A DNA stretch of 64,000 nt from an archaeon (GTDB lineage Archaea; Nanobdellota; Nanobdellia; Woesearchaeales; GW2011-AR9), in contig JAHFQW010000001.1 in the NCBI GenBank assembly GCA_023259115.1, positions 17,929 through 81,928 of the forward strand. Direction: 5' to 3'. This document shows positions 1 to 64,000 of the stretch, piece by piece. Under the pieces are notes generated by a model. The model had not been told where the DNA came from. It saw only the letters and a program-made list of their open reading frames with translations, and searched no databases. The number at the start of each line of letters is the position of its first letter. Within the stretch, counting starts at the first letter, position 1. The position numbers were made by a program, and so were the translations under genes.

Positions 1-238
1 TCGCATAAAAAACACAAAACAAATAATTAGGAAACTCCTCTACTTTAACTCGGGTATTTGAACTAATCAAATCTTCTTGCGTTAACGGATGCAAATCAAA
101 TTCTTTACCCAAAAAATCCGCATCGTCTTTGGTAATATGCGTAATATCAATCCACAGAGGCATCATTTTACAGCTGCTAAGATTTTCAACACTACCCCTC
201 TTAACCTCTCCATCTTCAAAATAAAAAATATCAATCAT
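1..238 (-). CDS. corA: CorA-like Mg2+/divalent cation transporter, N-terminal part (gene runs off the left edge)
   Basis: Reverse-strand reading MIDIFYFEDGEVKRGSVENLSSCKMMPLWIDITHITKDDADFLGKEFDLHPLTQEDLISSNTRVKVEEFPNYLFCVFYA; WIDI...LHPLTxEDL...R.KVEEF..YLF is the CorA N-terminal pattern. Absent from ORF track because truncated. Confidence 0.75.
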   Translation of the reverse strand, partial: MIDIFYFEDGEVKRGSVENLSSCKMMPLWIDITHITKDDADFLGKEFDLHPLTQEDLISSNTRVKVEEFPNYLFCVFYA

Positions 239-365
239 TGACCTATAACATGCTAATCTCTATTATAAAGTTATGCCAAAAAAAAGTCTGTCCAGAAAGC
301 CACCATTCTAGACAGAACTCCAAAAAAGAAAAAGCATTTATACTCCAAAATAAACATCCCACCAC

Positions 366-1118
366 ATGAAAAAAAAGACCAAACACCTAAAAAAAATAAA
401 ACAACAGAAAGTAAATACAAACATCCCCCTCCCCCCCACACAACGCCCCATCATCACAAAAATCAAATTAATCACAACAACTCTACTCCAAAATATTCCC
501 CTCTTCTGGGAAAAAATAAAATACCACAAACGCCGCAACCTGCTCTCAAAAAAAGATATTTTCAAAATATATCTCAAAATTAGAAAAGGTGACATCATTC
601 TCGCAGGCAACTTAAAAAGTCCAACAAATCTTCTCATCGCCGGAGCAGTAACTCACGCCGCCCTCTATTTAGGCAGAGGAAAAATCATCCATGCCATAGG
701 ATCTGGTGTAGAATATACTAAACTAAGACATTTTGTCAAAACCTATGACACCATCGCCTTACTTCGGCTTCCCAAAAAAATACCTCAACGTCGCCATATT
801 ATCAAAAACGCCATTCATTACGCAAAACAACAACTAGGCCAACCTTATGATAATTTCTTTCAACGTGAATCAAAACACTTCTTCTGCACAGGTCTAGTCA
901 ACACCTCATTCCAAAAAGCAGGATATAAAACAGGACTTGAAAATATCAAGCCATTTCGCTCAACTTTAAGTAAAATTGAAAAAGAATTTCTCATTGTAGA
1001 TCATTGGCTCAAACCAGCCGAATTTGTGTATGGTAACTTCTCGATCATCTTCATCTCACACAACCTCGCTTACAATGGCAAAGAAATACTCATTCGAGCC
1101 GATGCCTTGACAAAATAA
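366..1118 (+). CDS. YiiX/permuted NlpC-P60 papain-like hydrolase family protein
   Basis: GDIILAGN...ITHAALYLGRGKIIHAIGSGV...QLGQPYDNFF...FFCTGLVNTSFQKAG: His and Cys motifs of the permuted papain fold. Confidence 0.6.
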   Translation: MKKKTKHLKKIKQQKVNTNIPLPPTQRPIITKIKLITTTLLQNIPLFWEKIKYHKRRNLLSKKDIFKIYLKIRKGDIILAGNLKSPTNLLIAGAVTHAALYLGRGKIIHAIGSGVEYTKLRHFVKTYDTIALLRLPKKIPQRRHIIKNAIHYAKQQLGQPYDNFFQRESKHFFCTGLVNTSFQKAGYKTGLENIKPFRSTLSKIEKEFLIVDHWLKPAEFVYGNFSIIFISHNLAYNGKEILIRADALTK

Positions 1119-1169
1119 GAGAAAAGAGTGTAAAAATCAAATTTTTAAAACGAAAACCTCTATGATACC

Positions 1170-2255
1170 TCACCCTAACCTATCCAAAATATCATGTGCA
1201 TTCATTGCATTCAAATAATCAACAAACTCTCGATTCTCATCACGTAGCAACAACTTCATCCGAAGCCCATCTCGCTCTACATTTGACACTCTCGCCATCT
1301 TATCCACCAAAATCAACCCATAAGGATACCCTAAGAACAACGCATCGCAGCTATTCTGCGCTAAATACCCTAACACCTCACAACAACCTTCAAATCGAAA
1401 AATATGCCGAGATTTAGCATGCAATCGCACAAAATAAATCTGCTCATCAACATGATAACTCCAACACTCCGGCAGCGGACTCAACGCTCGCAGCAACACC
1501 ACCGGATTATTGCCACATGTAGTAAATAAGGAACAACTCTTCGCAAGCGCACACACCTTCTCACCTAAAGCTCTGCGATACTTCTCCTCAGATGGATACT
1601 TCACATCTAACGTTCCATCCAACACCACATAATCAACTCTCATTGCCATACGAGACGCCAACTTCAACTCCCCCAATCGTCGAGCCATATTCGCAACACT
1701 ACTAATAGCTGCCCTCTCCCCTCCACCATTAATTGATGTATCATGAGAACAAATCACTAAATCTTCTTCATCAACCAAACAACCACCTACCTCATCACCA
1801 CAATTATTGATATCACCATTATTAATATCACCATTAGTAATAACACCCTTATTCGCACCCTCCTCCGTAACATTATCACAAGCATTATCCCCATTATTTC
1901 CTCTCTGCATCGGAAAAATCTTGCTCTCATACCAAATATCGCCTCTCTTATACACCGCCGTTGTCAGCACATAAAACTCATGCATCTCGCTACCTATCTT
2001 CGCTGAACCTCGCATCACCTGCCCAAACACCCGAATAAAACTCAAACAGATATTTCCCCCAGATAGAATCTCCGCCTGCCCTCCATCCACATACGCAATT
2101 GTCTTCAAACCCGTCACAGTTAAACTACTAACTTGCCCAATGGGCTCAAACTTCTCCTGCACAATGGGCATAACTTTATTCTTAAACACCAAATCATCTG
2201 TTAAAAAAAAAACTTTCAACTTCTGCCGTAAATGCGCTGAGATTTGTGATAACAT
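1170..2255 (-). CDS. NurA-domain-like nuclease with Asn/Asp/Gly-rich linker
   Basis: Motifs IAYVDGGQAEIL and DYVVLDGTLD resemble the NurA acidic motifs; no adjacent HerA seen. Confidence 0.5.
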   Translation of the reverse strand: MLSQISAHLRQKLKVFFLTDDLVFKNKVMPIVQEKFEPIGQVSSLTVTGLKTIAYVDGGQAEILSGGNICLSFIRVFGQVMRGSAKIGSEMHEFYVLTTAVYKRGDIWYESKIFPMQRGNNGDNACDNVTEEGANKGVITNGDINNGDINNCGDEVGGCLVDEEDLVICSHDTSINGGGERAAISSVANMARRLGELKLASRMAMRVDYVVLDGTLDVKYPSEEKYRRALGEKVCALAKSCSLFTTCGNNPVVLLRALSPLPECWSYHVDEQIYFVRLHAKSRHIFRFEGCCEVLGYLAQNSCDALFLGYPYGLILVDKMARVSNVERDGLRMKLLLRDENREFVDYLNAMNAHDILDRLG

Positions 2256-2297
2256 CCCCTAATAAATAAAAATGCTAGTTAAATAACTTTTGTTTGA

Positions 2298-2439
2298 AAG
2301 TAAACAGGCTAATATGAAACCCTCCCGCTCACTTGCTCTAATCAATGTAAATTTGAATGGAGCACCGAGTGTTGTCTAACGAGACACCAGACTAGTTCGC
2401 TGGCCCTTTGGCGAGGGTTTCATATTAGCCAAGTAAACA
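2298..2439. mobile_element. MITE-like element or structured RNA: 18-bp perfect inverted repeats with flanking 9-bp direct repeats
   Basis: GGCTAATATGAAACCCTC (2307-2324) and its perfect reverse complement GAGGGTTTCATATTAGCC (2413-2430), flanked by AAGTAAACA at 2298-2306 and 2431-2439; internal hairpins such as TGCTC/GAGCA and GTGTTGTCT-AACG-AGACAC. Confidence 0.6.
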
Positions 2440-2516
2440 CATACATTTATAACTAAACCTCCATATTACAGAACATAACATTTTCTCAAAGAGATAGATG
2501 TCTAGGAGGCGCCATA

Positions 2517-2639
2517 ATGCCAAAAATGCAATTAAAACATAAATGTAAAATATGTAAACAAGAATGGATTCTAGTCAAAGCACGTGAACCTATTATCTGC
2601 ACAAAATGTAAAGATCGCAGAAAACAATACACGAATTAA
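2517..2639 (+). CDS. 40-aa zinc-ribbon-like miniprotein
   Basis: MPKMQLKHKCKICKQEWILVKAREPIICTKCKDRRKQYTN; two CxxC knuckles; AGGAGG-like site just upstream. Below the ORF-track size cutoff. Confidence 0.65.
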   Translation: MPKMQLKHKCKICKQEWILVKAREPIICTKCKDRRKQYTN

Positions 2640-2707
2640 AAAACTAATTAATGAGAAATAATTTTTCTACAGATTTCACACACACCCAAAAAATAGAACC
2701 TAAAGGA

Positions 2708-3754
2708 CTACTTTATCGCTCTCAGAGAATACCATTTTCCATTCGTTACTCTTCCATTATTTAATAGAATCTCCGCTGATTTTTGCCACACCAAATCTAG
2801 ATGAAAACGTTCACGCCTAAAATATTGTTCTATATCCAAATCAGACTCAAAAGGGTAAAAATGATCATGATTTGCAAAAGTCTGCATACAACTCATCAAA
2901 TCTCTTCTTGCGTTACTCATTTCCCCTTTATAAGAATTCACAAGACTAAGAAAATAGGGTAAGAGATTAGGTTTCACATTAGAATTAACACATAACTCTT
3001 CATCCACAAAATGTGCTCCATGTTTTAATCCACGCTGAATCTTGCATATCACTTCAGACTTATCATAGGAGCGAATATGCGTAAAAAAAAGATGCGTTGC
3101 CACCATATCCCATATATTTTCATCAATACCTAATCTATGAAGAATATTTCCCTGCCTATATTCAATTTTCACTCCATATAATTCATTTCCACAATACTTC
3201 TGTGCAATCTCCAGAGGGTTCTCATTAAAATCAAATGCACAAATCGTTGGATTTTTTACATCTGCCACATGGAGCATAGCTGCTAGATTTTCCAGTGAAT
3301 AAATCGTTGAAAAACCTAACAACAAAACTCTAGGATTTTCAATCAATTTATCATGTAAATCAGTAATAGCTCTCTTAAAAATCGCTGTACCCCCTGGATA
3401 ACCCAGCGTACTTGCACCTCTCTGTAACGTATAATACACCAACGCCGCCCTATGATACGCATCTTTACCAACTAACGCCCCATCTGCCATTTGCAATGCC
3501 CCCTGCTGTCGCAACAAACTCAAAGAGGATTGAACTTGTTCAGCTTGTGAAGAAGAAAAACGATGAGATAACAATGCCAGTTCTTTTTGTAAATCAACTG
3601 ATTTATAAAAATCTTGGAATCTTCCTCTGTGAAAATCCACCTCCACATCACTAGCCATTCTCCTCAAATCGTCTTGCGAACTCAACTGCTCATACGTTCT
3701 ACCATTAAATACAACAGCATTCTCTAACCGCACCGGAAATGTATCTGTACCCAT
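2708..3754 (-). CDS. Class I SAM-dependent methyltransferase-like protein
   Basis: PRVLLLGFSTIYSLENLAAML...ICAFDFNENPLEIAQKY...WDMVATHLFFTHI Rossmann-type pattern. Confidence 0.5.
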   Translation of the reverse strand: MGTDTFPVRLENAVVFNGRTYEQLSSQDDLRRMASDVEVDFHRGRFQDFYKSVDLQKELALLSHRFSSSQAEQVQSSLSLLRQQGALQMADGALVGKDAYHRAALVYYTLQRGASTLGYPGGTAIFKRAITDLHDKLIENPRVLLLGFSTIYSLENLAAMLHVADVKNPTICAFDFNENPLEIAQKYCGNELYGVKIEYRQGNILHRLGIDENIWDMVATHLFFTHIRSYDKSEVICKIQRGLKHGAHFVDEELCVNSNVKPNLLPYFLSLVNSYKGEMSNARRDLMSCMQTFANHDHFYPFESDLDIEQYFRRERFHLDLVWQKSAEILLNNGRVTNGKWYSLRAIK

Positions 3755-3852
3755 AAACCACCCTCAGAAATCACCTCTTTATTAATCTGATTAGACATTA
3801 TTCACTACTTTAATTGAATAAAGCTTATAAACTAATTTTGTAAACCCTAATT

Positions 3853-5175
3853 ATGTTGCCAGAAGACTCCCGTAACTTTGTTGTAAATGAATGGTTTAAT
3901 TCTCATTGGCAAAGGTATAAACAACATATTCTCATCAGCCCTGATTCTTTTGAAAAAAACTATACTACCCAATATACACCACAATATACTCCACAACAAA
4001 GCAATACACAATCCCAAAATCGCCTAGAAGCCAAACGAAATCATATCAGTAAACCATTTCAAAGCGTCGGGCAATTAGGTGATACGCTCAAAGATATATC
4101 CTCTTCAGATTATTATTTCCGTTATGGCAGTAGCATTGAAAGAGAATTACGCCGTACCCTCACTCATCTCGAAGTTGGATATGCCCAAAATAACCAAGAT
4201 CATCTTGACACAACTATCCATAATTCTGGTATGAGCGCCATTTCCAGTTTAGTTTTAGCCTTACGAAAAAAAATTCCCAACGCCCAAGATCTTAAATTTA
4301 TGGTTGGAGCAAATTCCTATCAAGACACCAAAAATTTCTTTGAATACATTGTTCCGACACTTGGATTTGGCCCATCCATTTTTGTTGAGGTAAATAACCT
4401 TGAAAGCATCAGCACCCCTCTGATGTACAACCCAAATAAAATTATCGCTTTTATCTGTGAAAACCTAAGCAGCCCGTACATGGAATATACCAACATAAGA
4501 CAACTAACAACCCTCGTACAATCATATAACGTACCCCTAATTATCGACGCCACCCTTCTTCCTGCATTTCTCCAGCAGCCTTTTCGTCTTGGTGCTGATA
4601 TCGTTATTCGCAGCATGACCAAATACGAAAGCGGACAAGGTGACATCAAAGCTGGCTCTCTTACAGGTCCAAAACAAGTAATACAAGAGATACGTCAAAT
4701 GCAGCGCTACGTTGATACCCTTCCATCAATAACCGAACTAATCTCCTTTCAAGAGCGACTGACAACCCTCCCAGAACGACTACATCAACATCTCGACAAC
4801 CTTCAAGAAATGAAAAAATTTCTAGAAACCCATCCGCTCATCGAACGCACCTACTACCCCATGCCTCTCGAATCTGTTCGCTACGCTCAACCAGGAGGCA
4901 TGCTAAGCTTCCAGTTTAAAGGAACACCCCAAGAAAAAGAAACACGAGAAAAAAACTTAATGCAACAGCTCATTAACCACAACCATTACCCCATCTCTTA
5001 TGAAGTGAGTTTTGGCTCCCAAAAATGGTCCATGCTCGGTTTATCAACATTAGGAATAACATCTATAACCCAACCAAATCATTATCCCCCAGGTTTAGTA
5101 CGAGTAGCTATAGGAAGAGAGCCATCAGCCTCACAAGTAATTTCATTTCTTGAGAAAATACTCAGAGAGATATAA
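3853..5175 (+). CDS. Cys/Met metabolism PLP-dependent enzyme (cystathionine gamma-synthase/lyase-like)
   Basis: HNSGMSAISSLVLAL...VPLIIDATLLPAFLQQPFRLGADIVIRSMTKYESGQGDIKAGSL: PLP-Lys region of the Cys/Met-metabolism family. Confidence 0.75.
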   Translation: MLPEDSRNFVVNEWFNSHWQRYKQHILISPDSFEKNYTTQYTPQYTPQQSNTQSQNRLEAKRNHISKPFQSVGQLGDTLKDISSSDYYFRYGSSIERELRRTLTHLEVGYAQNNQDHLDTTIHNSGMSAISSLVLALRKKIPNAQDLKFMVGANSYQDTKNFFEYIVPTLGFGPSIFVEVNNLESISTPLMYNPNKIIAFICENLSSPYMEYTNIRQLTTLVQSYNVPLIIDATLLPAFLQQPFRLGADIVIRSMTKYESGQGDIKAGSLTGPKQVIQEIRQMQRYVDTLPSITELISFQERLTTLPERLHQHLDNLQEMKKFLETHPLIERTYYPMPLESVRYAQPGGMLSFQFKGTPQEKETREKNLMQQLINHNHYPISYEVSFGSQKWSMLGLSTLGITSITQPNHYPPGLVRVAIGREPSASQVISFLEKILREI

Positions 5176-5225
5176 CATTAAATGTAACGAATACCACAAA
5201 AACGTATCAAAGAAAATAAAAATAA

Positions 5226-5335
5226 GCCCCTGGCGAGATTTGAACTCGCGACCTCGTCCTCATTGTCTTTTCATTAAAAACATCTTTCCAACAAAACATA
5301 CCAAGGACGCGCTATAGCCACTAAGCCACAGGGGC
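5226..5335 (-). tRNA. tRNA-Thr(GGT) with about 38-nt intron after position 37
   Basis: Acceptor GCCCCTG/CAGGGGC, D arm GCTTAGTGGCTATAGC, anticodon stem CGTCC/GGACG with TT-GGT-A, intron about 5261-5298, T arm GAGTTCAAATCTC, discriminator U. Confidence 0.85.
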
Positions 5336-5422
5336 AATTAGTGAATAAAAATTATACATTGTTTAAAAACTTAACCTTTTCAATTTTTATTGGCAACACT
5401 ATCTAAAAAAAGAAAAAATGAG

Positions 5423-5547
5423 TGCCGGGGAAGGGATTTGAACCCTCGAACCCACTAAGAGACAGGATATCTTCTCTTCTGCACAAACAGAAGTGTCTTT
5501 CTGGGTACTTAAGTCCTGCGCATTTGGCCAAGCTTTGCTACCCCGGC
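5423..5547 (-). tRNA. tRNA-Leu(TAA) with about 39-nt intron after position 37
   Basis: Acceptor GCCGGGG/CCCCGGC, anticodon stem CAGGA/TCCTG with CT-TAA-G, intron about 5469-5507, long variable arm, T arm AGGGTTCAAATCCCT. Confidence 0.85.
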
Positions 5548-5625
5548 AAGATATCCTCTCATGAAAGAACCTCGTTTAAAAACCTTTTCTTTCTAATTGA
5601 GAATTTTAACTCATCCCCTTGGAAA

Positions 5626-6438
5626 TTAACACAATTTTCTCAACTTTTCCACCAGCAGCTCATGATACACCCCATTACTCACCAAAATTCCATTATTAAA
5701 ATTAGGATCAGACACATTATACTTCAACATCTTCCCCTCTAAATCAGTTATTCGACCGCCCGCTTCCCGTAAAATAACCTCCACCGCACAACTATCCCAC
5801 GCATTACACTTATTACCCAATTTAACATACACATCTCCTCTTCCTTCCACAACTGCCAACACTTTTGCCGTAAAACTTCCTATCGGTCCATATCGCGCTG
5901 ACAAATCTAAACCAGAATAGAAGCGTTCCATCTCACTAAAAGAATGTGAACCCAAAACACCTACCAAATCAGCACCCGCCCGAGAACTCACTGCAAGAGG
6001 ATACTCCACCCCTGCAGAAATATCTCTTAATTTAGCACCCTTTGTAGATGAACCGTAAAAAAGTTTACTATATGCTGGTTGATAGACAACCCCTAGTTGA
6101 GGAACATTATCGCAAGCCACAAACCCAACCGAAATTCCATACTCTTTTTCCCCTGCAAGATACCCGCGTGTTCCATCTATTGGATCAACCCACCAAAAAC
6201 CTTGCGCAGAACCTCGCGAAATTGGATCATCTACCTCTTCACTAAACACCAAAAATCCCGTTCTCTCTAAAATACGTTTAATCTCTTCCCCCACCACCAC
6301 ATCAGGCTCACGAACTAAACGTGAATCAGACCGATTCAAGAGAACAGACTGATGCAAAAGAGTATTTCTCTGAATAAGACAATTCCCTCCCGCAAAAACC
6401 GCGTCCCACGCCGCATGCATCAACAAATTCTCATCCAT
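5626..6438 (-). CDS. 3'(2'),5'-bisphosphate nucleotidase / inositol monophosphatase family (CysQ-like)
   Basis: WWVDPIDGTRGYLAGEKEYGISVGFV and NAWDSCAVEVILREAGG motifs of the Li+-sensitive phosphatase superfamily. Confidence 0.85.
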   Translation of the reverse strand: MDENLLMHAAWDAVFAGGNCLIQRNTLLHQSVLLNRSDSRLVREPDVVVGEEIKRILERTGFLVFSEEVDDPISRGSAQGFWWVDPIDGTRGYLAGEKEYGISVGFVACDNVPQLGVVYQPAYSKLFYGSSTKGAKLRDISAGVEYPLAVSSRAGADLVGVLGSHSFSEMERFYSGLDLSARYGPIGSFTAKVLAVVEGRGDVYVKLGNKCNAWDSCAVEVILREAGGRITDLEGKMLKYNVSDPNFNNGILVSNGVYHELLVEKLRKLC

Positions 6439-6469
6439 ATTTCATCAACCAAATATTTTTCAAAACAAA

Positions 6470-7993
6470 TTAGCCCCTCCCTAATACCTCGGCACCTTTA
6501 CCACGATAGCGTTCTAATGGAGGCATAATATAGGTACTATGAATCAAATGACGTACCATTTCCAAAAATTCATTTAACTTCTCTTTTCTCGCTTTGTGCG
6601 CCCCAGAAAGCAAAGCATTACCATCACCAATTGTATAGAAAGGAATTGTTTCCTCTAAACTAATAATTCTATCATACTTAAAACGTACATCCCTCTCTTT
6701 GGTAGAAGAATACCCCTCAAATGCCGGATGTCCCTCTGTAAATCTCTCTACATCAGCGGATTCATAATCCATATTCCGTGACGCAATGCGAATTGACTGC
6801 ATAACCCGAGTCGCAATACACCCTGCCAAAAAATCAGGAAACGAAGGATAAGCTTTTTTCACACCCTCCTGCTTATTCCAAAAATATTCCACTAACCTCG
6901 GCACCCTACTCTCGCGAGGATTACTATACAAATTAAATAACGCCAAAGAAACATCAATATGGGGATACCCCACTCGACACTCATTAAAATCAAGAATTGT
7001 TCCTAACTTTTCTGGATCATACAATACATTATGGGGTCCAAAATCACCATGCACAATACGTAATTTTTTTTGTTCTAACTGCTCAACCAGCGATAACGCT
7101 CGCAATTTCCCGCTCCCATTATCTTCACCAGAAACAATTTCCCCATACAATCCTTTAAATTTCTCAACAAAATCATGAAAATCAATATTCTTAGAGAGTA
7201 AATACTTTTTAATTTCTTTTTTTGCCACATTCCATAACGCTTTACGCTCATCCGGATTTTTGGGAATATTACCCACGCCATAAAACTCGGGGTGGCCCAG
7301 TTTAAATTCCTCACTGCCACCATACACTAACTTTAATAAATAATGGCGCAAACGTGTATCCTCTTCTTCTAAAGAACGTAACCCAATACCAGAAGAAAGA
7401 ACACTATATCTACGTAAAGTATACTCTGTTTTTTTCTCATGAATCAACGCTCTTGTCGCTTTAGCGCTCAAGTCCTCTGTTTGATTATAGAACTCCACCA
7501 AATGCTCTAAGAGACGTTCTCGAAGCGTATTCTTTTTAACCTCTTTATCACGAGGTGACAATCGTTCTGATAATTCTTCCGAAAGCGCTTTCTTATCCAC
7601 ATCCAATAATTTTTTACTAAACGCCTCCCCTTCCACATAATCCATAATAATCACTAAATGCTCCGGCATAATTCCTAATAGGGGAGGAACAATCTTAGAA
7701 TTACACAGAACCTCTAATAATCCTGTCTCTTTAAAAAAATAAGACCGATCCGGCCTCGAATTATAGCTTGAACCAGAAAGAACCGTGAGTAAATTACTCT
7801 GCTTTCCTCTTTTATCTAAAGCCGGCTGAGGTGACCAAGAAGCTGAATATGACTTTAAAACAACCTCTTTATCTAAAACTGTGTCCCACATAGCATAAAC
7901 AACTGAAGTAGAAGAACGTGACAAAAGTCTAGGTTTAATTAATCTATCTTCTAAGAGGCGTGGATTCCAGCGTTCTACCATATTCCTCCTCAA
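6470..7993 (-). CDS. Aminoglycoside phosphotransferase (APH)-fold kinase-like protein
   Basis: RIVHGDFGPHNVLYDPEKLGTILDFNECRVGYPHIDVSLALFNLY matches the APH catalytic loop; upstream TTTATAAATA promoter on - strand. Confidence 0.75.
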   Translation of the reverse strand: MRRNMVERWNPRLLEDRLIKPRLLSRSSTSVVYAMWDTVLDKEVVLKSYSASWSPQPALDKRGKQSNLLTVLSGSSYNSRPDRSYFFKETGLLEVLCNSKIVPPLLGIMPEHLVIIMDYVEGEAFSKKLLDVDKKALSEELSERLSPRDKEVKKNTLRERLLEHLVEFYNQTEDLSAKATRALIHEKKTEYTLRRYSVLSSGIGLRSLEEEDTRLRHYLLKLVYGGSEEFKLGHPEFYGVGNIPKNPDERKALWNVAKKEIKKYLLSKNIDFHDFVEKFKGLYGEIVSGEDNGSGKLRALSLVEQLEQKKLRIVHGDFGPHNVLYDPEKLGTILDFNECRVGYPHIDVSLALFNLYSNPRESRVPRLVEYFWNKQEGVKKAYPSFPDFLAGCIATRVMQSIRIASRNMDYESADVERFTEGHPAFEGYSSTKERDVRFKYDRIISLEETIPFYTIGDGNALLSGAHKARKEKLNEFLEMVRHLIHSTYIMPPLERYRGKGAEVLGRG

Positions 7994-8029
7994 AAGCGAG
8001 CATATTTATAAACCTTTTGAGAGTAATTA

Positions 8030-8989
8030 CTATGGAGTGAAATCAGATTGATATACTACTCGCGCCAAATTATGAACTCCGCTGATAATAGATTTTAACC
8101 TCTCCACCAGCATCCCTAAATTCTCAACTTTCTTATTCTCCGAATAAAACAACTCACACGCTCGAATAACCTCATCTTTAGATTCAAGCATCACGTGCGC
8201 TAAATCCTCATCATGTGTATAAAACGCTTTCATCACACCAACATAATTCTCTTTTGCTCCACCCAATAATTTTAAAAACATCTCTTGCTGTTTCTTATCA
8301 AATCTCACCTGTTTCATATAACGCGCAATACGTTTAACCTCATCCGCCGTAGACTCCAAATTAAACGAAAACCACCACAAATGCAACAACTGCTGACAAG
8401 TAAGATTATGTTTTTTCAGCATAAAAGACGCATTACCCATCCCAAATTCCACCACTCGAAAAATCAGAAAAACTAAACGATTAACATCATTATCTCTCAA
8501 AGAAATACTGGCATAATTATCCTCTATAAACATCTTCTCGCAATCCTCAATCATTGCTCGCAAAATAACATCCACTTTACGTAATAGATTGATAATCGAA
8601 ATGTTATTCATATCCAAAAAATCACGCGCCGCAATTTTCTTAGACGTCTGCTCCATAATTTCCAGCGCCATAAGATTTTGGATAATATTTTGAATCTCTT
8701 TTGCTTTATCCTTAACTTCATTACCTATCAGAACAATCGACTTATAATCTTTAATATACGCAGAAATAATCTCTCGCTGAATTCGTCGTATAGATTTCCC
8801 ATCCACCGCAATCGTCTTAACTCTCTCCTCAACTTCTTTATCATTTTTGATAGATAACAACAGATTACTGCTCGTCTCTTCCATCGACACCAAATCGCCT
8901 TTTTGCAGTTTATTTTGCCTCACCCAATTCTTAGGCAACGACACCACAAAACTATTTTTTCCAAATGAGATTAATTTTCGATATTCCAT
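8030..8989 (-). CDS. PhoU-domain phosphate regulator with AbrB-like N-terminal domain
   Basis: MEYRKLISFGKNSFVVSLPKNWVRQNKLQKGDLV (SpoVT/AbrB-like) followed by PhoU-like helices. Confidence 0.75.
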   Translation of the reverse strand: MEYRKLISFGKNSFVVSLPKNWVRQNKLQKGDLVSMEETSSNLLLSIKNDKEVEERVKTIAVDGKSIRRIQREIISAYIKDYKSIVLIGNEVKDKAKEIQNIIQNLMALEIMEQTSKKIAARDFLDMNNISIINLLRKVDVILRAMIEDCEKMFIEDNYASISLRDNDVNRLVFLIFRVVEFGMGNASFMLKKHNLTCQQLLHLWWFSFNLESTADEVKRIARYMKQVRFDKKQQEMFLKLLGGAKENYVGVMKAFYTHDEDLAHVMLESKDEVIRACELFYSENKKVENLGMLVERLKSIISGVHNLARVVYQSDFTP

Positions 8990-9192
8990 AAAGCCCTCCT
9001 AAATAATATACCCTCAACAACAATTACCCTTGCCTAATCATTCAAAGTATTGATTGTTTAACAATAAAGATACTTTAGTGATAAACATATACCCCCTATA
9101 TAGTATTAGAGAAAAGTATTTATATTTAAATGTTTTGTAACTATAATACAAGCGTAAAGCGCAAGCTCTAACTAAAACGGGGGGGTGGACAT

Positions 9193-9438
9193 ATGGAACT
9201 AAATGCAAAACTAAGCTTGTATCTCAAAAAAGATACAAAACAGTCAAGCCATAAACCAAGTGGCATGGAACAAGAGAGACAAAGTAGCCTTGAGAGTATT
9301 TACACCAAAAGTTATCGTGAATCACTTCTTGACGCCGATGAGCTAAGCAGTGAAGAAGAAGGTTTTATGCAAGGCTATGAAGAAGAGGATGAAACCAATC
9401 AGTTCATACATAAAAAAAACTACGAAGAGATAATCTAA
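9193..9438 (+). CDS. Small acidic protein of unknown function
   Basis: ATG-initiated 81-aa ORF; DADELSSEEEGFMQGYEEEDE acidic tail. Confidence 0.55.
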   Translation: MELNAKLSLYLKKDTKQSSHKPSGMEQERQSSLESIYTKSYRESLLDADELSSEEEGFMQGYEEEDETNQFIHKKNYEEII

Positions 9439-9468
9439 CCTCATCACTCAAAGAAATCGGGTGATGAA

Positions 9469-9675
9469 ATGAGCATAAAGATACTCTTAGGACTGGAAAA
9501 TAGTGCTTTTACAGAAGAAGAAATAATGCAACAAATCCAATACTGTGAGCAACACCAAAAAGAGAGTATAGAATTCTCAACAAAAGAGGGCATAATCCAT
9601 ATCAAAATATCACCCATAAACCACAAAGGTATCATGGACGGCTATGACAACTATTACAAAACCGGCGAAATATAG
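9469..9675 (+). CDS. Small protein of unknown function
   Basis: 68-aa ORF 30 nt after the preceding CDS; stop codon is next to hairpin 9671-9699. Confidence 0.5.
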   Translation: MSIKILLGLENSAFTEEEIMQQIQYCEQHQKESIEFSTKEGIIHIKISPINHKGIMDGYDNYYKTGEI

Positions 9676-9699
9676 AGGGGTTTGACAAGCCCTTCTATA
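9671..9699 (+). repeat. 3'-end hairpin, TATAGAG/GTTTGA family
   Basis: TATAGAGGGG-TTTGACAAG-CCCTTCTATA; 10-bp stem with one G-U. Confidence 0.65.
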
Positions 9700-9775
9700 A
9701 ATGTAACAACCCAGAATTAGAAAAACAGAGGATAGACAGAAAACTCTTTAAACACCCAACTACTTCTTAACATTA

Positions 9776-10678
9776 ATGACTTCAATACATTTCCTAAAGC
9801 ACACACTCACTCAAACATATCAATCTATTCGCACACACAAGCTAATAACCGCCCTATTAATACTAATACAAATAATTCTCATAACCACGCTCAGCATTGT
9901 ATTCTTTCTCTACTCCATCCACATTATCAACAACCTTAACAACATCATAGGACCAATACAACAAGCATCACAAATCAATCAAACCCAAACTACTCTCACA
10001 AGTGCACTAAGTATCTCTCAAAATTACCAAAACCTCACCCACAATATATTTATGCTAATAACCCTCACCAGCATAACATTCATTCTAGGAAACAGCATAG
10101 TATGGGCATTAACACATCAACTATTCACTAAACAGAAAACATTTCGCCAAAGTATAGTCGCAGTTATCCAGTGCATGACTAAATATATTTCCACAACTCT
10201 CATCATACTGTTACCATTTGCTTTAATTGTATACAGTCTAACCAACTACATTATTGCCAATAATCTCACCCCAGATTCACTCAATACCCTCTTTAAAGTC
10301 AGTGGCTACATTTTCTGCACACTATATCTAGTACTAATTTACTTCTACGCGTTTATCAACCAACCCAGCTGGCGCTTATATCTGCACAAAATCATCAACC
10401 CCTCCTCAGAAAATAAAGATAAAATTCAAAATGAAATTCAAAACAAAAATCAACATAAAATCACTCCCAGAACTTTTTTTGCACATCTCATAATCATTCT
10501 ATTTATCCACGCATTTTTAATTACATTAACCACCTATTTGATTTATCTATCTATCAACGCTAACCAAGAAATACTGCCCATCATTCTCACTTTTCTCTTA
10601 ATTATATTTCTCCCCCTGACTCGCATCCACTGGATATGTACACTAAATCAAAATATAACGAAGAGCGTAAATTATTAA
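9776..10678 (+). CDS. Multi-pass membrane protein
   Basis: Several long hydrophobic segments. Confidence 0.65.
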   Translation: MTSIHFLKHTLTQTYQSIRTHKLITALLILIQIILITTLSIVFFLYSIHIINNLNNIIGPIQQASQINQTQTTLTSALSISQNYQNLTHNIFMLITLTSITFILGNSIVWALTHQLFTKQKTFRQSIVAVIQCMTKYISTTLIILLPFALIVYSLTNYIIANNLTPDSLNTLFKVSGYIFCTLYLVLIYFYAFINQPSWRLYLHKIINPSSENKDKIQNEIQNKNQHKITPRTFFAHLIIILFIHAFLITLTTYLIYLSINANQEILPIILTFLLIIFLPLTRIHWICTLNQNITKSVNY

Positions 10679-10741
10679 TACTTTTTGACTCTTCGTTATA
10701 TTTGAAACGCCTAACAATCATATTAAAAATGTAGGCGTTTC
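10651..10741. repeat. Tandem-hairpin element E at 3' end of membrane-protein gene
   Basis: AAATATAACGAAGAG (10651-10665)/CTCTTCGTTATATTT (10689-10703), 15-bp perfect stem, then GAAACGCCTA (10704-10713)/TAGGCGTTTC (10732-10741). Confidence 0.65.
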
Positions 10742-10857
10742 ATTATAATAAAGAGACAAATAACTAACATTAATAATAATAACAACCAATAATAAGTAGA
10801 GCACACAAAATCATAGAGCCATAAAAAATCATCAAAAAGGTATAACAAGCATAAAAA

Positions 10858-11238
10858 ATGAATCAAAAACCAAAAATCATCATCCCCGACACCAACGCGC
10901 TTATAGCAATAGCAGAATACAAAATAGACCTCTTTGAAAATCTCAATCGCATCTGTGACTTTCCCTATCAAATCCAAGTTCTCCAAGCAACACTAGAAGA
11001 ACTCGAAAAGATAAAACAAGCATCATTAAAAAAATCACGCCTTGTTCAATTCATCAACCTATTATTAAAACAAAAGAAAATTGAAATTATCCCCCAAGAA
11101 GGCTATGTTGATGATCTTCTTGTTGAACATTCCTATCTCAACAACCATATTCTCACGCAAGACAACGCCCTCAAAAAACGCTTAAAAAAGCCATATTTCA
11201 CCATTAGACAACAGAAATATATCATCCTAGTTAAGTGA
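10858..11238 (+). CDS. PIN-domain protein (FCF1/Utp24-like or toxin-like)
   Basis: KIIIPDTNALIAIAE...VLQATLEELEKI...HILTQDNALKKRLKK; PIN acidic residues and order. Confidence 0.75.
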   Translation: MNQKPKIIIPDTNALIAIAEYKIDLFENLNRICDFPYQIQVLQATLEELEKIKQASLKKSRLVQFINLLLKQKKIEIIPQEGYVDDLLVEHSYLNNHILTQDNALKKRLKKPYFTIRQQKYIILVK

Positions 11239-11334
11239 GACAGAAGAGACAAAGAATTTTGCGATAACTATTCTAACCTCTCTCTAAAAACACAAAAGTT
11301 AAGTTTAAATAAACAAACAATTTACCTAAACCCT

Positions 11335-12675
11335 GTGAAAAAAGAGCGTGATGAAAAAACGAAAGTAAAAAGTAAAGAAATACAGACTATAGAAAAAAAA
11401 CTAACACCACCGCATTCAACACTACAAAAAATTCTAAAAAAATTTGGTCCAGGTTTTATAACCGGCGCATCTGATGATGATCCCTCCGGCATTGCCACCT
11501 ACTCTCAAACCGGCGCAAAATTCGGCTACACCCAACTCTGGACCTCACTATTCACTTTTCCATTCATGTCTGCCGTGCAAGAAATGTGTGGTCGTATTGG
11601 TCTTGTAACCGGAAAAGGACTTGCCAGCCTCATAAAACATCACTACTCCAAAAAACTATTATACTTTTGCGTATTTCTCCTCGTATTTGCTAATACTATC
11701 AATATTGGTGCAGATCTAGGCGCTATGGCCTCCTCCGCCCAATTAGTCTTTGGCATCCCCTTCATTTTCTGGCTTCTCTTCATCACCGCAACCACGCTCC
11801 TCCTCGAAGTATTCGTCTCCTATCAAGTGTACGCCAAAATACTCAAATACCTCACCATCTCCCTCTTCTCCTACATCGCTGTCGTATTTATCATCCAGCA
11901 AGACTGGAGCAAAATTATCCTCTCCACATTCATTCCCACATTTATCTGGAGTAAAGACTATCTCTTCAACATTGTCGCTATTCTTGGTACAACCATCTCT
12001 CCGTACTTATATTTCTGGCAAACCAGTGAAGAAGTAGAAGAACTAGTAGAACGCAAAGAACTCAAAACAATGGGCAGCGGTACACCTCATTTTCATCGCC
12101 AAGAAATCAAAGATATGCGCACAGACACCCTCATAGGCATGTTCTTCTCGAATCTCATTATGTTCTTTATCATTGCCGCAACCGCCTCAACTCTTGGAAT
12201 TCATGGAATCACAGAGATTCAAACCGCCAATCAAGCCGCTCAAGCCCTCCAACCCATTGCCGGCAATTTTGCCTACATCTTATTCGCCCTCGGTATCATT
12301 GGCACAGGACTATTAGCCGTCCCCATCCTCGCCGGTTCCGCCTCTTATGCACTCGCTGAAACATTAGGCATGCGCGAAGGATTATATCGAAAATTCAAAC
12401 AAGCCCATGGTTTTTATGGCATAATAACTATCGCCACAATCTTAGGGTTGCTCATCAATTTTACATCCATTCCTCCCTTCAAAGTATTATACTACACCGC
12501 CATTCTCAACGGCATCTGTGCTCCTCCTCTGCTATTTGTTCTCCTCAAAATATCCAACGACAAAAAAATCATGGGAAAATATACCAATAGCAAACTCTCA
12601 AATATATTAGGGTGGTCTATCGCCATAATTATGAGTATTGCCGCCATTGCCCTACTCATCGAGATACTACTTTAA
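11335..12675 (+). CDS. NRAMP-family divalent metal transporter
   Basis: FGPGFITGASDDDPSGIATYSQTGAKFGYTQLW is the NRAMP TM1 signature; GTG start. Confidence 0.9.
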   Translation: MKKERDEKTKVKSKEIQTIEKKLTPPHSTLQKILKKFGPGFITGASDDDPSGIATYSQTGAKFGYTQLWTSLFTFPFMSAVQEMCGRIGLVTGKGLASLIKHHYSKKLLYFCVFLLVFANTINIGADLGAMASSAQLVFGIPFIFWLLFITATTLLLEVFVSYQVYAKILKYLTISLFSYIAVVFIIQQDWSKIILSTFIPTFIWSKDYLFNIVAILGTTISPYLYFWQTSEEVEELVERKELKTMGSGTPHFHRQEIKDMRTDTLIGMFFSNLIMFFIIAATASTLGIHGITEIQTANQAAQALQPIAGNFAYILFALGIIGTGLLAVPILAGSASYALAETLGMREGLYRKFKQAHGFYGIITIATILGLLINFTSIPPFKVLYYTAILNGICAPPLLFVLLKISNDKKIMGKYTNSKLSNILGWSIAIIMSIAAIALLIEILL

Positions 12676-12746
12676 AAAAAAGAAAAACAAGTAGAGAAAC
12701 CAAAAGAATAAACCCAAACAAAAGAATAAACCAAAAAACCTCAAAC

Positions 12747-13436
12747 TCATCTCAATCCAAACTTCTTCATCTTTCGCTGCAACGTTTCTCCTCGTAAGCC
12801 CATCTTCATCGCCACCTTCTTCAAATCACCCCTCTTCTCCTCAAGATGATGCACAATAAACTGTTTCTCAAACTCTCGCTCCGCCTCTTTCCAACCTAAC
12901 TGCTCAAAAGCGAGCACTTTGGCGATATTTTTTGAAAGAGCCGGAACTTCACGATACAAATCCTCCATTTTCTGCGGATGAAAAATACGTTTATATTGTT
13001 CAAGTGTTCCTCGAATCGTATCCTCCACCACTTTTTCTTTATATTCTAATTCTCCTTTTACATCCCCTCGAACAATATCCACATCAATCTCAAACTCTTT
13101 AATCGCCCGATGTACCGAACGTCGATCAATTCCCAGTATCTTTGCCAACTGCGATACATTCCCTCGCTTCAACATCAACTCACGTCGTAAAAAATCCTCT
13201 TTGAATTTCTTCTTGGCATCTTTAAACGAAGCGGTTAGTGGAACATATATACTCAGCGATGGTTTTGCCAACTGATCCGTAATATCTGACTCAATTTTTG
13301 GAATCGTAATACCAAAACTCTTCTCCAGCGTCTCCTCCAGCAGAGGCACAACCTTATCTTTAATTGTTGCTTCCAAATCTTTCTTATCTGACTCTTCTTT
13401 CTTCCAAAATAATTTTTTTGATTTTTGATCCATCAT
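12747..13436 (-). CDS. DNA-binding protein with two Fis-type helix-turn-helix segments
   Basis: KRGNVSQLAKILGIDRRSVHRAIKEFEI and EEKRGDLKKVAMKMGLRGETLQRKMKKFGLR; start trimmed to the internal MMDQKSKK Met. Confidence 0.7.
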   Translation of the reverse strand: MMDQKSKKLFWKKEESDKKDLEATIKDKVVPLLEETLEKSFGITIPKIESDITDQLAKPSLSIYVPLTASFKDAKKKFKEDFLRRELMLKRGNVSQLAKILGIDRRSVHRAIKEFEIDVDIVRGDVKGELEYKEKVVEDTIRGTLEQYKRIFHPQKMEDLYREVPALSKNIAKVLAFEQLGWKEAEREFEKQFIVHHLEEKRGDLKKVAMKMGLRGETLQRKMKKFGLR

Positions 13437-13452
13437 AGTAGTAATGCAGTAA

Positions 13453-13902
13453 TTAATTCTTAAATTCATACTTGAAATAGCACTCTTTCCACAACGATCC
13501 CGCGGGCAATCCATACAAAAACAACAACACAATCAACAACAATTGACTATCAACACTTTGTCGCGCAAAATTCACAAGCATCAAAAACCCTCCCGCTCCA
13601 AAACCGTAACGCACTACATCAATTAATATTCTTCGCCATATACCTTGATTTTTTTTCACAATATATTCCATTGAAAAGAACATTCCTCCCCCCAATAAAA
13701 ACAACCAAAACAAAAACCACATCTGCTCTAAAAAAAGAATATAACTCAGAAGCGCAATCATACCCAAAAAAAGAACTTGACACAGCCACACAAAATATCT
13801 TCTCCCAAATTCCAATTCCTCAGACGCAACAAACCCTAACAGAACACCAAAACACCAGCCCAATAATACCACAAGCAACATCCACACCATCATTAAATTC
13901 AA
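13453..13902 (-). CDS. Small integral membrane protein
   Basis: Four or five hydrophobic helices. Confidence 0.5.
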   Translation of the reverse strand: MNLMMVWMLLVVLLGWCFGVLLGFVASEELEFGRRYFVWLCQVLFLGMIALLSYILFLEQMWFLFWLFLLGGGMFFSMEYIVKKNQGIWRRILIDVVRYGFGAGGFLMLVNFARQSVDSQLLLIVLLFLYGLPAGSLWKECYFKYEFKN

Positions 13903-13943
13903 CCTTTAATAATTCAACAATTAATATAATATACTACTCAACT

Positions 13944-15011
13944 TTACTCACTTAACTCCACTTGACTTTTAAACTGTCCTAAAAACTTCTCCCAATCTTC
14001 TTCTTTGATAACGGCACCGCACGCATTCTGATGCCCTCCCCCATATCCCTGTACCCCTTCCAACGCTTTCTCAACCGCTGAAAGTATGGGAAACTGCGCT
14101 CGCAAGCTCGACTTATACTCCCCCGACTTCTTGCGTGCAATGATAATCACTTTCTGTGGATATAACGCCATGAGTTCATTAGCCAAATTCGCTGTAAACG
14201 ACCACTCCGTCTCCGTATAATAAAACAACACCAGTTTACTCTTAGTCACTTCCTTCTTCGCCAGCTTCAACAACCCTTCATATTTATGATCAAGCATCTC
14301 AAAGCGTTTCCATAAAAAATTTCCCTGCGCTGTTGTCTGTAAAAACACTTCATCAGGAGATTCCAAACGCATCAAAATCTTAATGGACTTATGCACATCT
14401 TGACTTTTGCCTTTCAACAAAAAGAAAAACATCTTAACTAACTTTCCTAACTTCTGATAATACATCGCATCTGTTAAATCCTTCTTCTCAGATAAATAGG
14501 TTGGATATTTCAACACAAACGAATCAATAAAATCAGGCATATACCAATCCGCAATACACCCAGAAGTCGCAATCCATAAATCCAAAGGATTACCTGCAAC
14601 ATCACCCGTCACTTGATACGCCATACGCGACGTTGGCACATACGCATTTGCATCCGCAATACGCGGATTAAAATAATGAATATGTTCTCTCTTGAGCGGC
14701 TGATGATGATCAATCCAAAAAATGGGTCGCATCACCGCATCAATAAACTCTTGTTCCACAATCGGCACATCCAACACAAAAATCTTATCCGGATTGATCT
14801 CCAAGACTTTATTCACAAGCCGATGATCCAGCTTTGGCGCCGTCTTCAAAGCCAACCCCCTCCCTAACTTCTTAAAACGATATAATAACAGAAACGAACA
14901 CAACCCATCCGCATCATCATCATGGATAAAGAGGGGATTCTTCGCCGTTTCCAATTCTTCCCGTAAAAAGCGGATTTGTTCAACAGATAGCATAGAGGTG
15001 CATATTCCCAT
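13944..15011 (-). CDS. DHH-family phosphoesterase (RecJ-like)
   Basis: FIHDDDADGLCSFLLL...PIFWIDHHQPL...VQGYGGGHQNACGAV: DHH/DHHA1 motifs. Confidence 0.85.
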   Translation of the reverse strand: MGICTSMLSVEQIRFLREELETAKNPLFIHDDDADGLCSFLLLYRFKKLGRGLALKTAPKLDHRLVNKVLEINPDKIFVLDVPIVEQEFIDAVMRPIFWIDHHQPLKREHIHYFNPRIADANAYVPTSRMAYQVTGDVAGNPLDLWIATSGCIADWYMPDFIDSFVLKYPTYLSEKKDLTDAMYYQKLGKLVKMFFFLLKGKSQDVHKSIKILMRLESPDEVFLQTTAQGNFLWKRFEMLDHKYEGLLKLAKKEVTKSKLVLFYYTETEWSFTANLANELMALYPQKVIIIARKKSGEYKSSLRAQFPILSAVEKALEGVQGYGGGHQNACGAVIKEEDWEKFLGQFKSQVELSE

Positions 15012-15059
15012 CCGCTTTTTAAAGGTTGGGGTGGATAAAATCGCATGTTCTAAAGAATG

Positions 15060-15200
15060 TATAGATACGGCAGTAATTTATCGAACATATAAAAGCCGTA
15101 TCTATATGCGGGGAAACCGCCGTTTCCTGCATGCCAGAAATCGTAGTTTCTGTGCATAGGGCGGCACTAACTATTTGTTCGATTAATTAGTGCCGCACGT
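15060..15200. repeat. Nested-hairpin module 1
   Basis: ATAGATACGGC/GCCGTATCTAT (15061-15071/15095-15105), GGAAAC/GTTTCC (15112-15117/15122-15127), CAGAAA/TTTCTG (15135-15140/15147-15152), GCGGCACTAA/TTAGTGCCGC (15161-15170/15187-15196). Confidence 0.75.
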
Positions 15201-15330
15201 ATACCAAAATCTAAAGCAAATTATTTAAAGAACATTTCTTAAGTTAGAAAGATGTACATCCATAATCAAAAAATTAAGAAATGGCATGGTTACATTGGCA
15301 AAGAAGAAACAGATAAAACCATGGATGAAT

Positions 15331-15545
15331 TATACTAAAAGCACGAAATATTTGTATACACAAAATGTGAAGAATATCACATTTGTGCACCAATGAAATC
15401 GTCGTTTCATTGTGTGTTTGTTCGTGCTTTTATACACAAAGCAAAGAAACGACTTTGCTTGTGCACAAATGGAATCGTTATTCCATTTTGTGTATACAAA
15501 GGCACTAACTATTTCGTACGATTAATTAGTGCCTTTGGTATACGA
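15331..15545. repeat. Nested-hairpin module 2
   Basis: AAAAGCACGAA/TTCGTGCTTTT (15337-15347/15421-15431) encloses AAATGTGA/TCACATTT and CAATGAAA/TTTCATTG; TATACACAAA/TTTGTGTATA (15431-15440/15487-15496) encloses AAGCAAAG/CTTTGCTT and AAATGGAAT/ATTCCATTT; then CAAAGGCACTAA/TTAGTGCCTTTG (15497-15508/15526-15537). Confidence 0.75.
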
Positions 15546-15613
15546 TAAAAGAAAGATTAACACAATCTTATAACTTCTTATTTTTTCATTACTATTTAAA
15601 AATGATAAAAATA

Positions 15614-15630
15614 CTGAAATATTTATAAAG
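15614..15630 (+). promoter_or_regulatory. Archaeal promoter (BRE/TATA) of the kinase gene
   Basis: CTGAAATATTTATAAAG, 23 nt upstream of ATG. Confidence 0.55.
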
Positions 15631-15652
15631 AACAACGCAAAATCAACTTTTT

Positions 15653-17236
15653 ATGAGCGATTCCCAAAAAAGTACTATCGAACAAACCACCACTCCAGCC
15701 ATAAAAACCGGCACTATTCTCATTCAAGACACGAAACGCACATTTGAAATTGAAGGTACCAAATATCAAGAACTTGCAACATTAGGCTCAACTACCACAA
15801 ATCGTACCTATCTCGTTCAAGGCCCAAACGGCAAAGCCGTCATCAAATCATTAAACGATCGTATAACCACAACACAAAACATCCAAGACCAAACCAAAGC
15901 CATGGAACTCTTTGAACGCGAAGCCGCCCTCTTAGCCCGTCTAGATCATCCTCAAATCCCCAAACTCTATCAATGTTTTCAAGCCCCAGATGCCGATGGA
16001 AGAATTGGACAGTACCTCATGCAAGAACATTTTGAAAGCAAAAATCTCGAAGCTCTCCTCCAACAACGCACTAAAATAACCCCGCAAGAAGCCATCAGTA
16101 TTCTTCTCTCCGTCATAAAACCTCTAGAATATATTCACTCCCACAACCCCCCAATCATTCATCGCGACATAAAACCCGCCAATATATTATGGGATGGCAT
16201 TGAAGCCAAACTCGTTGACCTCGGCTCCGCCCTAGATAAAAAACACGATTCCCTTGGCGGTTCCACCATCGCCGGAACTCGTGGCTACATGGCTCCTGAA
16301 CAATGGATTGGCTCCGCCGCACCTCAATCAGACATCTATAGTCTTGGCGCCACTCTGCTTCGTCTCATCACCGGCATCCCTATCGAAACTCTCTATGACG
16401 AAAAAGCCACAAAATTTGAAAAACGCTTCGCCATCCAATACAAAGAAAAAGTCGGAGAGAACATACCTCCCGATTTGCAAACCATCCTAGATAACTGCCT
16501 CCAATTCGATACCGACAAACGCTATACATCTATAACAGAATTACACACCGCACTAGAAACATATCTGGACACAACAGCAGCCTCACCACAAAAGAGAACA
16601 AAAGAAATCAAAAACAACAAAACATCCTCAATTCAACCAAAATTGATGGTAGGAATAATGGTTCTAGCAACCGTAGCAGTTATGGGAATAGTAGAGATGT
16701 CGGATTATAGAAAAAAACACTTCCACACCCTCTCCCAAAACGAAGTCGCCATCTTAATAGATGACAAAGGCAATTACCGAGAAGATACAGAATGCAAAAA
16801 TCCTCCTTTTTCAGGACTACAAGTCAAACACCCCAGCGACACCGTCATCGAATACACCACACCCAACCATGTCAGCACCATTCAGACCTTCAATAAAATA
16901 CCCCTCTACAGCGTGCTTCACTATAGAATCACCGACCCCGTTAACATTCACACCATCATGAACATGTATGATCGCTCACACCAAAGTATGGGCAATAACT
17001 CTGAACAATATCCTAATCCAACTAAACTCACCCTCTTCCTAGAAGACTTTTTGCAGCAAGAGGTTGCCAACTACTTCAAAGAACACCCCAACACCAACAT
17101 AGAAAAATCAACCAATCCCTCCCAAACCGACCCCCTCGATGACTACATCAAAAAATCCTGCCAACTCAAACTCCCTCGTGGCCTCGAATGTATCTCCTAT
17201 GAATGGACTAAAGGCATATCACTTCCCGCACAATAA
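15653..17236 (+). CDS. Membrane Ser/Thr protein kinase with C-terminal SPFH/band-7-like region
   Basis: IIHRDIKPANILWDG, DLGSALDKK, GTRGYMAPEQW kinase motifs; one TM (MVGIMVLATVAVMGIVEM); then VIEYTTPNHVSTIQTFNKIPLYSVLHYRITDP. Confidence 0.8.
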   Translation: MSDSQKSTIEQTTTPAIKTGTILIQDTKRTFEIEGTKYQELATLGSTTTNRTYLVQGPNGKAVIKSLNDRITTTQNIQDQTKAMELFEREAALLARLDHPQIPKLYQCFQAPDADGRIGQYLMQEHFESKNLEALLQQRTKITPQEAISILLSVIKPLEYIHSHNPPIIHRDIKPANILWDGIEAKLVDLGSALDKKHDSLGGSTIAGTRGYMAPEQWIGSAAPQSDIYSLGATLLRLITGIPIETLYDEKATKFEKRFAIQYKEKVGENIPPDLQTILDNCLQFDTDKRYTSITELHTALETYLDTTAASPQKRTKEIKNNKTSSIQPKLMVGIMVLATVAVMGIVEMSDYRKKHFHTLSQNEVAILIDDKGNYREDTECKNPPFSGLQVKHPSDTVIEYTTPNHVSTIQTFNKIPLYSVLHYRITDPVNIHTIMNMYDRSHQSMGNNSEQYPNPTKLTLFLEDFLQQEVANYFKEHPNTNIEKSTNPSQTDPLDDYIKKSCQLKLPRGLECISYEWTKGISLPAQ

Positions 17237-17259
17237 TAAACCTCAACACTAAAAAACCC

Positions 17260-18219
17260 ATGACCAACTATCCCACTCGCCGTGACTTTCTCTCATTCCT
17301 ACTCCAAGCAAGTGTTGGAACTGCCCTAGAATTCTGCGCACAAGAAGCACAAAGCGTACCCCAAAAGAAACAACGAACTCTCCAACTCAACTATCAAACC
17401 ATTCTAGGAAATGACCCACAAAATGATCAAAGAATAAAACAACAAATCCAAGAGCAGTATAAACAACGAAATTTTGAACAATATCTCACCGAAGAAGGCG
17501 TCGCCATGCATCCCAACGAAGATTATATCATCCCCTATGTTAAACCCGCCACCATAGAATACACCCCTCCTCAAAATAAACCCACCTCACCACAATATTA
17601 CAAACAATCTAACACCACCCTAACAGTATGTGACAAAAATAATGTCTGTAAAACCGGTCATCCCCTAGAATACGCTTTATCAAAGTACACGTTGCAAAAT
17701 GACCAAGCACTAGGAACTCTTGCAGAGAAAATTACCCAAGGATACGATTCACTAGAAGAAAAAGCCCAAGCACTACTTTGTTTTGTTCAAACTGCCATTC
17801 ATTACGATAAACGAAAAGCAAATCGAGCCAGCGTAAAAATAAATGGCCTACCATATACTGACCCTAATAAAGATTTTATCAGAAGTCCACACCACACATT
17901 AGTAGATCGGTTAGGCGACTGCAAAGATACCTCTATTTTATACGCCAGCTTAGTAGCGCAGTTAAATATCAACGCAATCTATATAGAACTCATCACGCAA
18001 AACACCCCTCATGTAAATATCGGCATCGCCCTAGATTTTGAAGAAAACAGAATACCTCTTGTACCAAAATCTCTCAAGCTCGATGGAAAAATAGAATATA
18101 ACAATACCATTTATTATATCGCCGAAACAACTACAGACAAACCCCTCTTCATCGGAAGAAAGCTTGTAACCGAACGTGGTAGCCCAATTATTGGTATTCA
18201 CCCCATTCTGCCCGCATAA
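17260..18219 (+). CDS. Transglutaminase-like protein with Tat-type signal
   Basis: N-term TRRDFLSFLLQASVG (RR-motif); LGDCKDTSILYASLVAQL and HVNIGIALD catalytic-like motifs. Confidence 0.7.
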   Translation: MTNYPTRRDFLSFLLQASVGTALEFCAQEAQSVPQKKQRTLQLNYQTILGNDPQNDQRIKQQIQEQYKQRNFEQYLTEEGVAMHPNEDYIIPYVKPATIEYTPPQNKPTSPQYYKQSNTTLTVCDKNNVCKTGHPLEYALSKYTLQNDQALGTLAEKITQGYDSLEEKAQALLCFVQTAIHYDKRKANRASVKINGLPYTDPNKDFIRSPHHTLVDRLGDCKDTSILYASLVAQLNINAIYIELITQNTPHVNIGIALDFEENRIPLVPKSLKLDGKIEYNNTIYYIAETTTDKPLFIGRKLVTERGSPIIGIHPILPA

Positions 18220-18280
18220 TGAAGCAATCTCTTACCTCCTCTTCTACCAAAATCCATTATCACAAAAACCCCATAAGTTT

Positions 18281-18299
18281 TCCGAAATCTTTATAAATA
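18281..18299 (+). promoter_or_regulatory. Promoter of EF-1A gene
   Basis: TCCGAAATCTTTATAAATA; SD-like AAAGGAGGAA precedes the ATG. Confidence 0.5.
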
Positions 18300-18419
18300 A
18301 ACTCAAGAACAACCCTCTACAACCAACAATGATGTTGAGTACAACTAAAAATCAAAAAAAAGATAAAAAAAACAAAAATAAACTAACACTTCAGTCTAGA
18401 AAAGGAGGAATATAATAAA

Positions 18420-19721
18420 ATGGCAAAAACAAAAGAACACATTAACTTAGTATTTATTGGTCACGTTGATCACGGTAAATCAACCACCGTTGGGCGATTG
18501 TTATTCGATACCGGAAATATTGACGAACAAGCCATGCGAAAATTAAGAGAGAAAGCCGAACAACTAGGCAAGAAAGGCTTCGAATTTGCATTTGTCATGG
18601 ACAACTTAAAAGAAGAGCAAGAACGTGGAGTAACCATTGACCTCTCCCACAAGCGCTTCGATACAGACAAATATTACTTCACAATTATTGACGCACCTGG
18701 GCACAAGGATTTCATTAAAAACATGATTACTGGCGCATCCCAAGCAGATGCCGCCGTCATTGTTGTTGCCGCAAACGACGGTGTCAACGCTCAAACTATC
18801 GAGCATCTCCGTCTGAGCAAAATCTTCGGTGTTGGTCAATTATTAGTTGCCGTCAACAAAATGGATATGCCCGGTGTTGACTTCGCAGAAAAACGCTTCA
18901 ATGAAGTTGTCGAAGACGTTAAAAAACACGCAGCCCAAGCCGGCTGGAAAGTGGACAAACTACGATTCCTCCCCATCGCATCATTGCCTGGTGAAAATAT
19001 CACTAAAAAATGTGCAAAAATGCCTTGGTGGAGTGGAGACACATTATTAGAAGGAATTAACAAATTCGAAGTACCTCCAAAACCAACCAACTTACCACTA
19101 CGTATGCCCATTCAAGATGTATACAATATCACCGGAATTGGTGTAGTCCCCGTTGGACGTATTGAAACAGGTATCATGAAAGCAGGAGACAAAATTATGA
19201 TCGTTCCTGGACGTGAAGGAAAAGGTGTTCCTGGCGAGATTAAATCTATTGAAATGCATCACGAAAACGTCGCTCAAGCAGAACCTGGAGACAACGTTGG
19301 TATCAACGTCCGTGGTTTAGGTAAAAAAGACATCGCTCGTGGAGACGTTCTCGGACATGCTGACAACGTACCAACTGTTGCCACTGAATTCACCGCGCAA
19401 ATTGTGGTCATGAACCATCCTAGTGTTGTAACCGTTGGATACACACCAGTATTCCACATCCACACCGCGCAAGTTGCCTGTCAGATCATCGAAATCTTGA
19501 AAAAGATCAACCCTGCAACCGGTCAAGAAATCTCTGAAAACAAAGACATCTTGAAAAACGGTGACGCTGCTATTGTCAAATTAAAACCAATGCAGCCGCT
19601 TGTTATCGAGAAAGGTACTGGTGACAATGCCATTCCCCAACTATCTCGATTCGCTATCCGCGATTCCGGAACAACCGTAGGTGCTGGAATGTGTATGGAT
19701 GTTGTCAAAAAAGTATTATAG
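18420..19721 (+). CDS. tuf: Translation elongation factor 1-alpha
   Basis: [41 protein letters not shown]; full-length aEF-1A. Confidence 0.97.
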
Positions 19722-19808
19722 TAAATGTGTGAAATAATCGAATATTAACTTACACATTTACTTATTAGTAATGGTGAACAAATATTCGAAAATTATTCAC
19801 CATTACTA
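19720..19808. repeat. Twin-hairpin element A
   Basis: AGTAAATGTGT (19720-19730)/ACACATTTACT (19752-19762), linker TAT, TAGTAATGGTGAA (19766-19778)/TTCACCATTACTA (19796-19808). Confidence 0.8.
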
Positions 19809-19840
19809 TATAATTTTTTTTTATTTGATTTATTTAAAAA

Positions 19841-19856
19841 AGAAATATTTATAAAG
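19841..19856 (+). promoter_or_regulatory. Promoter of rps10
   Basis: AGAAATATTTATAAAG. Confidence 0.5.
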
Positions 19857-19922
19857 AGGAGCTAATCCCCACAACAATAGAAACATGATGAATGAAACAT
19901 TCACCCTGTACATGAGGAAAAA

Positions 19923-20237
19923 ATGACCCAACGAGCCAGAATAAAAATAGCTAGTATTGAAATTGAAAAAATCAATACCATTTGCAGCGAAATTAAAGAT
20001 ATCGCTCAAAAGACAGGCGTTGACATGAAAGGCCCAATTCCTCTTCCCACTAAAAAATTAAAAGTCGCAACCAGACGTTCTCCTTCCGGTGAAGGGAAAG
20101 CAACCTGGGAACGCTATGAAATGCGCATCCATAAACGCTTAATTGACATCGGTGCGGATGAACGTACACTTCGTTTGGTCATGCGTGTACCCATTCCAGA
20201 AGGACTCAACATCGAAATCGAAATGGTTGATAACTAA
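19923..20237 (+). CDS. rps10: 30S ribosomal protein S10
   Basis: ARIKIASIEIEKINTICSEIKDIAQKTGVDMKGPIPLPTKKLKVATRRSPSGEG; follows EF-1A. Confidence 0.95.
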   Translation: MTQRARIKIASIEIEKINTICSEIKDIAQKTGVDMKGPIPLPTKKLKVATRRSPSGEGKATWERYEMRIHKRLIDIGADERTLRLVMRVPIPEGLNIEIEMVDN

Positions 20238-20297
20238 ATTTTTGTAGTTAACTTCTTAAATTAATACTTTTTAACATTAAATATTCCTCAGAAGAGT

Positions 20298-20345
20298 TAT
20301 AGAGGAGTTTGACAAGTTTTATAGGGTTATTCAAACCGCTCTATA
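20298..20345 (+). repeat. 3'-end hairpin, TATAGAG/GTTTGA family
   Basis: TATAGAG-ga-GTTTGA (20298-20312) pairs TCAAAC-cg-CTCTATA (20331-20345). Confidence 0.65.
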
Positions 20346-20405
20346 GTGCATTTTGTTATAATTCAGAACGTTTTTCACTTCTTTAAATTCAATTAATCTC
20401 TAAAA

Positions 20406-21662
20406 TCATTGATTCTCACGTTCACTCCCAAGTCTTGCTGCAATCGCATTGGCCACATCATCCCCAGCTTCAAACGTCTCACGAATTCGAACAAGTCGAT
20501 TGGCACTATCCGATCTTGCACTAGTTGAAAGCCCACCAACTAATGGCTCCTGGCGCGTTGCCGCAAAATCTATTTTTTTCACAGACTTTTCTTTTGGCCT
20601 ATAACAACTTATTTTTCCATCCAAAATATCCGTAGAGATTGCCAGCAACGAATTCAAATCTCTCTTCTCAATATCCCCCTGTAACAACTGTGCTACTGCT
20701 TCCACAAATTGCATTTGAAATGCCGAATTATCAATCATCTTCTGATACACAAATGCAATATCCGTATCACCAATTTGTTTTCGAACAATTCCCGAGAAAG
20801 GTAGTTCTCCCGTAATTTCTGCATATAACACAGCGCCCAAAGACCACCTATCTGCATAAACACGACTCTGATTTCCCCATATAACTTCCGGCGCCAAATA
20901 ACCTGCCGTTCCAATCGCCAATCCCACATCACGCGTATCATCAACTCGACAAGCCGTACCAAAATCCACCAAAGAAAAAATCGATTTGCCCGCCTCTTTT
21001 GCTTTACGTAAAATATTTCCTCTCTTCACATCACGATGTAAAATTCCCCATTTTTCTAACAACTGTAAATTCTCACACATATCTTTAGCTAACTTCACTG
21101 TATCCAACGGATGAATCAAACCCATATCAGATTCATGAGGTGTGACATACCTCTTATTTTTATCATCTAAACAAACTCCCTTTTTCTCTTTCATAAGCGT
21201 TCGCAAATATAACGTGTCATCTAGATAAAATAACTCCGCATTCTTACCCGTATCTCGACAAAATACCCGTCGTACAAAACGCTCTGGTGTATCTTGCTGC
21301 GCCAAATAATCCAAAATCTCAACCTGCCGCAACTTAAATCGAATATCATGTTGCTCTTTTGAAGATAATTGATATTTCTGCCCATCACATTCTAATACCT
21401 CTCCCGAAAAACCATACTCCTGCACAGGCCGTAACCCTTGGGAAAAATGTTCAGAGAAACTGTGAGAATTACGAGCGCCCGAAAGAACAGGCTCAATTTT
21501 AGTCAAAATGCTCGCACCCTCAAAAGTATACTGTTCACGTAAAACAACTGCTCCCAAATCATGCACCAACTCTTTCTTATCAAAACAAAATCGTTCTGCT
21601 AAATGAGGTATATTCTTAGCATAGCGAGATAACTTTTTGTATAATGACATTTCTTCAGACAT
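20406..21662 (-). CDS. Ser/Thr protein kinase
   Basis: GILHRDVKRGNILRKA, LVDFGTACR, GTAGYLAPEVIWG; upstream TTTATAAATGG on - strand. Confidence 0.85.
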   Translation of the reverse strand: MSEEMSLYKKLSRYAKNIPHLAERFCFDKKELVHDLGAVVLREQYTFEGASILTKIEPVLSGARNSHSFSEHFSQGLRPVQEYGFSGEVLECDGQKYQLSSKEQHDIRFKLRQVEILDYLAQQDTPERFVRRVFCRDTGKNAELFYLDDTLYLRTLMKEKKGVCLDDKNKRYVTPHESDMGLIHPLDTVKLAKDMCENLQLLEKWGILHRDVKRGNILRKAKEAGKSIFSLVDFGTACRVDDTRDVGLAIGTAGYLAPEVIWGNQSRVYADRWSLGAVLYAEITGELPFSGIVRKQIGDTDIAFVYQKMIDNSAFQMQFVEAVAQLLQGDIEKRDLNSLLAISTDILDGKISCYRPKEKSVKKIDFAATRQEPLVGGLSTSARSDSANRLVRIRETFEAGDDVANAIAARLGSERENQ

Positions 21663-21824
21663 AACAAAACCATAACGTAAACCATTTATAAATCTTTCTT
21701 ATTATTCCACTACAAAGTAACAACAACGAGATAATGAGTGAAACTCCCACAAAAATCAGAAAGTAAAAATTACAACAGTTGAGCAAACATAGAATTTATA
21801 TAGTAAAATGCCCATTCAAAAACC

Positions 21825-22070
21825 ATGCCCTCCTCCGAATTCTATCCTAAATCCTGGCAATGGATATTCTACCTGCTTGGCTGGATCTTTGGCACCCTCA
21901 CTCTCGTCTTCTGGCTCATGCTCTATATATCCTATCTCACTTACGACAAACCACAAAATCTCAAATTCATCAACAACAACTTCCATCGAAGAATCTATCT
22001 ATTTGGACTATGGACATCATGTATTGTAGCAATACTCGCAATTATATGGACCATTCTATTATTTATATAA
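21825..22070 (+). CDS. Small membrane protein
   Basis: WQWIFYLLGWIFGTLTLVFWLMLYISYLTY and IVAILAIIWTILLFI helices. Confidence 0.5.
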   Translation: MPSSEFYPKSWQWIFYLLGWIFGTLTLVFWLMLYISYLTYDKPQNLKFINNNFHRRIYLFGLWTSCIVAILAIIWTILLFI

Positions 22071-22088
22071 CAACTATTCAGAATTGAC

Positions 22089-23408
22089 CTAATAACACCC
22101 CAGCTCCTCATTCACCATATCCACAAATAACTTTGTCAAATACAATTCCAGCACATCCTGCGTCTGTGTTTTAATCACCATACTGCTTGCCAAAGGCGTG
22201 AACCGAACCACACCACCAATATTATTATTATTATTATTATCTGTAAAATGAGTAGTATCATTAAAACCACCATCATTAAACTTAACATCATTAAAAGTAG
22301 TATTATTCAACAGCATAAAATGATGTGCCACCACCTTCTTCTGCCTCAGAGCATATTTAAGTAAAAAACGCATAGATTGCAAAAAAGAAAAAAATGTATC
22401 TCCTGGAAGCCCATACATCAAATCAATCTTATATTTAATTCGTGAAGTATTCAAAAGCCCCAGTGCAACTCTTACTTTTTCCATATTCGTCGGTCGATTT
22501 GCCAAACGCAGCACCTCAGAACTCGAAGACTGAAATCCCAGCTCACAACGCAGCGCAAAAGAATACTTCTCTATCCTCTCAACCATCTCTGCATCAATTA
22601 ATTCCGGCCGTAACTCACAATGCACCTCAATCTTCTTGCCATACTTCAACGTATACTCCTCCACCATATCCAATAGGGTAAACATCCTCTCTTTGTGCGT
22701 ATTAAAATTCGCATCAATAAACGTCAGATTATGAAAAGAAAACTCAGAAAACAAATACTCTAAATTCTCCCGAAGATATGGTAATGAAAAAGTACGAAAC
22801 GCCGGTTTGGCATAATGACAAAAATTACAATTAAACACACAACCCCGCGCCGTCTCCACTCGCAGCGCTTGAAAGTGTTTCACCTCACTACATCGATAGG
22901 GAAAAGGAATCTCATCCAAATTCTCCACCTCTTTTTTCACCGTTTCAACTACACGTCCCTCTCGAACACACAAAATATTATGAACCTCCTCAATCACACG
23001 CTCTCCCTTCAAGAAATCAACCAACTCTTTTAATGCAATCTCCCCCTCCCCCACCACAATAAAATCAATTTCCGAACGCAAATGCTTCCGATCAACCTCA
23101 ACCCCCCCCAACACCACCGTAATAGTAGGATCAAGCACTTTAATTGCTCGTGCAAAATCTTGCGCCATCTCCCCGCTCCAGATATAATTACTAAACGCCA
23201 CAACCTCAGGCTTACTCAACAAAATATAAGATAACACCTGTAATTCCAAATTTTTATTCGTTTCATAACTCTGTCGATTGCCAAATGAAAACTCTTTCAG
23301 ATCAATCTCCACATCAGGGTGATATTTCAACAAATAGCCCTTCAAATACATAAGACCCAGCGGAAACACCGATTCTTGTACATTAAAACCGAGCAGTAAA
23401 ATCTTCAT
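22089..23408 (-). CDS. B12-binding-domain radical SAM protein
   Basis: ETARGCVFNCNFCHYAKPAFR (CxxxCxxC); N-terminal cobalamin-type domain DPTITVVLGGVEVD...FIVVGEGE. Confidence 0.9.
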   Translation of the reverse strand: MKILLLGFNVQESVFPLGLMYLKGYLLKYHPDVEIDLKEFSFGNRQSYETNKNLELQVLSYILLSKPEVVAFSNYIWSGEMAQDFARAIKVLDPTITVVLGGVEVDRKHLRSEIDFIVVGEGEIALKELVDFLKGERVIEEVHNILCVREGRVVETVKKEVENLDEIPFPYRCSEVKHFQALRVETARGCVFNCNFCHYAKPAFRTFSLPYLRENLEYLFSEFSFHNLTFIDANFNTHKERMFTLLDMVEEYTLKYGKKIEVHCELRPELIDAEMVERIEKYSFALRCELGFQSSSSEVLRLANRPTNMEKVRVALGLLNTSRIKYKIDLMYGLPGDTFFSFLQSMRFLLKYALRQKKVVAHHFMLLNNTTFNDVKFNDGGFNDTTHFTDNNNNNNIGGVVRFTPLASSMVIKTQTQDVLELYLTKLFVDMVNEELGCY

Positions 23409-24132
23409 GATTCACAAAATTCAAAACCCCCTCATATTTTCTTGTAACTACTGTGGTTGTATCTAAAATAGGTGCAGGAATAAATCTCTCCCATTTATAC
23501 TCTTTATAAAAACAATACTTCATCAAAACACATCCCGCACATTCTTTTGGTTTATCTCTGCTCAAATCTACTCTCAAATCCCCTCTCAACCCATCTCGAA
23601 TATAAATCTCAAATGCGTGCTTCACATCAATCTTACAGAGAGGAACATTCTTAACTATAGGAAATCTCTTCCACAACACCATCTCTTTAAATATATCCGG
23701 TATTCGTAACAATTCCTCCTCAGAATCAACAGAAATAATCACTCGATTGACACGTTCACATTGTTTTAAAATATCTGCTGTAAATAACTTAACTGGCACA
23801 ATTAACTCCAAATATAGTTTTAAATTGAGTTTTTTATCTAACTCAATTTTACCCAACTTAAGAATCAGCCCAATATCTTCTCCCTGTTCCAACACAATAG
23901 ATAGATAATTCACAACCCCGCCCGTTCTCTTAAAATCTACAACCTCCGCAATAACAGAATCTAATAAAGAACTAGATAACTGTAACCCTCTCAACCCATG
24001 CTTCCTTGTTTTCAAAATCTCAAACGCCCTAGTCAATTCCAAGCCCGATTCAACCACCAACACCACAGGTTTATCTTCAAATAACAATGTATAATCAGAC
24101 ACACCAATATACCATTTTTGCAACATAAACAT
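23383..24132 (-). CDS. Radical SAM-associated TIM-barrel-like protein without CxxxCxxC, with C-terminal Cys cluster
   Basis: Overlaps the rSAM gene by 26 nt; PKECAGCVLMKYCFYKEYKW; start trimmed to MFMLQKW outside element B. Confidence 0.5.
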   Translation of the reverse strand: MFMLQKWYIGVSDYTLLFEDKPVVLVVESGLELTRAFEILKTRKHGLRGLQLSSSLLDSVIAEVVDFKRTGGVVNYLSIVLEQGEDIGLILKLGKIELDKKLNLKLYLELIVPVKLFTADILKQCERVNRVIISVDSEEELLRIPDIFKEMVLWKRFPIVKNVPLCKIDVKHAFEIYIRDGLRGDLRVDLSRDKPKECAGCVLMKYCFYKEYKWERFIPAPILDTTTVVTRKYEGVLNFVNHEDFTARF

Positions 24133-24160
24133 CCAAAATACACCTATTTTATAAGAATAT

Positions 24161-24250
24161 AGTAAACTACGTAGGATTTCGCACATGAATCATCGCAGTT
24201 TACTTATTAGATAACTGCGCCAAATGTGTTATAAACCGCGCAGTTATCTA
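24161..24250. repeat. Twin-hairpin element B
   Basis: AGTAAACTaCG/CGcAGTTTACT, linker TAT, TAGATAACTGCGC/GCGCAGTTATCTA; 87/90 identical to element C by eye. Confidence 0.85.
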
Positions 24251-24261
24251 TATCTTACATT

Positions 24262-25038
24262 TTATCGCTTCAAAAACTTCTCCACCCCTTCACGAAACGA
24301 CGGTGCCGCAACTGCCACTGCTTGCAATTCTTCCTCCAAACGCAACTGCTCATCAAAACGTTCAATAGTTCTACTCCTCATCGCTTTTTTAACCAAATTC
24401 AGAACCAGTGGCGAACGTCCTGCTAACTCTTGTGCTATCTGATAGGTCTCTCTTGCCAACTCATCAACCGTAGCATAGACTCCTGTAAGTAACCCCTCTG
24501 CTAACGCATCAGATGCTTTATATGTTTTTGCACGTAGTACAATCTCTAAAGCTTTCTTCTCACCCACCAATGCTGGAATCAAATACGTCCCCCCACACGC
24601 CGGAATTAACCCTCTCTCCACAAATGTAAACGCCAAACGACTCTGCTCAACCGCATACGTCAAATCACAAGCTAACGCAAACATCAACCCCGCACCAGAT
24701 GCCGAGCCATTCATTGCGCACACCACTGGTTTGGCACAAGAATAAATCTCTTTTGCAATCGGATCAAACAATGAACGATGCAATCGCACAATAGTATCTG
24801 TATCACTGAGATCCACACTTTTCAGATCCAATCCCCCGCAGAAAACCCCACCAGAACCCGTCAAATAAATAACCCGAACCTCATCAGACATACGTGCATC
24901 TTGAACAGCCTCATACAACAATCTCGCCGCAGGTTCATCCAACGTATTCGCCGCAGGTCTATTGAGCACAATTTTTGCAATGTGTTCATCCACACTATAT
25001 TGAATCATATCAGCCATTTCAATTTCCTCTCCATTCAA
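24262..25038 (-). CDS. Enoyl-CoA hydratase/isomerase family protein
   Basis: HIAKIVLNRPAANTLD, GGVFCGGLDLKSV, NGSASGAGLMFALACDLTYA. Confidence 0.9.
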   Translation of the reverse strand: MNGEEIEMADMIQYSVDEHIAKIVLNRPAANTLDEPAARLLYEAVQDARMSDEVRVIYLTGSGGVFCGGLDLKSVDLSDTDTIVRLHRSLFDPIAKEIYSCAKPVVCAMNGSASGAGLMFALACDLTYAVEQSRLAFTFVERGLIPACGGTYLIPALVGEKKALEIVLRAKTYKASDALAEGLLTGVYATVDELARETYQIAQELAGRSPLVLNLVKKAMRSRTIERFDEQLRLEEELQAVAVAAPSFREGVEKFLKR

Positions 25039-25757
25039 TTTCTTCCAAATACTTTTCTTGCCCCTCTCATAAGTTCCGCCGCAAGTGTCGTAATTTCACG
25101 TTCAACTAATTCTTGCTTTGTTGGCGGCACACCAGAATAAGATATACATCGTGCACTAGATGTCAACAGACTCACAAACCCATTCAAAATATATTTTGCT
25201 CCTTCTTGCACTTTTTCTCCTTCATGCATAAAAATCGGATGCACCGGAAACACCGCAAGTGTTCCTTGTTCTGGTCTAATCCGTAGCACTTCACAACGAG
25301 CACTGCGAAACACCGTATCCCCTCCTCTAAAATTATCATTCAGATACAAAATATACGCAAAACGCCTAGACAGTGCCAGAACCGAAGAATCATCCGAATG
25401 AATAGGAAAGCCATCACCCACATTATATTTTTTCATTCGAGGATCTAGTGTATAAATCCCTGCTTTCACTTTTTCCAAAAAAGGTTCATACGCAATATGC
25501 TCATCCAAATACTCATCAATCTGCGCACGTAATTTTCGATAGACAATTCCTAATAATTTCTCCCCCTGCATCTTCTCATCAGTCATAATAATCTGTTCAA
25601 ATGTAATAGCAGAACCATTCAACTGCTCTTGCGAATTTCGCTTAGGAGTCGCCTCAAAATAATCAATCACTCGTGAACACAAATCAGGAGTTAAAACACT
25701 CTGATAGAGTGCCATCCCATAGGGCAATCCCGAACCAATACGTGTAATATCTCCCAT
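25035..25757 (-). CDS. 2OG-Fe(II) oxygenase (prolyl 4-hydroxylase-like)
   Basis: FPIHSDDSS...RFAYILYLNDNFRGGDTVF...AVFPVHPIFMHEGEKVQEGAKYILNGFV; start trimmed to MGDITRIG. Confidence 0.8.
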   Translation of the reverse strand: MGDITRIGSGLPYGMALYQSVLTPDLCSRVIDYFEATPKRNSQEQLNGSAITFEQIIMTDEKMQGEKLLGIVYRKLRAQIDEYLDEHIAYEPFLEKVKAGIYTLDPRMKKYNVGDGFPIHSDDSSVLALSRRFAYILYLNDNFRGGDTVFRSARCEVLRIRPEQGTLAVFPVHPIFMHEGEKVQEGAKYILNGFVSLLTSSARCISYSGVPPTKQELVEREITTLAAELMRGARKVFGRN

Positions 25758-25799
25758 AATAAAAAACAACCCAAGAAACCTCCTCAATAATAATGATAT

Positions 25800-25889
25800 A
25801 GTAAACTGCGTAGGATGTCGCACATGAATCATCGCAGTTTACTTATTAGATAACTGCGCCAAATATGTTATAAACCGCGCAGTTATCTA
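25800..25889. repeat. Twin-hairpin element C
   Basis: AGTAAACTGCG (25800-25810)/CGCAGTTTACT (25833-25843), TAT, TAGATAACTGCGC (25847-25859)/GCGCAGTTATCTA (25877-25889). Confidence 0.85.
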
Positions 25890-26006
25890 TAACAATGAAT
25901 TTACCTCAATTTTATTTAAACCTTTCCCACTAAATTATGTCAAAAACGTACACATACCACTTATTTCACAACCTTTTTAAACAACCACCCACCCTCATAA
26001 ATTAAC

Positions 26007-26774
26007 ATGATGCTGCGCAAACTCTATTTAGGCGAACCAACCACAACCGCCCCCTCATTCTTCAAAGATAGATTAGTTCTCTGGTTTGACGCCGTGACAC
26101 CACAAACCATGAATACTCTAGATACATTTCTAGGTGGAAAATATCAATTAAAACAAGAAGCACCCGCCGAAGAACTAACAGGAGTGGACATTGTAGAGTA
26201 TGCGAACCAATCTTTATTTTTTCTGGGAAATGAAACCACAAACCTTTGGAAACATTTGAAGGAAAAAAAAGATGAATATTTGGATTTACTATCTGATGAA
26301 CTTAAAGATAATACTCCCGGAAATGATATACCCTTTACTTCAAATGCATTAGAATACAGCAATGCCATTAAAAATGCATTCACACAAATCACAAAAAAAA
26401 TGACAAAATTACAATACCACCAAAACCTAGAACATCACCTCCAAACCGGCAGTTCCGCCATGCTCTTCTATGCCAATCAATTACAATCATTTAAAGCAGA
26501 CACATGGACAATGGACCATCCCTCAGACGATTGGAACAGCGAACCATTGCAACCTCAAATCATAAAACTATCATTCCAACCATTCAGAAAAGATGTTCTA
26601 ACAGACCTTATAGGAATCCTCTTCGGAGAAGACCTCAACTACGAATCTCCTCGTCATAAAGAAGTATTACAACAAATCGTCTCCGGAAAACTCACCGAAT
26701 ATAGAGGACATGCTCTCTGCGAACATCGTGAAGCAGAACATAAAAATAAACAAGCTGCTCAACCAGCTCTATAA
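26007..26774 (+). CDS. Hypothetical protein
   Basis: 255-aa ORF with start codon and clean boundaries; no family recognised. Confidence 0.6.
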   Translation: MMLRKLYLGEPTTTAPSFFKDRLVLWFDAVTPQTMNTLDTFLGGKYQLKQEAPAEELTGVDIVEYANQSLFFLGNETTNLWKHLKEKKDEYLDLLSDELKDNTPGNDIPFTSNALEYSNAIKNAFTQITKKMTKLQYHQNLEHHLQTGSSAMLFYANQLQSFKADTWTMDHPSDDWNSEPLQPQIIKLSFQPFRKDVLTDLIGILFGEDLNYESPRHKEVLQQIVSGKLTEYRGHALCEHREAEHKNKQAAQPAL

Positions 26775-26807
26775 AACTAAAGAGAAAATCATCTCATTTC
26801 TTCACAC

Positions 26808-28727
26808 TCAAACCTCCTTCTTCAACTCCATCAAATAATCTCGCAGCTCCATCGCCGCTTCAAAATCAAGCTTCTCCGCCGCTGCGCGCATCTGCGCCTC
26901 AACTTCAATCATCTTTTTGTGCAAATCAGATTTAGCTAGATGTTTTACTCCTTTTACCGAACGTTTTTGAGTTGTAATATGTTTAATAATGGTTTGTGGA
27001 ACAATGTTATGCATTTTATTAAACACGATTTGCTCTTCTCTTCTCTGTTGCGTAATTGAAATAGCACGACGCATAGAATCAGTAATTTTATTCGCATACA
27101 TAATCACGTGACCCGATTCATTACGTGCCGCTCGTCCAATCGTTTGAATTAAACTACGCTCATCTCGTAAAAATCCTTCTTTATCCGCATCTAAAATAGC
27201 AACTAATTGCACTTCTGGCACATCTAACCCCTCACGCAATAAATTGATCCCCACCAACACATCATACTCCCCCGCTCGTAACGCCCGCAACAATTCAATC
27301 CTATCTAAACTCTCAACCTCCGCATGCATATATCTAACACGTACATCTTTTCCCGCTAAATACTCCGTCAAATCCTCTGCCATCTTCTTGGTAAGTGTTG
27401 TCACAAATACGCGTCCACCCAAAGAAACCGTTGCAGCAATCTCAACGAGCAAATCTGTAATCTGCCCCGTAATTGGCCGCACAACAATTTGAGGATCAAG
27501 TAAGCCTGTCGGACGAATAACTAAATTAACCACCTGCCCACTTCGCTCCAGTTCATACAACGCCGGTGTTGCCGACACAAATATCACATGCTTCAAATAC
27601 TTCTCAAACTCTGAAAACATCAAAGGCCGATTGTCATACGCACAAGGCAGCCTAAACCCATACTCCACCAAATTCTTCTTACGTGAATAATCCCCTTTGT
27701 ACATCCCCTGCGCCTGCGGAATCGTTCGATGACTCTCATCAATAATCATCAAAAAATCTTTTGGAAAATAATCTAACAAACAAAACGGCGCACTCCCCGG
27801 CTCTCGACCATCCAAATGCCGAGAATAATTCTCAATCCCCGTACAATATCCCACTTCTTTAATCATCTCCAAATCATACGTCACCCGTTTACGTAACCGT
27901 TCTTGTTCCAGCAGTCCCAGTGTTGGTGCATAATCCTCCAACTCCGCAAGTATTGCCTCTGTTGCCTCTTTCATCTTCTTCTCTGGTGCAACAAACTGCT
28001 TGGCAGGAAAAATCTTAATCCCATCAAGAACCGTAATCACCTCAAGCGTCACGGCATGCAGTTCTGAAATCATCTCAACCTCATCACCACATAATTCGAT
28101 ACGAATAATCGTTTTATCATATGCCAAAAACACATCAATAACATCTCCTCGAACCCGAAACCTTCCCTGCTCAAGCACCTCATCATTGCGCACATACTGC
28201 ATCGCAATCAAATGCTCAATGATACGCTGCCGTGAAAAATTTTCCCTCAGCGCAATCCGCAGCGACATCTCTGTAAAATCAAACGGATTCCCCGCACCAT
28301 AAATGCACGAAATAGATGCCACCACAATCACATCATCACGTGACAACAATGCCGCCATCGTCTTGAGACGCATCTTCTCAATCTCCTCATTCACCGTAGA
28401 CTCTTTTTCAATATACGTATCAGACGTAGGGATATAACTCTCTGGTTGATAATAATCAAAATAAGAAATAAAATACTCCACCCGATTCTCTGGAAAAAAC
28501 TCCCTAAATTCCGTATACAACTGCGCCGCCAGCGTCTTATTATGTGCAAGTACCAGTGTTGGCATCTGTACTGCCGCAATCACATTCGCCATCACAAACG
28601 TCTTCCCACTTCCCGTTATACCCAGCAACGTCTGGCTCGCATACTTCTTATATCCCACAACCAGTTTTCTAATAGCTTCAGGCTGTCCACCTGCTGGTTT
28701 CATGGTAGTTGATAATGTAAATGCCAT
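26808..28727 (-). CDS. uvrB: Excinuclease ABC subunit B
   Basis: LLGITGSGKTFVMANVIA, YISYFDYYQPESYIP, REGLDVPEVQLVAILDADKEGFLRDERSLIQTIGRAARN, C-terminal UVR domain. Confidence 0.97.
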   Translation of the reverse strand: MAFTLSTTMKPAGGQPEAIRKLVVGYKKYASQTLLGITGSGKTFVMANVIAAVQMPTLVLAHNKTLAAQLYTEFREFFPENRVEYFISYFDYYQPESYIPTSDTYIEKESTVNEEIEKMRLKTMAALLSRDDVIVVASISCIYGAGNPFDFTEMSLRIALRENFSRQRIIEHLIAMQYVRNDEVLEQGRFRVRGDVIDVFLAYDKTIIRIELCGDEVEMISELHAVTLEVITVLDGIKIFPAKQFVAPEKKMKEATEAILAELEDYAPTLGLLEQERLRKRVTYDLEMIKEVGYCTGIENYSRHLDGREPGSAPFCLLDYFPKDFLMIIDESHRTIPQAQGMYKGDYSRKKNLVEYGFRLPCAYDNRPLMFSEFEKYLKHVIFVSATPALYELERSGQVVNLVIRPTGLLDPQIVVRPITGQITDLLVEIAATVSLGGRVFVTTLTKKMAEDLTEYLAGKDVRVRYMHAEVESLDRIELLRALRAGEYDVLVGINLLREGLDVPEVQLVAILDADKEGFLRDERSLIQTIGRAARNESGHVIMYANKITDSMRRAISITQQRREEQIVFNKMHNIVPQTIIKHITTQKRSVKGVKHLAKSDLHKKMIEVEAQMRAAAEKLDFEAAMELRDYLMELKKEV

Positions 28728-28828
28728 AATGAATAGGAATAGTTAGTAAAAATAAATTATTAAATGAATTTTTTATTAAAGTATCGGTAAAAAAATAAGT
28801 GGAATGTTTTTCCAATGAGAAATCATAT

Positions 28829-29221
28829 TTATTTTACTTGGGGCAATAGTTTATTTTTCGTTAGTTTGTGATAACAAATATAAGACGCAACTAAGATGCC
28901 CAGGAAGAATAACGGGAATAGAGCCATAGCCCCGAATCCATCAACTGCTATTATACTTACAAAAGCAAAGATAAAATCAAACCCAAATCCGGCATATGCC
29001 CACTCTTTTATACGAGAGGGTACCTTCGGAATTATTAACGTAAGCGTACCTAGGACTTTAAATACAACAAGTATTACCCCAAAATAATCAGGATAACCTA
29101 AATGTCTAATACCCTCTTTTGCAAATTCAGTTTGAAAAGTCAGAGCAGGTAATATTCCCTCAAATAAAAAAATGATGATAGTTGATATCCAGAACATAAT
29201 TTTTATTTTTTTTATATCCAT
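28829..29221 (-). CDS. DoxX-like membrane protein
   Basis: GIRHLGYPDYFGVILVVFKVLGTLTLIIPKVPSRIKEWAYAGFGFDFIFA. Confidence 0.7.
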   Translation of the reverse strand: MDIKKIKIMFWISTIIIFLFEGILPALTFQTEFAKEGIRHLGYPDYFGVILVVFKVLGTLTLIIPKVPSRIKEWAYAGFGFDFIFAFVSIIAVDGFGAMALFPLFFLGILVASYICYHKLTKNKLLPQVK

Positions 29222-29256
29222 TGTATTTACTCTTAAAAATGTTTATTTTCCAACTA

Positions 29257-29670
29257 TTATTTAATTGTTTCGATATATCTTTTAAAATTGTCAAGTATAG
29301 CCTGCCAACCTTTTCTCTGAAGATATTCTGAATTTTCATTCTCCATCTCAAAAGTCTCAGAGATATGAATACCTCTTTGTGTTTGTGTGAAATGTACTTC
29401 TACATTTCTTCCATCTTCAATTCTATATGAAATTTTTTTAGAAGGTATAATTTCAGTATATATTCCCTTAAAATCAAATCCAAAACTACCATCTTTAGCT
29501 TCCATACGTGAAAAAAATTTCCCACCAACACGTAAATCATTTTCTGCTTTTAGTGTATGCCAGTCATCCGAGGCATTATTCCATTTTATAATATGTTTAG
29601 GCTCAGTCCAATATGTCCAGACTGTTTCTATCGGAGTATGTACCATTGTTTTAACAGTGATTGTATTCAT
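29257..29670 (-). CDS. SRPBCC/AHSA1-family protein
   Basis: VHTPIETVWTYWTEPKHIIKWNNASDDWHT...GWQAILDNFKRYIE. Confidence 0.8.
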   Translation of the reverse strand: MNTITVKTMVHTPIETVWTYWTEPKHIIKWNNASDDWHTLKAENDLRVGGKFFSRMEAKDGSFGFDFKGIYTEIIPSKKISYRIEDGRNVEVHFTQTQRGIHISETFEMENENSEYLQRKGWQAILDNFKRYIETIK

Positions 29671-29731
29671 TATTGTTTAAAAAATATTTTCCTAATCAAC
29701 TGAAATAATTTTCCCTTATTTATAAATATTC

Positions 29732-31285
29732 TCACTTCACAAACTCCATCTCCCTCTTTTTCCTATTATACGATAACACAAAACGATGCACACTATCCCG
29801 AACTTGTCGAATAAATAACATCATCGGACTTGCCGCATCAAAGCGTAAAGCCTCAGATGACCCAGGAATATAAATCTCCTCCTCTTGCTTTGCCAATCCA
29901 ATAATAGGAATATGTAACCCAACACTTTGCAACGCCTCAAGCGCCGCACCCAATTGTCCCAATCCCCCATCAATAATAATCAAATCAGGCATCTTCAACC
30001 CCTCATCACGCAATCTCAAATATCTTCTTAAAACAACCTCTTTCATCGATGCAAAATCATCCTGCCTCGAAACAGAACGCACCTCAAAGCGCCGATACTC
30101 TTTTGTATTAGGCATTCCACAAAGCCACTGTGTCATCCCCCCTACAATAAATTGATCACCTAAATTCGAGATATCAAAACATTCAATCACATAAGGTATA
30201 CTTGGTAAATAAAGCTTTTCCTGCATTGTCTTAAGCACCACACTCTCAAGCGCAAGCAAAGCATTTTTCTCTGCAAGTAACACCAAATCATGCTTCTCAC
30301 CACGAAGAGGAAACGTCAACCTAACCACCCTAGTAGAAAACCGTGCCAAATACGCCTCCACAACCTCTCTCTGCTCACCTAAATCCTCATTTACAATGAT
30401 TTCCTGCGGCACATAATTTTGTGAATAATACAATGTCAAAAAACTCACAAAAACATCTGGAACATAATCAAAACGAAACTCTTTCTTTCCCGAAATAACT
30501 CCCCGAGAGATAGAGAACAACACAACCACTGCTAAAGAATCATCATGACGCATCACCACCACATCCTGATCAAACTGCTTGAGTAAATCCACTTTTTGTT
30601 TCTCATCTAAATGATCAATCGCCTCAATATTTCTCTTTATCTCCAGTGCCGCTTCATAACGCATCCCCTGTGATGCCTCTTTCATCTCTTCATTCAACCG
30701 TCCAACCACCTCTTTTGTATCGCCTTTCAAAAACAAGATTGCCTCACGAACCTGTTGGGCATATCCCTCTTTATTAACCGCCCCAATACAAGGAGCCGTA
30801 CACAACCCAATATGATAATTCAAACATGCTCGTTTTGGCATTGTTCGACACACCCTCAACTTAAACAACCGCACCGCCAGATCCAGCACCCTCTTGCGTG
30901 AATATCCATCCGTATACGGTCCAAATAACTTCACCCCTCGCTCCACGCTGCGCGTAGAAAAAATCCGTGGAAACTCCTCCAAACTCAGCCCAATATACGC
31001 ATACGTCTTGCCATCTTTCAAATCAATATTATATTTAGGTTTGTGCTGCTTAATCAATCTATTCTCCAATAGCAGCGCCTCTACCTCAGAATCAACCACA
31101 ATAAAATCCATATCCGCAATATGAGAGACCAAAACCTGTGTCTTTGCATTCTTCTCAGACGCATTAAAATAAGAACCAACCCTGCTCTTAAGACTCTTCG
31201 CCTTGCCAATATAAATAATCTTCCCCTCTTTATCTTTAAAGAGATAGACCCCAGGCTGTTGCGGAAGAGAGGATACAGTAATCAT
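29732..31285 (-). CDS. uvrC: Excinuclease ABC subunit C
   Basis: LPQQPGVYLFKDKEGKIIYIGKAKSLKSRVGSYF GIY-YIG, UVR region, PDLIIIDGGLGQLGAA. Confidence 0.96.
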   Translation of the reverse strand: MITVSSLPQQPGVYLFKDKEGKIIYIGKAKSLKSRVGSYFNASEKNAKTQVLVSHIADMDFIVVDSEVEALLLENRLIKQHKPKYNIDLKDGKTYAYIGLSLEEFPRIFSTRSVERGVKLFGPYTDGYSRKRVLDLAVRLFKLRVCRTMPKRACLNYHIGLCTAPCIGAVNKEGYAQQVREAILFLKGDTKEVVGRLNEEMKEASQGMRYEAALEIKRNIEAIDHLDEKQKVDLLKQFDQDVVVMRHDDSLAVVVLFSISRGVISGKKEFRFDYVPDVFVSFLTLYYSQNYVPQEIIVNEDLGEQREVVEAYLARFSTRVVRLTFPLRGEKHDLVLLAEKNALLALESVVLKTMQEKLYLPSIPYVIECFDISNLGDQFIVGGMTQWLCGMPNTKEYRRFEVRSVSRQDDFASMKEVVLRRYLRLRDEGLKMPDLIIIDGGLGQLGAALEALQSVGLHIPIIGLAKQEEEIYIPGSSEALRFDAASPMMLFIRQVRDSVHRFVLSYNRKKREMEFVK

Positions 31286-31446
31286 AGGATAGAAAATAGA
31301 TAGTAATTTAAGAAGGTTATTGAAGAGAAGTGTATCATTGAACTATTTTGATATAACATAAATCTTTGATAGACACAACGCTTCAACTAGTACGAAATCT
31401 ATCCAGAGAAAGCCAAAAATCCATACACACAACCTACACCACTCCC

Positions 31447-31464
31447 CACTGGTCACACTGGTCA
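31447..31464. promoter_or_regulatory. Tandem CACTGGTCA 9-mers upstream of uvrC
   Basis: CACTGGTCACACTGGTCA, two exact abutting copies. Confidence 0.4.
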
Positions 31465-31507
31465 AGTGCGGAAAAGATATTTAAATACCATCGGGTTATT
31501 ATGTAAG

Positions 31508-31771
31508 ATGACCAAAGACCTCACCATGAGAAACAGCACCGCTGAATTCTTAATATTTACCGCTCAGTCACAAGAAGAATCAATTGAAGTAAAGTACGCT
31601 GATGAAACAGTCTGGCTTACTCAAGCTATGATTGCCAAGCTTTTTGATAAAGGAAGAAGTACAATAACGCAACATTTAAATGAAATATTTAAATCTGGAG
31701 AATTGGATGAAAATTCAGCATGTCGGGATTTCCGACATACTGCTTCTGATGGACAGAAATATATAACCTAA
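31508..31771 (+). pseudogene. Truncated RhuM-family (virulence/phage-associated) protein
   Basis: TVWLTQAMIAKLFDKGRSTITQHLNEIFKSGEL...FRHTASDGQKYIT*; family N-terminus, then ends early. Confidence 0.6.
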
Positions 31772-31835
31772 AACAGAGGCAACCTAAAATGTTTGCACCC
31801 TACTTCAAACACACCATGCAAAACAAGAGGCAAAT

Positions 31836-32684
31836 ATGAATCCTACTAACGCTTTAGTAGCCTTTGAAGGAAAGAACATTCGTAGATTATGGTATAACGA
31901 GAAATGGCACTTTTCAGTTATAGATGTCGTGGAGGTATTAACAGATAGTTCTATTCCTAAAAGATACTGGTCTGATTTAAAAACTAAGCTTTTAGAAGAA
32001 GGATTTGAACCGTACGATAAAATCGTACAGTTGAAAATGCTGGCAGAAGATGGTAAATTAAGAGAAACAGATTGTGCCAATACAGAAAACATGCTAAGGG
32101 TAGTCCAATCCATCCCCTCAAAGAAAGCAGAACCATTTAAACGCTGGCTGGCTCAAGTTGGCTATGAAAGAATTAAGGAAATTGAAAACCCAGAACTTGC
32201 TCAAGATAGGGTAAAAGAATATTATGAACTAAAAGGATATCCAAAAGAATGGATTGATAAACGTTTAAGAGGAATAGCTATCAGGCAAGAACTAACTGAT
32301 GAATGGAAAAGTAGAGGTGTTGAAGAACAGAAAGATTTTTCTATTCTTACAAATGAAATAAGCAAAGCCACTTTTGGCAAAACAGTGGGGGAATATAAGC
32401 AGTTTAAAGGATTGAAAAGACCAAATCAGAACCTACGAGATCACATGACTGATTGGGAACTTATTTTAAATATGGTTGGAGAAAAAGCTACTACCGAAAT
32501 CACTATTGCCAAAGATGCTAAAAGATTCTCAAAACTTAAACAAACAGCTAAAGAAGGTGGAAATATCGCTAAAAATACACGTAAAGAATTAGAGCAAAAG
32601 ATTGGGAAATCAATCATCTCTAATGAGAACTACCTCCACCTAGAAAAAGAGAAGAAGAAAAATGAGTTAGAGTCTGACAAATGA
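31836..32684 (+). CDS. Bro-N/DinD-like phage antirepressor-type protein
   Basis: FEGKNIRRLWYNEKWHFSVIDVVEVLTDSSIPKRYWSDLKTKL...QSIPSKKAEPFKRWLAQVGYERI. Confidence 0.8.
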   Translation: MNPTNALVAFEGKNIRRLWYNEKWHFSVIDVVEVLTDSSIPKRYWSDLKTKLLEEGFEPYDKIVQLKMLAEDGKLRETDCANTENMLRVVQSIPSKKAEPFKRWLAQVGYERIKEIENPELAQDRVKEYYELKGYPKEWIDKRLRGIAIRQELTDEWKSRGVEEQKDFSILTNEISKATFGKTVGEYKQFKGLKRPNQNLRDHMTDWELILNMVGEKATTEITIAKDAKRFSKLKQTAKEGGNIAKNTRKELEQKIGKSIISNENYLHLEKEKKKNELESDK

Positions 32685-32825
32685 TTTCCAAATTCAGCCC
32701 TGCCGAACTCAAAGCTTGTACCAAATAATAAAAGCCTATCAAGAAAATGCTCCAGAAAGTGAAGAAGAATCTTACCATGATTACTATGGTAAATAGGAGG
32801 AGCAAATCAGTAAGAAAATTATCTC

Positions 32826-34286
32826 GTGCCCCAAACCATGAAACCACTCTCTAAATCCGACTACGTCATCGGTCTTGAATGCCCCGGACATCTCTGGATG
32901 AAGTACCACGATAAAGAAAATATTCCACCACAACCAGCAGGAGTGTTAAAACGATTCGAACAAGGAATTCTCGTTGGCCAATTAGCCAAGAAACTGTTTC
33001 CCCCGGGAATAGATATTCCTGATAGAGATTATCTGAAAAATCTTGAAAAGACCAAAGAATTACTTCCCAAACAAAAAATTCTCTTTGAAGCAGCCATTCA
33101 AGTAGATAACCTCTACGCAAGAGCAGACATTCTCATACCCATAGACAAAAACCAATGGGATATTATCGAAGTAAAGAGTTCTTCTAAAGTTGACAAAAAT
33201 AAACATTATCCCGATTTAGCATTTCAACGCTATGTCTATGAAAAAGCGGGGCTTAAAATCAGAAAATGCATCTTAATGCACCTCAATAATGAATATGTGC
33301 GTCGTGGAGATATAAATGTTACAGAACTGTTCATACAAGAAAATTTAACCTCAGAAATTGAAAAAATAATGGTTGAAGTGCCTGAGAATATCGCCTCTCT
33401 CTGGAATATTATCAACTCCAAAACGTTTCCAAATACAGCAGAGAAGAATTATTGTACTGCTCCAAAAGAATGCTTAATCAAAGAAAAATGCTGGGGCTTT
33501 CTGCCTGAACACCATGTTTTTCATCTTTATAATGGAAGAAAGAATAGAGAATTATTTGATGAGGGGGTTCATGCTCTCGTTGATGTTCCTGAAGAACGAC
33601 TATCTAATGAACAGCAGGCAATTCAACTCAATTGCGCTAAAGATGGAAAGACTCATGTTGATAAGCAACAGATTACAACATTTTTGGAGAATTTAGACAA
33701 AGTTCAATGCCATCTTGATTTTGAAACCTGCTCTTTTGCCATACCTCAATTTGAGGGAACAAGACCGTATCAACGTTTGCCATTTCAGTTCTCGCTGCAC
33801 ATCGTTCCCGGAAAACATGTTGAATATCTCCATGATGGAAAAGATGACCCCCGACCTGCATTTTTAGTTGCGTTGAAAAAGATGCTGCCAGATTCAGGAG
33901 ATATTATTGTCTATTCACAAGGGTTTGAAAGTTCGATTTTGAAAGAATTAGCCCGAGATTTCCCAGAGTATAAAGTATGGGTTGATTCTGTTTTAAAACG
34001 AATTGTTGATTTACGAGTTCCCTTCAGCAAGTTTTGGTATTATAATCGTGTGCAAAAAGGATCAGCTTCGATTAAGAAAGTATTACCTGCTTTAATTGGC
34101 AAAGGTTACGAGGGCCTCGATATTGCCGATGGAGATTGTGCTTCTATTGCCTATATGGACATGACATATGGAAAAATGACGGCCGAGCAGAAAGTTAAAA
34201 CGAGGAAAGATTTACTGAAGTATTGTCAGCGAGACACAGAAGCAATGGTGTGGATTGTCGAAAAGTTACGAGAGTTAGTGCAGTGA
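32826..34286 (+). CDS. DUF2779-type putative nuclease
   Basis: LSKSDYVIGLECPGHLWMKY...WDIIEVKSSSKV...CHLDFETCSFAIPQFEGTRPYQRLPFQFSLHI...LLKYCQRDTEAMVWIVEKL. Confidence 0.75.
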   Translation: MPQTMKPLSKSDYVIGLECPGHLWMKYHDKENIPPQPAGVLKRFEQGILVGQLAKKLFPPGIDIPDRDYLKNLEKTKELLPKQKILFEAAIQVDNLYARADILIPIDKNQWDIIEVKSSSKVDKNKHYPDLAFQRYVYEKAGLKIRKCILMHLNNEYVRRGDINVTELFIQENLTSEIEKIMVEVPENIASLWNIINSKTFPNTAEKNYCTAPKECLIKEKCWGFLPEHHVFHLYNGRKNRELFDEGVHALVDVPEERLSNEQQAIQLNCAKDGKTHVDKQQITTFLENLDKVQCHLDFETCSFAIPQFEGTRPYQRLPFQFSLHIVPGKHVEYLHDGKDDPRPAFLVALKKMLPDSGDIIVYSQGFESSILKELARDFPEYKVWVDSVLKRIVDLRVPFSKFWYYNRVQKGSASIKKVLPALIGKGYEGLDIADGDCASIAYMDMTYGKMTAEQKVKTRKDLLKYCQRDTEAMVWIVEKLRELVQ

Positions 34287-34307
34287 ATAACATTTTAACA
34301 ATCATTT

Positions 34308-37157
34308 TCACTTCTCAAGCACCCCCCTCAAAAACATCCCGGTATAAGAAGCTTTAACCTTTACAATCTCCTCTGGTGTTCCCTGCGCAATAATCTCTCC
34401 CCCGCCAACTCCTCCCTCTGGACCCATATCAATCACATAATCACACGATTTGATCACATCTAAATTATGTTCAATCACATAAATTGTATTGCCTTTTTCC
34501 ACCAGCCGATTCAACACCATAATTAACTTGCGTACATCCTCAAAATGCAATCCCGTCGTTGGCTCATCTAATAAATAAATTGTATTCCCCCGCTTCACTT
34601 TCGCAAGTTCTCGCGTCAATTTAATTCGTTGCGATTCCCCTCCCGATAACGTCGTTGCACTCTGGCCCAATTTAATATACCCTAGCCCCACGTCAAAGAG
34701 CGTCTGTAACTTACGCATAATCGAACTATGATTCTTAAAATACGGCAACGCCTCCTCAACACTCATATTTAGCACATCCGCAATATTCCTCTCACTATAC
34801 AAAATCTCCAATGTATCTTTATTATATCTCTTGCCGCGGCAATCCTCACACTCCACATACACATCAGGTAAAAAATTCATCTCAATCTTAATCACACCAT
34901 CTCCAAAACACGTCTCACATCTCCCACCCTGCACATTAAACGAAAACCGCCCGGCAGTATATCCTCGCGCCCTCGCTTGCTTGGTTGATGCAAATAACTC
35001 TCGCACCTCATCAAAAATTTTGGTATACGTCGCCGGATTTGATCGCGGCGTTTTCCCAATCGGATCTTGATCAATCACAATCGTATCTTTAATCTCAGCT
35101 GGAACTTCCAACCTAGAATGCACCCCAATCTTGCCAACCTGCATCTCAAATTTCTTCTGCAAAGCAGGGATAAATGTCTGAGTCATAAGCGTTGATTTAC
35201 CCGAACCACTCACACCCGTAATACCACACAACACCCCAACAGGCAAACGCAGTGTCACATGTTTCAAATTATTCTCATACGCATCATGTAACACTATAAA
35301 TTTCTGAGGCGTTCGTCGAATAGAAGGCATAGCTACTGACTTTTTGCCAGATAAATACTCTCCCGTCAAACTCTGTGTATGTTGCATAATCTGCGATGGT
35401 GTACCTTGCGCGCAAATATACCCACCATGAATCCCCGCTCCCGGCCCAATATCCACAATATGATCCGCCGCCATCATCGTATCCTCATCATGCTCAACCA
35501 CAAGTAACGTATTTCCTAAATCACGTAATCGTTGCAATGTACTAATTAACTTCGCATTGTCACGTTGATGTAACCCAATCGATGGCTCATCCAGAACATA
35601 TAACACCCCCATCAAATTCGCCCCAATCTGTGTTGCCAGTCTAATACGCTGCGCCTCTCCTCCTGAGAGTGTGCGCGCCGTTCGCGACAAATTCAAATAC
35701 CCCAATCCCACATTTTTCAAAAATCCCAACCGATCACAAATCTCTTTAAGCACCTGTCGAGCAATAAACATCTCTTTGGTGCTCAAACTCTTCCCCAACT
35801 GTTCAAAAAACGCAACCGAACTATCAATACTCATATCCGTCACATCAATAATAGACTTCCCCAGAATCTTCACAGACAACATCTTCTCTTTTAAACGCTT
35901 ACCTTCACACGTCTGACACACACGAGAATCCATCAACCCCTCAAACTTCTCTTTTCGAGAATCTGATTCCGTATCTTTATACAACCGCATCGTTTGTGGA
36001 ATAACCCCCTCCCACCCCTGCTCCATATTCATCGATGCACCATTGCTCCACGTACCTCTCATTTTCTTCTGCGTACCATATAATAGCACCTGCAGCTGCT
36101 TCGCACTCAACTCTTTAATCGGTGTAAATAAATCAAACCCATACTCTTTGGCAACAACCCCCATCTGTTGTGCTCGCCACTTCAAATCAAGACGTCCATA
36201 CACCACTAATGCCCCATCAATAATCGACTTATTTTTGTCAGGAATCAATAAATCAGGAGAAATCTCCCTATGCTCACCTAAACCCAAACACGTCGGACAC
36301 GCTCCGAACGGTGAATTAAATGAAAACATTCTTGGTTCCAGTTGTTCAAACACAAATTCTGGATGAGTGGGACAAGCACCAAAAGTGGAATAAAGCGTCT
36401 CACCTGCTCCTCTGCCAATTTCTTTGCCATCGGTTTTAATTTCAGGATCTAAAATAATAATCGTCCCATTACTCTTATGTAAACCCTGCTCAACTGCGTC
36501 TGATAAACGTAACCTATTCTCATCATTAATTATAATCCGATCAATCACCGCCTCAATCCAATGCTTCTCATAACGCTCAAGCTTCACATTCAACCCCTCT
36601 ACACGATGTATCGCCCCATCCACTCGAACCCGCGTAAATCCTGCTTTTTTCGCCTCCTCAAAAATCTTCTCATGCGTCCCCTTCATCCCTCGAATGAGAG
36701 GTGCAAGCACCACTATCTCCTCACCGCTCTGCGCCATTAAAAGTGAGACAATATTCTCAGCCGATTGCGGCTGCAACGTACTCTGACACAACACACAATG
36801 AATCACCCCAATTCGCGCAAACAACAACCGCAAATAATCATAAATCTCTGTAACTGTACCAACGGTAGAACGTGGATTTTTCGATGTCGTCTTCTGCTCA
36901 ATAGAAATCGCGGGAGATAACCCCTCAATCGAATCAATATCTGGCTTGTTCATAATACCCAAAAACTGGCGCGCATACGCAGAAAGCGATTCAACATACC
37001 GCCGCTGCCCTTCCGCATAAATCGTATCAAACGCCAGCGTAGATTTACCTGAGCCAGATAAACCTGTTATCACAATCAGCTTATTTCGCGGCAATTCCAA
37101 AGAAATATTCTTCAAATTATGTTCTCGAGCTCCCCGCACAATTATTTTATCTAACAT
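34308..37157 (-). CDS. uvrA: Excinuclease ABC subunit A
   Basis: Two Walker A motifs ([28 protein letters not shown]), zinc-finger Cys pairs, two [18 protein letters not shown] signatures. Confidence 0.98.
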
Positions 37158-37200
37158 AGCAATATTTTACTTATTTTCATTTATAAATGTTATTACCACC

Positions 37201-37218
37201 TGTCCAGTGTGTCCAGTG
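37201..37218. promoter_or_regulatory. Tandem TGTCCAGTG 9-mers upstream of uvrA
   Basis: TGTCCAGTGTGTCCAGTG; reverse complement CACTGGACA x2 resembles the uvrC-upstream CACTGGTCA x2. Confidence 0.4.
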
Positions 37219-37283
37219 GCTCATAAGCAAAAAATATCAGAAATCACCCTGTCCCAAAGCATAACACCTAGAAAAAAATAATT

Positions 37284-37311
37284 TATAGAGGACTTTGAAT
37301 AACGCTCTATA
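37284..37311 (-). repeat. 3'-end hairpin, TATAGAG family (short)
   Basis: TATAGAG-GACTTTGAATAACG-CTCTATA adjoining the stop of the methyltransferase gene. Confidence 0.5.
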
Positions 37312-38014
37312 TTCTCACAAAAATCTCTAAACTCTTCTTCTCAACCAAATTATCTTGCCGAAAACCTCGCTCCAGCAGTTTAGCTCCATTTAAATCTTGA
37401 CAACAATTAATAATAACCGCATCGCCCACTACAGAAACTCGCGCCAATTCATCATATAAAGCATCAAAATAAGATTCCCACACGGGAAAGACTACCGCCT
37501 CTCTTCTCATCCAATCAGTAATCTGCAAGCCGCTTGCAAAAAACACAGTCCCCTCTGAACACTTCATTTTCGAAACAAAATATAACAGATCATCAACAAC
37601 CCATGTACTCTTAAATTCATTATCTATTTCTCTTTTAATCACTTTAACACAACCCTCTTCTCGTAGACGATTAATCTCACTAGATATATTCACAAATGTC
37701 TTGAGCTCATTTGAATGATTAAAATAATCTTCACTATCAACCCCAATATAACTTCTTGCCCCATACATTTTTGCCAGATTTCGAATAATGTCTCCCTTCC
37801 CACAACCTACATCAATGAAATCTTTTCCTCTGACCAGTTCCTGCACCAAAAGACCAAGAGCACTAGGAGTAAGAGGACTACACTCATCATAAAACCTATT
37901 CGCAAAGAGCTTATCGGGAGCAGAGCACTCAGAATCATTATACATCGGAGCACTACCAAGAAGTCTTACATAAGAACTAGGAACAACACGTGTCAGATCA
38001 ATTTCAGGAATCAT
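37307..38014 (-). CDS. Class I SAM-dependent methyltransferase
   Basis: KDFIDVGCGKGDIIRNLAKMYGARSYIGVDSED motif I/II. Confidence 0.75.
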   Translation of the reverse strand: MIPEIDLTRVVPSSYVRLLGSAPMYNDSECSAPDKLFANRFYDECSPLTPSALGLLVQELVRGKDFIDVGCGKGDIIRNLAKMYGARSYIGVDSEDYFNHSNELKTFVNISSEINRLREEGCVKVIKREIDNEFKSTWVVDDLLYFVSKMKCSEGTVFFASGLQITDWMRREAVVFPVWESYFDALYDELARVSVVGDAVIINCCQDLNGAKLLERGFRQDNLVEKKSLEIFVRI

Positions 38015-38057
38015 TATAAACCCATTTCAAGCCATATTTATATTTTTTATGTGTTTG

Positions 38058-38142
38058 TGAATCTTTACGTTGATTTGTAAAATATTTACGCAAAGATTCA
38101 TATTAGAAATACGTTATTTTTTAAACTAATCAACGCATTTCT
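38058..38142. repeat. Twin-hairpin element D
   Basis: TGAATCTTTaCGT (38058-38070)/ACGcAAAGATTCA (38088-38100), TAT, AGAAATaCGTT (38105-38115)/AACGcATTTCT (38132-38142); each stem has one A.C mismatch. Confidence 0.7.
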
Positions 38143-38255
38143 CTATATGTAACTGATTTGTATTCACCAGCGTTCATATAACATTTTTAGAATAAAAATT
38201 CAAAAAACCCCTCTTCCACAACATATTTAAACACCCATCCCTCCAAAAGAAAAGC

Positions 38256-38699
38256 ATGTCCAGAGAACTATCTATCAAAGACGGCGATCTCGAAATCCGC
38301 CTCAAAAAACTTGAAGTTAATTTTTTCATCCATCAAAAAAAACCACTGCGTTATGAATTCGCTAATACATTCATAAACACCCTCGCGGTAGAAGAGAAAA
38401 CTCCACAACATACCTCCCTATCAGATTTAACATATACTCATGGCAATATTTTTCCAAACAGCTCCTTGACTAACAAAACAAAATACCCACAAGCATACAC
38501 CCCGCAAAGTCTTTTTGTAGAACAATTTAAAGTCTTTTACGATAAACTAATAGAAGAAGAATTAATTCCCGTAGTAAGAAACTACATTGGCAAAAATCCA
38601 CTGCCACAGGGCATAACCATGAAAAAAACAAAACTGCAATTTGCCGACGAAACACCGCCACGTAACACCTATAGGATAACTGTAGATCTAACAATATAA
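38256..38699 (+). CDS. Hypothetical protein
   Basis: 147-aa ORF, no family recognised. Confidence 0.55.
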   Translation: MSRELSIKDGDLEIRLKKLEVNFFIHQKKPLRYEFANTFINTLAVEEKTPQHTSLSDLTYTHGNIFPNSSLTNKTKYPQAYTPQSLFVEQFKVFYDKLIEEELIPVVRNYIGKNPLPQGITMKKTKLQFADETPPRNTYRITVDLTI

Positions 38700-38815
38700 G
38701 CAGTATTAAGAAAAAGTAAATCTCTTACAATTTTCTTCTTATAGTACATTCTGTTAATTAGGCTAATTTTTATTTGATTCATATAACTTTTATTTAACTC
38801 AATCAAGTAAAAAAA

Positions 38816-38980
38816 GCGCCAGCGCCCGGACATTCACGTAACTGCTCACACAATTACCATTTGAACCGGGAATTCCAGAGGAATCAGTTAGCTCGAGTGG
38901 GCTTCACCCTCCCTTTTGGTACAGCTTTTATAACATGTGCTTCGAGACTGACGCAATACCGGATTATGCGACGCTGGCAA
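38816..38980. ncRNA. Candidate structured ncRNA, strand unresolved
   Basis: GC-richer block in an AT-rich intergenic gap; terminal stem GCCAGCG (38818-38824)/CGCTGGC (38972-38978), inner CCGG/CCGG, TAACTG/CAGTTA and ATTCC-AGA-GGAAT. Confidence 0.5.
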
Positions 38981-39040
38981 TAAGAGTGAAATAAGACATA
39001 GATTTATAAAAATAGCGTAAAAAATCAATAATCAAAGAAA

Positions 39041-39964
39041 ATGACTGCAAAAGACCAAACTCAATGGAACGATGATAATCTCATCAAGAGTCTACTCCAT
39101 CCTGAAAACATATCTCCCCTCGAACACTTACTAGACCTACAATCACAACAGTTAAGGCAACTAAAACAGCAGAAACACCCTCCCGGACAAAAAGTAAAAT
39201 CAACTGAGCTTGAAGAACTATTTTTCAACATTAGCAGTGATGTAAACGAATTCTTGGAAATTACACCACAATCCTACCCAAAAATAGCATTTACCAATTT
39301 GATGAATCCCCTACTAAATAACGCCATGGAAAAAATGATAGGAGTTCCATTAATCATTAGCTACGGTATAGCTCTCAATTCTGTAATAACATACCTCATA
39401 GATATTTCTTCCAGACAGCCCACTCATCTGGATAATAGTTCCTTGCTAGTCCCCCTCATTGGATTCTCCCTAACCAAAATAATGCACAACTGGGCAAATC
39501 AAAGTGTAGTAGGATACGATTCCGAAGAGAAAAAAATAACCGTAAACAACCCTCACAGAATAGACTTAATACCAACCATTGCTCATGAATACACCCATCA
39601 CTTACAGGGACAACAAGGATATTCACAATATGGACACCAAATATGTAAAGAAGGCCACGCTCGTGGTGTTGAACGAAAAATTGCTGAAATATATGCTCAA
39701 ACAGAAGACAACAATGCTTTTTTACTGGATATAACAGATACAACTATAGGAGAACTAAAAAGTACCTATCGCTGGCTGTGTACAAAAACAAAGAGTATAC
39801 CAAACAAAAATCTTCTTGCAACAAAAACAATCAGAGATCTAGATGAAACATGTAATAGGGCAATAGAACGATTCCCCACATCACACGCATTAGGTAACAC
39901 TTTCTTTTCAATTTATGAACTAACCCATGGAAGAGAAATATACAAAGAACTACTCCAAGACTAA
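39041..39964 (+). CDS. Putative HExxH zinc metalloprotease-like protein
   Basis: DLIPTIAHEYTHHLQGQQGYSQYG contains HEYTH; predicted hydrophobic segment. Confidence 0.55.
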   Translation: MTAKDQTQWNDDNLIKSLLHPENISPLEHLLDLQSQQLRQLKQQKHPPGQKVKSTELEELFFNISSDVNEFLEITPQSYPKIAFTNLMNPLLNNAMEKMIGVPLIISYGIALNSVITYLIDISSRQPTHLDNSSLLVPLIGFSLTKIMHNWANQSVVGYDSEEKKITVNNPHRIDLIPTIAHEYTHHLQGQQGYSQYGHQICKEGHARGVERKIAEIYAQTEDNNAFLLDITDTTIGELKSTYRWLCTKTKSIPNKNLLATKTIRDLDETCNRAIERFPTSHALGNTFFSIYELTHGREIYKELLQD

Positions 39965-40102
39965 ACTTCTTTATTACTCTGGCAATCATCATTATTTCTA
40001 ATGTCAATAATCCTCTTTATGAATGGGGGAGATTTTAAGTTTTGGTTTTCTCCCATTTAAGTTGAATACTACTGTTTCTTCGACGAAAGGTTTAAAAAGT
40101 AA
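39965..40102. other. Strand-composition switch point / candidate replication origin region
   Basis: + strand C>G and A>T to the left, G>C and T>A to the right regardless of gene strand; contains GGGAGA-16nt-TCTCCC hairpin (40027-40054). Confidence 0.5.
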
Positions 40103-41683
40103 ATGCTTGAGATTGTAGATATGACAGAGAAGACCACCCCTAGTGAAATTCCTACTAATATCTCTCATAATGCTCCTACTTCTTCTTCAGATGAGTTTGT
40201 GCAACGACCACAACGAGTAGGGCCGCCTGATGAGATTAAGCGTATTTCAGAGTGTGTGTGGGAGTTGCCCACTTCTTATAAATCAAGTATGAGGGTGCCC
40301 GCGAGAATTTATGCGACAGAGGGTATTATTAATGCGATGGATGCGGGTGTGTTTGATCAAGTGACAAATGTGGCGTCTTTGCCAGGCATTGTGAAGTATG
40401 CGTATTGTATGCCTGATGGGCACTGGGGATATGGTTTTCCTATTGGGGGAGTGGCGGCGTTTGATCCGGCAGTAGGAGGAGTTATTTCGCCAGGTGGTAT
40501 TGGGTTTGATGTGAATTGCGGCATGCGTCTTATTACAACGAATTTAATGATTGATGAAGTGAAGCCAAAGATTAAGCAATTGGTTGATGAGTTGTATAAA
40601 GCGGTGCCTGCGGGTGTTGGCTGCAAGGGATTTGTGAAGATTTCAAAAGAAGAATTTACCAATGTGATGGTTGAGGGGGCGCAGTGGTGTGTGAAGAACG
40701 GGTATGCCTGGCCGGAAGATATTGATCATATTGAGGATCGAGGGCGAATTACGTTTGCCAATCCGTTGAAGGTATCTGATAGGGCGGTTAAGCGAGGGTT
40801 TGATCAGTTGGGAACACTTGGTTCAGGAAATCATTATTTAGAGATTCAGGAAGTCAAAGAGGGGATGATTTTTGATCCTGATGTTGCTCGGGCGATGGGG
40901 ATTACCAAAGTTGGGCAGGTTGTGGTGATGGTGCATTGTGGTTCGCGGGGATTTGGTCACCAGATTGCGACAGATCATTTGAAGGTGTTTTTGGATGTGA
41001 TGCCTAAGTATGGTATTGCAGTGTTGGATAAAGAGTTGGCGTGTGCGCCTTTTAATTCTCCGGAAGGGCAGGATTATTATGGTGCAATGGCCTGTGCGGC
41101 AAATATGGCGTTTGCAAATAGGCAAGTGATTACACAGCGGATTCGAGATGTGTTTGCGCATGTGTTTGGTCGGAGTGCGAGAGAGATGGAGATGAATTTG
41201 GTGTATGATGTGGCGCATAATATTGCGAAAGTTGAGAAGTATAAGATTGATGGGGTTGAGAAAGAGTTAGTGGTGCATCGCAAGGGTTCGACACGGGCGT
41301 TTGGTCCGTCACGTACAGCGGATTTGCCTGCGGTGTTTGCGGCAAAAGGCATTGGGCAACCAGTCATCTTAGGGGGCTCGATGGAAACAGGTTCGTATCT
41401 TTTAGTTGGGGTGGATGGGAGTGAGGAGACGTTTTGTTCCACAGCGCATGGGGCCGGGAGAACGATGAGTCGGGCACAAGCGAAGCGAGAAGTGCATGGG
41501 CGTGAGTTGCAGAAAGATATGGAAAAGCGAGGGATTTATGTTCATGCGGTTACGATGGATGGATTGGCTGAGGAAGCGGGAAGAGCGTATAAAGATGTGG
41601 ATGATGTGGTTATGGCGCTGGAGAGAGCAGGGATTACGAAGCGAGTTGTGGCGTTGAAACCAATTGGGAATGTGAAAGGGTAG
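40103..41683 (+). CDS. rtcB: tRNA-splicing RNA ligase RtcB
   Basis: MPDGHWGYGFPIGGVAAFDP, GGIGFDVNCGMRL, LGSGNHYLEIQ, HCGSRGFGHQ, GSMETGSYLLVG. Confidence 0.95.
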   Translation: MLEIVDMTEKTTPSEIPTNISHNAPTSSSDEFVQRPQRVGPPDEIKRISECVWELPTSYKSSMRVPARIYATEGIINAMDAGVFDQVTNVASLPGIVKYAYCMPDGHWGYGFPIGGVAAFDPAVGGVISPGGIGFDVNCGMRLITTNLMIDEVKPKIKQLVDELYKAVPAGVGCKGFVKISKEEFTNVMVEGAQWCVKNGYAWPEDIDHIEDRGRITFANPLKVSDRAVKRGFDQLGTLGSGNHYLEIQEVKEGMIFDPDVARAMGITKVGQVVVMVHCGSRGFGHQIATDHLKVFLDVMPKYGIAVLDKELACAPFNSPEGQDYYGAMACAANMAFANRQVITQRIRDVFAHVFGRSAREMEMNLVYDVAHNIAKVEKYKIDGVEKELVVHRKGSTRAFGPSRTADLPAVFAAKGIGQPVILGGSMETGSYLLVGVDGSEETFCSTAHGAGRTMSRAQAKREVHGRELQKDMEKRGIYVHAVTMDGLAEEAGRAYKDVDDVVMALERAGITKRVVALKPIGNVKG

Positions 41684-41845
41684 ATAAGATAGGTGTTTTT
41701 AATTTCTGTACTTGAGTTGGAGAATCTGTTTGGTGCAGTCGTTAGATTTAAATAGGTGATGGTTCTACTTTGGGGTTAGTTATGTTATTAGGGGATATTG
41801 TTTTAAGATTGTTATTTAATAATTGATTATAAAAAAGGTGGGATA

Positions 41846-42553
41846 ATGAAATATAAATTTATGATGTTGAGTGTGTTGATATTGTTCTTGTTAGTTGGTT
41901 GTGCAGAGCAGAAAGCGGTAAGTTCAAGTGATGCTGGGGTGGCGGCAGAGAAGAGTTCGGTGGTAGTTGCAAAAGATGTTTCTACTAATCAGAATGTGCA
42001 AGGAGCTGGTGTGAGTAATACGGCGAGTACAAAGCCTCAAGAAGCTTCTGCTGCGGTTGGTGTAAAAACAGAGGAGGTGAATTCCAAGAGTAGTACGGCG
42101 AGTGGTGTTTGCAAAGTGGGTTGGAAGTGTATTAGTTCAACTTCTCGGGCATATCAGCATGAGGATTGCAGCTGGTCAGATAAAGCGAAGTGTACGTTGA
42201 GTTGTGTTCCTGATACGGGGCAGTGTAAGGCGGCGCAAAAATGTACGTCAGGATTTAAATGTCGCACAGAGGAGATTCGAGGCTACCAAGATGAAGGATG
42301 CGGCTGGACAAAGGAGACGACGTGTGATTTAGGATGTGCTAATGGGGATTGCAAAGTGCAGGTTGTGCAAACTGCTTTTGGGAGTTCTACGGTTTCTGCA
42401 GATGATCCTTATGCGGTTCAAAATAAGACGTCTGGTTGTGGGGCAGGGTATAAATGTGTCAGCAGTGAATATAAAGCATATCAGATGTCTGATTGTTTTG
42501 TGCAGGCGAAAACGTTTTGCGCAAATGGCTGTGTGGCAGGGCAATGCTCATAG
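41846..42553 (+). CDS. Secreted lipoprotein with three Cys-rich repeats
   Basis: Lipobox LLVGC; three repeats of CxxGxKCxSxxxxAYQxxDCxxxxxxxCxxxCxxGxC type. Confidence 0.75.
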   Translation: MKYKFMMLSVLILFLLVGCAEQKAVSSSDAGVAAEKSSVVVAKDVSTNQNVQGAGVSNTASTKPQEASAAVGVKTEEVNSKSSTASGVCKVGWKCISSTSRAYQHEDCSWSDKAKCTLSCVPDTGQCKAAQKCTSGFKCRTEEIRGYQDEGCGWTKETTCDLGCANGDCKVQVVQTAFGSSTVSADDPYAVQNKTSGCGAGYKCVSSEYKAYQMSDCFVQAKTFCANGCVAGQCS

Positions 42554-42743
42554 AAAGGTTTTAATAGTTGTTTTTATTATACCTTTTAGATATGTATTAA
42601 TATATTATTGGGTCTATAATATTGGTATTGTGGGGTTTGAATAATAGAATAATAGATTGAATATAGGGTTATTCAAAGTCTTTTATTAATATTCATTTGA
42701 TACAGTTGGTTATGGGGATAAAATGAGTGATGAGGTATATACA

Positions 42744-43736
42744 ATGAAAAAAATAATTTCGATGGTGTTGATGTTTAGTCTGCTTTTGCTGAGTGCTTTT
42801 GCGCTGCAGGAAAATGCGGTTTCTCTGAGTACGCACGTGAGTGATATTAAAGCGCAAGTGGTAGGTAAAGAATTAGCAGGTGCACCTGGGAGTTTATTTG
42901 GTAATGAACGAATTAATGTGCATGTGGCGCTGGATAGTGGCAAAGAGCATGTTGTAGGTGTTGTGACAAAAAATAAGAAAGTGGAGTTGATTGATGAGAA
43001 AGAGTTAGATAATCCTACGTTGAATGTGTATACCTCTGAGAGTGTAATTCGAACGATAGTTGTATCGCATGATCAGTTGGGAGCGTTACAGCAAGCATTA
43101 CAAGATAAAACAATTACCTATACTGCGGTTGGTTTCTTTAATAAGATTAAGTTTTCGTTTGTGTCATTGTTTGCAAAGTTTGGTAAAAAAGGAATTGCGA
43201 ATGAAAAGACGGTTGTGCCTGATGCGAAACCGGCAATAAAAGTGGATGAGAAAATGGATGTGGCAGAAAAAGCAAAAGTTGAGACTGTGGTTAAAGTTCA
43301 ACAGAAAGGATCAGGAGCAGCAGACACAACGGGGCAAATAAGTCCTACTGGTGCAGTTGTTACTAATTCAGCCGGTGCTCGTGTTGATACCGAAAAGCCA
43401 ACAATGACAAAGTTGAGAGAAGCAACAGAAGTAAGTGTGCCGCTACAAGAGAAGGAGAATGAGGTGGTGCATGAGATTTTGATTACCAAATCAGCATTTG
43501 ATCCTAATTCGGTAACGGTGCATGTTGGAGATATTGTGGAGTGGAAGAATGTGCGTGATGCAAAAGATCGTTTGAATAAGGCGATGGTGGTTGGTGGGCA
43601 GCAGTGTTATCATATTAAGAGTAAGATTTTGGCATCGGGTGAGATGTATCGATGGAAGGCAGATAGGCCTGAGACATGTACGATTGTGGAAGGTATCTCT
43701 GCTGTACAAATTAGTACATTAGTGGTTGAAAAATAA
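42744..43736 (+). CDS. Secreted protein with cupredoxin-like C-terminal domain
   Basis: Signal peptide MKKIISMVLMFSLLLLSAFA; ITKSAFDPNSVTVHVGDIVEWKNVRD; start trimmed from 42723. Confidence 0.6.
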   Translation: MKKIISMVLMFSLLLLSAFALQENAVSLSTHVSDIKAQVVGKELAGAPGSLFGNERINVHVALDSGKEHVVGVVTKNKKVELIDEKELDNPTLNVYTSESVIRTIVVSHDQLGALQQALQDKTITYTAVGFFNKIKFSFVSLFAKFGKKGIANEKTVVPDAKPAIKVDEKMDVAEKAKVETVVKVQQKGSGAADTTGQISPTGAVVTNSAGARVDTEKPTMTKLREATEVSVPLQEKENEVVHEILITKSAFDPNSVTVHVGDIVEWKNVRDAKDRLNKAMVVGGQQCYHIKSKILASGEMYRWKADRPETCTIVEGISAVQISTLVVEK

Positions 43737-43829
43737 ACAACTTTAAAGTTATTTTTTTTATTTTAATTTAGTTTGTGAATGAGTGTTTGATTAGTTTAAA
43801 CGTGTGGTTGGTATAAGAGGTGTGGATGT

Positions 43830-44843
43830 TTGAATATTGCGTTTTTTGATATTGAGGCGTGGGAGAAGAAAGTACTGGTGACAGAGTTTTCTAGAGATAA
43901 GTTACTTTTTTTTTCTAGTGGCGTTACAAGTGCGGTTGCGGCAAAACAATGTTCGCAGGTTGAGGTGTTATCTGCGTTTGTGCATACGCCGCTTTCTGCT
44001 AAAATATTAGCACATTTTCCTAAACTGAAAATGATTGCAAGCCGAGGAACGGGATTTGATCATATTGATTTGGCCTATTGCCAGAAAAGAGAGATTATGG
44101 TTTGTAATGTGCCTACGTATGGTGAGAATACGGTGGCGGAGCATGCGTTTGCGTTGATATTGTCGTTGAGTCATAGGATAGTTGAGTCGGTGGAGCGAAC
44201 ACGAGCAGGGAGTTTTGTGTATTCGGGTTTACGTGGGTTTGATTTGAAAGGAAAGACAATAGGGGTTGTTGGCGGGGGGAATATTGGGCAGCATGTTGTG
44301 CAAATTGCTCGAGGATTTGGGATGGATGTGCTGGTGTTTGATTTGAAACAAGATAAACTGTTGGCTCGTAAGTTGGGATTTAGATATGCCGGAATGGAGG
44401 AGTTGCTGCGGGATGCGGATATTGTAACATTACATGTGCCGTATAATAAATACACTCATCATTTGATGGATCGCAAGAAGTTTGGATTGATGAAACGAGG
44501 AGCGTATTTGATTAATACGTCACGAGGAGCGATTGTTGAGACAGATGCGTTAGTTCATGCGTTGAAATCTCATCGCTTGGCGGGAGCTGGATTGGATGTG
44601 CTTGAAGAAGAGGATGAATTGAATCGGGATTTAAGTTTAGCGGGTAAGAGGGGAGTGAGGGTTGAGGAGTTAAAAGTGTTACTTGAGGATCATGCGTTAC
44701 TTGAGATGCCAAATGTGTTGATTACGCCGCATAATGCGTTTAATACGCAGGAAGCGCTTATGCGGATTTTGAATGTGACAATTGAGAATATTCATGCGTT
44801 TGAGAGGGGGAAGAGAGTGAATGTGGTTGAGGTAAAAAAATGA
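43830..44843 (+). CDS. D-isomer-specific 2-hydroxyacid dehydrogenase
   Basis: GKTIGVVGGGNIGQHVVQIARGFGMDVLVFD, LMKRGAYLINTSRGAIVETDAL, ITPHNAF. Confidence 0.9.
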   Translation: MNIAFFDIEAWEKKVLVTEFSRDKLLFFSSGVTSAVAAKQCSQVEVLSAFVHTPLSAKILAHFPKLKMIASRGTGFDHIDLAYCQKREIMVCNVPTYGENTVAEHAFALILSLSHRIVESVERTRAGSFVYSGLRGFDLKGKTIGVVGGGNIGQHVVQIARGFGMDVLVFDLKQDKLLARKLGFRYAGMEELLRDADIVTLHVPYNKYTHHLMDRKKFGLMKRGAYLINTSRGAIVETDALVHALKSHRLAGAGLDVLEEEDELNRDLSLAGKRGVRVEELKVLLEDHALLEMPNVLITPHNAFNTQEALMRILNVTIENIHAFERGKRVNVVEVKK

Positions 44844-45403
44844 GAAGAATGGTAGGTGTATTTTTTTTGGTGTTGTTGTGTGTTTTGATATTTTTGTTTG
44901 GTTGTGTTAGGTCTGAAAAAGTAAGTGAGGGTGCCGATGTAGTGAGACATGTGCAACTTCCCATCCAACCGGTTATTCAGCAACCTACAAAAGTTGAGAG
45001 TGAACTACCTCCTGTGTTTGAACCGGCTCAAGAGGTTGTAGTAATTAAGAATGAAACGGCTGCTGAGAACAAGATAGTTGTTGAACGTAAAAATGTGACT
45101 GTGCTCTCTGTAAATGTTACGAGTAGTATAGTTCCATTATCGCAAGTTCCAAAAGTGAGTACAAATCATGTGCCGGTGGAAGTTGGTTGTACTGGACCTG
45201 CGGGAAATGATGTGTATGTTCGTGAAACGGTTGTTCGAACATATGATGATGGAGGTGTTGTGAATTTTACGGATCAATGCAAGGGAGCTGATTACTTGTA
45301 TTATTATCAATGTTCGATTGCAGAGAAAGCTCGTTCTGTTTCTTGCAAGTATGTGGCAGGCAAAGGGGCGGTGTGTAGAGAGGGGGCATGTGTGAAGAGT
45401 TAA
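44840..45403 (+). CDS. Small lipoprotein with C-terminal Cys-rich domain
   Basis: LIFLFGC lipobox; C-terminal CKGADYLYYYQCSIAEKARSVSCKYVAGKGAVCREGAC; 4-nt overlap with previous CDS. Confidence 0.65.
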   Translation: MRRMVGVFFLVLLCVLIFLFGCVRSEKVSEGADVVRHVQLPIQPVIQQPTKVESELPPVFEPAQEVVVIKNETAAENKIVVERKNVTVLSVNVTSSIVPLSQVPKVSTNHVPVEVGCTGPAGNDVYVRETVVRTYDDGGVVNFTDQCKGADYLYYYQCSIAEKARSVSCKYVAGKGAVCREGACVKS

Positions 45404-45457
45404 TTCTTTTTCTTTTTTTCCTCACATTTTATATACTAGTATTCTTTCTCTTTTTGT

Positions 45458-46665
45458 ATGAATGGGGGTACTAAGATTGGCAGAATTGCGGGTATTGATA
45501 TTCGTTTGCATCTGTCGTGGTGGTTTATACTGGTTCTTCTGAGCTGGAGCTTGGCGACAAGTTATTTCCCGCTGCAATTTAAAGGGTATTCTGTGGGATG
45601 GTATTGGGTGATGGGGGTTATTGCGGCGGTGTTATTGTTTGTGTCGGTGTTGTTGCATGAGCTGAGTCATTCTTTTGTGGCAAGGTGGAAGAATATTGAG
45701 GTTACGAGTATTACGTTGTTCTTTTTTGGCGGGGTTGCAGGGATTACCAAAGAGGATATGAAACCGCAAGATGAGTTTATGATGGCGATTGCGGGGCCGT
45801 TGTTTTCACTTTTCTTAGGGGGATTGTGTTATGTGATGTTTAAGTTTGTTGTCGTGGGTATTTGGCTGCCGATTTTTTCATATTTGTACCAGTTAAATAT
45901 TACGCTTGCGGTGTTTAATTTACTTCCCGCGTTTCCACTTGATGGGGGAAGAGCGTTTCGGGCAGTATTGTATGGGTATATGAAAGATTTGAGTAAAGCG
46001 ACAAAATGGGCAGCGATAGTGAGCAGAGGCTTTGCAATGCTGATGATGGTGCTGGGAGTTGTGAGTTTATTTATTGATTCGGGCAGTGGGGTGTGGTTTA
46101 TTTTACTGGGTGGGTTTTTGTATTTTTTGGCAGGTGTGAGTTATGAGCAGGTTCTAATGCGCCAGACAATGATGAAGTATTGGGTGCGAGAGGTGATGAG
46201 TGAGTTACGTGTGGTTGATCCAACTATGACTTTTTTTGATTTTTTTTCCCAGTATGGGTATATGGGGAGGAGATATTTTATGTTTGTGATGAGAAGTTTC
46301 GCGGGGTTTTGGATATGCGTTTTGTGCAACCAATGTCAATATCAATGCAGCAGGTGGTTTTGTTAAGTCAGGTGGCGATGTCACTAGATGAGTTGAGAAG
46401 TATTGGTTTAAATGATACGGCGTATGAGGCGTTGCAGATGTTATTAAGCCAGAGAGGCGATGTTCTGGTTGTGAAAGAGAGAGGTGAGGTTTTGGGGTTT
46501 GTGATTCGGCGCAGATTAATGGAGAGTGTGGAGCTAGAACTAAAGTTTGGGGTGAGTGGAATTAATGGAACTGAGGATGGTTTGAATGAGAGAGAGATAG
46601 GAAAAATGAATGGGTTGAAACAAAAGAAGAAGAATGCAAAGAAGAAAAAAGTGGTTGGTCGTTAA
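45458..46665 (+). pseudogene. Site-2 protease (M50) with C-terminal CBS-like region, split by a -1 frameshift near 46303
   Basis: ORF1 45458-46366 has HELSHSF and NLLPAFPLDGGRAF; homology-like reading continues in ORF2 from DMRFVQPMS...DTAYEALQMLLSQRGDVLVVKERGEVLGFVIRRRLME. Confidence 0.65.
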
Positions 46666-46808
46666 TTTTTCCAGTGTTTCTGTTTTTGGTGTTTTGTTTT
46701 GATATATTGCAGATAGTTGAACTCATCGTTGTCTAGGGTGTTTAGGTGGTGTTGATATTCTGGTTGGTTTTGGATGGGTTTTATTTCGCTTGGTTTTAGG
46801 GTTGTCAT
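46662..46808 (-). CDS. Small hypothetical protein (48 aa)
   Basis: MTTLKPSEIKPIQNQPEYQHHLNTLDNDEFNYLQYIKTKHQKQKHWKN; upstream TATTTATAAC on - strand. Confidence 0.4.
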   Translation of the reverse strand: MTTLKPSEIKPIQNQPEYQHHLNTLDNDEFNYLQYIKTKHQKQKHWKN

Positions 46809-46943
46809 ATTGTTTCACCTCAGGTTTTTGATGGTTTTATGGTAGAAGATGAGTTATAAATACCCTGTGAAGAGTGTTTCGATAGTTGACTTCTTGAGAG
46901 GCAATCCACAAGTTTTTTAAATAGTGTTTTTATTATATCTATT

Positions 46944-47648
46944 ATGGAGCTTGCAACTATTTGGCATTTATTGTATGGGAAAGATGTGTTTATGGATATT
47001 GTGGGAGTGATTGTTTTGACGCTTATTGGGGTTTTTGCGTTTAAATGTTATCGATTGGATGCAAAAAATAAGAAGTATATGTATTTTGCGTTAGCGTTTT
47101 TTGTTCTGGCAACAGGATTTTTCTTTAAGATTTTAACGAATTTTACGCTCTATTATACGGCGGTTAAAACACAACAGGTGGGGGTGTATATGCTAACATA
47201 TCAGGAAGTGAAGCAGTCGGATGTATTATTTGATGTAGGGCTTTTGGTGTATCGGTTGTTAACGTTACTTGGCTTGTATTGGCTGTATGTGTTGTATTAT
47301 CCCAAACAGGAGAAGTTTGCGATGTTTTTGCAGGTGTGTTTTATTTTAGCGGTGAGTTATTTTTTACGCCAGTCGTATCATATCATTTTTCACTTTATTT
47401 CGTTGTTGTTTTTGGGATTGATTACATGGCATTATTATAAAATATATTGTAAAACAAAAGATTGTTTAGGGAAATATTTGCTGATGAGTTTTGTTGTACT
47501 TGCGTTGAGTCAGTTGTTGCTGATGTTATTTGTAATTCATCCGTTCTTTTATCAAGCGGGGGAAATTGTGCAGTTGATTGGGTATGTAGGGCTTGCGGCG
47601 ACATTTTTTATGGTGCGACGATATGGGAAGAAAGCGTTCAAGAACTGA
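46944..47648 (+). CDS. Multi-pass membrane protein
   Basis: About seven hydrophobic helices; overlaps a winged-helix gene. Confidence 0.7.
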   Translation: MELATIWHLLYGKDVFMDIVGVIVLTLIGVFAFKCYRLDAKNKKYMYFALAFFVLATGFFFKILTNFTLYYTAVKTQQVGVYMLTYQEVKQSDVLFDVGLLVYRLLTLLGLYWLYVLYYPKQEKFAMFLQVCFILAVSYFLRQSYHIIFHFISLLFLGLITWHYYKIYCKTKDCLGKYLLMSFVVLALSQLLLMLFVIHPFFYQAGEIVQLIGYVGLAATFFMVRRYGKKAFKN

Positions 47649-47895
47649 TATTATTGGAGATATGCTGGATGTAATTCAGACAAAGCATGGCTCTATTAAA
47701 CAGACGCATCTGATGTATAAGTCTAATTTGTCGTATGGGCAATTGACTTCTTATCTTGAGGAGCTGGTGGATAAGCATTTTGTGGAGAAGATGGATAGAG
47801 GAAGTAATGTGTATGTAATTATTACGGATAAAGGTTCAGAGTTCTTAGAGAAGTTTCGGGAAATGAAGCAGTTCGAGAAGACGTTTGGGTTGTGA
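47623..47895 (+). CDS. Winged-helix DNA-binding protein
   Basis: GDMLDVIQTKHGSIKQTHLMYKSNLSYGQLTSYLEELVDKHFVEKMDRGSNVYVIITDKGSEFLEKF; start trimmed to MGRKRSRTD. Confidence 0.75.
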   Translation: MGRKRSRTDIIGDMLDVIQTKHGSIKQTHLMYKSNLSYGQLTSYLEELVDKHFVEKMDRGSNVYVIITDKGSEFLEKFREMKQFEKTFGL

Positions 47896-48023
47896 TGGTG
47901 GGTTTATTTTGTTATAAATTTTACACTCTTTTTATGTTTGAATTCTTTATCTCCTGTGACAAATTTTATGCCGTGAGTGAGTAGATATAACCAATGCAAT
48001 CAAAGAATGAGAGATTTTGTGAT

Positions 48024-48290
48024 TTATTTTGGAACGAGTATTTCTGCGAGATCGGCTAAACGGTTTGCTTCCGTATTGATAATGCTATACATGCGTTGAT
48101 GGTAGAGTTGTAGATTTTGAAGAGTGGTGGTAATTTCATCAAGATTGGCGCATTGTTTCTGATATTTTTTCCAATTTTCTTCTGCGCCTTTAGCTGTTGC
48201 TTCGAGATGTAGTCGTTTTGCTATTTCTTGCGATGTGGCGTAGAAGGGGCTCTCTTTCTCATTTGTTTCTGAGATAACTTTGTTGGTCAA
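48024..48290 (-). CDS. Hypothetical protein (possibly 3' part of a frameshifted gene)
   Basis: TTG-start ORF overlapping the end of 48259-48435. Confidence 0.4.
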   Translation of the reverse strand: MTNKVISETNEKESPFYATSQEIAKRLHLEATAKGAEENWKKYQKQCANLDEITTTLQNLQLYHQRMYSIINTEANRLADLAEILVPK

Positions 48291-48435
48291 TTTTATATAA
48301 ATCAGCTTGAAGTTGGGGAATTCTATCGATTCCTTCGGACCATCCTTTAAATCCTAATTCTTTTAAACGAGGTGCCCACGTATTGTAAGGGATAGTAGCT
48401 GGGGTGTATTGTGTATCTTGGTTCTGTTTTGGCAT
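48259..48435 (-). CDS. Hypothetical protein (58 aa, possibly 5' part of a frameshifted gene)
   Basis: MPKQNQDTQYTPATIPYNTWAPRLKELGFKGWSEGIDRIPQLQADLYKIDQQSYLRNK; below ORF-track cutoff. Confidence 0.45.
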   Translation of the reverse strand: MPKQNQDTQYTPATIPYNTWAPRLKELGFKGWSEGIDRIPQLQADLYKIDQQSYLRNK

Positions 48436-48508
48436 ATTGTGTTTTTTTGTGTTGGATGTTTTAAATGTTTTGGTTTATTTTTGAGGAGTGTTACTTTTTA
48501 AAATCATG

Positions 48509-49273
48509 TTATGCCATTTTTAGAATAAAGTTTTCATAGGATTTAGTTTGATTGGGATATGTAATCTGTTGATATTCTTGGGCTAATTTGGCCATGATGT
48601 AGGCGCGTTGTTGTGGTTCTTGCAGACCATGTTTGATTCTGATTTCGCCTTGTGGTTTGAGGAAGGAGATGGCTTGTTTGAGGATGTTGTAGATTATGGT
48701 GACGCGTGGGACATCTTTTTCAACCACTTCAAGAAAAAAGGTGAGATCAGGGGGGTTTAGGTTACCTCCAAGAATTTCTTTTTGAGTTTGTTCAAGGTAA
48801 TTAAAGAAACGAAAAGTTATGTCCTGCTGTTTTCTAGAGGGATCATGCTTGAGTAAAGCTACGCCTAATGATTCAGGGAAGAGGATGTAATCAAATTTTT
48901 TTTTGAGATTGGGCCAAGGAGAGGTGAGGTCAAAGAGATGATGTCGGAATCCGGCTTGGAATATTTTTTGGTCAAGATAGAGATCTGAGGTGTGGATGTT
49001 TTTTTTTGGTATGTCGAAGCCTTTGTTGAGAAGACGTTCAAGATGGCCTTCTCCGCAGCCTACACTGAGCAGGGCTGCATTTTGGGTGAGATTTTGGATG
49101 AGATCGGGGGTGATGATTTCAGCTTTGAAATACCACATGGCGGAGAAGTATGAATAGTTCTTTTTTTCGATGTAGTAGATATCTGTATGCTGTTCTTCTT
49201 TGGGGAATACTTCTATTATCTTTTGTTGTGCGATTGATATTAATTCTGTTTGGTTTAAAGAGAGGTAGTTCAT
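48509..49273 (-). CDS. SAM-dependent methyltransferase-like protein
   Basis: NAALLSVGCGEGHLERLLNKGFD...FDYILFPESLG. Confidence 0.7.
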   Translation of the reverse strand: MNYLSLNQTELISIAQQKIIEVFPKEEQHTDIYYIEKKNYSYFSAMWYFKAEIITPDLIQNLTQNAALLSVGCGEGHLERLLNKGFDIPKKNIHTSDLYLDQKIFQAGFRHHLFDLTSPWPNLKKKFDYILFPESLGVALLKHDPSRKQQDITFRFFNYLEQTQKEILGGNLNPPDLTFFLEVVEKDVPRVTIIYNILKQAISFLKPQGEIRIKHGLQEPQQRAYIMAKLAQEYQQITYPNQTKSYENFILKMA

Positions 49274-49374
49274 TTTTTAATTTTTAATTGTAATTCTTGA
49301 ATGAAATTTTTATCATTAAATGTTGTCATAATCTTATTGTTGTGGTGAGGGTTTTCATTTCTTTTGGAATTGTG

Positions 49375-49749
49375 TCATTTCTGTTCCCCTAATTCTTTTA
49401 ATCTATCAAATAATTTCTCTGCTCCTCTTTGGTTTTGTCTTTCAAAGATATGGTAGACTTCGATGTTTTTTTCAGTTAATGTGGGGGTATAGGTTTCTTT
49501 AGTTAAGTCTGTGGTAAAGTAGATGATGGGGATGGCTGTATGTTTACGAATGGCTCTTGCTAATCCTGCATCGGTTTCACTTTGTCCATGGATGAGCAAT
49601 GCGTCTAGGGTGTGTTGGGGAATATACGATGGTTCAAAATTATCTGCGTTGAAGTATTCTTTTTCTAGAGATGATTTTGCTTCTGTAATTATACCTAATA
49701 CTTTTGCTATTGGACTTTCTAGATTTTGGGTGATGATGCCGATTTTCAT
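49375..49749 (-). CDS. Small alpha/beta, receiver-like protein
   Basis: MKIGIITQNL...LDALLIHGQSETDAGLARAIRKHTAIPIIYFTTDL. Confidence 0.5.
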   Translation of the reverse strand: MKIGIITQNLESPIAKVLGIITEAKSSLEKEYFNADNFEPSYIPQHTLDALLIHGQSETDAGLARAIRKHTAIPIIYFTTDLTKETYTPTLTEKNIEVYHIFERQNQRGAEKLFDRLKELGEQK

Positions 49750-49764
49750 GGTTTATTTTCTCTC

Positions 49765-50166
49765 CTAGTCATAATTTAAGAGGTATATTTTAGCATTATG
49801 TTCTGGTATGATCTCAGGAATTATTGTTCTTGGTATGATACGTGTGTGCATATCTCCTAGATCATATGAAATGGATGTTCGAAGTAGTGCGATATTTTTA
49901 TTTTCCTCCCAATCATCTATGCCCATTTCTGTTAAAGACGGTTTTTCGGTTGTTAAGAGATATATTTTATCATGTATTTCAAACTCACAAAAATCACATG
50001 GACGTGATGTAAGATAGAGTGTATCTGTTAATGAGAGAAGTTCTTGTGCTGCGGCAATAAAATGATCTTCCATAACATATTCTGGATCGAATAAATCAAG
50101 ATGGGGATTTTGTTGTTGTACTCTTTGTACTAAATCATATGGTTTTGGTGGTTGTATGATGGTCAT
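49765..50166 (-). CDS. Hypothetical protein
   Basis: 133-aa ORF in a co-directional operon. Confidence 0.55.
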   Translation of the reverse strand: MTIIQPPKPYDLVQRVQQQNPHLDLFDPEYVMEDHFIAAAQELLSLTDTLYLTSRPCDFCEFEIHDKIYLLTTEKPSLTEMGIDDWEENKNIALLRTSISYDLGDMHTRIIPRTIIPEIIPEHNAKIYLLNYD

Positions 50167-50205
50167 TTTATTTTCTCCGTTATTTTTCTTTGTTTTAATT
50201 TTTAT

Positions 50206-50808
50206 TTATGGATTTATTTCTAATGCTTCACTGAGATATTCTGTTATTAAAATTGGTTCAGCTAGTTTTTGATTGAGTTTACTAATAGACCATCTTATTT
50301 TTTGTTCATCTCTTTCTAGTATTGCTTCTAGAAATTCATCGCAGGTGAGTAAATATTTAGCATGGGATACTTTTTTGGGGATGTCAAGCGCATATCCTGT
50401 TTCTTGGGGAGTTGTGTTAGTATATCCACTGGCGTTACCATAAAACATACTATATCGAGCGATAATTGATCCGGAACCTTTGAAGGATTTTATCAGCTTT
50501 TCATAATCTGTTGTACTGCCGGCGATGGTGAATTGGCAATGATGTGGTCCACGTTCTCTGATTCGTTGGCTATTTTTTGGTGTTTCGATAGTGATGTGGT
50601 ATTTTTCACTCTCAACATAATCGTTTCCGTGCAAGTTATTTGGTTCATAGCCACATCTCTCTATCTCTTCTTGAAGTCTTGCTTCTGTAACCTGTTTCAT
50701 TAGGGGGCTATCTTGATTTATAAGATTAAATGTGTCTGCGAAGTCATCATATAGATAGGGTGTCAAAATTGCTACTTTGATTATTGGTTTTTGTGGTTGT
50801 GGGGTCAT
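50206..50808 (-). CDS. Hypothetical protein
   Basis: 200-aa ORF in a co-directional operon. Confidence 0.55.
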   Translation of the reverse strand: MTPQPQKPIIKVAILTPYLYDDFADTFNLINQDSPLMKQVTEARLQEEIERCGYEPNNLHGNDYVESEKYHITIETPKNSQRIRERGPHHCQFTIAGSTTDYEKLIKSFKGSGSIIARYSMFYGNASGYTNTTPQETGYALDIPKKVSHAKYLLTCDEFLEAILERDEQKIRWSISKLNQKLAEPILITEYLSEALEINP

Positions 50809-50873
50809 GGTATCACTCTTTAATTTATTTTTTTATTTTTATTTTTTCTTATTTATTCTCTTTTTTTTTTATT

Positions 50874-51383
50874 TTACTTTTGTCTTATTGTTTCTAGTAC
50901 TTTCATCCAATCTTTTGCTCCGTCTTTTAAGAAGGGAGCATGGAAGATGCCTAGGAGGGAGTTGTTTATGTGGTATAATGATGCGTTAGAGGTGTTATCA
51001 TTCCAATATGCGTCGCTTAAATTGTCAATACAGGCGGACATGGGGTGGTCATGATGGTTGATATCGGTGACAATGGAGATGTAGGGAATGTTTTGTTTTG
51101 CTGCTAGGAATGCGAGGGGGAAGCCGTAGGGTAGAAGATCAAACATATATTCTATGCCTTTGTGACTCATGGTATCTCTGCCACCTTTGGGCATCATGAG
51201 ATCGGTTAGGAGGATGTCATAGGGTGATTTTTCAGATTGGATGAGATATTGTTTTGCGTGTTCGTAATTGTGGGTAAGAGTGAGTTGATAGAGTTCTTTG
51301 TTCTCAAATTGCAGTTGGGCGCTGTTTTGATGCAGCGGGGTGTCTTCAATGAGGAGAATATGGAGAGGTTTTGTGGATGTCAT
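50874..51383 (-). CDS. Response-regulator receiver-like protein
   Basis: LHILLIEDTPLHQNSAQLQFE...YDILLTDLMMPKGG. Confidence 0.65.
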   Translation of the reverse strand: MTSTKPLHILLIEDTPLHQNSAQLQFENKELYQLTLTHNYEHAKQYLIQSEKSPYDILLTDLMMPKGGRDTMSHKGIEYMFDLLPYGFPLAFLAAKQNIPYISIVTDINHHDHPMSACIDNLSDAYWNDNTSNASLYHINNSLLGIFHAPFLKDGAKDWMKVLETIRQK

Positions 51384-52144
51384 TATAAGAACCTCCCAAG
51401 TCCACCGTATTGGTTGGTTATGATCATTATTTTTTTTCCTTTTGCTTTTAATTCTTGGGCAGTTTTGAGCTCTTCATCTTCCCTACAATGTTGTACTAAA
51501 GGGGTGGAATCCAGAAAAAAGAGGGTAAAGCCGTCATGTTCTTTGGCATGTCTTAATAGTTTCCAGGTGTGTGGTGCTTGGTCTCTATTGCAAATTTCTA
51601 CTCCGCTATAGATTCTATCATCAAAATGTTCATCTGTTCCTATATCCTCATAATTCCATACTTTTACAATGCCGCCATCGGCTCGCAGAATATTGGCTAC
51701 ATTTTTAAATGTGTTTGGTACGTTTTCTCCGTAGTATAGGATTATTTTTCGATCTTTTGGATTATATTCAGTGATATATGATTTTCTCACGTGTGAGCCA
51801 TTGGAGCAAGGTCCATCTATTTTATCTTTTAGGGTAAAGAATGCAGCGACTTTTTCGTCTAAACTGAGGGATTTTAGTGTTGTATCTCTTTCTTGTTGTG
51901 TTATATAATCATCAGGAGTTGCAGAACCTCTTGTTACTTTTAATGTAAACTGAAAAATCTCACTCTTTAATTCATTTAATTTCTTCTTGGTACTTTCATA
52001 TAGATTAATCTCTTGTGGTGTTATTGTGGATTTGAGTTCTTGATAGGTTTCATACTCTTTTCCTAATAAAATTTTCGCATAGGATGCCAAGAATTGTTCT
52101 GGTGTTTGAAATGCTGGCGTATGGGGTTGTGCTAGAACTTTCAT
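51383..52144 (-). CDS. Hypothetical protein with C-terminal receiver/Rossmann-like segment
   Basis: Overlaps neighbours by 1 and 4 nt; DGFTLFFLDSTPLV...KKIMIITNQYG. Confidence 0.55.
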   Translation of the reverse strand: MKVLAQPHTPAFQTPEQFLASYAKILLGKEYETYQELKSTITPQEINLYESTKKKLNELKSEIFQFTLKVTRGSATPDDYITQQERDTTLKSLSLDEKVAAFFTLKDKIDGPCSNGSHVRKSYITEYNPKDRKIILYYGENVPNTFKNVANILRADGGIVKVWNYEDIGTDEHFDDRIYSGVEICNRDQAPHTWKLLRHAKEHDGFTLFFLDSTPLVQHCREDEELKTAQELKAKGKKIMIITNQYGGLGRFL

Positions 52145-53025
52145 GGGTAGACCTCATGTAGATTTCGTGTAATAAATGAACTTTGAGAAGCGGCGAGACG
52201 TATTTTGGCAAGGGTTTCTTCGATATCTTCTAAGGCGTATGTATGAGGACTTTTTTGATCTTGTTTTTGTTCTGTTTCAAGTTGTTCTGTTTCAAGTAAG
52301 TCTCTATGTTCATAATATTCTTGAGATATTTTGAATGCTTCTTCGATGTTGAGACCTCCTGCCATGAGGGTATTATTTTCTACGATTACGCCAGGACCGT
52401 ATAGAAAACATTGATCAGATGGTTTATGTTTTGCAATGCGTTGGTTTTTATCCAGATTACTATTTAATTTGTGTAGATCATAGATAAATTCTTGTTTGTT
52501 ATACGAGGGGTTGGTTGTGAAGTATTGTATGCCTGCGCCATGGCAGCCGGAGCCTGAGGCGAATACATGGCCGAGAATAGAATTATGTTCTGGGTCGGGG
52601 AAGGTTAACTCTCCCACGATGGCATATGTGTTGAATGGCACACGAGTGGCAAATTTGACATCAAATGAATCGTCGTCTAAAGAGTATGTACCACCGAGTA
52701 TTGCGCCGTCACAGCACCAAGACATAGCGCCAATTAGCATGTTGAATTGATTTGGCTGCTTAGGGTTTTGATGAATTTGCATACAGTGGATATAATTTGC
52801 AGAGGTGGGCTGTAGATGAAATTCGTGATAAATGGGCAAATCTTCCAGGGCAATGGCATTTATGGTTTGATCTTTTTGTACGTAGAAGCCTCTTTTTGGT
52901 CTATATTTTTCTGTTTCTCCCACAAAATCTGTTATACCAAATTTAATGGGGAGGTTGTTCGCAATAAAATTTGGATTGGTGCATAGTTTTTCTAGTGTGA
53001 TTACTGGCGTTGGTTCTGTTGTCAT
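52141..53025 (-). CDS. Hypothetical protein, first gene of the operon
   Basis: 294-aa ORF; upstream CTCTTTAAATATC box on - strand. Confidence 0.6.
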   Translation of the reverse strand: MTTEPTPVITLEKLCTNPNFIANNLPIKFGITDFVGETEKYRPKRGFYVQKDQTINAIALEDLPIYHEFHLQPTSANYIHCMQIHQNPKQPNQFNMLIGAMSWCCDGAILGGTYSLDDDSFDVKFATRVPFNTYAIVGELTFPDPEHNSILGHVFASGSGCHGAGIQYFTTNPSYNKQEFIYDLHKLNSNLDKNQRIAKHKPSDQCFLYGPGVIVENNTLMAGGLNIEEAFKISQEYYEHRDLLETEQLETEQKQDQKSPHTYALEDIEETLAKIRLAASQSSFITRNLHEVYP

Positions 53026-53122
53026 GTAGTTGTAGATACGGGTGCTGATATTTAAAGAGCTAGGGGTCTATTTTACGAAAAAACAAGAAAAGTTTATAAA
53101 TAAATTTAGTTTTAATGGGAGA

Positions 53123-54073
53123 ATGGATAAGAATGATTATAAAATACTGCAAAAATTAGATGAAAATGCACGTATTTCTGTGGTTAAATTGGCGCGTGAG
53201 GTGCGATTATCAAAAGATGTGGTGAATTATCGTTTGCGTAAATTGCAGGAGGAGAAGGTTTTAGTGGGTTCGCGAGCAAATATTGCAATTGCGAAGCTGG
53301 GGTATACGTATCATAAGATTTTGGTTAAATTTGTGCCGTTAAATACGGTGCAAGAAGAGCAGTGGTTGGCGTGGGGAAGGCTACATCACGAAGTGATTTG
53401 GATGGGGACGTGTGATGGGGAGTGGAATGGGAATATGACAGTGAGAACAAAGAGTTTTCAAGAGCTGGCGTTGTTTTTAGATGATTTTTTTGGTACGTTT
53501 GGGGGATTGGTGTTGAAAAAAGAAATACTTCGAGTGATGAGTTCATATCGATTTAATCGGAAATTTTTGTTTTTGGATGGCAAATATACGCATGAATTTT
53601 ATCATAGCTTTTTTGCAGAGCGTGTTGAGATTGATGCAAAAGATAGTGTGATTATTCATCTGTTAACAAAAGATGCTCGTACAAAGCTTGTGGATATTGC
53701 GCAGAGCGTAGATTTGAGCCCGGAGGCGGTGGCAGTGCGTTTAGCGCAATTAGAAAAGAACAAAGTAATTATTGGGTATCGTCAAAAAATTGATTATACC
53801 AAATTTGGATTGCAAAATTATGAAGTGCTCTTGGTTGTGAAAAATCCACAGCAGAAAGCTAAAATTATTTCGTATTGTCGTTATCATCGTGCGTGTGATA
53901 CGGTGATGGAGTTTATGGGGTATTATGATTTACAACTGACATTTTTATTGAAGAGCCAGGCAGAGTTTCGGTTGTTGCTTGCGGATATGCGTGATGCGTT
54001 TGGAGAGCACATTATTGAATATCAGCCACTGGCGGCGTATCAGGAGTTTTTTACAAGTCCTGTGGGGAAGTGA
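53123..54073 (+). CDS. Lrp/AsnC-type regulator with two HTH-Lrp modules
   Basis: MDKNDYKILQKLDENARISVVKLAREVRLSKDVVNYRLRKLQEEKVL and DSVIIHLLTKDARTKLVDIAQSVDLSPEAVAVRLAQLEKNKVI. Confidence 0.85.
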   Translation: MDKNDYKILQKLDENARISVVKLAREVRLSKDVVNYRLRKLQEEKVLVGSRANIAIAKLGYTYHKILVKFVPLNTVQEEQWLAWGRLHHEVIWMGTCDGEWNGNMTVRTKSFQELALFLDDFFGTFGGLVLKKEILRVMSSYRFNRKFLFLDGKYTHEFYHSFFAERVEIDAKDSVIIHLLTKDARTKLVDIAQSVDLSPEAVAVRLAQLEKNKVIIGYRQKIDYTKFGLQNYEVLLVVKNPQQKAKIISYCRYHRACDTVMEFMGYYDLQLTFLLKSQAEFRLLLADMRDAFGEHIIEYQPLAAYQEFFTSPVGK

Positions 54074-54165
54074 GGATATTTTTGAATGTTTGATTTCTAG
54101 GGTAATTTACTTTGTGATATTTTGGTGTGAGAAGACATAAAAAGAGGGCTTATTTTTTGGAGTAG

Positions 54166-55008
54166 ATGAGCAAAGATATGATTATTGAGCGGTTGATGCA
54201 GTTGACTGGCCATCGTTTTATAGAACTTACGACAAGAGGAAATACGGCGATTAGTGCGGCGCTTTCAATTGTTGCTTCTGGGAAAAAAGTGATGATTCCT
54301 GCGGAAGGGGGATGGTTGACGTATAAAACGATTCCAAAGAAGTTGGGACTTGAGATGGTTGAAGTTAGATGTCGGGATGCGGTGATTGATGTAGCTGATT
54401 TACATGCGAAGTTAGAGTCTTGTGAGGTTGGAGTGTTGTTGTATCAGAATCCGGCGGGGTATTTTGCGGAGCAGCCGATGCGGGAGATTTATGATATTTG
54501 TAGAAAACATGATTGTTTGGTTGTGCTTGATGTGTCTGGAGGGATTGGCACTTCGTTATGTTCTGGAGAGTTTGCGGATATTATTATTGGTAGTTTTGGG
54601 ACGTGGAAGCTTGTGGAAGCAAGAGGCGGGGGGTTTATTTCTACGAGTAATTCTGCGTTGTGGAAGGAGATATGTTTGAAGGGGATGGAGAAGCTAGAAG
54701 ATGTAGTACAGATGGAGGTTATTTCTGTGGAGCTTGGTAAGTTGGATGAGAGAATTGCGATGTTGCTTTTGGCTCGGCAGAAGGTTGTTGATGATTTAGT
54801 GGAGTTGAAGTTGGATGTGGTGCATGCGGATGATATTGGGTTTGTGGTGGTTGTGCGATTTGAAACGGAATATGAGAAAGATCAAATTTTGGAGTATTGT
54901 CGGAGAGAGGGGTGGGAATGGACGGAATGTCCGCGCTATATTCGATTGAATCAGAAGGCGATTTCGATTGAATTGAAGAGAAGAATTGAAGAGAAGTTGA
55001 GCGATTGA
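54166..55008 (+). CDS. PLP-dependent aminotransferase-fold protein (DegT-like, short)
   Basis: RGNTAISAALSIVASGKKVMIPAEGGWLTY...LVVLDVSGGIGTS...DIIIGSFGTWKLVEARGGGFIST. Confidence 0.75.
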   Translation: MSKDMIIERLMQLTGHRFIELTTRGNTAISAALSIVASGKKVMIPAEGGWLTYKTIPKKLGLEMVEVRCRDAVIDVADLHAKLESCEVGVLLYQNPAGYFAEQPMREIYDICRKHDCLVVLDVSGGIGTSLCSGEFADIIIGSFGTWKLVEARGGGFISTSNSALWKEICLKGMEKLEDVVQMEVISVELGKLDERIAMLLLARQKVVDDLVELKLDVVHADDIGFVVVVRFETEYEKDQILEYCRREGWEWTECPRYIRLNQKAISIELKRRIEEKLSD

Positions 55009-55089
55009 TTATTTTTAAAATTTTGGCAATCGAAATGTTTATATTCTACTTCTGTGTTACATCTGATACAAAAATGAGAGGAGATTATT

Positions 55090-55812
55090 ATGGCTACTAC
55101 TAATTTTATTAAGAAGATTTTTGAGAAAGATATTACCGAAGAGGTACATCATGCGTTTACGCGTTATAGTTTGGGTGAGTTTGTGAAAGAGCCGTTTGTG
55201 GTTAAAATTAAGAAAGAGATTACGGTGCAGGGAGGGTTTGAGTATCTTAATTTTTTTCAGAAATTTATTGCGCAGAATGTGAAGGGGGATGTAACTATTA
55301 ATGGGACGATTGAGACGGTGAAAGATTTGTCTGAAACGCTTGGTCGGTTGGGATTAGTGTATGATAATGCGCGAAGATTTGGTAAATCAGGGAGCAAGTT
55401 TGTGTTATCTGAGCAGAAGATTAGCAAAGTGACGTTTCAAAAGATGATTTCGGAGCTGTTTACAGAGTATTTGTTATTTAATGTAAATTTTGAGGGGGGA
55501 CTATTGAAAGTGAAAAAACAAACAACGCCAAAGTTGGGTTCTCCTACAGATGCGTTTGTGACGTTAAAATTGTCTAAAGACTGGCTGCCATTGTTAACGC
55601 AGGATTATTTATTTGATGTGCAAGGGAAAGATTTTTCGGAGTTATGTGTGAATAATATCTATAGGATTGATGATATTAAAGTTGATGAGAAGCTCTTGGC
55701 AAAAGATGCGGATGGGGCACGCAAGAAAGCATTACGTATTGGTGAAATTACACGTAAAATTACTGTAGATGGGAAAGTTGAGAAAGAGTATAAGATTAAG
55801 TTTGTGATTTAA
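55090..55812 (+). CDS. Hypothetical protein
   Basis: 240-aa ORF with AGAGGAG upstream of ATG. Confidence 0.65.
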   Translation: MATTNFIKKIFEKDITEEVHHAFTRYSLGEFVKEPFVVKIKKEITVQGGFEYLNFFQKFIAQNVKGDVTINGTIETVKDLSETLGRLGLVYDNARRFGKSGSKFVLSEQKISKVTFQKMISELFTEYLLFNVNFEGGLLKVKKQTTPKLGSPTDAFVTLKLSKDWLPLLTQDYLFDVQGKDFSELCVNNIYRIDDIKVDEKLLAKDADGARKKALRIGEITRKITVDGKVEKEYKIKFVI

Positions 55813-55872
55813 TACTTTTTAATGTTGCTTTTTGAGATATTTTTTGATATTCCATCTCTTCTTTTTTTCTCT

Positions 55873-56232
55873 TTATCTCTTTATTGGTGTTTGAGAAGAA
55901 GGAGAATTAGATGTTTGAGTAGTTGTACTTTGGGCTGAGGTTGATGGGAATGTGGTGGTGGAAGTTTGTTGTTGTGATGTTTGTGAAGAAAGGGGTGTTT
56001 GTGGGAATGTTGTGGGGGTGAATGATGCAGTGGTTTGATCTGCAGGTTGTTCTGCTTCGGAGGCTTTTTCACGCATGTTATCTAGGAAGTAGATGATAGT
56101 GAATGTTATGGCCATGGTGATGCCTAATTCTGCTTTTCCAAGTGTGGTTTTCGTATCAAAGAGAAGAAAGATGGCGGCGAGGAGTGCAACGATTATTATT
56201 ATTTCAATTACAAGGATGATTTTGGAGTTCAT
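55873..56232 (-). CDS. Small membrane protein with Ser/Thr/Gln-rich tail
   Basis: Two N-terminal hydrophobic helices, low-complexity tail. Confidence 0.5.
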   Translation of the reverse strand: MNSKIILVIEIIIIVALLAAIFLLFDTKTTLGKAELGITMAITFTIIYFLDNMREKASEAEQPADQTTASFTPTTFPQTPLSSQTSQQQTSTTTFPSTSAQSTTTQTSNSPSSQTPIKR

Positions 56233-56347
56233 TGGGGTTAGGATATGTTTTTTATTTATATGTGTTTCTCTTGAGAGAGAGATCTTTTAGTAAAAAATAT
56301 GAAAAGGGAATGTTTAAATAGCTAGATATAATTTCTGATTTGGTGAA

Positions 56348-57631
56348 ATGATGAGTAAATTTTTTTTTTCTGTTTTATTGATTGTTTTGTTTAGTTTTAC
56401 TTTTGTTATTGCAGCGGGAGGAGGGGGCGGTGGTGGTGGTTCTAGTGGTGGCTCGAGTAGTGGAGGTTCTTCGTTGGGGAGTGGTGGCGGGAGCGGGCCG
56501 TTTTTATATGGGCTGAAGTGTGATGATAAAGGGGTATTGCAGTTTTATGAGGCACCGCAGATAAAGCCGGTGCAAGTTAAGCTTTGGGATGGAACGCTTT
56601 TAGAAGTTGCGGGAGAGTGGCAGGGGAGTACGTTTACTTCAGAGGAGGCGATGCTTGTGAAGAGTGGATCATATGAAGTAGTGGATGGGCTTAATGGAAA
56701 TAAGAAGGTGGATTGTCCGGGGTTGAAGTTTAGCTGCAAGTTAGTGAATTTAAATGTGGAGAGTTGTGTGCGTGAAGGTGATCGGTTAGAGGTGCATTTT
56801 ACAGCAGATAATATGGATGTGAATGATTTGAAGTTTGATTTTTCTAGGCAGGGGTCAGGTTATGCGGGAAAAGTGCTTAGTTATGCGAAGAGCGGTTATT
56901 CTACAGAGCTAAAGTCGTTGAAAATACGGCCGTTGACGCTGCAAGGACGGTATGCACTTGAGGTGGAAGGAGCAACTGATATTTCTAATATTGATCTGGT
57001 ACAAGTGAGCCATCCTGAGTGTGTGGGAAAATATTACAAATATGCGAAAGCAAAGTGTGTGCAAGAGGATGTCGTTGTAGCTGAGAAAGAGAAGAAAGGG
57101 GAGGAGTTGAAGTGCGGGGGCTATATTGATATTAAAGATCGAGTACAGTGCAGATTAGGTTTGCGTGAAGATCAAAAAGACGAATATGAAAATTTTTATC
57201 CTGAGGAGTGTCGAGTACGTTCAGATGTTGATGATTGTTTGAAAACGTATAAGAGTGTGCAGCCGTGTTGGAAGATGGCGAATGGGGCTGAGAGGATTGC
57301 GTGTGTACGTGGGGCATTGGAGTTAGGATCATTTGCGGATGAGAAAAAAAAGTGTGCAAAGTTTATGGGTGAAAATCGCGATTTGTGTATGGATAGATGG
57401 AAGCAGAGAGGGTATGCGCTGGTTAAATTTCGATTGTATAATTTAGAAGAGAATGCAGAGGAGTTGATGGAAAAAGGTTATTTATCACAAGAAGAGGTGG
57501 GAGATTTTGTGGTGAAAATGGAGGAGAAAAAGCAGAAGTTTAATTTGGTTGGATCAACTAAGGGGCGTAAACAGATTTTGCTTGATGCACGCCAAGATTG
57601 GAGAGAGTTGATGAGTCGGGTGAGAGAATGA
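56348..57631 (+). CDS. Secreted protein with Gly/Ser-rich N-terminal segment
   Basis: Signal peptide then AAGGGGGGGGSSGGSSSGGSSLGSGGGSG; Cys-containing mature region. Confidence 0.7.
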   Translation: MMSKFFFSVLLIVLFSFTFVIAAGGGGGGGGSSGGSSSGGSSLGSGGGSGPFLYGLKCDDKGVLQFYEAPQIKPVQVKLWDGTLLEVAGEWQGSTFTSEEAMLVKSGSYEVVDGLNGNKKVDCPGLKFSCKLVNLNVESCVREGDRLEVHFTADNMDVNDLKFDFSRQGSGYAGKVLSYAKSGYSTELKSLKIRPLTLQGRYALEVEGATDISNIDLVQVSHPECVGKYYKYAKAKCVQEDVVVAEKEKKGEELKCGGYIDIKDRVQCRLGLREDQKDEYENFYPEECRVRSDVDDCLKTYKSVQPCWKMANGAERIACVRGALELGSFADEKKKCAKFMGENRDLCMDRWKQRGYALVKFRLYNLEENAEELMEKGYLSQEEVGDFVVKMEEKKQKFNLVGSTKGRKQILLDARQDWRELMSRVRE

Positions 57632-57852
57632 GGGTGATGGTAATTGTTATGTTTATGTTGTTGCTATTTTATATAGTGGGATGTTCTGAGTCAACGCAGA
57701 CGATTGGTAATGTTTCGGAGCAGAAAATAGGGGATAATTTGGCACATACTGATACCCTGGTTATTCCTGATGATGGGCTGGATGCGGCGCTGCAGGATTT
57801 AGAAGAGATTGAGGGTAATGAGACGAGTTCTTTGGCGGTTAGTTCTTCGTAA
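57628..57852 (+). CDS. Small lipoprotein
   Basis: MRVMVIVMFMLLLFYIVGCSES lipobox; ATGA overlap with the previous gene; start trimmed. Confidence 0.6.
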   Translation: MRVMVIVMFMLLLFYIVGCSESTQTIGNVSEQKIGDNLAHTDTLVIPDDGLDAALQDLEEIEGNETSSLAVSSS

Positions 57853-57936
57853 GGTTTATTAATCAATTCGTTTATTGTTCTATTAAGAGTACTTTTATGA
57901 TTTTAATTGTTATGAAATCTAAATATTACGGATCTA

Positions 57937-57978
57937 TAGAGAAGTTTGATTAATTCGTATTTTAGTCAAACTTTTCTA
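57937..57978. repeat. Long-loop hairpin, GTTTGA family
   Basis: TAGAGAAGTTTGA (57937-57949)/TCAAACTTTTCTA (57966-57978), one G-U. Confidence 0.6.
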
Positions 57979-58010
57979 AGAATTAAACAAATAAATAGGG
58001 GGGATTTAAT

Positions 58011-58463
58011 ATGACAGAATATTGTGCAGTAAGTAAATGGTTAGCGAAGCATGCAGAGTGGGCACCAGTTTTTTTACGTTTGGGTGTAGGAATTGTGTTT
58101 TTGGTGCATGGATTGGGTAAGTTATTGGCGATAGGTCCTGCACCTTTGGGCTTGGCGGGAACAGCAGGATTTCTTGCAAGTATTGGTGTTCCAGCAGCAG
58201 GCTTCTTTGCATGGGTTGTGGCATTAGTTGAGACGCTTGGCGGGCTCGCATTGATTTTAGGGTTGTTTGTACGCTATGCGGCGTTGTTGCTGGCAGTGGT
58301 TATGCTTGTGGCGATTGTGACAGTCCATTGGAAGAACGGGTTTATTTTACCTGCCGGATATGAGTATGCTCTGACGTTGCTTGCGGGTAGTTTGACGTTG
58401 ATGTTTAGCGGTGCGGGTAGTAAGTGGAATTTAGAGCACAAGTTTTGTAAGAAAGAGTGTTAA
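58011..58463 (+). CDS. DoxX-family membrane protein
   Basis: APVFLRLGVGIVFLVHGLGKLLAIGP...ALVETLGGLALILGLFVRYAALLLAVVMLVAI. Confidence 0.85.
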   Translation: MTEYCAVSKWLAKHAEWAPVFLRLGVGIVFLVHGLGKLLAIGPAPLGLAGTAGFLASIGVPAAGFFAWVVALVETLGGLALILGLFVRYAALLLAVVMLVAIVTVHWKNGFILPAGYEYALTLLAGSLTLMFSGAGSKWNLEHKFCKKEC

Positions 58464-58512
58464 AGTTCTTTTTTAGTACTCTTATTTTTTCTTTTTTTTT
58501 GATTTTTTCAGG

Positions 58513-58758
58513 TTATTTTGGTACTAACATTACAACGGAGAGAATATGGCTAAGGGGTTGGGAACTATATTTTTGGGGGATTTGGTTCGGGCCATTTGAT
58601 GATTGATAATAAGTCAATTGTGGGGGGTGGTTTTCTTCTATCCCTCGGAAATAACCTAATTCTTTTACTGTTTGAGGAGGAAAACTCTCGCGGTTTACTT
58701 CTATCTCTAGGGGAGATAGGGGAAGGATATTCATATTCTTTATGTGGTCAAGTAGCAT
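58513..58758 (-). CDS. Hypothetical protein
   Basis: 81-aa ORF; AAATTATAAAAAC box upstream on - strand. Confidence 0.4.
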   Translation of the reverse strand: MLLDHIKNMNILPLSPLEIEVNRESFPPQTVKELGYFRGIEENHPPQLTYYQSSNGPNQIPQKYSSQPLSHILSVVMLVPK

Positions 58759-58812
58759 AGTATTTTTGTGTGTTGGTTCTGTTTTTATAATTTGTCTGAT
58801 TGGAATAGTCGG

Positions 58813-58910
58813 GTTGGATTAGCATTGCTAGATTGGGACTGTTGTATTGGGGGTGTTGTATTAGTGCTGTTGTATTTGGATAGTTATAATGGGCGTGTTA
58901 TAATAGTTAT
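58813..58910 (+). repeat. Degenerate 14-bp tandem repeat, 7 units
   Basis: GTTGGATTAGCATT GCTAGATTGGGACT GTTGTATTGGGGGT GTTGTATTAGTGCT GTTGTATTTGGATA GTTATAATGGGCGT GTTATAATAGTTAT, in exact register. Confidence 0.7.
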
Positions 58911-58965
58911 ATTTCAGTAGGTACTTGGGGTAAGCTTTTTATAGAGTGTTGTTATCCTTTGGATA

Positions 58966-61284
58966 TTGATGGTTATGAAAAAAAAGAAGGTTGCCCTGCA
59001 GAAGATGAAGAGTGTACAATCTGGAAAGAAGGGTGTACAAGCTATAAGTAGGGAGGCTAAAAGTAAGGTCATTAAAAAAGCAATATCTGTGAAGAGATTG
59101 GGTTCTAAAAAAAGTGTGATTTCTAGAAAAAGAGTTCTAGTTAGGGGGGTTTCTCTTAAAAAGGTTAGTGTTGCTCAAAAAAAAAAAAATGATAAAATAG
59201 TTGTGACGGCAGCGTTGCCGTATGCTAATGGGTCTATTCACATTGGACATTTATTGGAGTATATTCAGGCGGATATTTTCACGCGGTTTTTGAAGCTGCA
59301 GGGCAAAGATGCACGGTATATCTGTGCGTCAGATATGCATGGGACACCAATTGAGGTGAATGCGGCGAAGGCGGGTGTTGTGCCGGAGAAGTTTGTGGAG
59401 AAGTATTGGGAAGAGCACAAGGAGGATTTTGCCTCTTTTTTGATTGAGTTTGATGAGTATTATAAAACGCATTCTGTGGAGAATAAAGAGTTGGCGGAGT
59501 TGTTTTATACTACACTTAAGAAGAAAGGATATATTTATCATAAGAAAATGGCGGTGATGTTTTGTGAGCATTGTAGACGATCGCTGCCAGATAGGTTTGT
59601 GAAAGGGGTGTGTCCAAAATGCCATGCGGCAGATCAATATGGGGATGTGTGTGAACAATGTGGAAGTGTGCTTAAAGCGTTTGATTTGATTAAGCCCTAT
59701 TGTGTGATATGTAAAAATACTCCGATTCGTTGCGAGAAAGAACATTATTTTTTTAAGCTGAGCGCATTTGCAACGCAGTTACAGGCATGGTTATTTTCTG
59801 CAAAGAATTTACAATCTGAAGTGAGAAATTGGCTGCAAGAGTGGATGAGAAGAGGGCTGGAAGATTGGTGTATTTCACGTGATGCGCCGTATTTTGGATT
59901 TGAGATTCCAGGGGCAGTGGAGGAGATAGGTGAGAAAAGATTTTTTTATGTGTGGTTAGATGCGCCTATTGGATATATTTCGTCCACTAAGCATTGGGCA
60001 GAATTACATGATACAACCTGGGAAGAGTATTGGTATGGCGGGGAGGTGTATCATTTTATAGGAAAAGATATTGCGTATTTTCATTTCTTGTTTTGGCCAG
60101 CGATGCTCATGGCGATGGGTATTGCCTTGCCGACATTGACGGTGCATGGGTTTATTACGGTCGATGGGCAGAAGATGAGTAAGAGCAGAGGGACGTTTTT
60201 TACGGCAAAAGATTTTATTGCACTCTATCCGGTTGAGGGGCTGCGTTTTTATTATGCAATGCATCTGGATAGGAAGTTAGTAGATGTGGATTTGAATTTG
60301 GAGGAGTTTCGTGCAGTTAATAATAATGTGTTGATGGGCTCATTGGGTAATTTTTGTTATCGGGTGTTGACGTTTGCGCAGAAGAATTATGGCGAGGTTA
60401 GTGTTGTTAGTTCTGAGAATGTGTTTAATAAGGAAATCAAAGGGTTGATTTCTGAGGTTGAGAAGAGTTATGCGGGGATGGATTTTAAGTCTGCGGTGCG
60501 GGGGATATTACAGATTGCAGATGCGGGGAATGCGTATTTTCAGCAGTCAGAAGTGTGGAAGAGTAAAGAGAGTGCTGAATCGAGAGCTAAGGTGGGTTGG
60601 TGTGTGAATTTGGCGCGTAATTTAGCTATTTTAATTTCTCCTGTGTTGCCAGAGTTTAGTTCTAAAGTGTGGGGTGTGTTAGGAGAGAAGAATTTAAAGT
60701 TGAGTGAGATAGGGTTTGGCTGGTTGGGCAAGTTGCATGAGGTGCCACTGCTGGTTGTAAAAATTGATGAGCTGAAGAATAAAGCTGTATTTCCTCTGCG
60801 AATGATGGTGGGAGAAGTTGTGACTGTGCGTGATCATCCAAATGCGGATAGTTTGTATTTATTGCAAGTGGATTTTGGTGATGCTAGTGGATTTGGTGAG
60901 AGTTCAAGTGGTGGCTTTGGTACAAAGCAGATTGTGGCGGGGTTGAAGAAGTTTTTGACAAAAGAAGAGCTGCAAGGTAAGAGGGCGGTGTTTTGTGTGA
61001 ATATGAAGCCGGCGAAATTACGTGGTGAGATGAGTGAGGGGATGATTTTAGTGGGGGATGATGGTGCAAGAATTGGGTTGTTGAACGTGGAGGGTGGCGA
61101 GAGAGGGGACGGAGTTGTGTTTGATGGAATGGATTCAAATAAAGGTGAAGTGACGTATGAGGAGTTTACGAAATTGAAGATGGAAGTGAGGGGAAAGAGG
61201 GTTGTGTATGAGGGCAGGATGCTTAAGAGTGGTGTGAAAGAGGTTGTGTGCGAGGGTGTGAAAGAGGGGGCAAGGGTTAAGTAA
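58966..61284 (+). CDS. metG: Methionyl-tRNA synthetase with Lys-rich N-terminal extension and C-terminal tRNA-binding (EMAP/Trbp111-like) domain
   Basis: VTAALPYANGSIHIGHLLEYIQADIF, zinc knuckles CEHCRRSL...CPKCHAAD...CEQCG, DGQKMSKSRGTF; C-term VGEVVTVRDHPNADSLYLLQVDFG. Confidence 0.95.
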   Translation: MMVMKKKKVALQKMKSVQSGKKGVQAISREAKSKVIKKAISVKRLGSKKSVISRKRVLVRGVSLKKVSVAQKKKNDKIVVTAALPYANGSIHIGHLLEYIQADIFTRFLKLQGKDARYICASDMHGTPIEVNAAKAGVVPEKFVEKYWEEHKEDFASFLIEFDEYYKTHSVENKELAELFYTTLKKKGYIYHKKMAVMFCEHCRRSLPDRFVKGVCPKCHAADQYGDVCEQCGSVLKAFDLIKPYCVICKNTPIRCEKEHYFFKLSAFATQLQAWLFSAKNLQSEVRNWLQEWMRRGLEDWCISRDAPYFGFEIPGAVEEIGEKRFFYVWLDAPIGYISSTKHWAELHDTTWEEYWYGGEVYHFIGKDIAYFHFLFWPAMLMAMGIALPTLTVHGFITVDGQKMSKSRGTFFTAKDFIALYPVEGLRFYYAMHLDRKLVDVDLNLEEFRAVNNNVLMGSLGNFCYRVLTFAQKNYGEVSVVSSENVFNKEIKGLISEVEKSYAGMDFKSAVRGILQIADAGNAYFQQSEVWKSKESAESRAKVGWCVNLARNLAILISPVLPEFSSKVWGVLGEKNLKLSEIGFGWLGKLHEVPLLVVKIDELKNKAVFPLRMMVGEVVTVRDHPNADSLYLLQVDFGDASGFGESSSGGFGTKQIVAGLKKFLTKEELQGKRAVFCVNMKPAKLRGEMSEGMILVGDDGARIGLLNVEGGERGDGVVFDGMDSNKGEVTYEEFTKLKMEVRGKRVVYEGRMLKSGVKEVVCEGVKEGARVK

Positions 61285-61434
61285 GGTTTAGTTTTTTTGA
61301 ATGGAGTTTTTTGCGTTGTGTTTGTGTCTTTTTTCTATTTATGAGTGGTTTCTTTGTGTTATTTTTTAGTTCTTTTTGTCCTATATATGACGAAAACCTT
61401 TATATACCTTAGTTCTTTCCTGTGGGTATATACT

Positions 61435-64000
61435 ATGGTGGTTAAATCGGGGAGTGTAGATGGTGATAGAACTAGAAATAGAGGATGTTTTAGAGAGAGA
61501 GGTTTTCTGAAGAGTTATAACAAAAAATGTTCTAAAAAAGGACAGATTACGGTGTTTATTATTGTGGGTATTCTTATTTTGTTTACGACGGCGGGGATTT
61601 TGTATTTTACAAAAACGGTGACGACACAGAAACTGGAAACGGCAAAAGAACCAACGATTAGTGCTGTGCCAGTGGAGTTTCAACCAATACAGCAGTATAC
61701 TGAGAATTGTTTGTTGCAAGAGGGAAAGAGTGGGCTTGTGTTGCTTGGTGGACAAGGCGGTTATATTTATCCGGATGTGGTGGGCAAATTTAGTACTGGG
61801 GTGCTGAGTGGGGGTACGGGTGGTGCAACTGATATGACTAATGCGGATGGGATAACGCTGGGTGCGGCGCATGTTCCCTATTGGTATTATAATGTGAAGC
61901 CTAATGTGAATCCAGAAGTGGTGTTTTCTTCTCTGAGGCCAAAACTGTATGCGAAAGAGGATGATGTGATGAGTGTGGAGAGTCAATTAGGGAGATATGT
62001 GAAAGAGAAATTGGATGAGTGTTTACAAAGTTATGGGGCATTTGCAGGAGAGGGGTTTAGGGTTGAGAAACAAGAGAGTGAGGGAGTGATGGAAGTTGAG
62101 GCGAGAGTGGCTGAGAATTCGGTGAATTTTTGGCTTAAGATGCCACTACGAGTAACAAAAGCGGGAAATACGATTGAGATGAATGAGTTTTATGTGAAAA
62201 TACCACTGCAGTTGAAGAGGTTTTATGATGTGGCAAGCGAGGTTGCGCAGACGGAACAAAATTTTAGTTTTTTAGAACGTGATGCGATGGATATGATTGT
62301 GACGTATAGCGGGGTTGATATGAAGAAATTGCCGCCAACACAAGCGGTTACGTTTGATGCGATCCCGAGTGTGTATTGGTTGGAAAAAGATGTGGCGTTG
62401 AATGTGAAGAGTTTATTGACATCTCATGTGCCGTTGATTAGATACTATGGAGCGGATAATTTTTATCGTTTTGATTATTTGAATGGAAATACTAACAAAG
62501 GAAGTAATAATGGGGTACAGGAGAGTAGTGGAGTAAAAGAGGGGGCGGTTGCGGATTTATCTGGTTTATATCAGAAGAATTATGATGATATGATTTTGCC
62601 ACTGGATTCGGGAAAAGGGTTGGATGTTACTTTTGATTATTTTAATTGGGTGCCGTATGTTGATTTGAATGATAAAGGGGGAAAGATTGAGGCGTCATCT
62701 GCGGGAGCGAGTGTGATGCAGTTTCAGTTTCATACAAATAGTTATTATACAACGTATGATTTGAGTTATCCGGTGCTTGTGACGCTGCGTGATACGAAAG
62801 CGTTTGATGGTGAAGGATATACTTTTGCATTTGCGTTGGAGAGTAATATTCGAAATAATGAGGTTGTGAAATCAGGATATATTCAACCACCGCCTGTTGT
62901 TGCACAAGGGAAGAGTTTAGTGTGTGATGAGGATAAACGTGGAACGCAGCCAATTGTGACACAAGTTGTGGATAGTAGTAATCTCAAACCTCTTGAAGCG
63001 GTACAAATTGGATATTCTATTCCACAAGATACGGATTGTGTGATTGGACAAACTGATAATTTAGGTAGTTTGGATGAGTCATATCCGGCGGTGTATGGGG
63101 GAGTGGTGAGTTTTGCAAAAGAGGGTTATTTGACAAGTTTTTATCCGGTTGATACGTATCAGTTCAAAAATCGAAGAGGAGTTATTGGCAATGCGTTTGC
63201 GGGGTTGAATGATAAAGTTGTACCACTTCATAAAATTAAGACTATTAATGTGTCTGTGAAGAAAAAAATGATGGAGAAGTGTGTGGGTGAGACGGGGGCA
63301 AATATTAAACAAGGGGCGATAGCGGTGTCTGCGGTAACAGGAGTTGGTGGAGTTGCGGAAGCGACAATTACAACGGGTGAAAAAGCTCGTTGTTTTACGC
63401 AGGGGTTATTTGGCAATGTGAGCGCGCCGTTGTATTCTTATACACCTGAGTTGTTGGATCGGGTGCATAGTTGGGTGTTTGTGGATAGTGCTCGTGCACT
63501 TGATGTCAAAGAGAGTGCGACGATTATTTTAACGCGAGTGGCGGATTTATTGCCGGGTGTGAGTAGTGATGATTTTGTGGCAACGGCAACGGTTACGGGA
63601 AATGAGATGAGCTCAGTTGATTTAGTGCCTGGAATTTATCGTGTGGATGGTTTATTGAGTACGACGCAAGAGATTATTATTCCTCAAGAAGAGAGATGCA
63701 GCGAGGGAGTGGTGGAAGCTATTGCGTGTACGGATGTGAATGGGTGTTGTAATACGTTTGATGAACAAAAGTTGGATAAGCTGCTTGAGGGTCAAGTGCA
63801 GTGGGATACGCCAGGAATGTATTTAGCAATTACGCCTGATCAATTATATGGTTCACAACAAATCACATTTTATGTAGTTGGTTTTGATGAAGCGAATGTG
63901 CCACAGCAGGAGCATATACGGGTATTAGAAGATTTACAGGTGATGGGGCAGTTGGGGAATATTTCAAGAACGTTGCGAGGAAATTTAGAGCCGTCATTTC
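61435..64000 (+). CDS. Large surface protein with type IV pilin-like N-terminus (runs off right edge)
   Basis: N-term KKCSKKGQITVFIIVGILILFTTAGILYF; frame open from ATG 61435 to window end at the lines checked; absent from track because no stop in window. Confidence 0.75.
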   Translation, partial: MVVKSGSVDGDRTRNRGCFRERGFLKSYNKKCSKKGQITVFIIVGILILFTTAGILYFTKTVTTQKLETAKEPTISAVPVEFQPIQQYTENCLLQEGKSGLVLLGGQGGYIYPDVVGKFSTGVLSGGTGGATDMTNADGITLGAAHVPYWYYNVKPNVNPEVVFSSLRPKLYAKEDDVMSVESQLGRYVKEKLDECLQSYGAFAGEGFRVEKQESEGVMEVEARVAENSVNFWLKMPLRVTKAGNTIEMNEFYVKIPLQLKRFYDVASEVAQTEQNFSFLERDAMDMIVTYSGVDMKKLPPTQAVTFDAIPSVYWLEKDVALNVKSLLTSHVPLIRYYGADNFYRFDYLNGNTNKGSNNGVQESSGVKEGAVADLSGLYQKNYDDMILPLDSGKGLDVTFDYFNWVPYVDLNDKGGKIEASSAGASVMQFQFHTNSYYTTYDLSYPVLVTLRDTKAFDGEGYTFAFALESNIRNNEVVKSGYIQPPPVVAQGKSLVCDEDKRGTQPIVTQVVDSSNLKPLEAVQIGYSIPQDTDCVIGQTDNLGSLDESYPAVYGGVVSFAKEGYLTSFYPVDTYQFKNRRGVIGNAFAGLNDKVVPLHKIKTINVSVKKKMMEKCVGETGANIKQGAIAVSAVTGVGGVAEATITTGEKARCFTQGLFGNVSAPLYSYTPELLDRVHSWVFVDSARALDVKESATIILTRVADLLPGVSSDDFVATATVTGNEMSSVDLVPGIYRVDGLLSTTQEIIIPQEERCSEGVVEAIACTDVNGCCNTFDEQKLDKLLEGQVQWDTPGMYLAITPDQLYGSQQITFYVVGFDEANVPQQEHIRVLEDLQVMGQLGNISRTLRGNLEPSF

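Follow-up and report, generated by a model that had tools for sequence, protein, structure and literature searches.

Two neighboring hairpin-rich modules, M1 and M2, which lie in the 64,000-nucleotide stretch of an archaeal genome analyzed here (the window), are very probably nested, non-autonomous IS630-type MITEs. These elements are repeated, dispersed, inserted into one another and flanked by TA; they are built of two hairpins whose stems carry compensatory changes, and their ends are IS630-like. They form a recursively nested and apparently recently active MITE population in the small genome of an uncultured DPANN archaeon of Woesearchaeota type.

Architecture and surroundings of the two modules

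M2 is a composite A-type MITE that occupies positions 15331..15542 of the plus strand, its flanking TA copies included, as delimited by BLAST against the minimal copies L026 and L027. The element proper spans ~15333-15540 and the flanking TA copies lie at 15331-15332 and 15541-15542, a duplication that we infer from the comparison of a nested copy (in L009) with an intact M1. The left-end hairpin H1 (15336..15432, plus strand) was recognized by repeat search and by comparison with the insert-free H1 of L026 and L027. In the repeat search its stem, TAAAAGCACGAA/TTCGTGCTTTTA, paired 15336-15347 with 15421-15432 perfectly over 12 bp, and its loop is interrupted by an insert, B1. The right-end hairpin H2, CAAAGGCACTAA...TTAGTGCCTTTG (15497..15537, plus strand), was recovered by repeat search and by R1, a covariance model of H2 (73.4 bits); its arms of 15 nt (CAAAGGCACTAACTA...TAATTAGTGCCTTTG) show 93% complementarity. 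No ORF of at least 90 aa was found at the element.

Two double hairpins are inserted in M2. B1 (56 bp, loops AGAATA and TCGTCG; 15359..15414, plus strand) interrupts the H1 loop at a TA, is missing from L026 and L027, and was found in L009, L019, L020, L021, and L024. B2 (58 bp, loops AAACGA and CGTT; 15435..15492, minus strand) sits at the H1/H2 junction and was found in no M2 copies other than those of the window and L009. The reverse complement of B1 shares ~80% identity with B2, and the two thus belong to one family in opposite orientations. The insertion of B1 was probably the earlier one, because B1 is common to six M2 copies and B2 only to those of the window and L009.

M1, a sister A-type MITE (15060..15203, plus strand), was delimited by BLAST to the minimal M1 copies L010, L022, L031, and L032, which are free of inserts, and its R1 score was 72.0 bits. 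Its H1 spans 15060-15106 and its H2 15157-15203. Between them, at the H1/H2 junction, lies a 50-bp double hairpin (GCGGGGAAACCGCCGTTTCCTGC / GCCAGAAATCGTAGTTTCTGTGC; 15107..15156, plus strand) that is missing from the minimal M1 copies and present in L014. The R1 matches of the window, at 15155-15203 (72 bits) and 15493-15542 (73 bits), fall on both modules, which confirms that M2 is a paralogue of M1 as the sequence-only reading had proposed.

The predicted fold of the plus strand has an MFE of -78.3, compared to a mean of -41.6 for shuffled sequences (z -8.96), and none of 200 shuffles was as stable; the minus strand folded at least as stably (z -11.1 vs shuffled). The hairpins are thus far beyond chance, and the terminal hairpin and the four inner ones that had been described from the letters alone were all located. 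Of the two enclosing stems of 11 and 10 bp described in that reading, the first stands, as the perfect 12-bp stem of H1. The second, TATACACAAA.../...TTTGTGTATA, is an inverted repeat in competition with the two hairpins that it encloses, and the predicted fold forms the inner pair instead.

The modules are located between a gene for a DHH-DHHA1 phosphoesterase-type protein (13944..15011, minus strand; Pfam) and a divergently oriented gene for a protein kinase domain protein (15653..17236, plus strand; Pfam PF00069, E 7.7e-37), and, as judged by eye, sit 5' of the TATA-like box of each. In eight relatives (synteny loci L129-L137), the region 5' of the DHH gene had neither an R1 match nor a neighboring kinase, so that the insertion at this place is, to judge from these loci, particular to the window lineage. 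A locus that was alike in all relatives, with no copies elsewhere, had been named as the outcome that would speak against the earlier proposals; the module-free relatives and the many copies described below are the opposite of this. A second protein-kinase-domain gene (20406-21662) lies less than 5 kb from that at 15653-17236, on the opposite strand. The window also harbors two tRNA genes on the minus strand (5225-5335 and 5423-5547), whose spans of 111 and 125 bases, against a model of 71 positions, suggest that both contain introns.

Dispersed copies, nesting, and target duplication

The genome that contains the window (G000) comprises 1,574,476 bases (1.57 Mb) in 54 contigs. When window positions 15040-15560 were used as a query against it, 73 matches were obtained on many contigs, and ~35 matching places were extracted and read; R1 gave 50 matches, both strands counted. 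The minimal element, of ~95 bp, consists of TATA, H1, a TATA-like spacer, H2, and TATA, with imperfect terminal inverted repeats such as TACTAAAAGCACGAAATATTCG / TACCAAAGGCACTAATTAATCG. The elements range from ~95 to 212 bp and are short, gene-less, dispersed, and multicopy, as MITEs are. Minimal, once-nested, and twice-nested versions are all present in this genome, and in L009 an entire M2 lies within the H2 loop of an M1 copy. Because these modules recur on further contigs and in further genomes, an assembly artefact can be dismissed.

Another unit, the "CAAG" cargo of 126-129 bp, occupies one junction of other elements; its 10 full copies are 88-100% identical and their flanks differ. In L012, L013, L016, L028-L030, and L036-L038 it sits at the same junction while the end hairpins of the hosts are wholly different (TATAGTAATGGTGAA..., TATAGATAACTGTG..., GATAATTGCG...), and these hosts look as if their ends had been swapped around a retained cargo. 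At L039:1968-2156, a B-type double hairpin with no TA at its borders lies within a larger palindromic unit that has ACGTATTAAGTCTGCCCAC ends. An insertion sequence bounded by ACGTATTAAGTCTGCCCAC was looked for by eye near L024 and L039, and no pair of such ends around a transposase-like frame was recognized.

Comparison of occupied and empty sites revealed the target. The intact M1 of L022 reads ...AATCGAA-TA-TTTTGT..., and the copy in L009 reads AATCGAA-TA-(M2)-TA-TTTTGT, with TA duplicated. Similarly, the CAAG cargo of L037 (CTAA-TA-(CAAG...CTTG)-TA-AATAAAC) has an empty counterpart in L031 (CTAA-TA-AATAAAC), again with TA duplicated, and L036 against L015 agrees; in both pairs the cargo lies within a Z-type element. 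Where M2 lies within another repeat (L024 and L020), comparison with two uninserted counterparts (L022 and L026) gave CA or CC and not TA on the left side, which is compatible with TA duplication only if the left TA has mutated. Clean comparisons thus displayed target-site duplication with empty sites, as expected of MITEs, and a duplicated TA, as expected of the IS630 type. The many dispersed copies, the empty sites, and the composites at different loci bear out the "mobile palindromes" among the earlier suggestions.

A hairpin at each end, with stems conserved in structure and not in sequence, could also point to Y1-type single-strand DNA transposition (IS200/IS605 or REP/RAYT), in which H1 and H2 would be the left- and right-end recognition hairpins. 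IS200/IS605-derived and REP/REPIN elements do have such end-hairpin pairs and a structure-like conservation. IS200/IS605 insertions, however, make no target duplication, whereas the insertions described here have TA on both sides with TA duplicated, and their ends resemble IS630 terminal repeats. Moreover, the search for a Y1 transposase that the sequence-only reading had advised gave no PF01797 match in our genome although control genomes were positive. We consider this explanation very improbable, and the same observations do not support the idea of a hairpin-DNA recombination site, understood as a site-specific system. No cassette array was seen near the copies that were read, and the duplication of TA argues against an integron attC site.

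IS630 ends and a model of mobilization

An IS630-type MITE usually, although not necessarily, shares its genome with an IS630 transposase. Neither a PF13358 (DDE_3) match nor a related transposase was detected in the 54-contig MAG that is our genome, and tblastn with an IS630 transposase came back empty. The contig ends C47:1 and C30:1 and the ends of C5, C32, and C42 lie within or beside these repeats. Several contigs end in this way, so that longer copies with a transposase may be concealed where repeats broke the assembly. The domain is present in 4 of 49 genomes of the family and 32 of 352 genomes of the order, and the transposases of L096 and L100 are IS630 (NCBIfam NF033545, E ~1e-64). 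Several IS630 elements of the order are ~1.0-1.1 kb long with inverted ends at TA.

One set of IS630 ends in the order reads TATAGATAACTGCG..., and 17 nt of them are repeated in Z-type MITEs of our genome: the Z-type MITE starts TATAGATAACTGCGCAA, which over 17 nt matches the end of a G258 IS630 exactly. Another TA-bounded set of terminal repeats in the order reads TAGTMAGCGACATAAATAAT. With a profile of this second set, the left end of L086, both ends of L087, and the left end of L090 outscored every one of the 8,693 background TA sites; the two M2 ends ranked in the top 1-3% of TA sites and the M1 ends in the top 2-10%, a likeness that is modest by itself (single-site p 0.013-0.096). An order-wide search for the exact M2 end, GGCACTAAWTAATCG, returned MITEs of G000 and G054 only, and none of the 352 genomes of the order yielded an autonomous element that carries it. 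The case for linking M1 and M2 to IS630 rests on the TA duplication together with a chain of sequence similarity that runs through relatives (L086, L087, and L090) and not on a direct match. Co-occurrence of the MITEs with IS630 among family genomes was weak (3/11 R1-positive vs 0/19 R1-negative genomes, p ~0.04).

In the model that we favor, the host is a ~95-bp A-type MITE in which each terminal repeat is followed by an inverted copy of its own outer 9-12 bp, giving one hairpin per end (H1 and H2). This MITE inserts at TA, which it duplicates. M2 was then entered by two members of a second family, the B-type double hairpins of ~60 bp: one lies in the H1 loop, at a TA, and the other, in the reverse orientation, where H1 and H2 meet. 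Most likely, the elements were mobilized in trans, with their terminal repeats as the substrate of an IS630-type DDE transposase. Since the assembly contains no such enzyme, it would be either lost or unassembled. Later, the short elements probably served others as safe places to land: TA is available in their AT-rich loops and junctions, and the host can lose them at no cost. It would be as DNA that the hairpin ends are maintained, because they help elements this short to transpose or because the pairing is renewed by hairpin-templated repair.

Stem covariation and comparison with known elements

The covariance search proposed in the sequence-only reading was carried out with R1, which matched our own genome and, among 371 genomes of the phylum, 13, of which 11 belong to the same family and 2 to the same order. 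Relatives share the architecture, with unrelated stem sequences. The sixteen elements compared consist of H1 and H2 between TATA borders; their stems pair although their sequences vary widely, and the stem length is 9-12 bp at both ends in every family examined. When an identical best-partner search was used for own and cross arms, H1 arms paired at 8.2/9 with their own partner and at 6.2 with the arms of other elements, a difference that none of 20,000 permutations reached. The covariation score of the H2 stem was 0.344, compared to 0.128 after shuffling. Overall, 388 of 420 stem pairs were Watson-Crick, the non-canonical ones included 4 G.U and 9 A.C, and no strand bias was seen.

The very stable fold and the compensatory stem changes could be taken as the mark of a structured non-coding RNA gene or a cis-regulatory RNA, the two paralogous modules being folded RNAs with a kissing contact between H1 and H2. 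The loops of H1 and H2 are indeed complementary, with a mean run of 7.5 within an element against 6.1 between elements (p 0.0016). This complementarity is, however, expected of inner terminal repeats anyway, and as the elements also show no strand bias, the kissing loop was not adopted. The two strands fold equally well, and the absence of a G.U excess over A.C speaks against selection on one RNA strand. Rfam offered no match for the modules, its scan of the window returning the two tRNAs only. The copies lie at unrelated loci and within one another, M1 and M2 are, by eye, placed 5' of the TATA-like boxes of both adjoining genes, and the eight relatives do not have the module in front of the DHH gene. 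The RNA explanation is therefore very improbable, and the "structured RNA" of the earlier reading found no specific support.

The hairpin ends belong to the miniature forms, and the autonomous IS630 ends of the same order are without them. The hairpin measure was 7.9/9 for MITE ends, 4.9 for autonomous IS630 ends, and 5.6 for shuffled sequences (Mann-Whitney p 6e-9, a value that ignores sequence kinship); the MITE examples were found by the H2 hairpin model, which builds in a bias for H2 and less so for H1. Because the autonomous ends have no hairpins, descent alone leaves those of the MITEs unexplained, and it is possible that the DNA hairpin itself has a role in transposition.

An explanation that is compatible with the MITE reading is that the stems of these IS630-type MITEs are unselected, quasipalindrome correction keeping the arms of functionless hairpins matched. 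Imperfect palindromes are known to mutate by such hairpin-templated correction, and the near-perfect Watson-Crick stems, with few wobbles and no strand bias, agree with it. Correction perfects palindromes, however, and leaves unexplained why they are positioned in this way in all miniature forms, with a stem at both ends in each family, when the autonomous ends of the clade have none. We regard unselected stems as possible but somewhat doubtful. It is unlikely that the DDE transposase of these elements or another enzyme recognizes the miniature ends by hairpin shape, with a stem that is free in sequence but paired and a loop that bears a specific motif. If true, movement would depend on extruded or single-stranded hairpin ends, a new mode for a relative of IS630/Tc1-mariner, and the B-type double hairpins would be a second, independent user of the design. 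The contrast between miniature and autonomous IS630 ends makes it testable whether MITE secondary structure is functional in transposition or a by-product of inverted repeats, a matter that is seldom questioned.

Mitochondrial double-hairpin elements (DHEs) are small mobile units of two adjacent hairpins; the likeness is one of architecture only, in different genomes and with no shown relation. The IS630-derived or Tc1-mariner-type MITEs, such as Correia of Neisseria, are also short and gene-less, with many intergenic copies and a stable hairpin structure. Correia-type MITEs have terminal inverted repeats that start with TATAG or TATA, and they duplicate TA. In contrast to these, each terminal repeat here is its own hairpin with a divergent stem, there are several levels of nesting, and the genome has no autonomous partner. 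A review presents Correia as the first prokaryotic MITE (PMC10969869), and MITEs are well documented in prokaryotes, archaea included (PMC10969869, PMC3718332). The MITEs SMN1 and SM3A of Sulfolobus are likewise archaeal and mobilized in trans but are larger and depend on ISC1733 and ISC1058; double-hairpin ends are not described for them in the parts of that work consulted (PMC3718332). The palindromic repeats M1 and M2 of pithovirus also combine two MITE-like families in a host with no known transposase, but they belong to an amoeba virus, are larger units, and form alternating arrays instead of inserting into hairpin loops (PMC10664404). No paper on MITEs in Woesearchaeota or DPANN was found in a literature that excludes most subscription journals. 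What is new here is the combination of hairpinned ends of free stem sequence with recursive nesting.

When genome and viral collections were scanned with a pattern, most matches were due to chance: none of the 9 viral matches was a true homologue, and the only true homologues were L055, L059, and L063. The element at L063:4500-4700 (MFTJ01000050.1) closely resembles the Woesearchaeota copy L059 in design and loops and lies on a contig binned as the bacterium Candidatus Nomurabacteria, which would reflect either a cross-domain transfer or a mis-binned archaeal contig.

Follow-up and report, generated by a model that had tools for sequence, protein, structure and literature searches.

The IS630 insertion sequences are relatives of mariner and belong with it to the IS630-Tc1-mariner group, and MITEs of the IS630 type are known in bacteria. 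For this type of transposon, work on ISY100 established that the transposase binds the terminal repeats, is the sole protein needed and inserts only at TA (PMC2170065). In pneumococcus, the 107-bp element RUP has ends like those of IS630-Spn1 and was proposed to be moved in trans (PMC3049150). Pneumococcal repeats also insert into one another, and MITEs have been listed for archaea such as Sulfolobus, Halobacterium and Haloquadratum (PMC10969869). No report of MITEs in Woesearchaeales was found when a collection of papers was searched by text.

Here, we analysed a stretch of 64,000 nucleotides from an archaeon of the Woesearchaeales, referred to as the window, which carries two near-identical twin-hairpin elements, B and C, on either side of a gene pair, and a third element, A, elsewhere. 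The three elements are, with high probability, non-autonomous MITEs of the IS630 branch of the IS630-Tc1-mariner group that are presumably mobilised in trans, the gene pair being a bystander.

Twin-hairpin elements in the window

A direct-repeat scan placed B and C in register at 24151-24252 and 25790-25891, with a spacing of 1639 and 95% identity. Over the 94-nt unit the two are 97% identical in the same orientation, which agrees with the 87 of 90 matching positions given in the earlier note. The exact ends of the elements, TATAG...CTATA, lie at 24158-24252 for B and at 25797-25891 for C, 95 bp in each case. Both elements fold into two hairpins beyond what is expected from their composition (z = -4.5 for B and -6.3 for C), and none of 200 dinucleotide shuffles folded equally well. 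The description of each element as a pair of hairpins thereby stands, whereas the linker TAT described along with it is merely the middle of the conserved TTATTA that joins the closing G-C pairs of the two hairpins. The stem of hairpin 1 contains one mismatch in B and is perfect in C. Copies follow the framework TATA-[G..C]-TTATTA-[G..C]-TATA; the right half of the element resembles the reverse complement of the left half, and the covariance model described below matches both strands. The elements and their probable relatives in the window are the following:

24158-24252, plus strand: element B, complete twin-hairpin MITE, counted with the TA on either side; ends match those of the IS630 copy L201
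24162-24203, plus strand: hairpin 1 of B, left IS630-type end paired with an inner inverted copy, one stem mismatch
24204-24209, plus strand: linker TTATTA of B, the same linker as in 46 of 46 clean copies
24210-24248, plus strand: hairpin 2 of B, right IS630-type end paired with an inner inverted copy
25797-25891, plus strand: element C, complete twin-hairpin MITE of 95 bp, again counted with the TA on either side
25801-25842, plus strand: hairpin 1 of C
25843-25848, plus strand: linker TTATTA of C
25849-25887, plus strand: hairpin 2 of C
19717-19810, plus strand: element A, twin-hairpin MITE of 94 bp from a second sequence group with inner box TAATNNTCG; 62 bits, ends match those of the IS630 copy L212
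15060-15106, plus strand: TATAG...CTATA element with one hairpin, probably related, on the left border of a nested-palindrome cluster
20298-20345, plus strand: single-hairpin TATAG...CTATA element, probable relative
57935-58013, minus strand: covariance-model match of low score (29.8 bits), probably a diverged relative

Element A sits 3' of the EF-1A gene. The window contains five such TATAG...CTATA elements, compared with 0-1 in each of 20 sequences simulated with its dinucleotide composition.

Copies in the host genome and its relatives

The genome to which the window belongs (G000; 1.57 Mb, 54 contigs, 96% completeness) was searched and sampled around the matches. A DNA search returned 34 matches, comprising full-length B and C, partial copies and related families that keep the common framework with different stems. 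A covariance model built from nine diverse copies, the E-values of which are rough, matched 61 distinct places of this genome at E<=1e-4. When the survey was extended to the order, with at most 11 candidates scored per genome, 109 of 353 genomes were matched at E<=0.001. Of 279 genomes drawn evenly from the phylum, 51 had matches at E<=1e-4, including seven in the same class but outside the order. The search of the remaining genome and of relatives that the earlier note had proposed thus turned up abundant copies, and the scenario of no further copies anywhere fails.

Genome G079 carries at least 15 copies. Among named public genomes, the exact right-hairpin pattern occurred only in Woesearchaeota RIFCSPHIGHO2_02_FULL_39_9, in seven contigs. 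The regular-expression skeleton TATA-G..C-[T/A]TATTA-G..C-TATA retrieved 46 copies from the fetched loci, all of them with the linker TTATTA; other AT-rich linkers occur in other families. The length of the element is 93-96 bp in most families and reaches about 120 bp in those with longer loops. Carriage by viruses was considered and rejected, as neither transposase peptide patterns nor the linker 20-mer were present in viral contigs.

Two loci of the host genome (L009 and L010) hold 50-bp single-hairpin versions in which the left outer arm is joined to the right outer arm, TATAGTAAACTGCG...ACGCAGTTATCTATA. These are perhaps deletions between the shared CGCAGTT arms.

Insertion at TA and duplication of the target

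Genome G205 contains about twenty copies according to the DNA search, at least 11 of which are 93 bp long and identical letter for letter within unrelated flanks. In eleven of these copies the outer TATA is always preceded by T and always followed by A or G. A nested copy in locus L003 lies inside the linker of another copy, with the junctions TTAT-TA|TAG...CTA|TA-GATCA in comparison to the intact linker TTATTAGAT; the target is therefore TA, and the insertion added one TA. TATAG..CTATA is found in all clean copies. At the site of one G205 copy, genome G197 is empty, the site having diverged to GG in place of TA. The junction evidence consists of this one empty site and the one nested junction read.

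Clean copies are intergenic in 43 of 46 cases, in loci of which open reading frames occupy ~79% by a crude call. The elements are non-coding, short, multicopy and dispersed, and they insert at TA and duplicate it, as expected of MITEs of the IS630 (Tc1/mariner) family. Of the possibilities raised in the earlier note, that of a non-autonomous mobile element is thus strongly supported by the dispersed copies, the duplicated TA, the nested insertion, the empty site and the ends matching IS630.

Ends shared with intact IS630 insertion sequences

As the elements are hairpins, the Y1 transposase of IS200/IS605 and REP systems was examined first. Since the insertion target is TA, the IS630 transposase domain DDE_3 was examined as well. 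Intact IS630-family (Tc1/mariner) insertion sequences of ~1.1 kb in relatives were found to carry the ends of the elements. The copy L201, from a genome of the same family as the window (G032), measures 1097 bp, has the terminal repeats TATAGATAACTGCG..CGCAGTTATCTATA and encodes a transposase of 337 aa with helix-turn-helix domains and a DDE_3 match (E=1e-37), in which D171, D250 and E287 are candidate catalytic residues. The left end of the window element, TATAGTAAACTGCGTAGGATGTCGCACATGAAT, aligns with the left end of L201, TATAGATAACTGCGTAGGATACAGCACATAAAT, and the right end with the right end. Beyond TATAG, at positions 6-30, element C agrees with L201 at 19 of 25 positions on the left and 18 of 25 on the right, and 0 of 2000 shuffles were as good.

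This correspondence extends to other families, as left-left and right-right matches were obtained for several element families against five IS630 copies. The AATTCTG families of the host genome have ends matching L200, L202 and L247, element A matches L212 at both ends, and the G205 elements match L212 on the right, with a weaker match on the left. The outer ends are present in the intact IS630s and the inner arms that form the hairpins are absent from them, so that simple internal deletion alone fails to explain the hairpins.

A search for DDE_3 and L201-like sequences detected no IS630 transposase or fragment in the 54 contigs of the host genome (96% completeness), and an IS630 transposase was also not found in G205 or G079. 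The cognate transposase is not strictly defining for such elements, because MITEs can outlive their partner or the insertion sequence may be unassembled; the IS630 partner of the elements in the host genome may accordingly be missing or unassembled. Across the compared genomes, which are largely fragmentary assemblies, IS630 presence is weakly associated with the elements (odds ratio 2.2, p=0.035; kinship ignored).

In another genome of the order, the short hairpins TATTGTCCAC...GTGGACAATA flank a Fic-like gene (L231, 373-1376). This pair was tried as IS630 terminal repeats and rejected, as it consists of two short hairpins on either side of that gene and is not the IS630 of the locus.

Pairing of the stems and the inner box

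When families were delimited at 80% arm identity, ten were obtained, in which 9.9 of 10 positions of a stem are paired, compared with 6.2 of 10 when arms are swapped between families. With the selection filter left off, both stems were still paired at 9-10 of 10 positions in 36 of 39 skeleton matches, and the pairing is therefore not created by the filter; the remaining three appear to begin at a wrong upstream TATAG. Within the second sequence group, pairwise identity is 0.37-0.39 at positions 10-14, where pairing is complete, and 0.52-0.84 at positions 15-26, the stem top and loop around TAATTTTCGNA.

We read the inner box as a predicted transposase binding site, and the pairing of the outer part as maintained either for its own sake or through the way the elements are copied. 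Possibly, although we are inclined to doubt it, the hairpins themselves serve a function at the transposon end, such that a folded end (cruciform or single-stranded) is selected beyond its sequence. If true, this would be a Tc1/mariner-type system with selection on the folded end and not only on the end sequence.

Complementarity between the two loops reaches 9-10 bases in element A, G079 and L020. Kissing loops were rejected as a general feature, being not above chance in C and several others and absent in G205 by eye. That the loops look alike may be due simply to a single binding box being present in two inverted copies.

The gene pair between B and C and alternative explanations

The two genes between B and C are both judged to be bystanders:

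24262-25023, minus strand: enoyl-CoA hydratase/isomerase gene (PF00378, E=7e-47)
25035-25784, minus strand: 2OG-Fe(II) oxygenase gene, start codon uncertain (PF13640, E=2.8e-12)

The hydratase gene has B on its 3' side, and the oxygenase gene has C on its 5' side, where the gap is divergent. Among 60 genomes including that of the window, the oxygenase was found in one of the 59 relatives searched, where no adjacent hydratase was present within the 3.7 kb read. For this reason the bracketing looks incidental and the pair looks like a bystander rather than a conserved cassette, and neither the locus nor the 59 relatives searched for the oxygenase gave any sign that the elements carry or control the two genes. 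One could still imagine a composite unit, bounded by B and C, that carried both genes along. The left part of B and the right part of C are oriented as the two ends of one transposon, a composite transposon of 1.7 kb with these outer ends is geometrically possible, and the oxygenase is rare in relatives. However, the one relative with the oxygenase lacks the neighbouring hydratase, a second copy of the unit was not seen, and TA flanks both sides of B as well as both sides of C, as for independent insertions. We consider such a composite highly improbable.

Two further explanations concern the elements themselves. In a REPIN-like scheme, a Y1 (RAYT/TnpA) transposase would mobilise an inverted pair of REP hairpins in the form of single-stranded DNA, and the elements do resemble REPINs in being inverted hairpin pairs, and inverted palindromes, that are mostly intergenic and occur in many copies. 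Moreover, elements and Y1_Tnp show a weak positive association across the 353 genomes (49/60/76/168, odds ratio 1.8, p=0.016; kinship ignored), similar in strength to that of IS630. Against this, no Y1 transposase was found in the host genome or in G079, a twin hairpin lies near only 2 of 29 Y1 loci, one of the two being weak, and TA duplication and IS630-matching ends are unexpected for Y1 elements. Y1/HUH transposase was rejected as the engine on these grounds, and a REPIN-like origin appears very unlikely. The strong covarying hairpins and their position near gene starts and ends could be those of a conserved structured RNA or of a regulatory element common to the adjoining genes, as the earlier note had also proposed. 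Yet the gaps that hold copies may be tandem, convergent or divergent and adjoin unrelated genes, identical copies have unrelated flanks, and the duplicated TA and the ends common to a transposon point elsewhere. No Rfam family was matched at the elements, the window giving only two tRNAs above the gathering score. This explanation, too, has very little probability, whereas a local regulatory side effect of the elements on neighbouring genes is possible. We therefore retain the assignment to non-autonomous IS630-type MITEs.

Further observations in the window

The region 15060-15545 is a dense cluster of nested palindromes, e.g., AAAAGCACGAA...TTCGTGCTTTT enclosing hairpins and GGCACTAA...TTAGTGCC occurring twice, which probably represents several small repeat families inserted into one another. 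Partial inverted copies of the repeat ATAGAGGACTTTGAATAA lie at 37281-37310 and 42661-42690. Elsewhere in the genome, TATAG...CTATA twin hairpins with a ATAGAGGACTTTGAATAA stem occur (L093, 2575-2670), and these may match an IS630 with the ends TATAGAGACTTGC (L209).

On the minus strand, two tRNA genes are unusually long, at 5225-5335 (111 bases) and 5423-5547 (125 bases), which suggests introns. A protein with a BRO-N domain is encoded at 31836-32684 (PF02498, E=1.3e-8); BRO-N proteins are often found in viruses and mobile elements.

Discussion

In the mechanism we propose, each MITE consists of the left and right IS630 ends brought within ~95 bp of each other and flanked by the duplicated TA. 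The transposase of an intact IS630 would recognise the terminal TAG and the inner box at each end, excise the element and reinsert it at a TA. Within each MITE end, the outer portion also pairs with a short inner sequence that repeats it in inverted form, and the two hairpins so formed each carry an inner box in the loop. Both the action of the transposase in trans and the selection for pairing are what we infer.

Roughly one in three of the genomes searched within the order carries members of the superfamily. These keep one shape, two hairpins of usually 93-96 bp in total, while the stems differ and the ends follow those of the matching IS630s. They thus offer a natural test case for how MITEs track transposases and for whether the folded end matters. 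They also account for part of the repeated intergenic hairpin DNA of these small genomes, DNA that one might otherwise mistake for regulatory RNA.

Compared with ISY100 and the IS630-Tc1-mariner group, the system has in common the TA target and its duplication, terminal repeats bound by helix-turn-helix domains and a DDE transposase, features shared by the IS630s described here (PMC2170065). In contrast, the window elements encode no protein and possess extra inner arms that are absent from intact IS630s. With REPINs, or REP doublets, they share the character of small non-autonomous inverted palindrome pairs that are mostly intergenic; REPINs are, however, tied to Y1 (RAYT), whereas the host genome here has no Y1 and both the ends and the TA target fit IS630 (PMC3116915). 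Mitochondrial double-hairpin elements are likewise described as two adjacent hairpins forming a small mobile unit, a likeness of shape only. By this comparison, RUP is the nearest described element: it is also ~100 bp long, AT-rich and present in many copies with IS630-like terminal repeats (PMC3049150). Unlike RUP, the present elements are archaeal and apparently unrelated in sequence, each of their ends is a complete hairpin, and the stems vary between families. It is this folding of each end on an inverted copy of itself that is the unusual part of these IS630-type MITEs.
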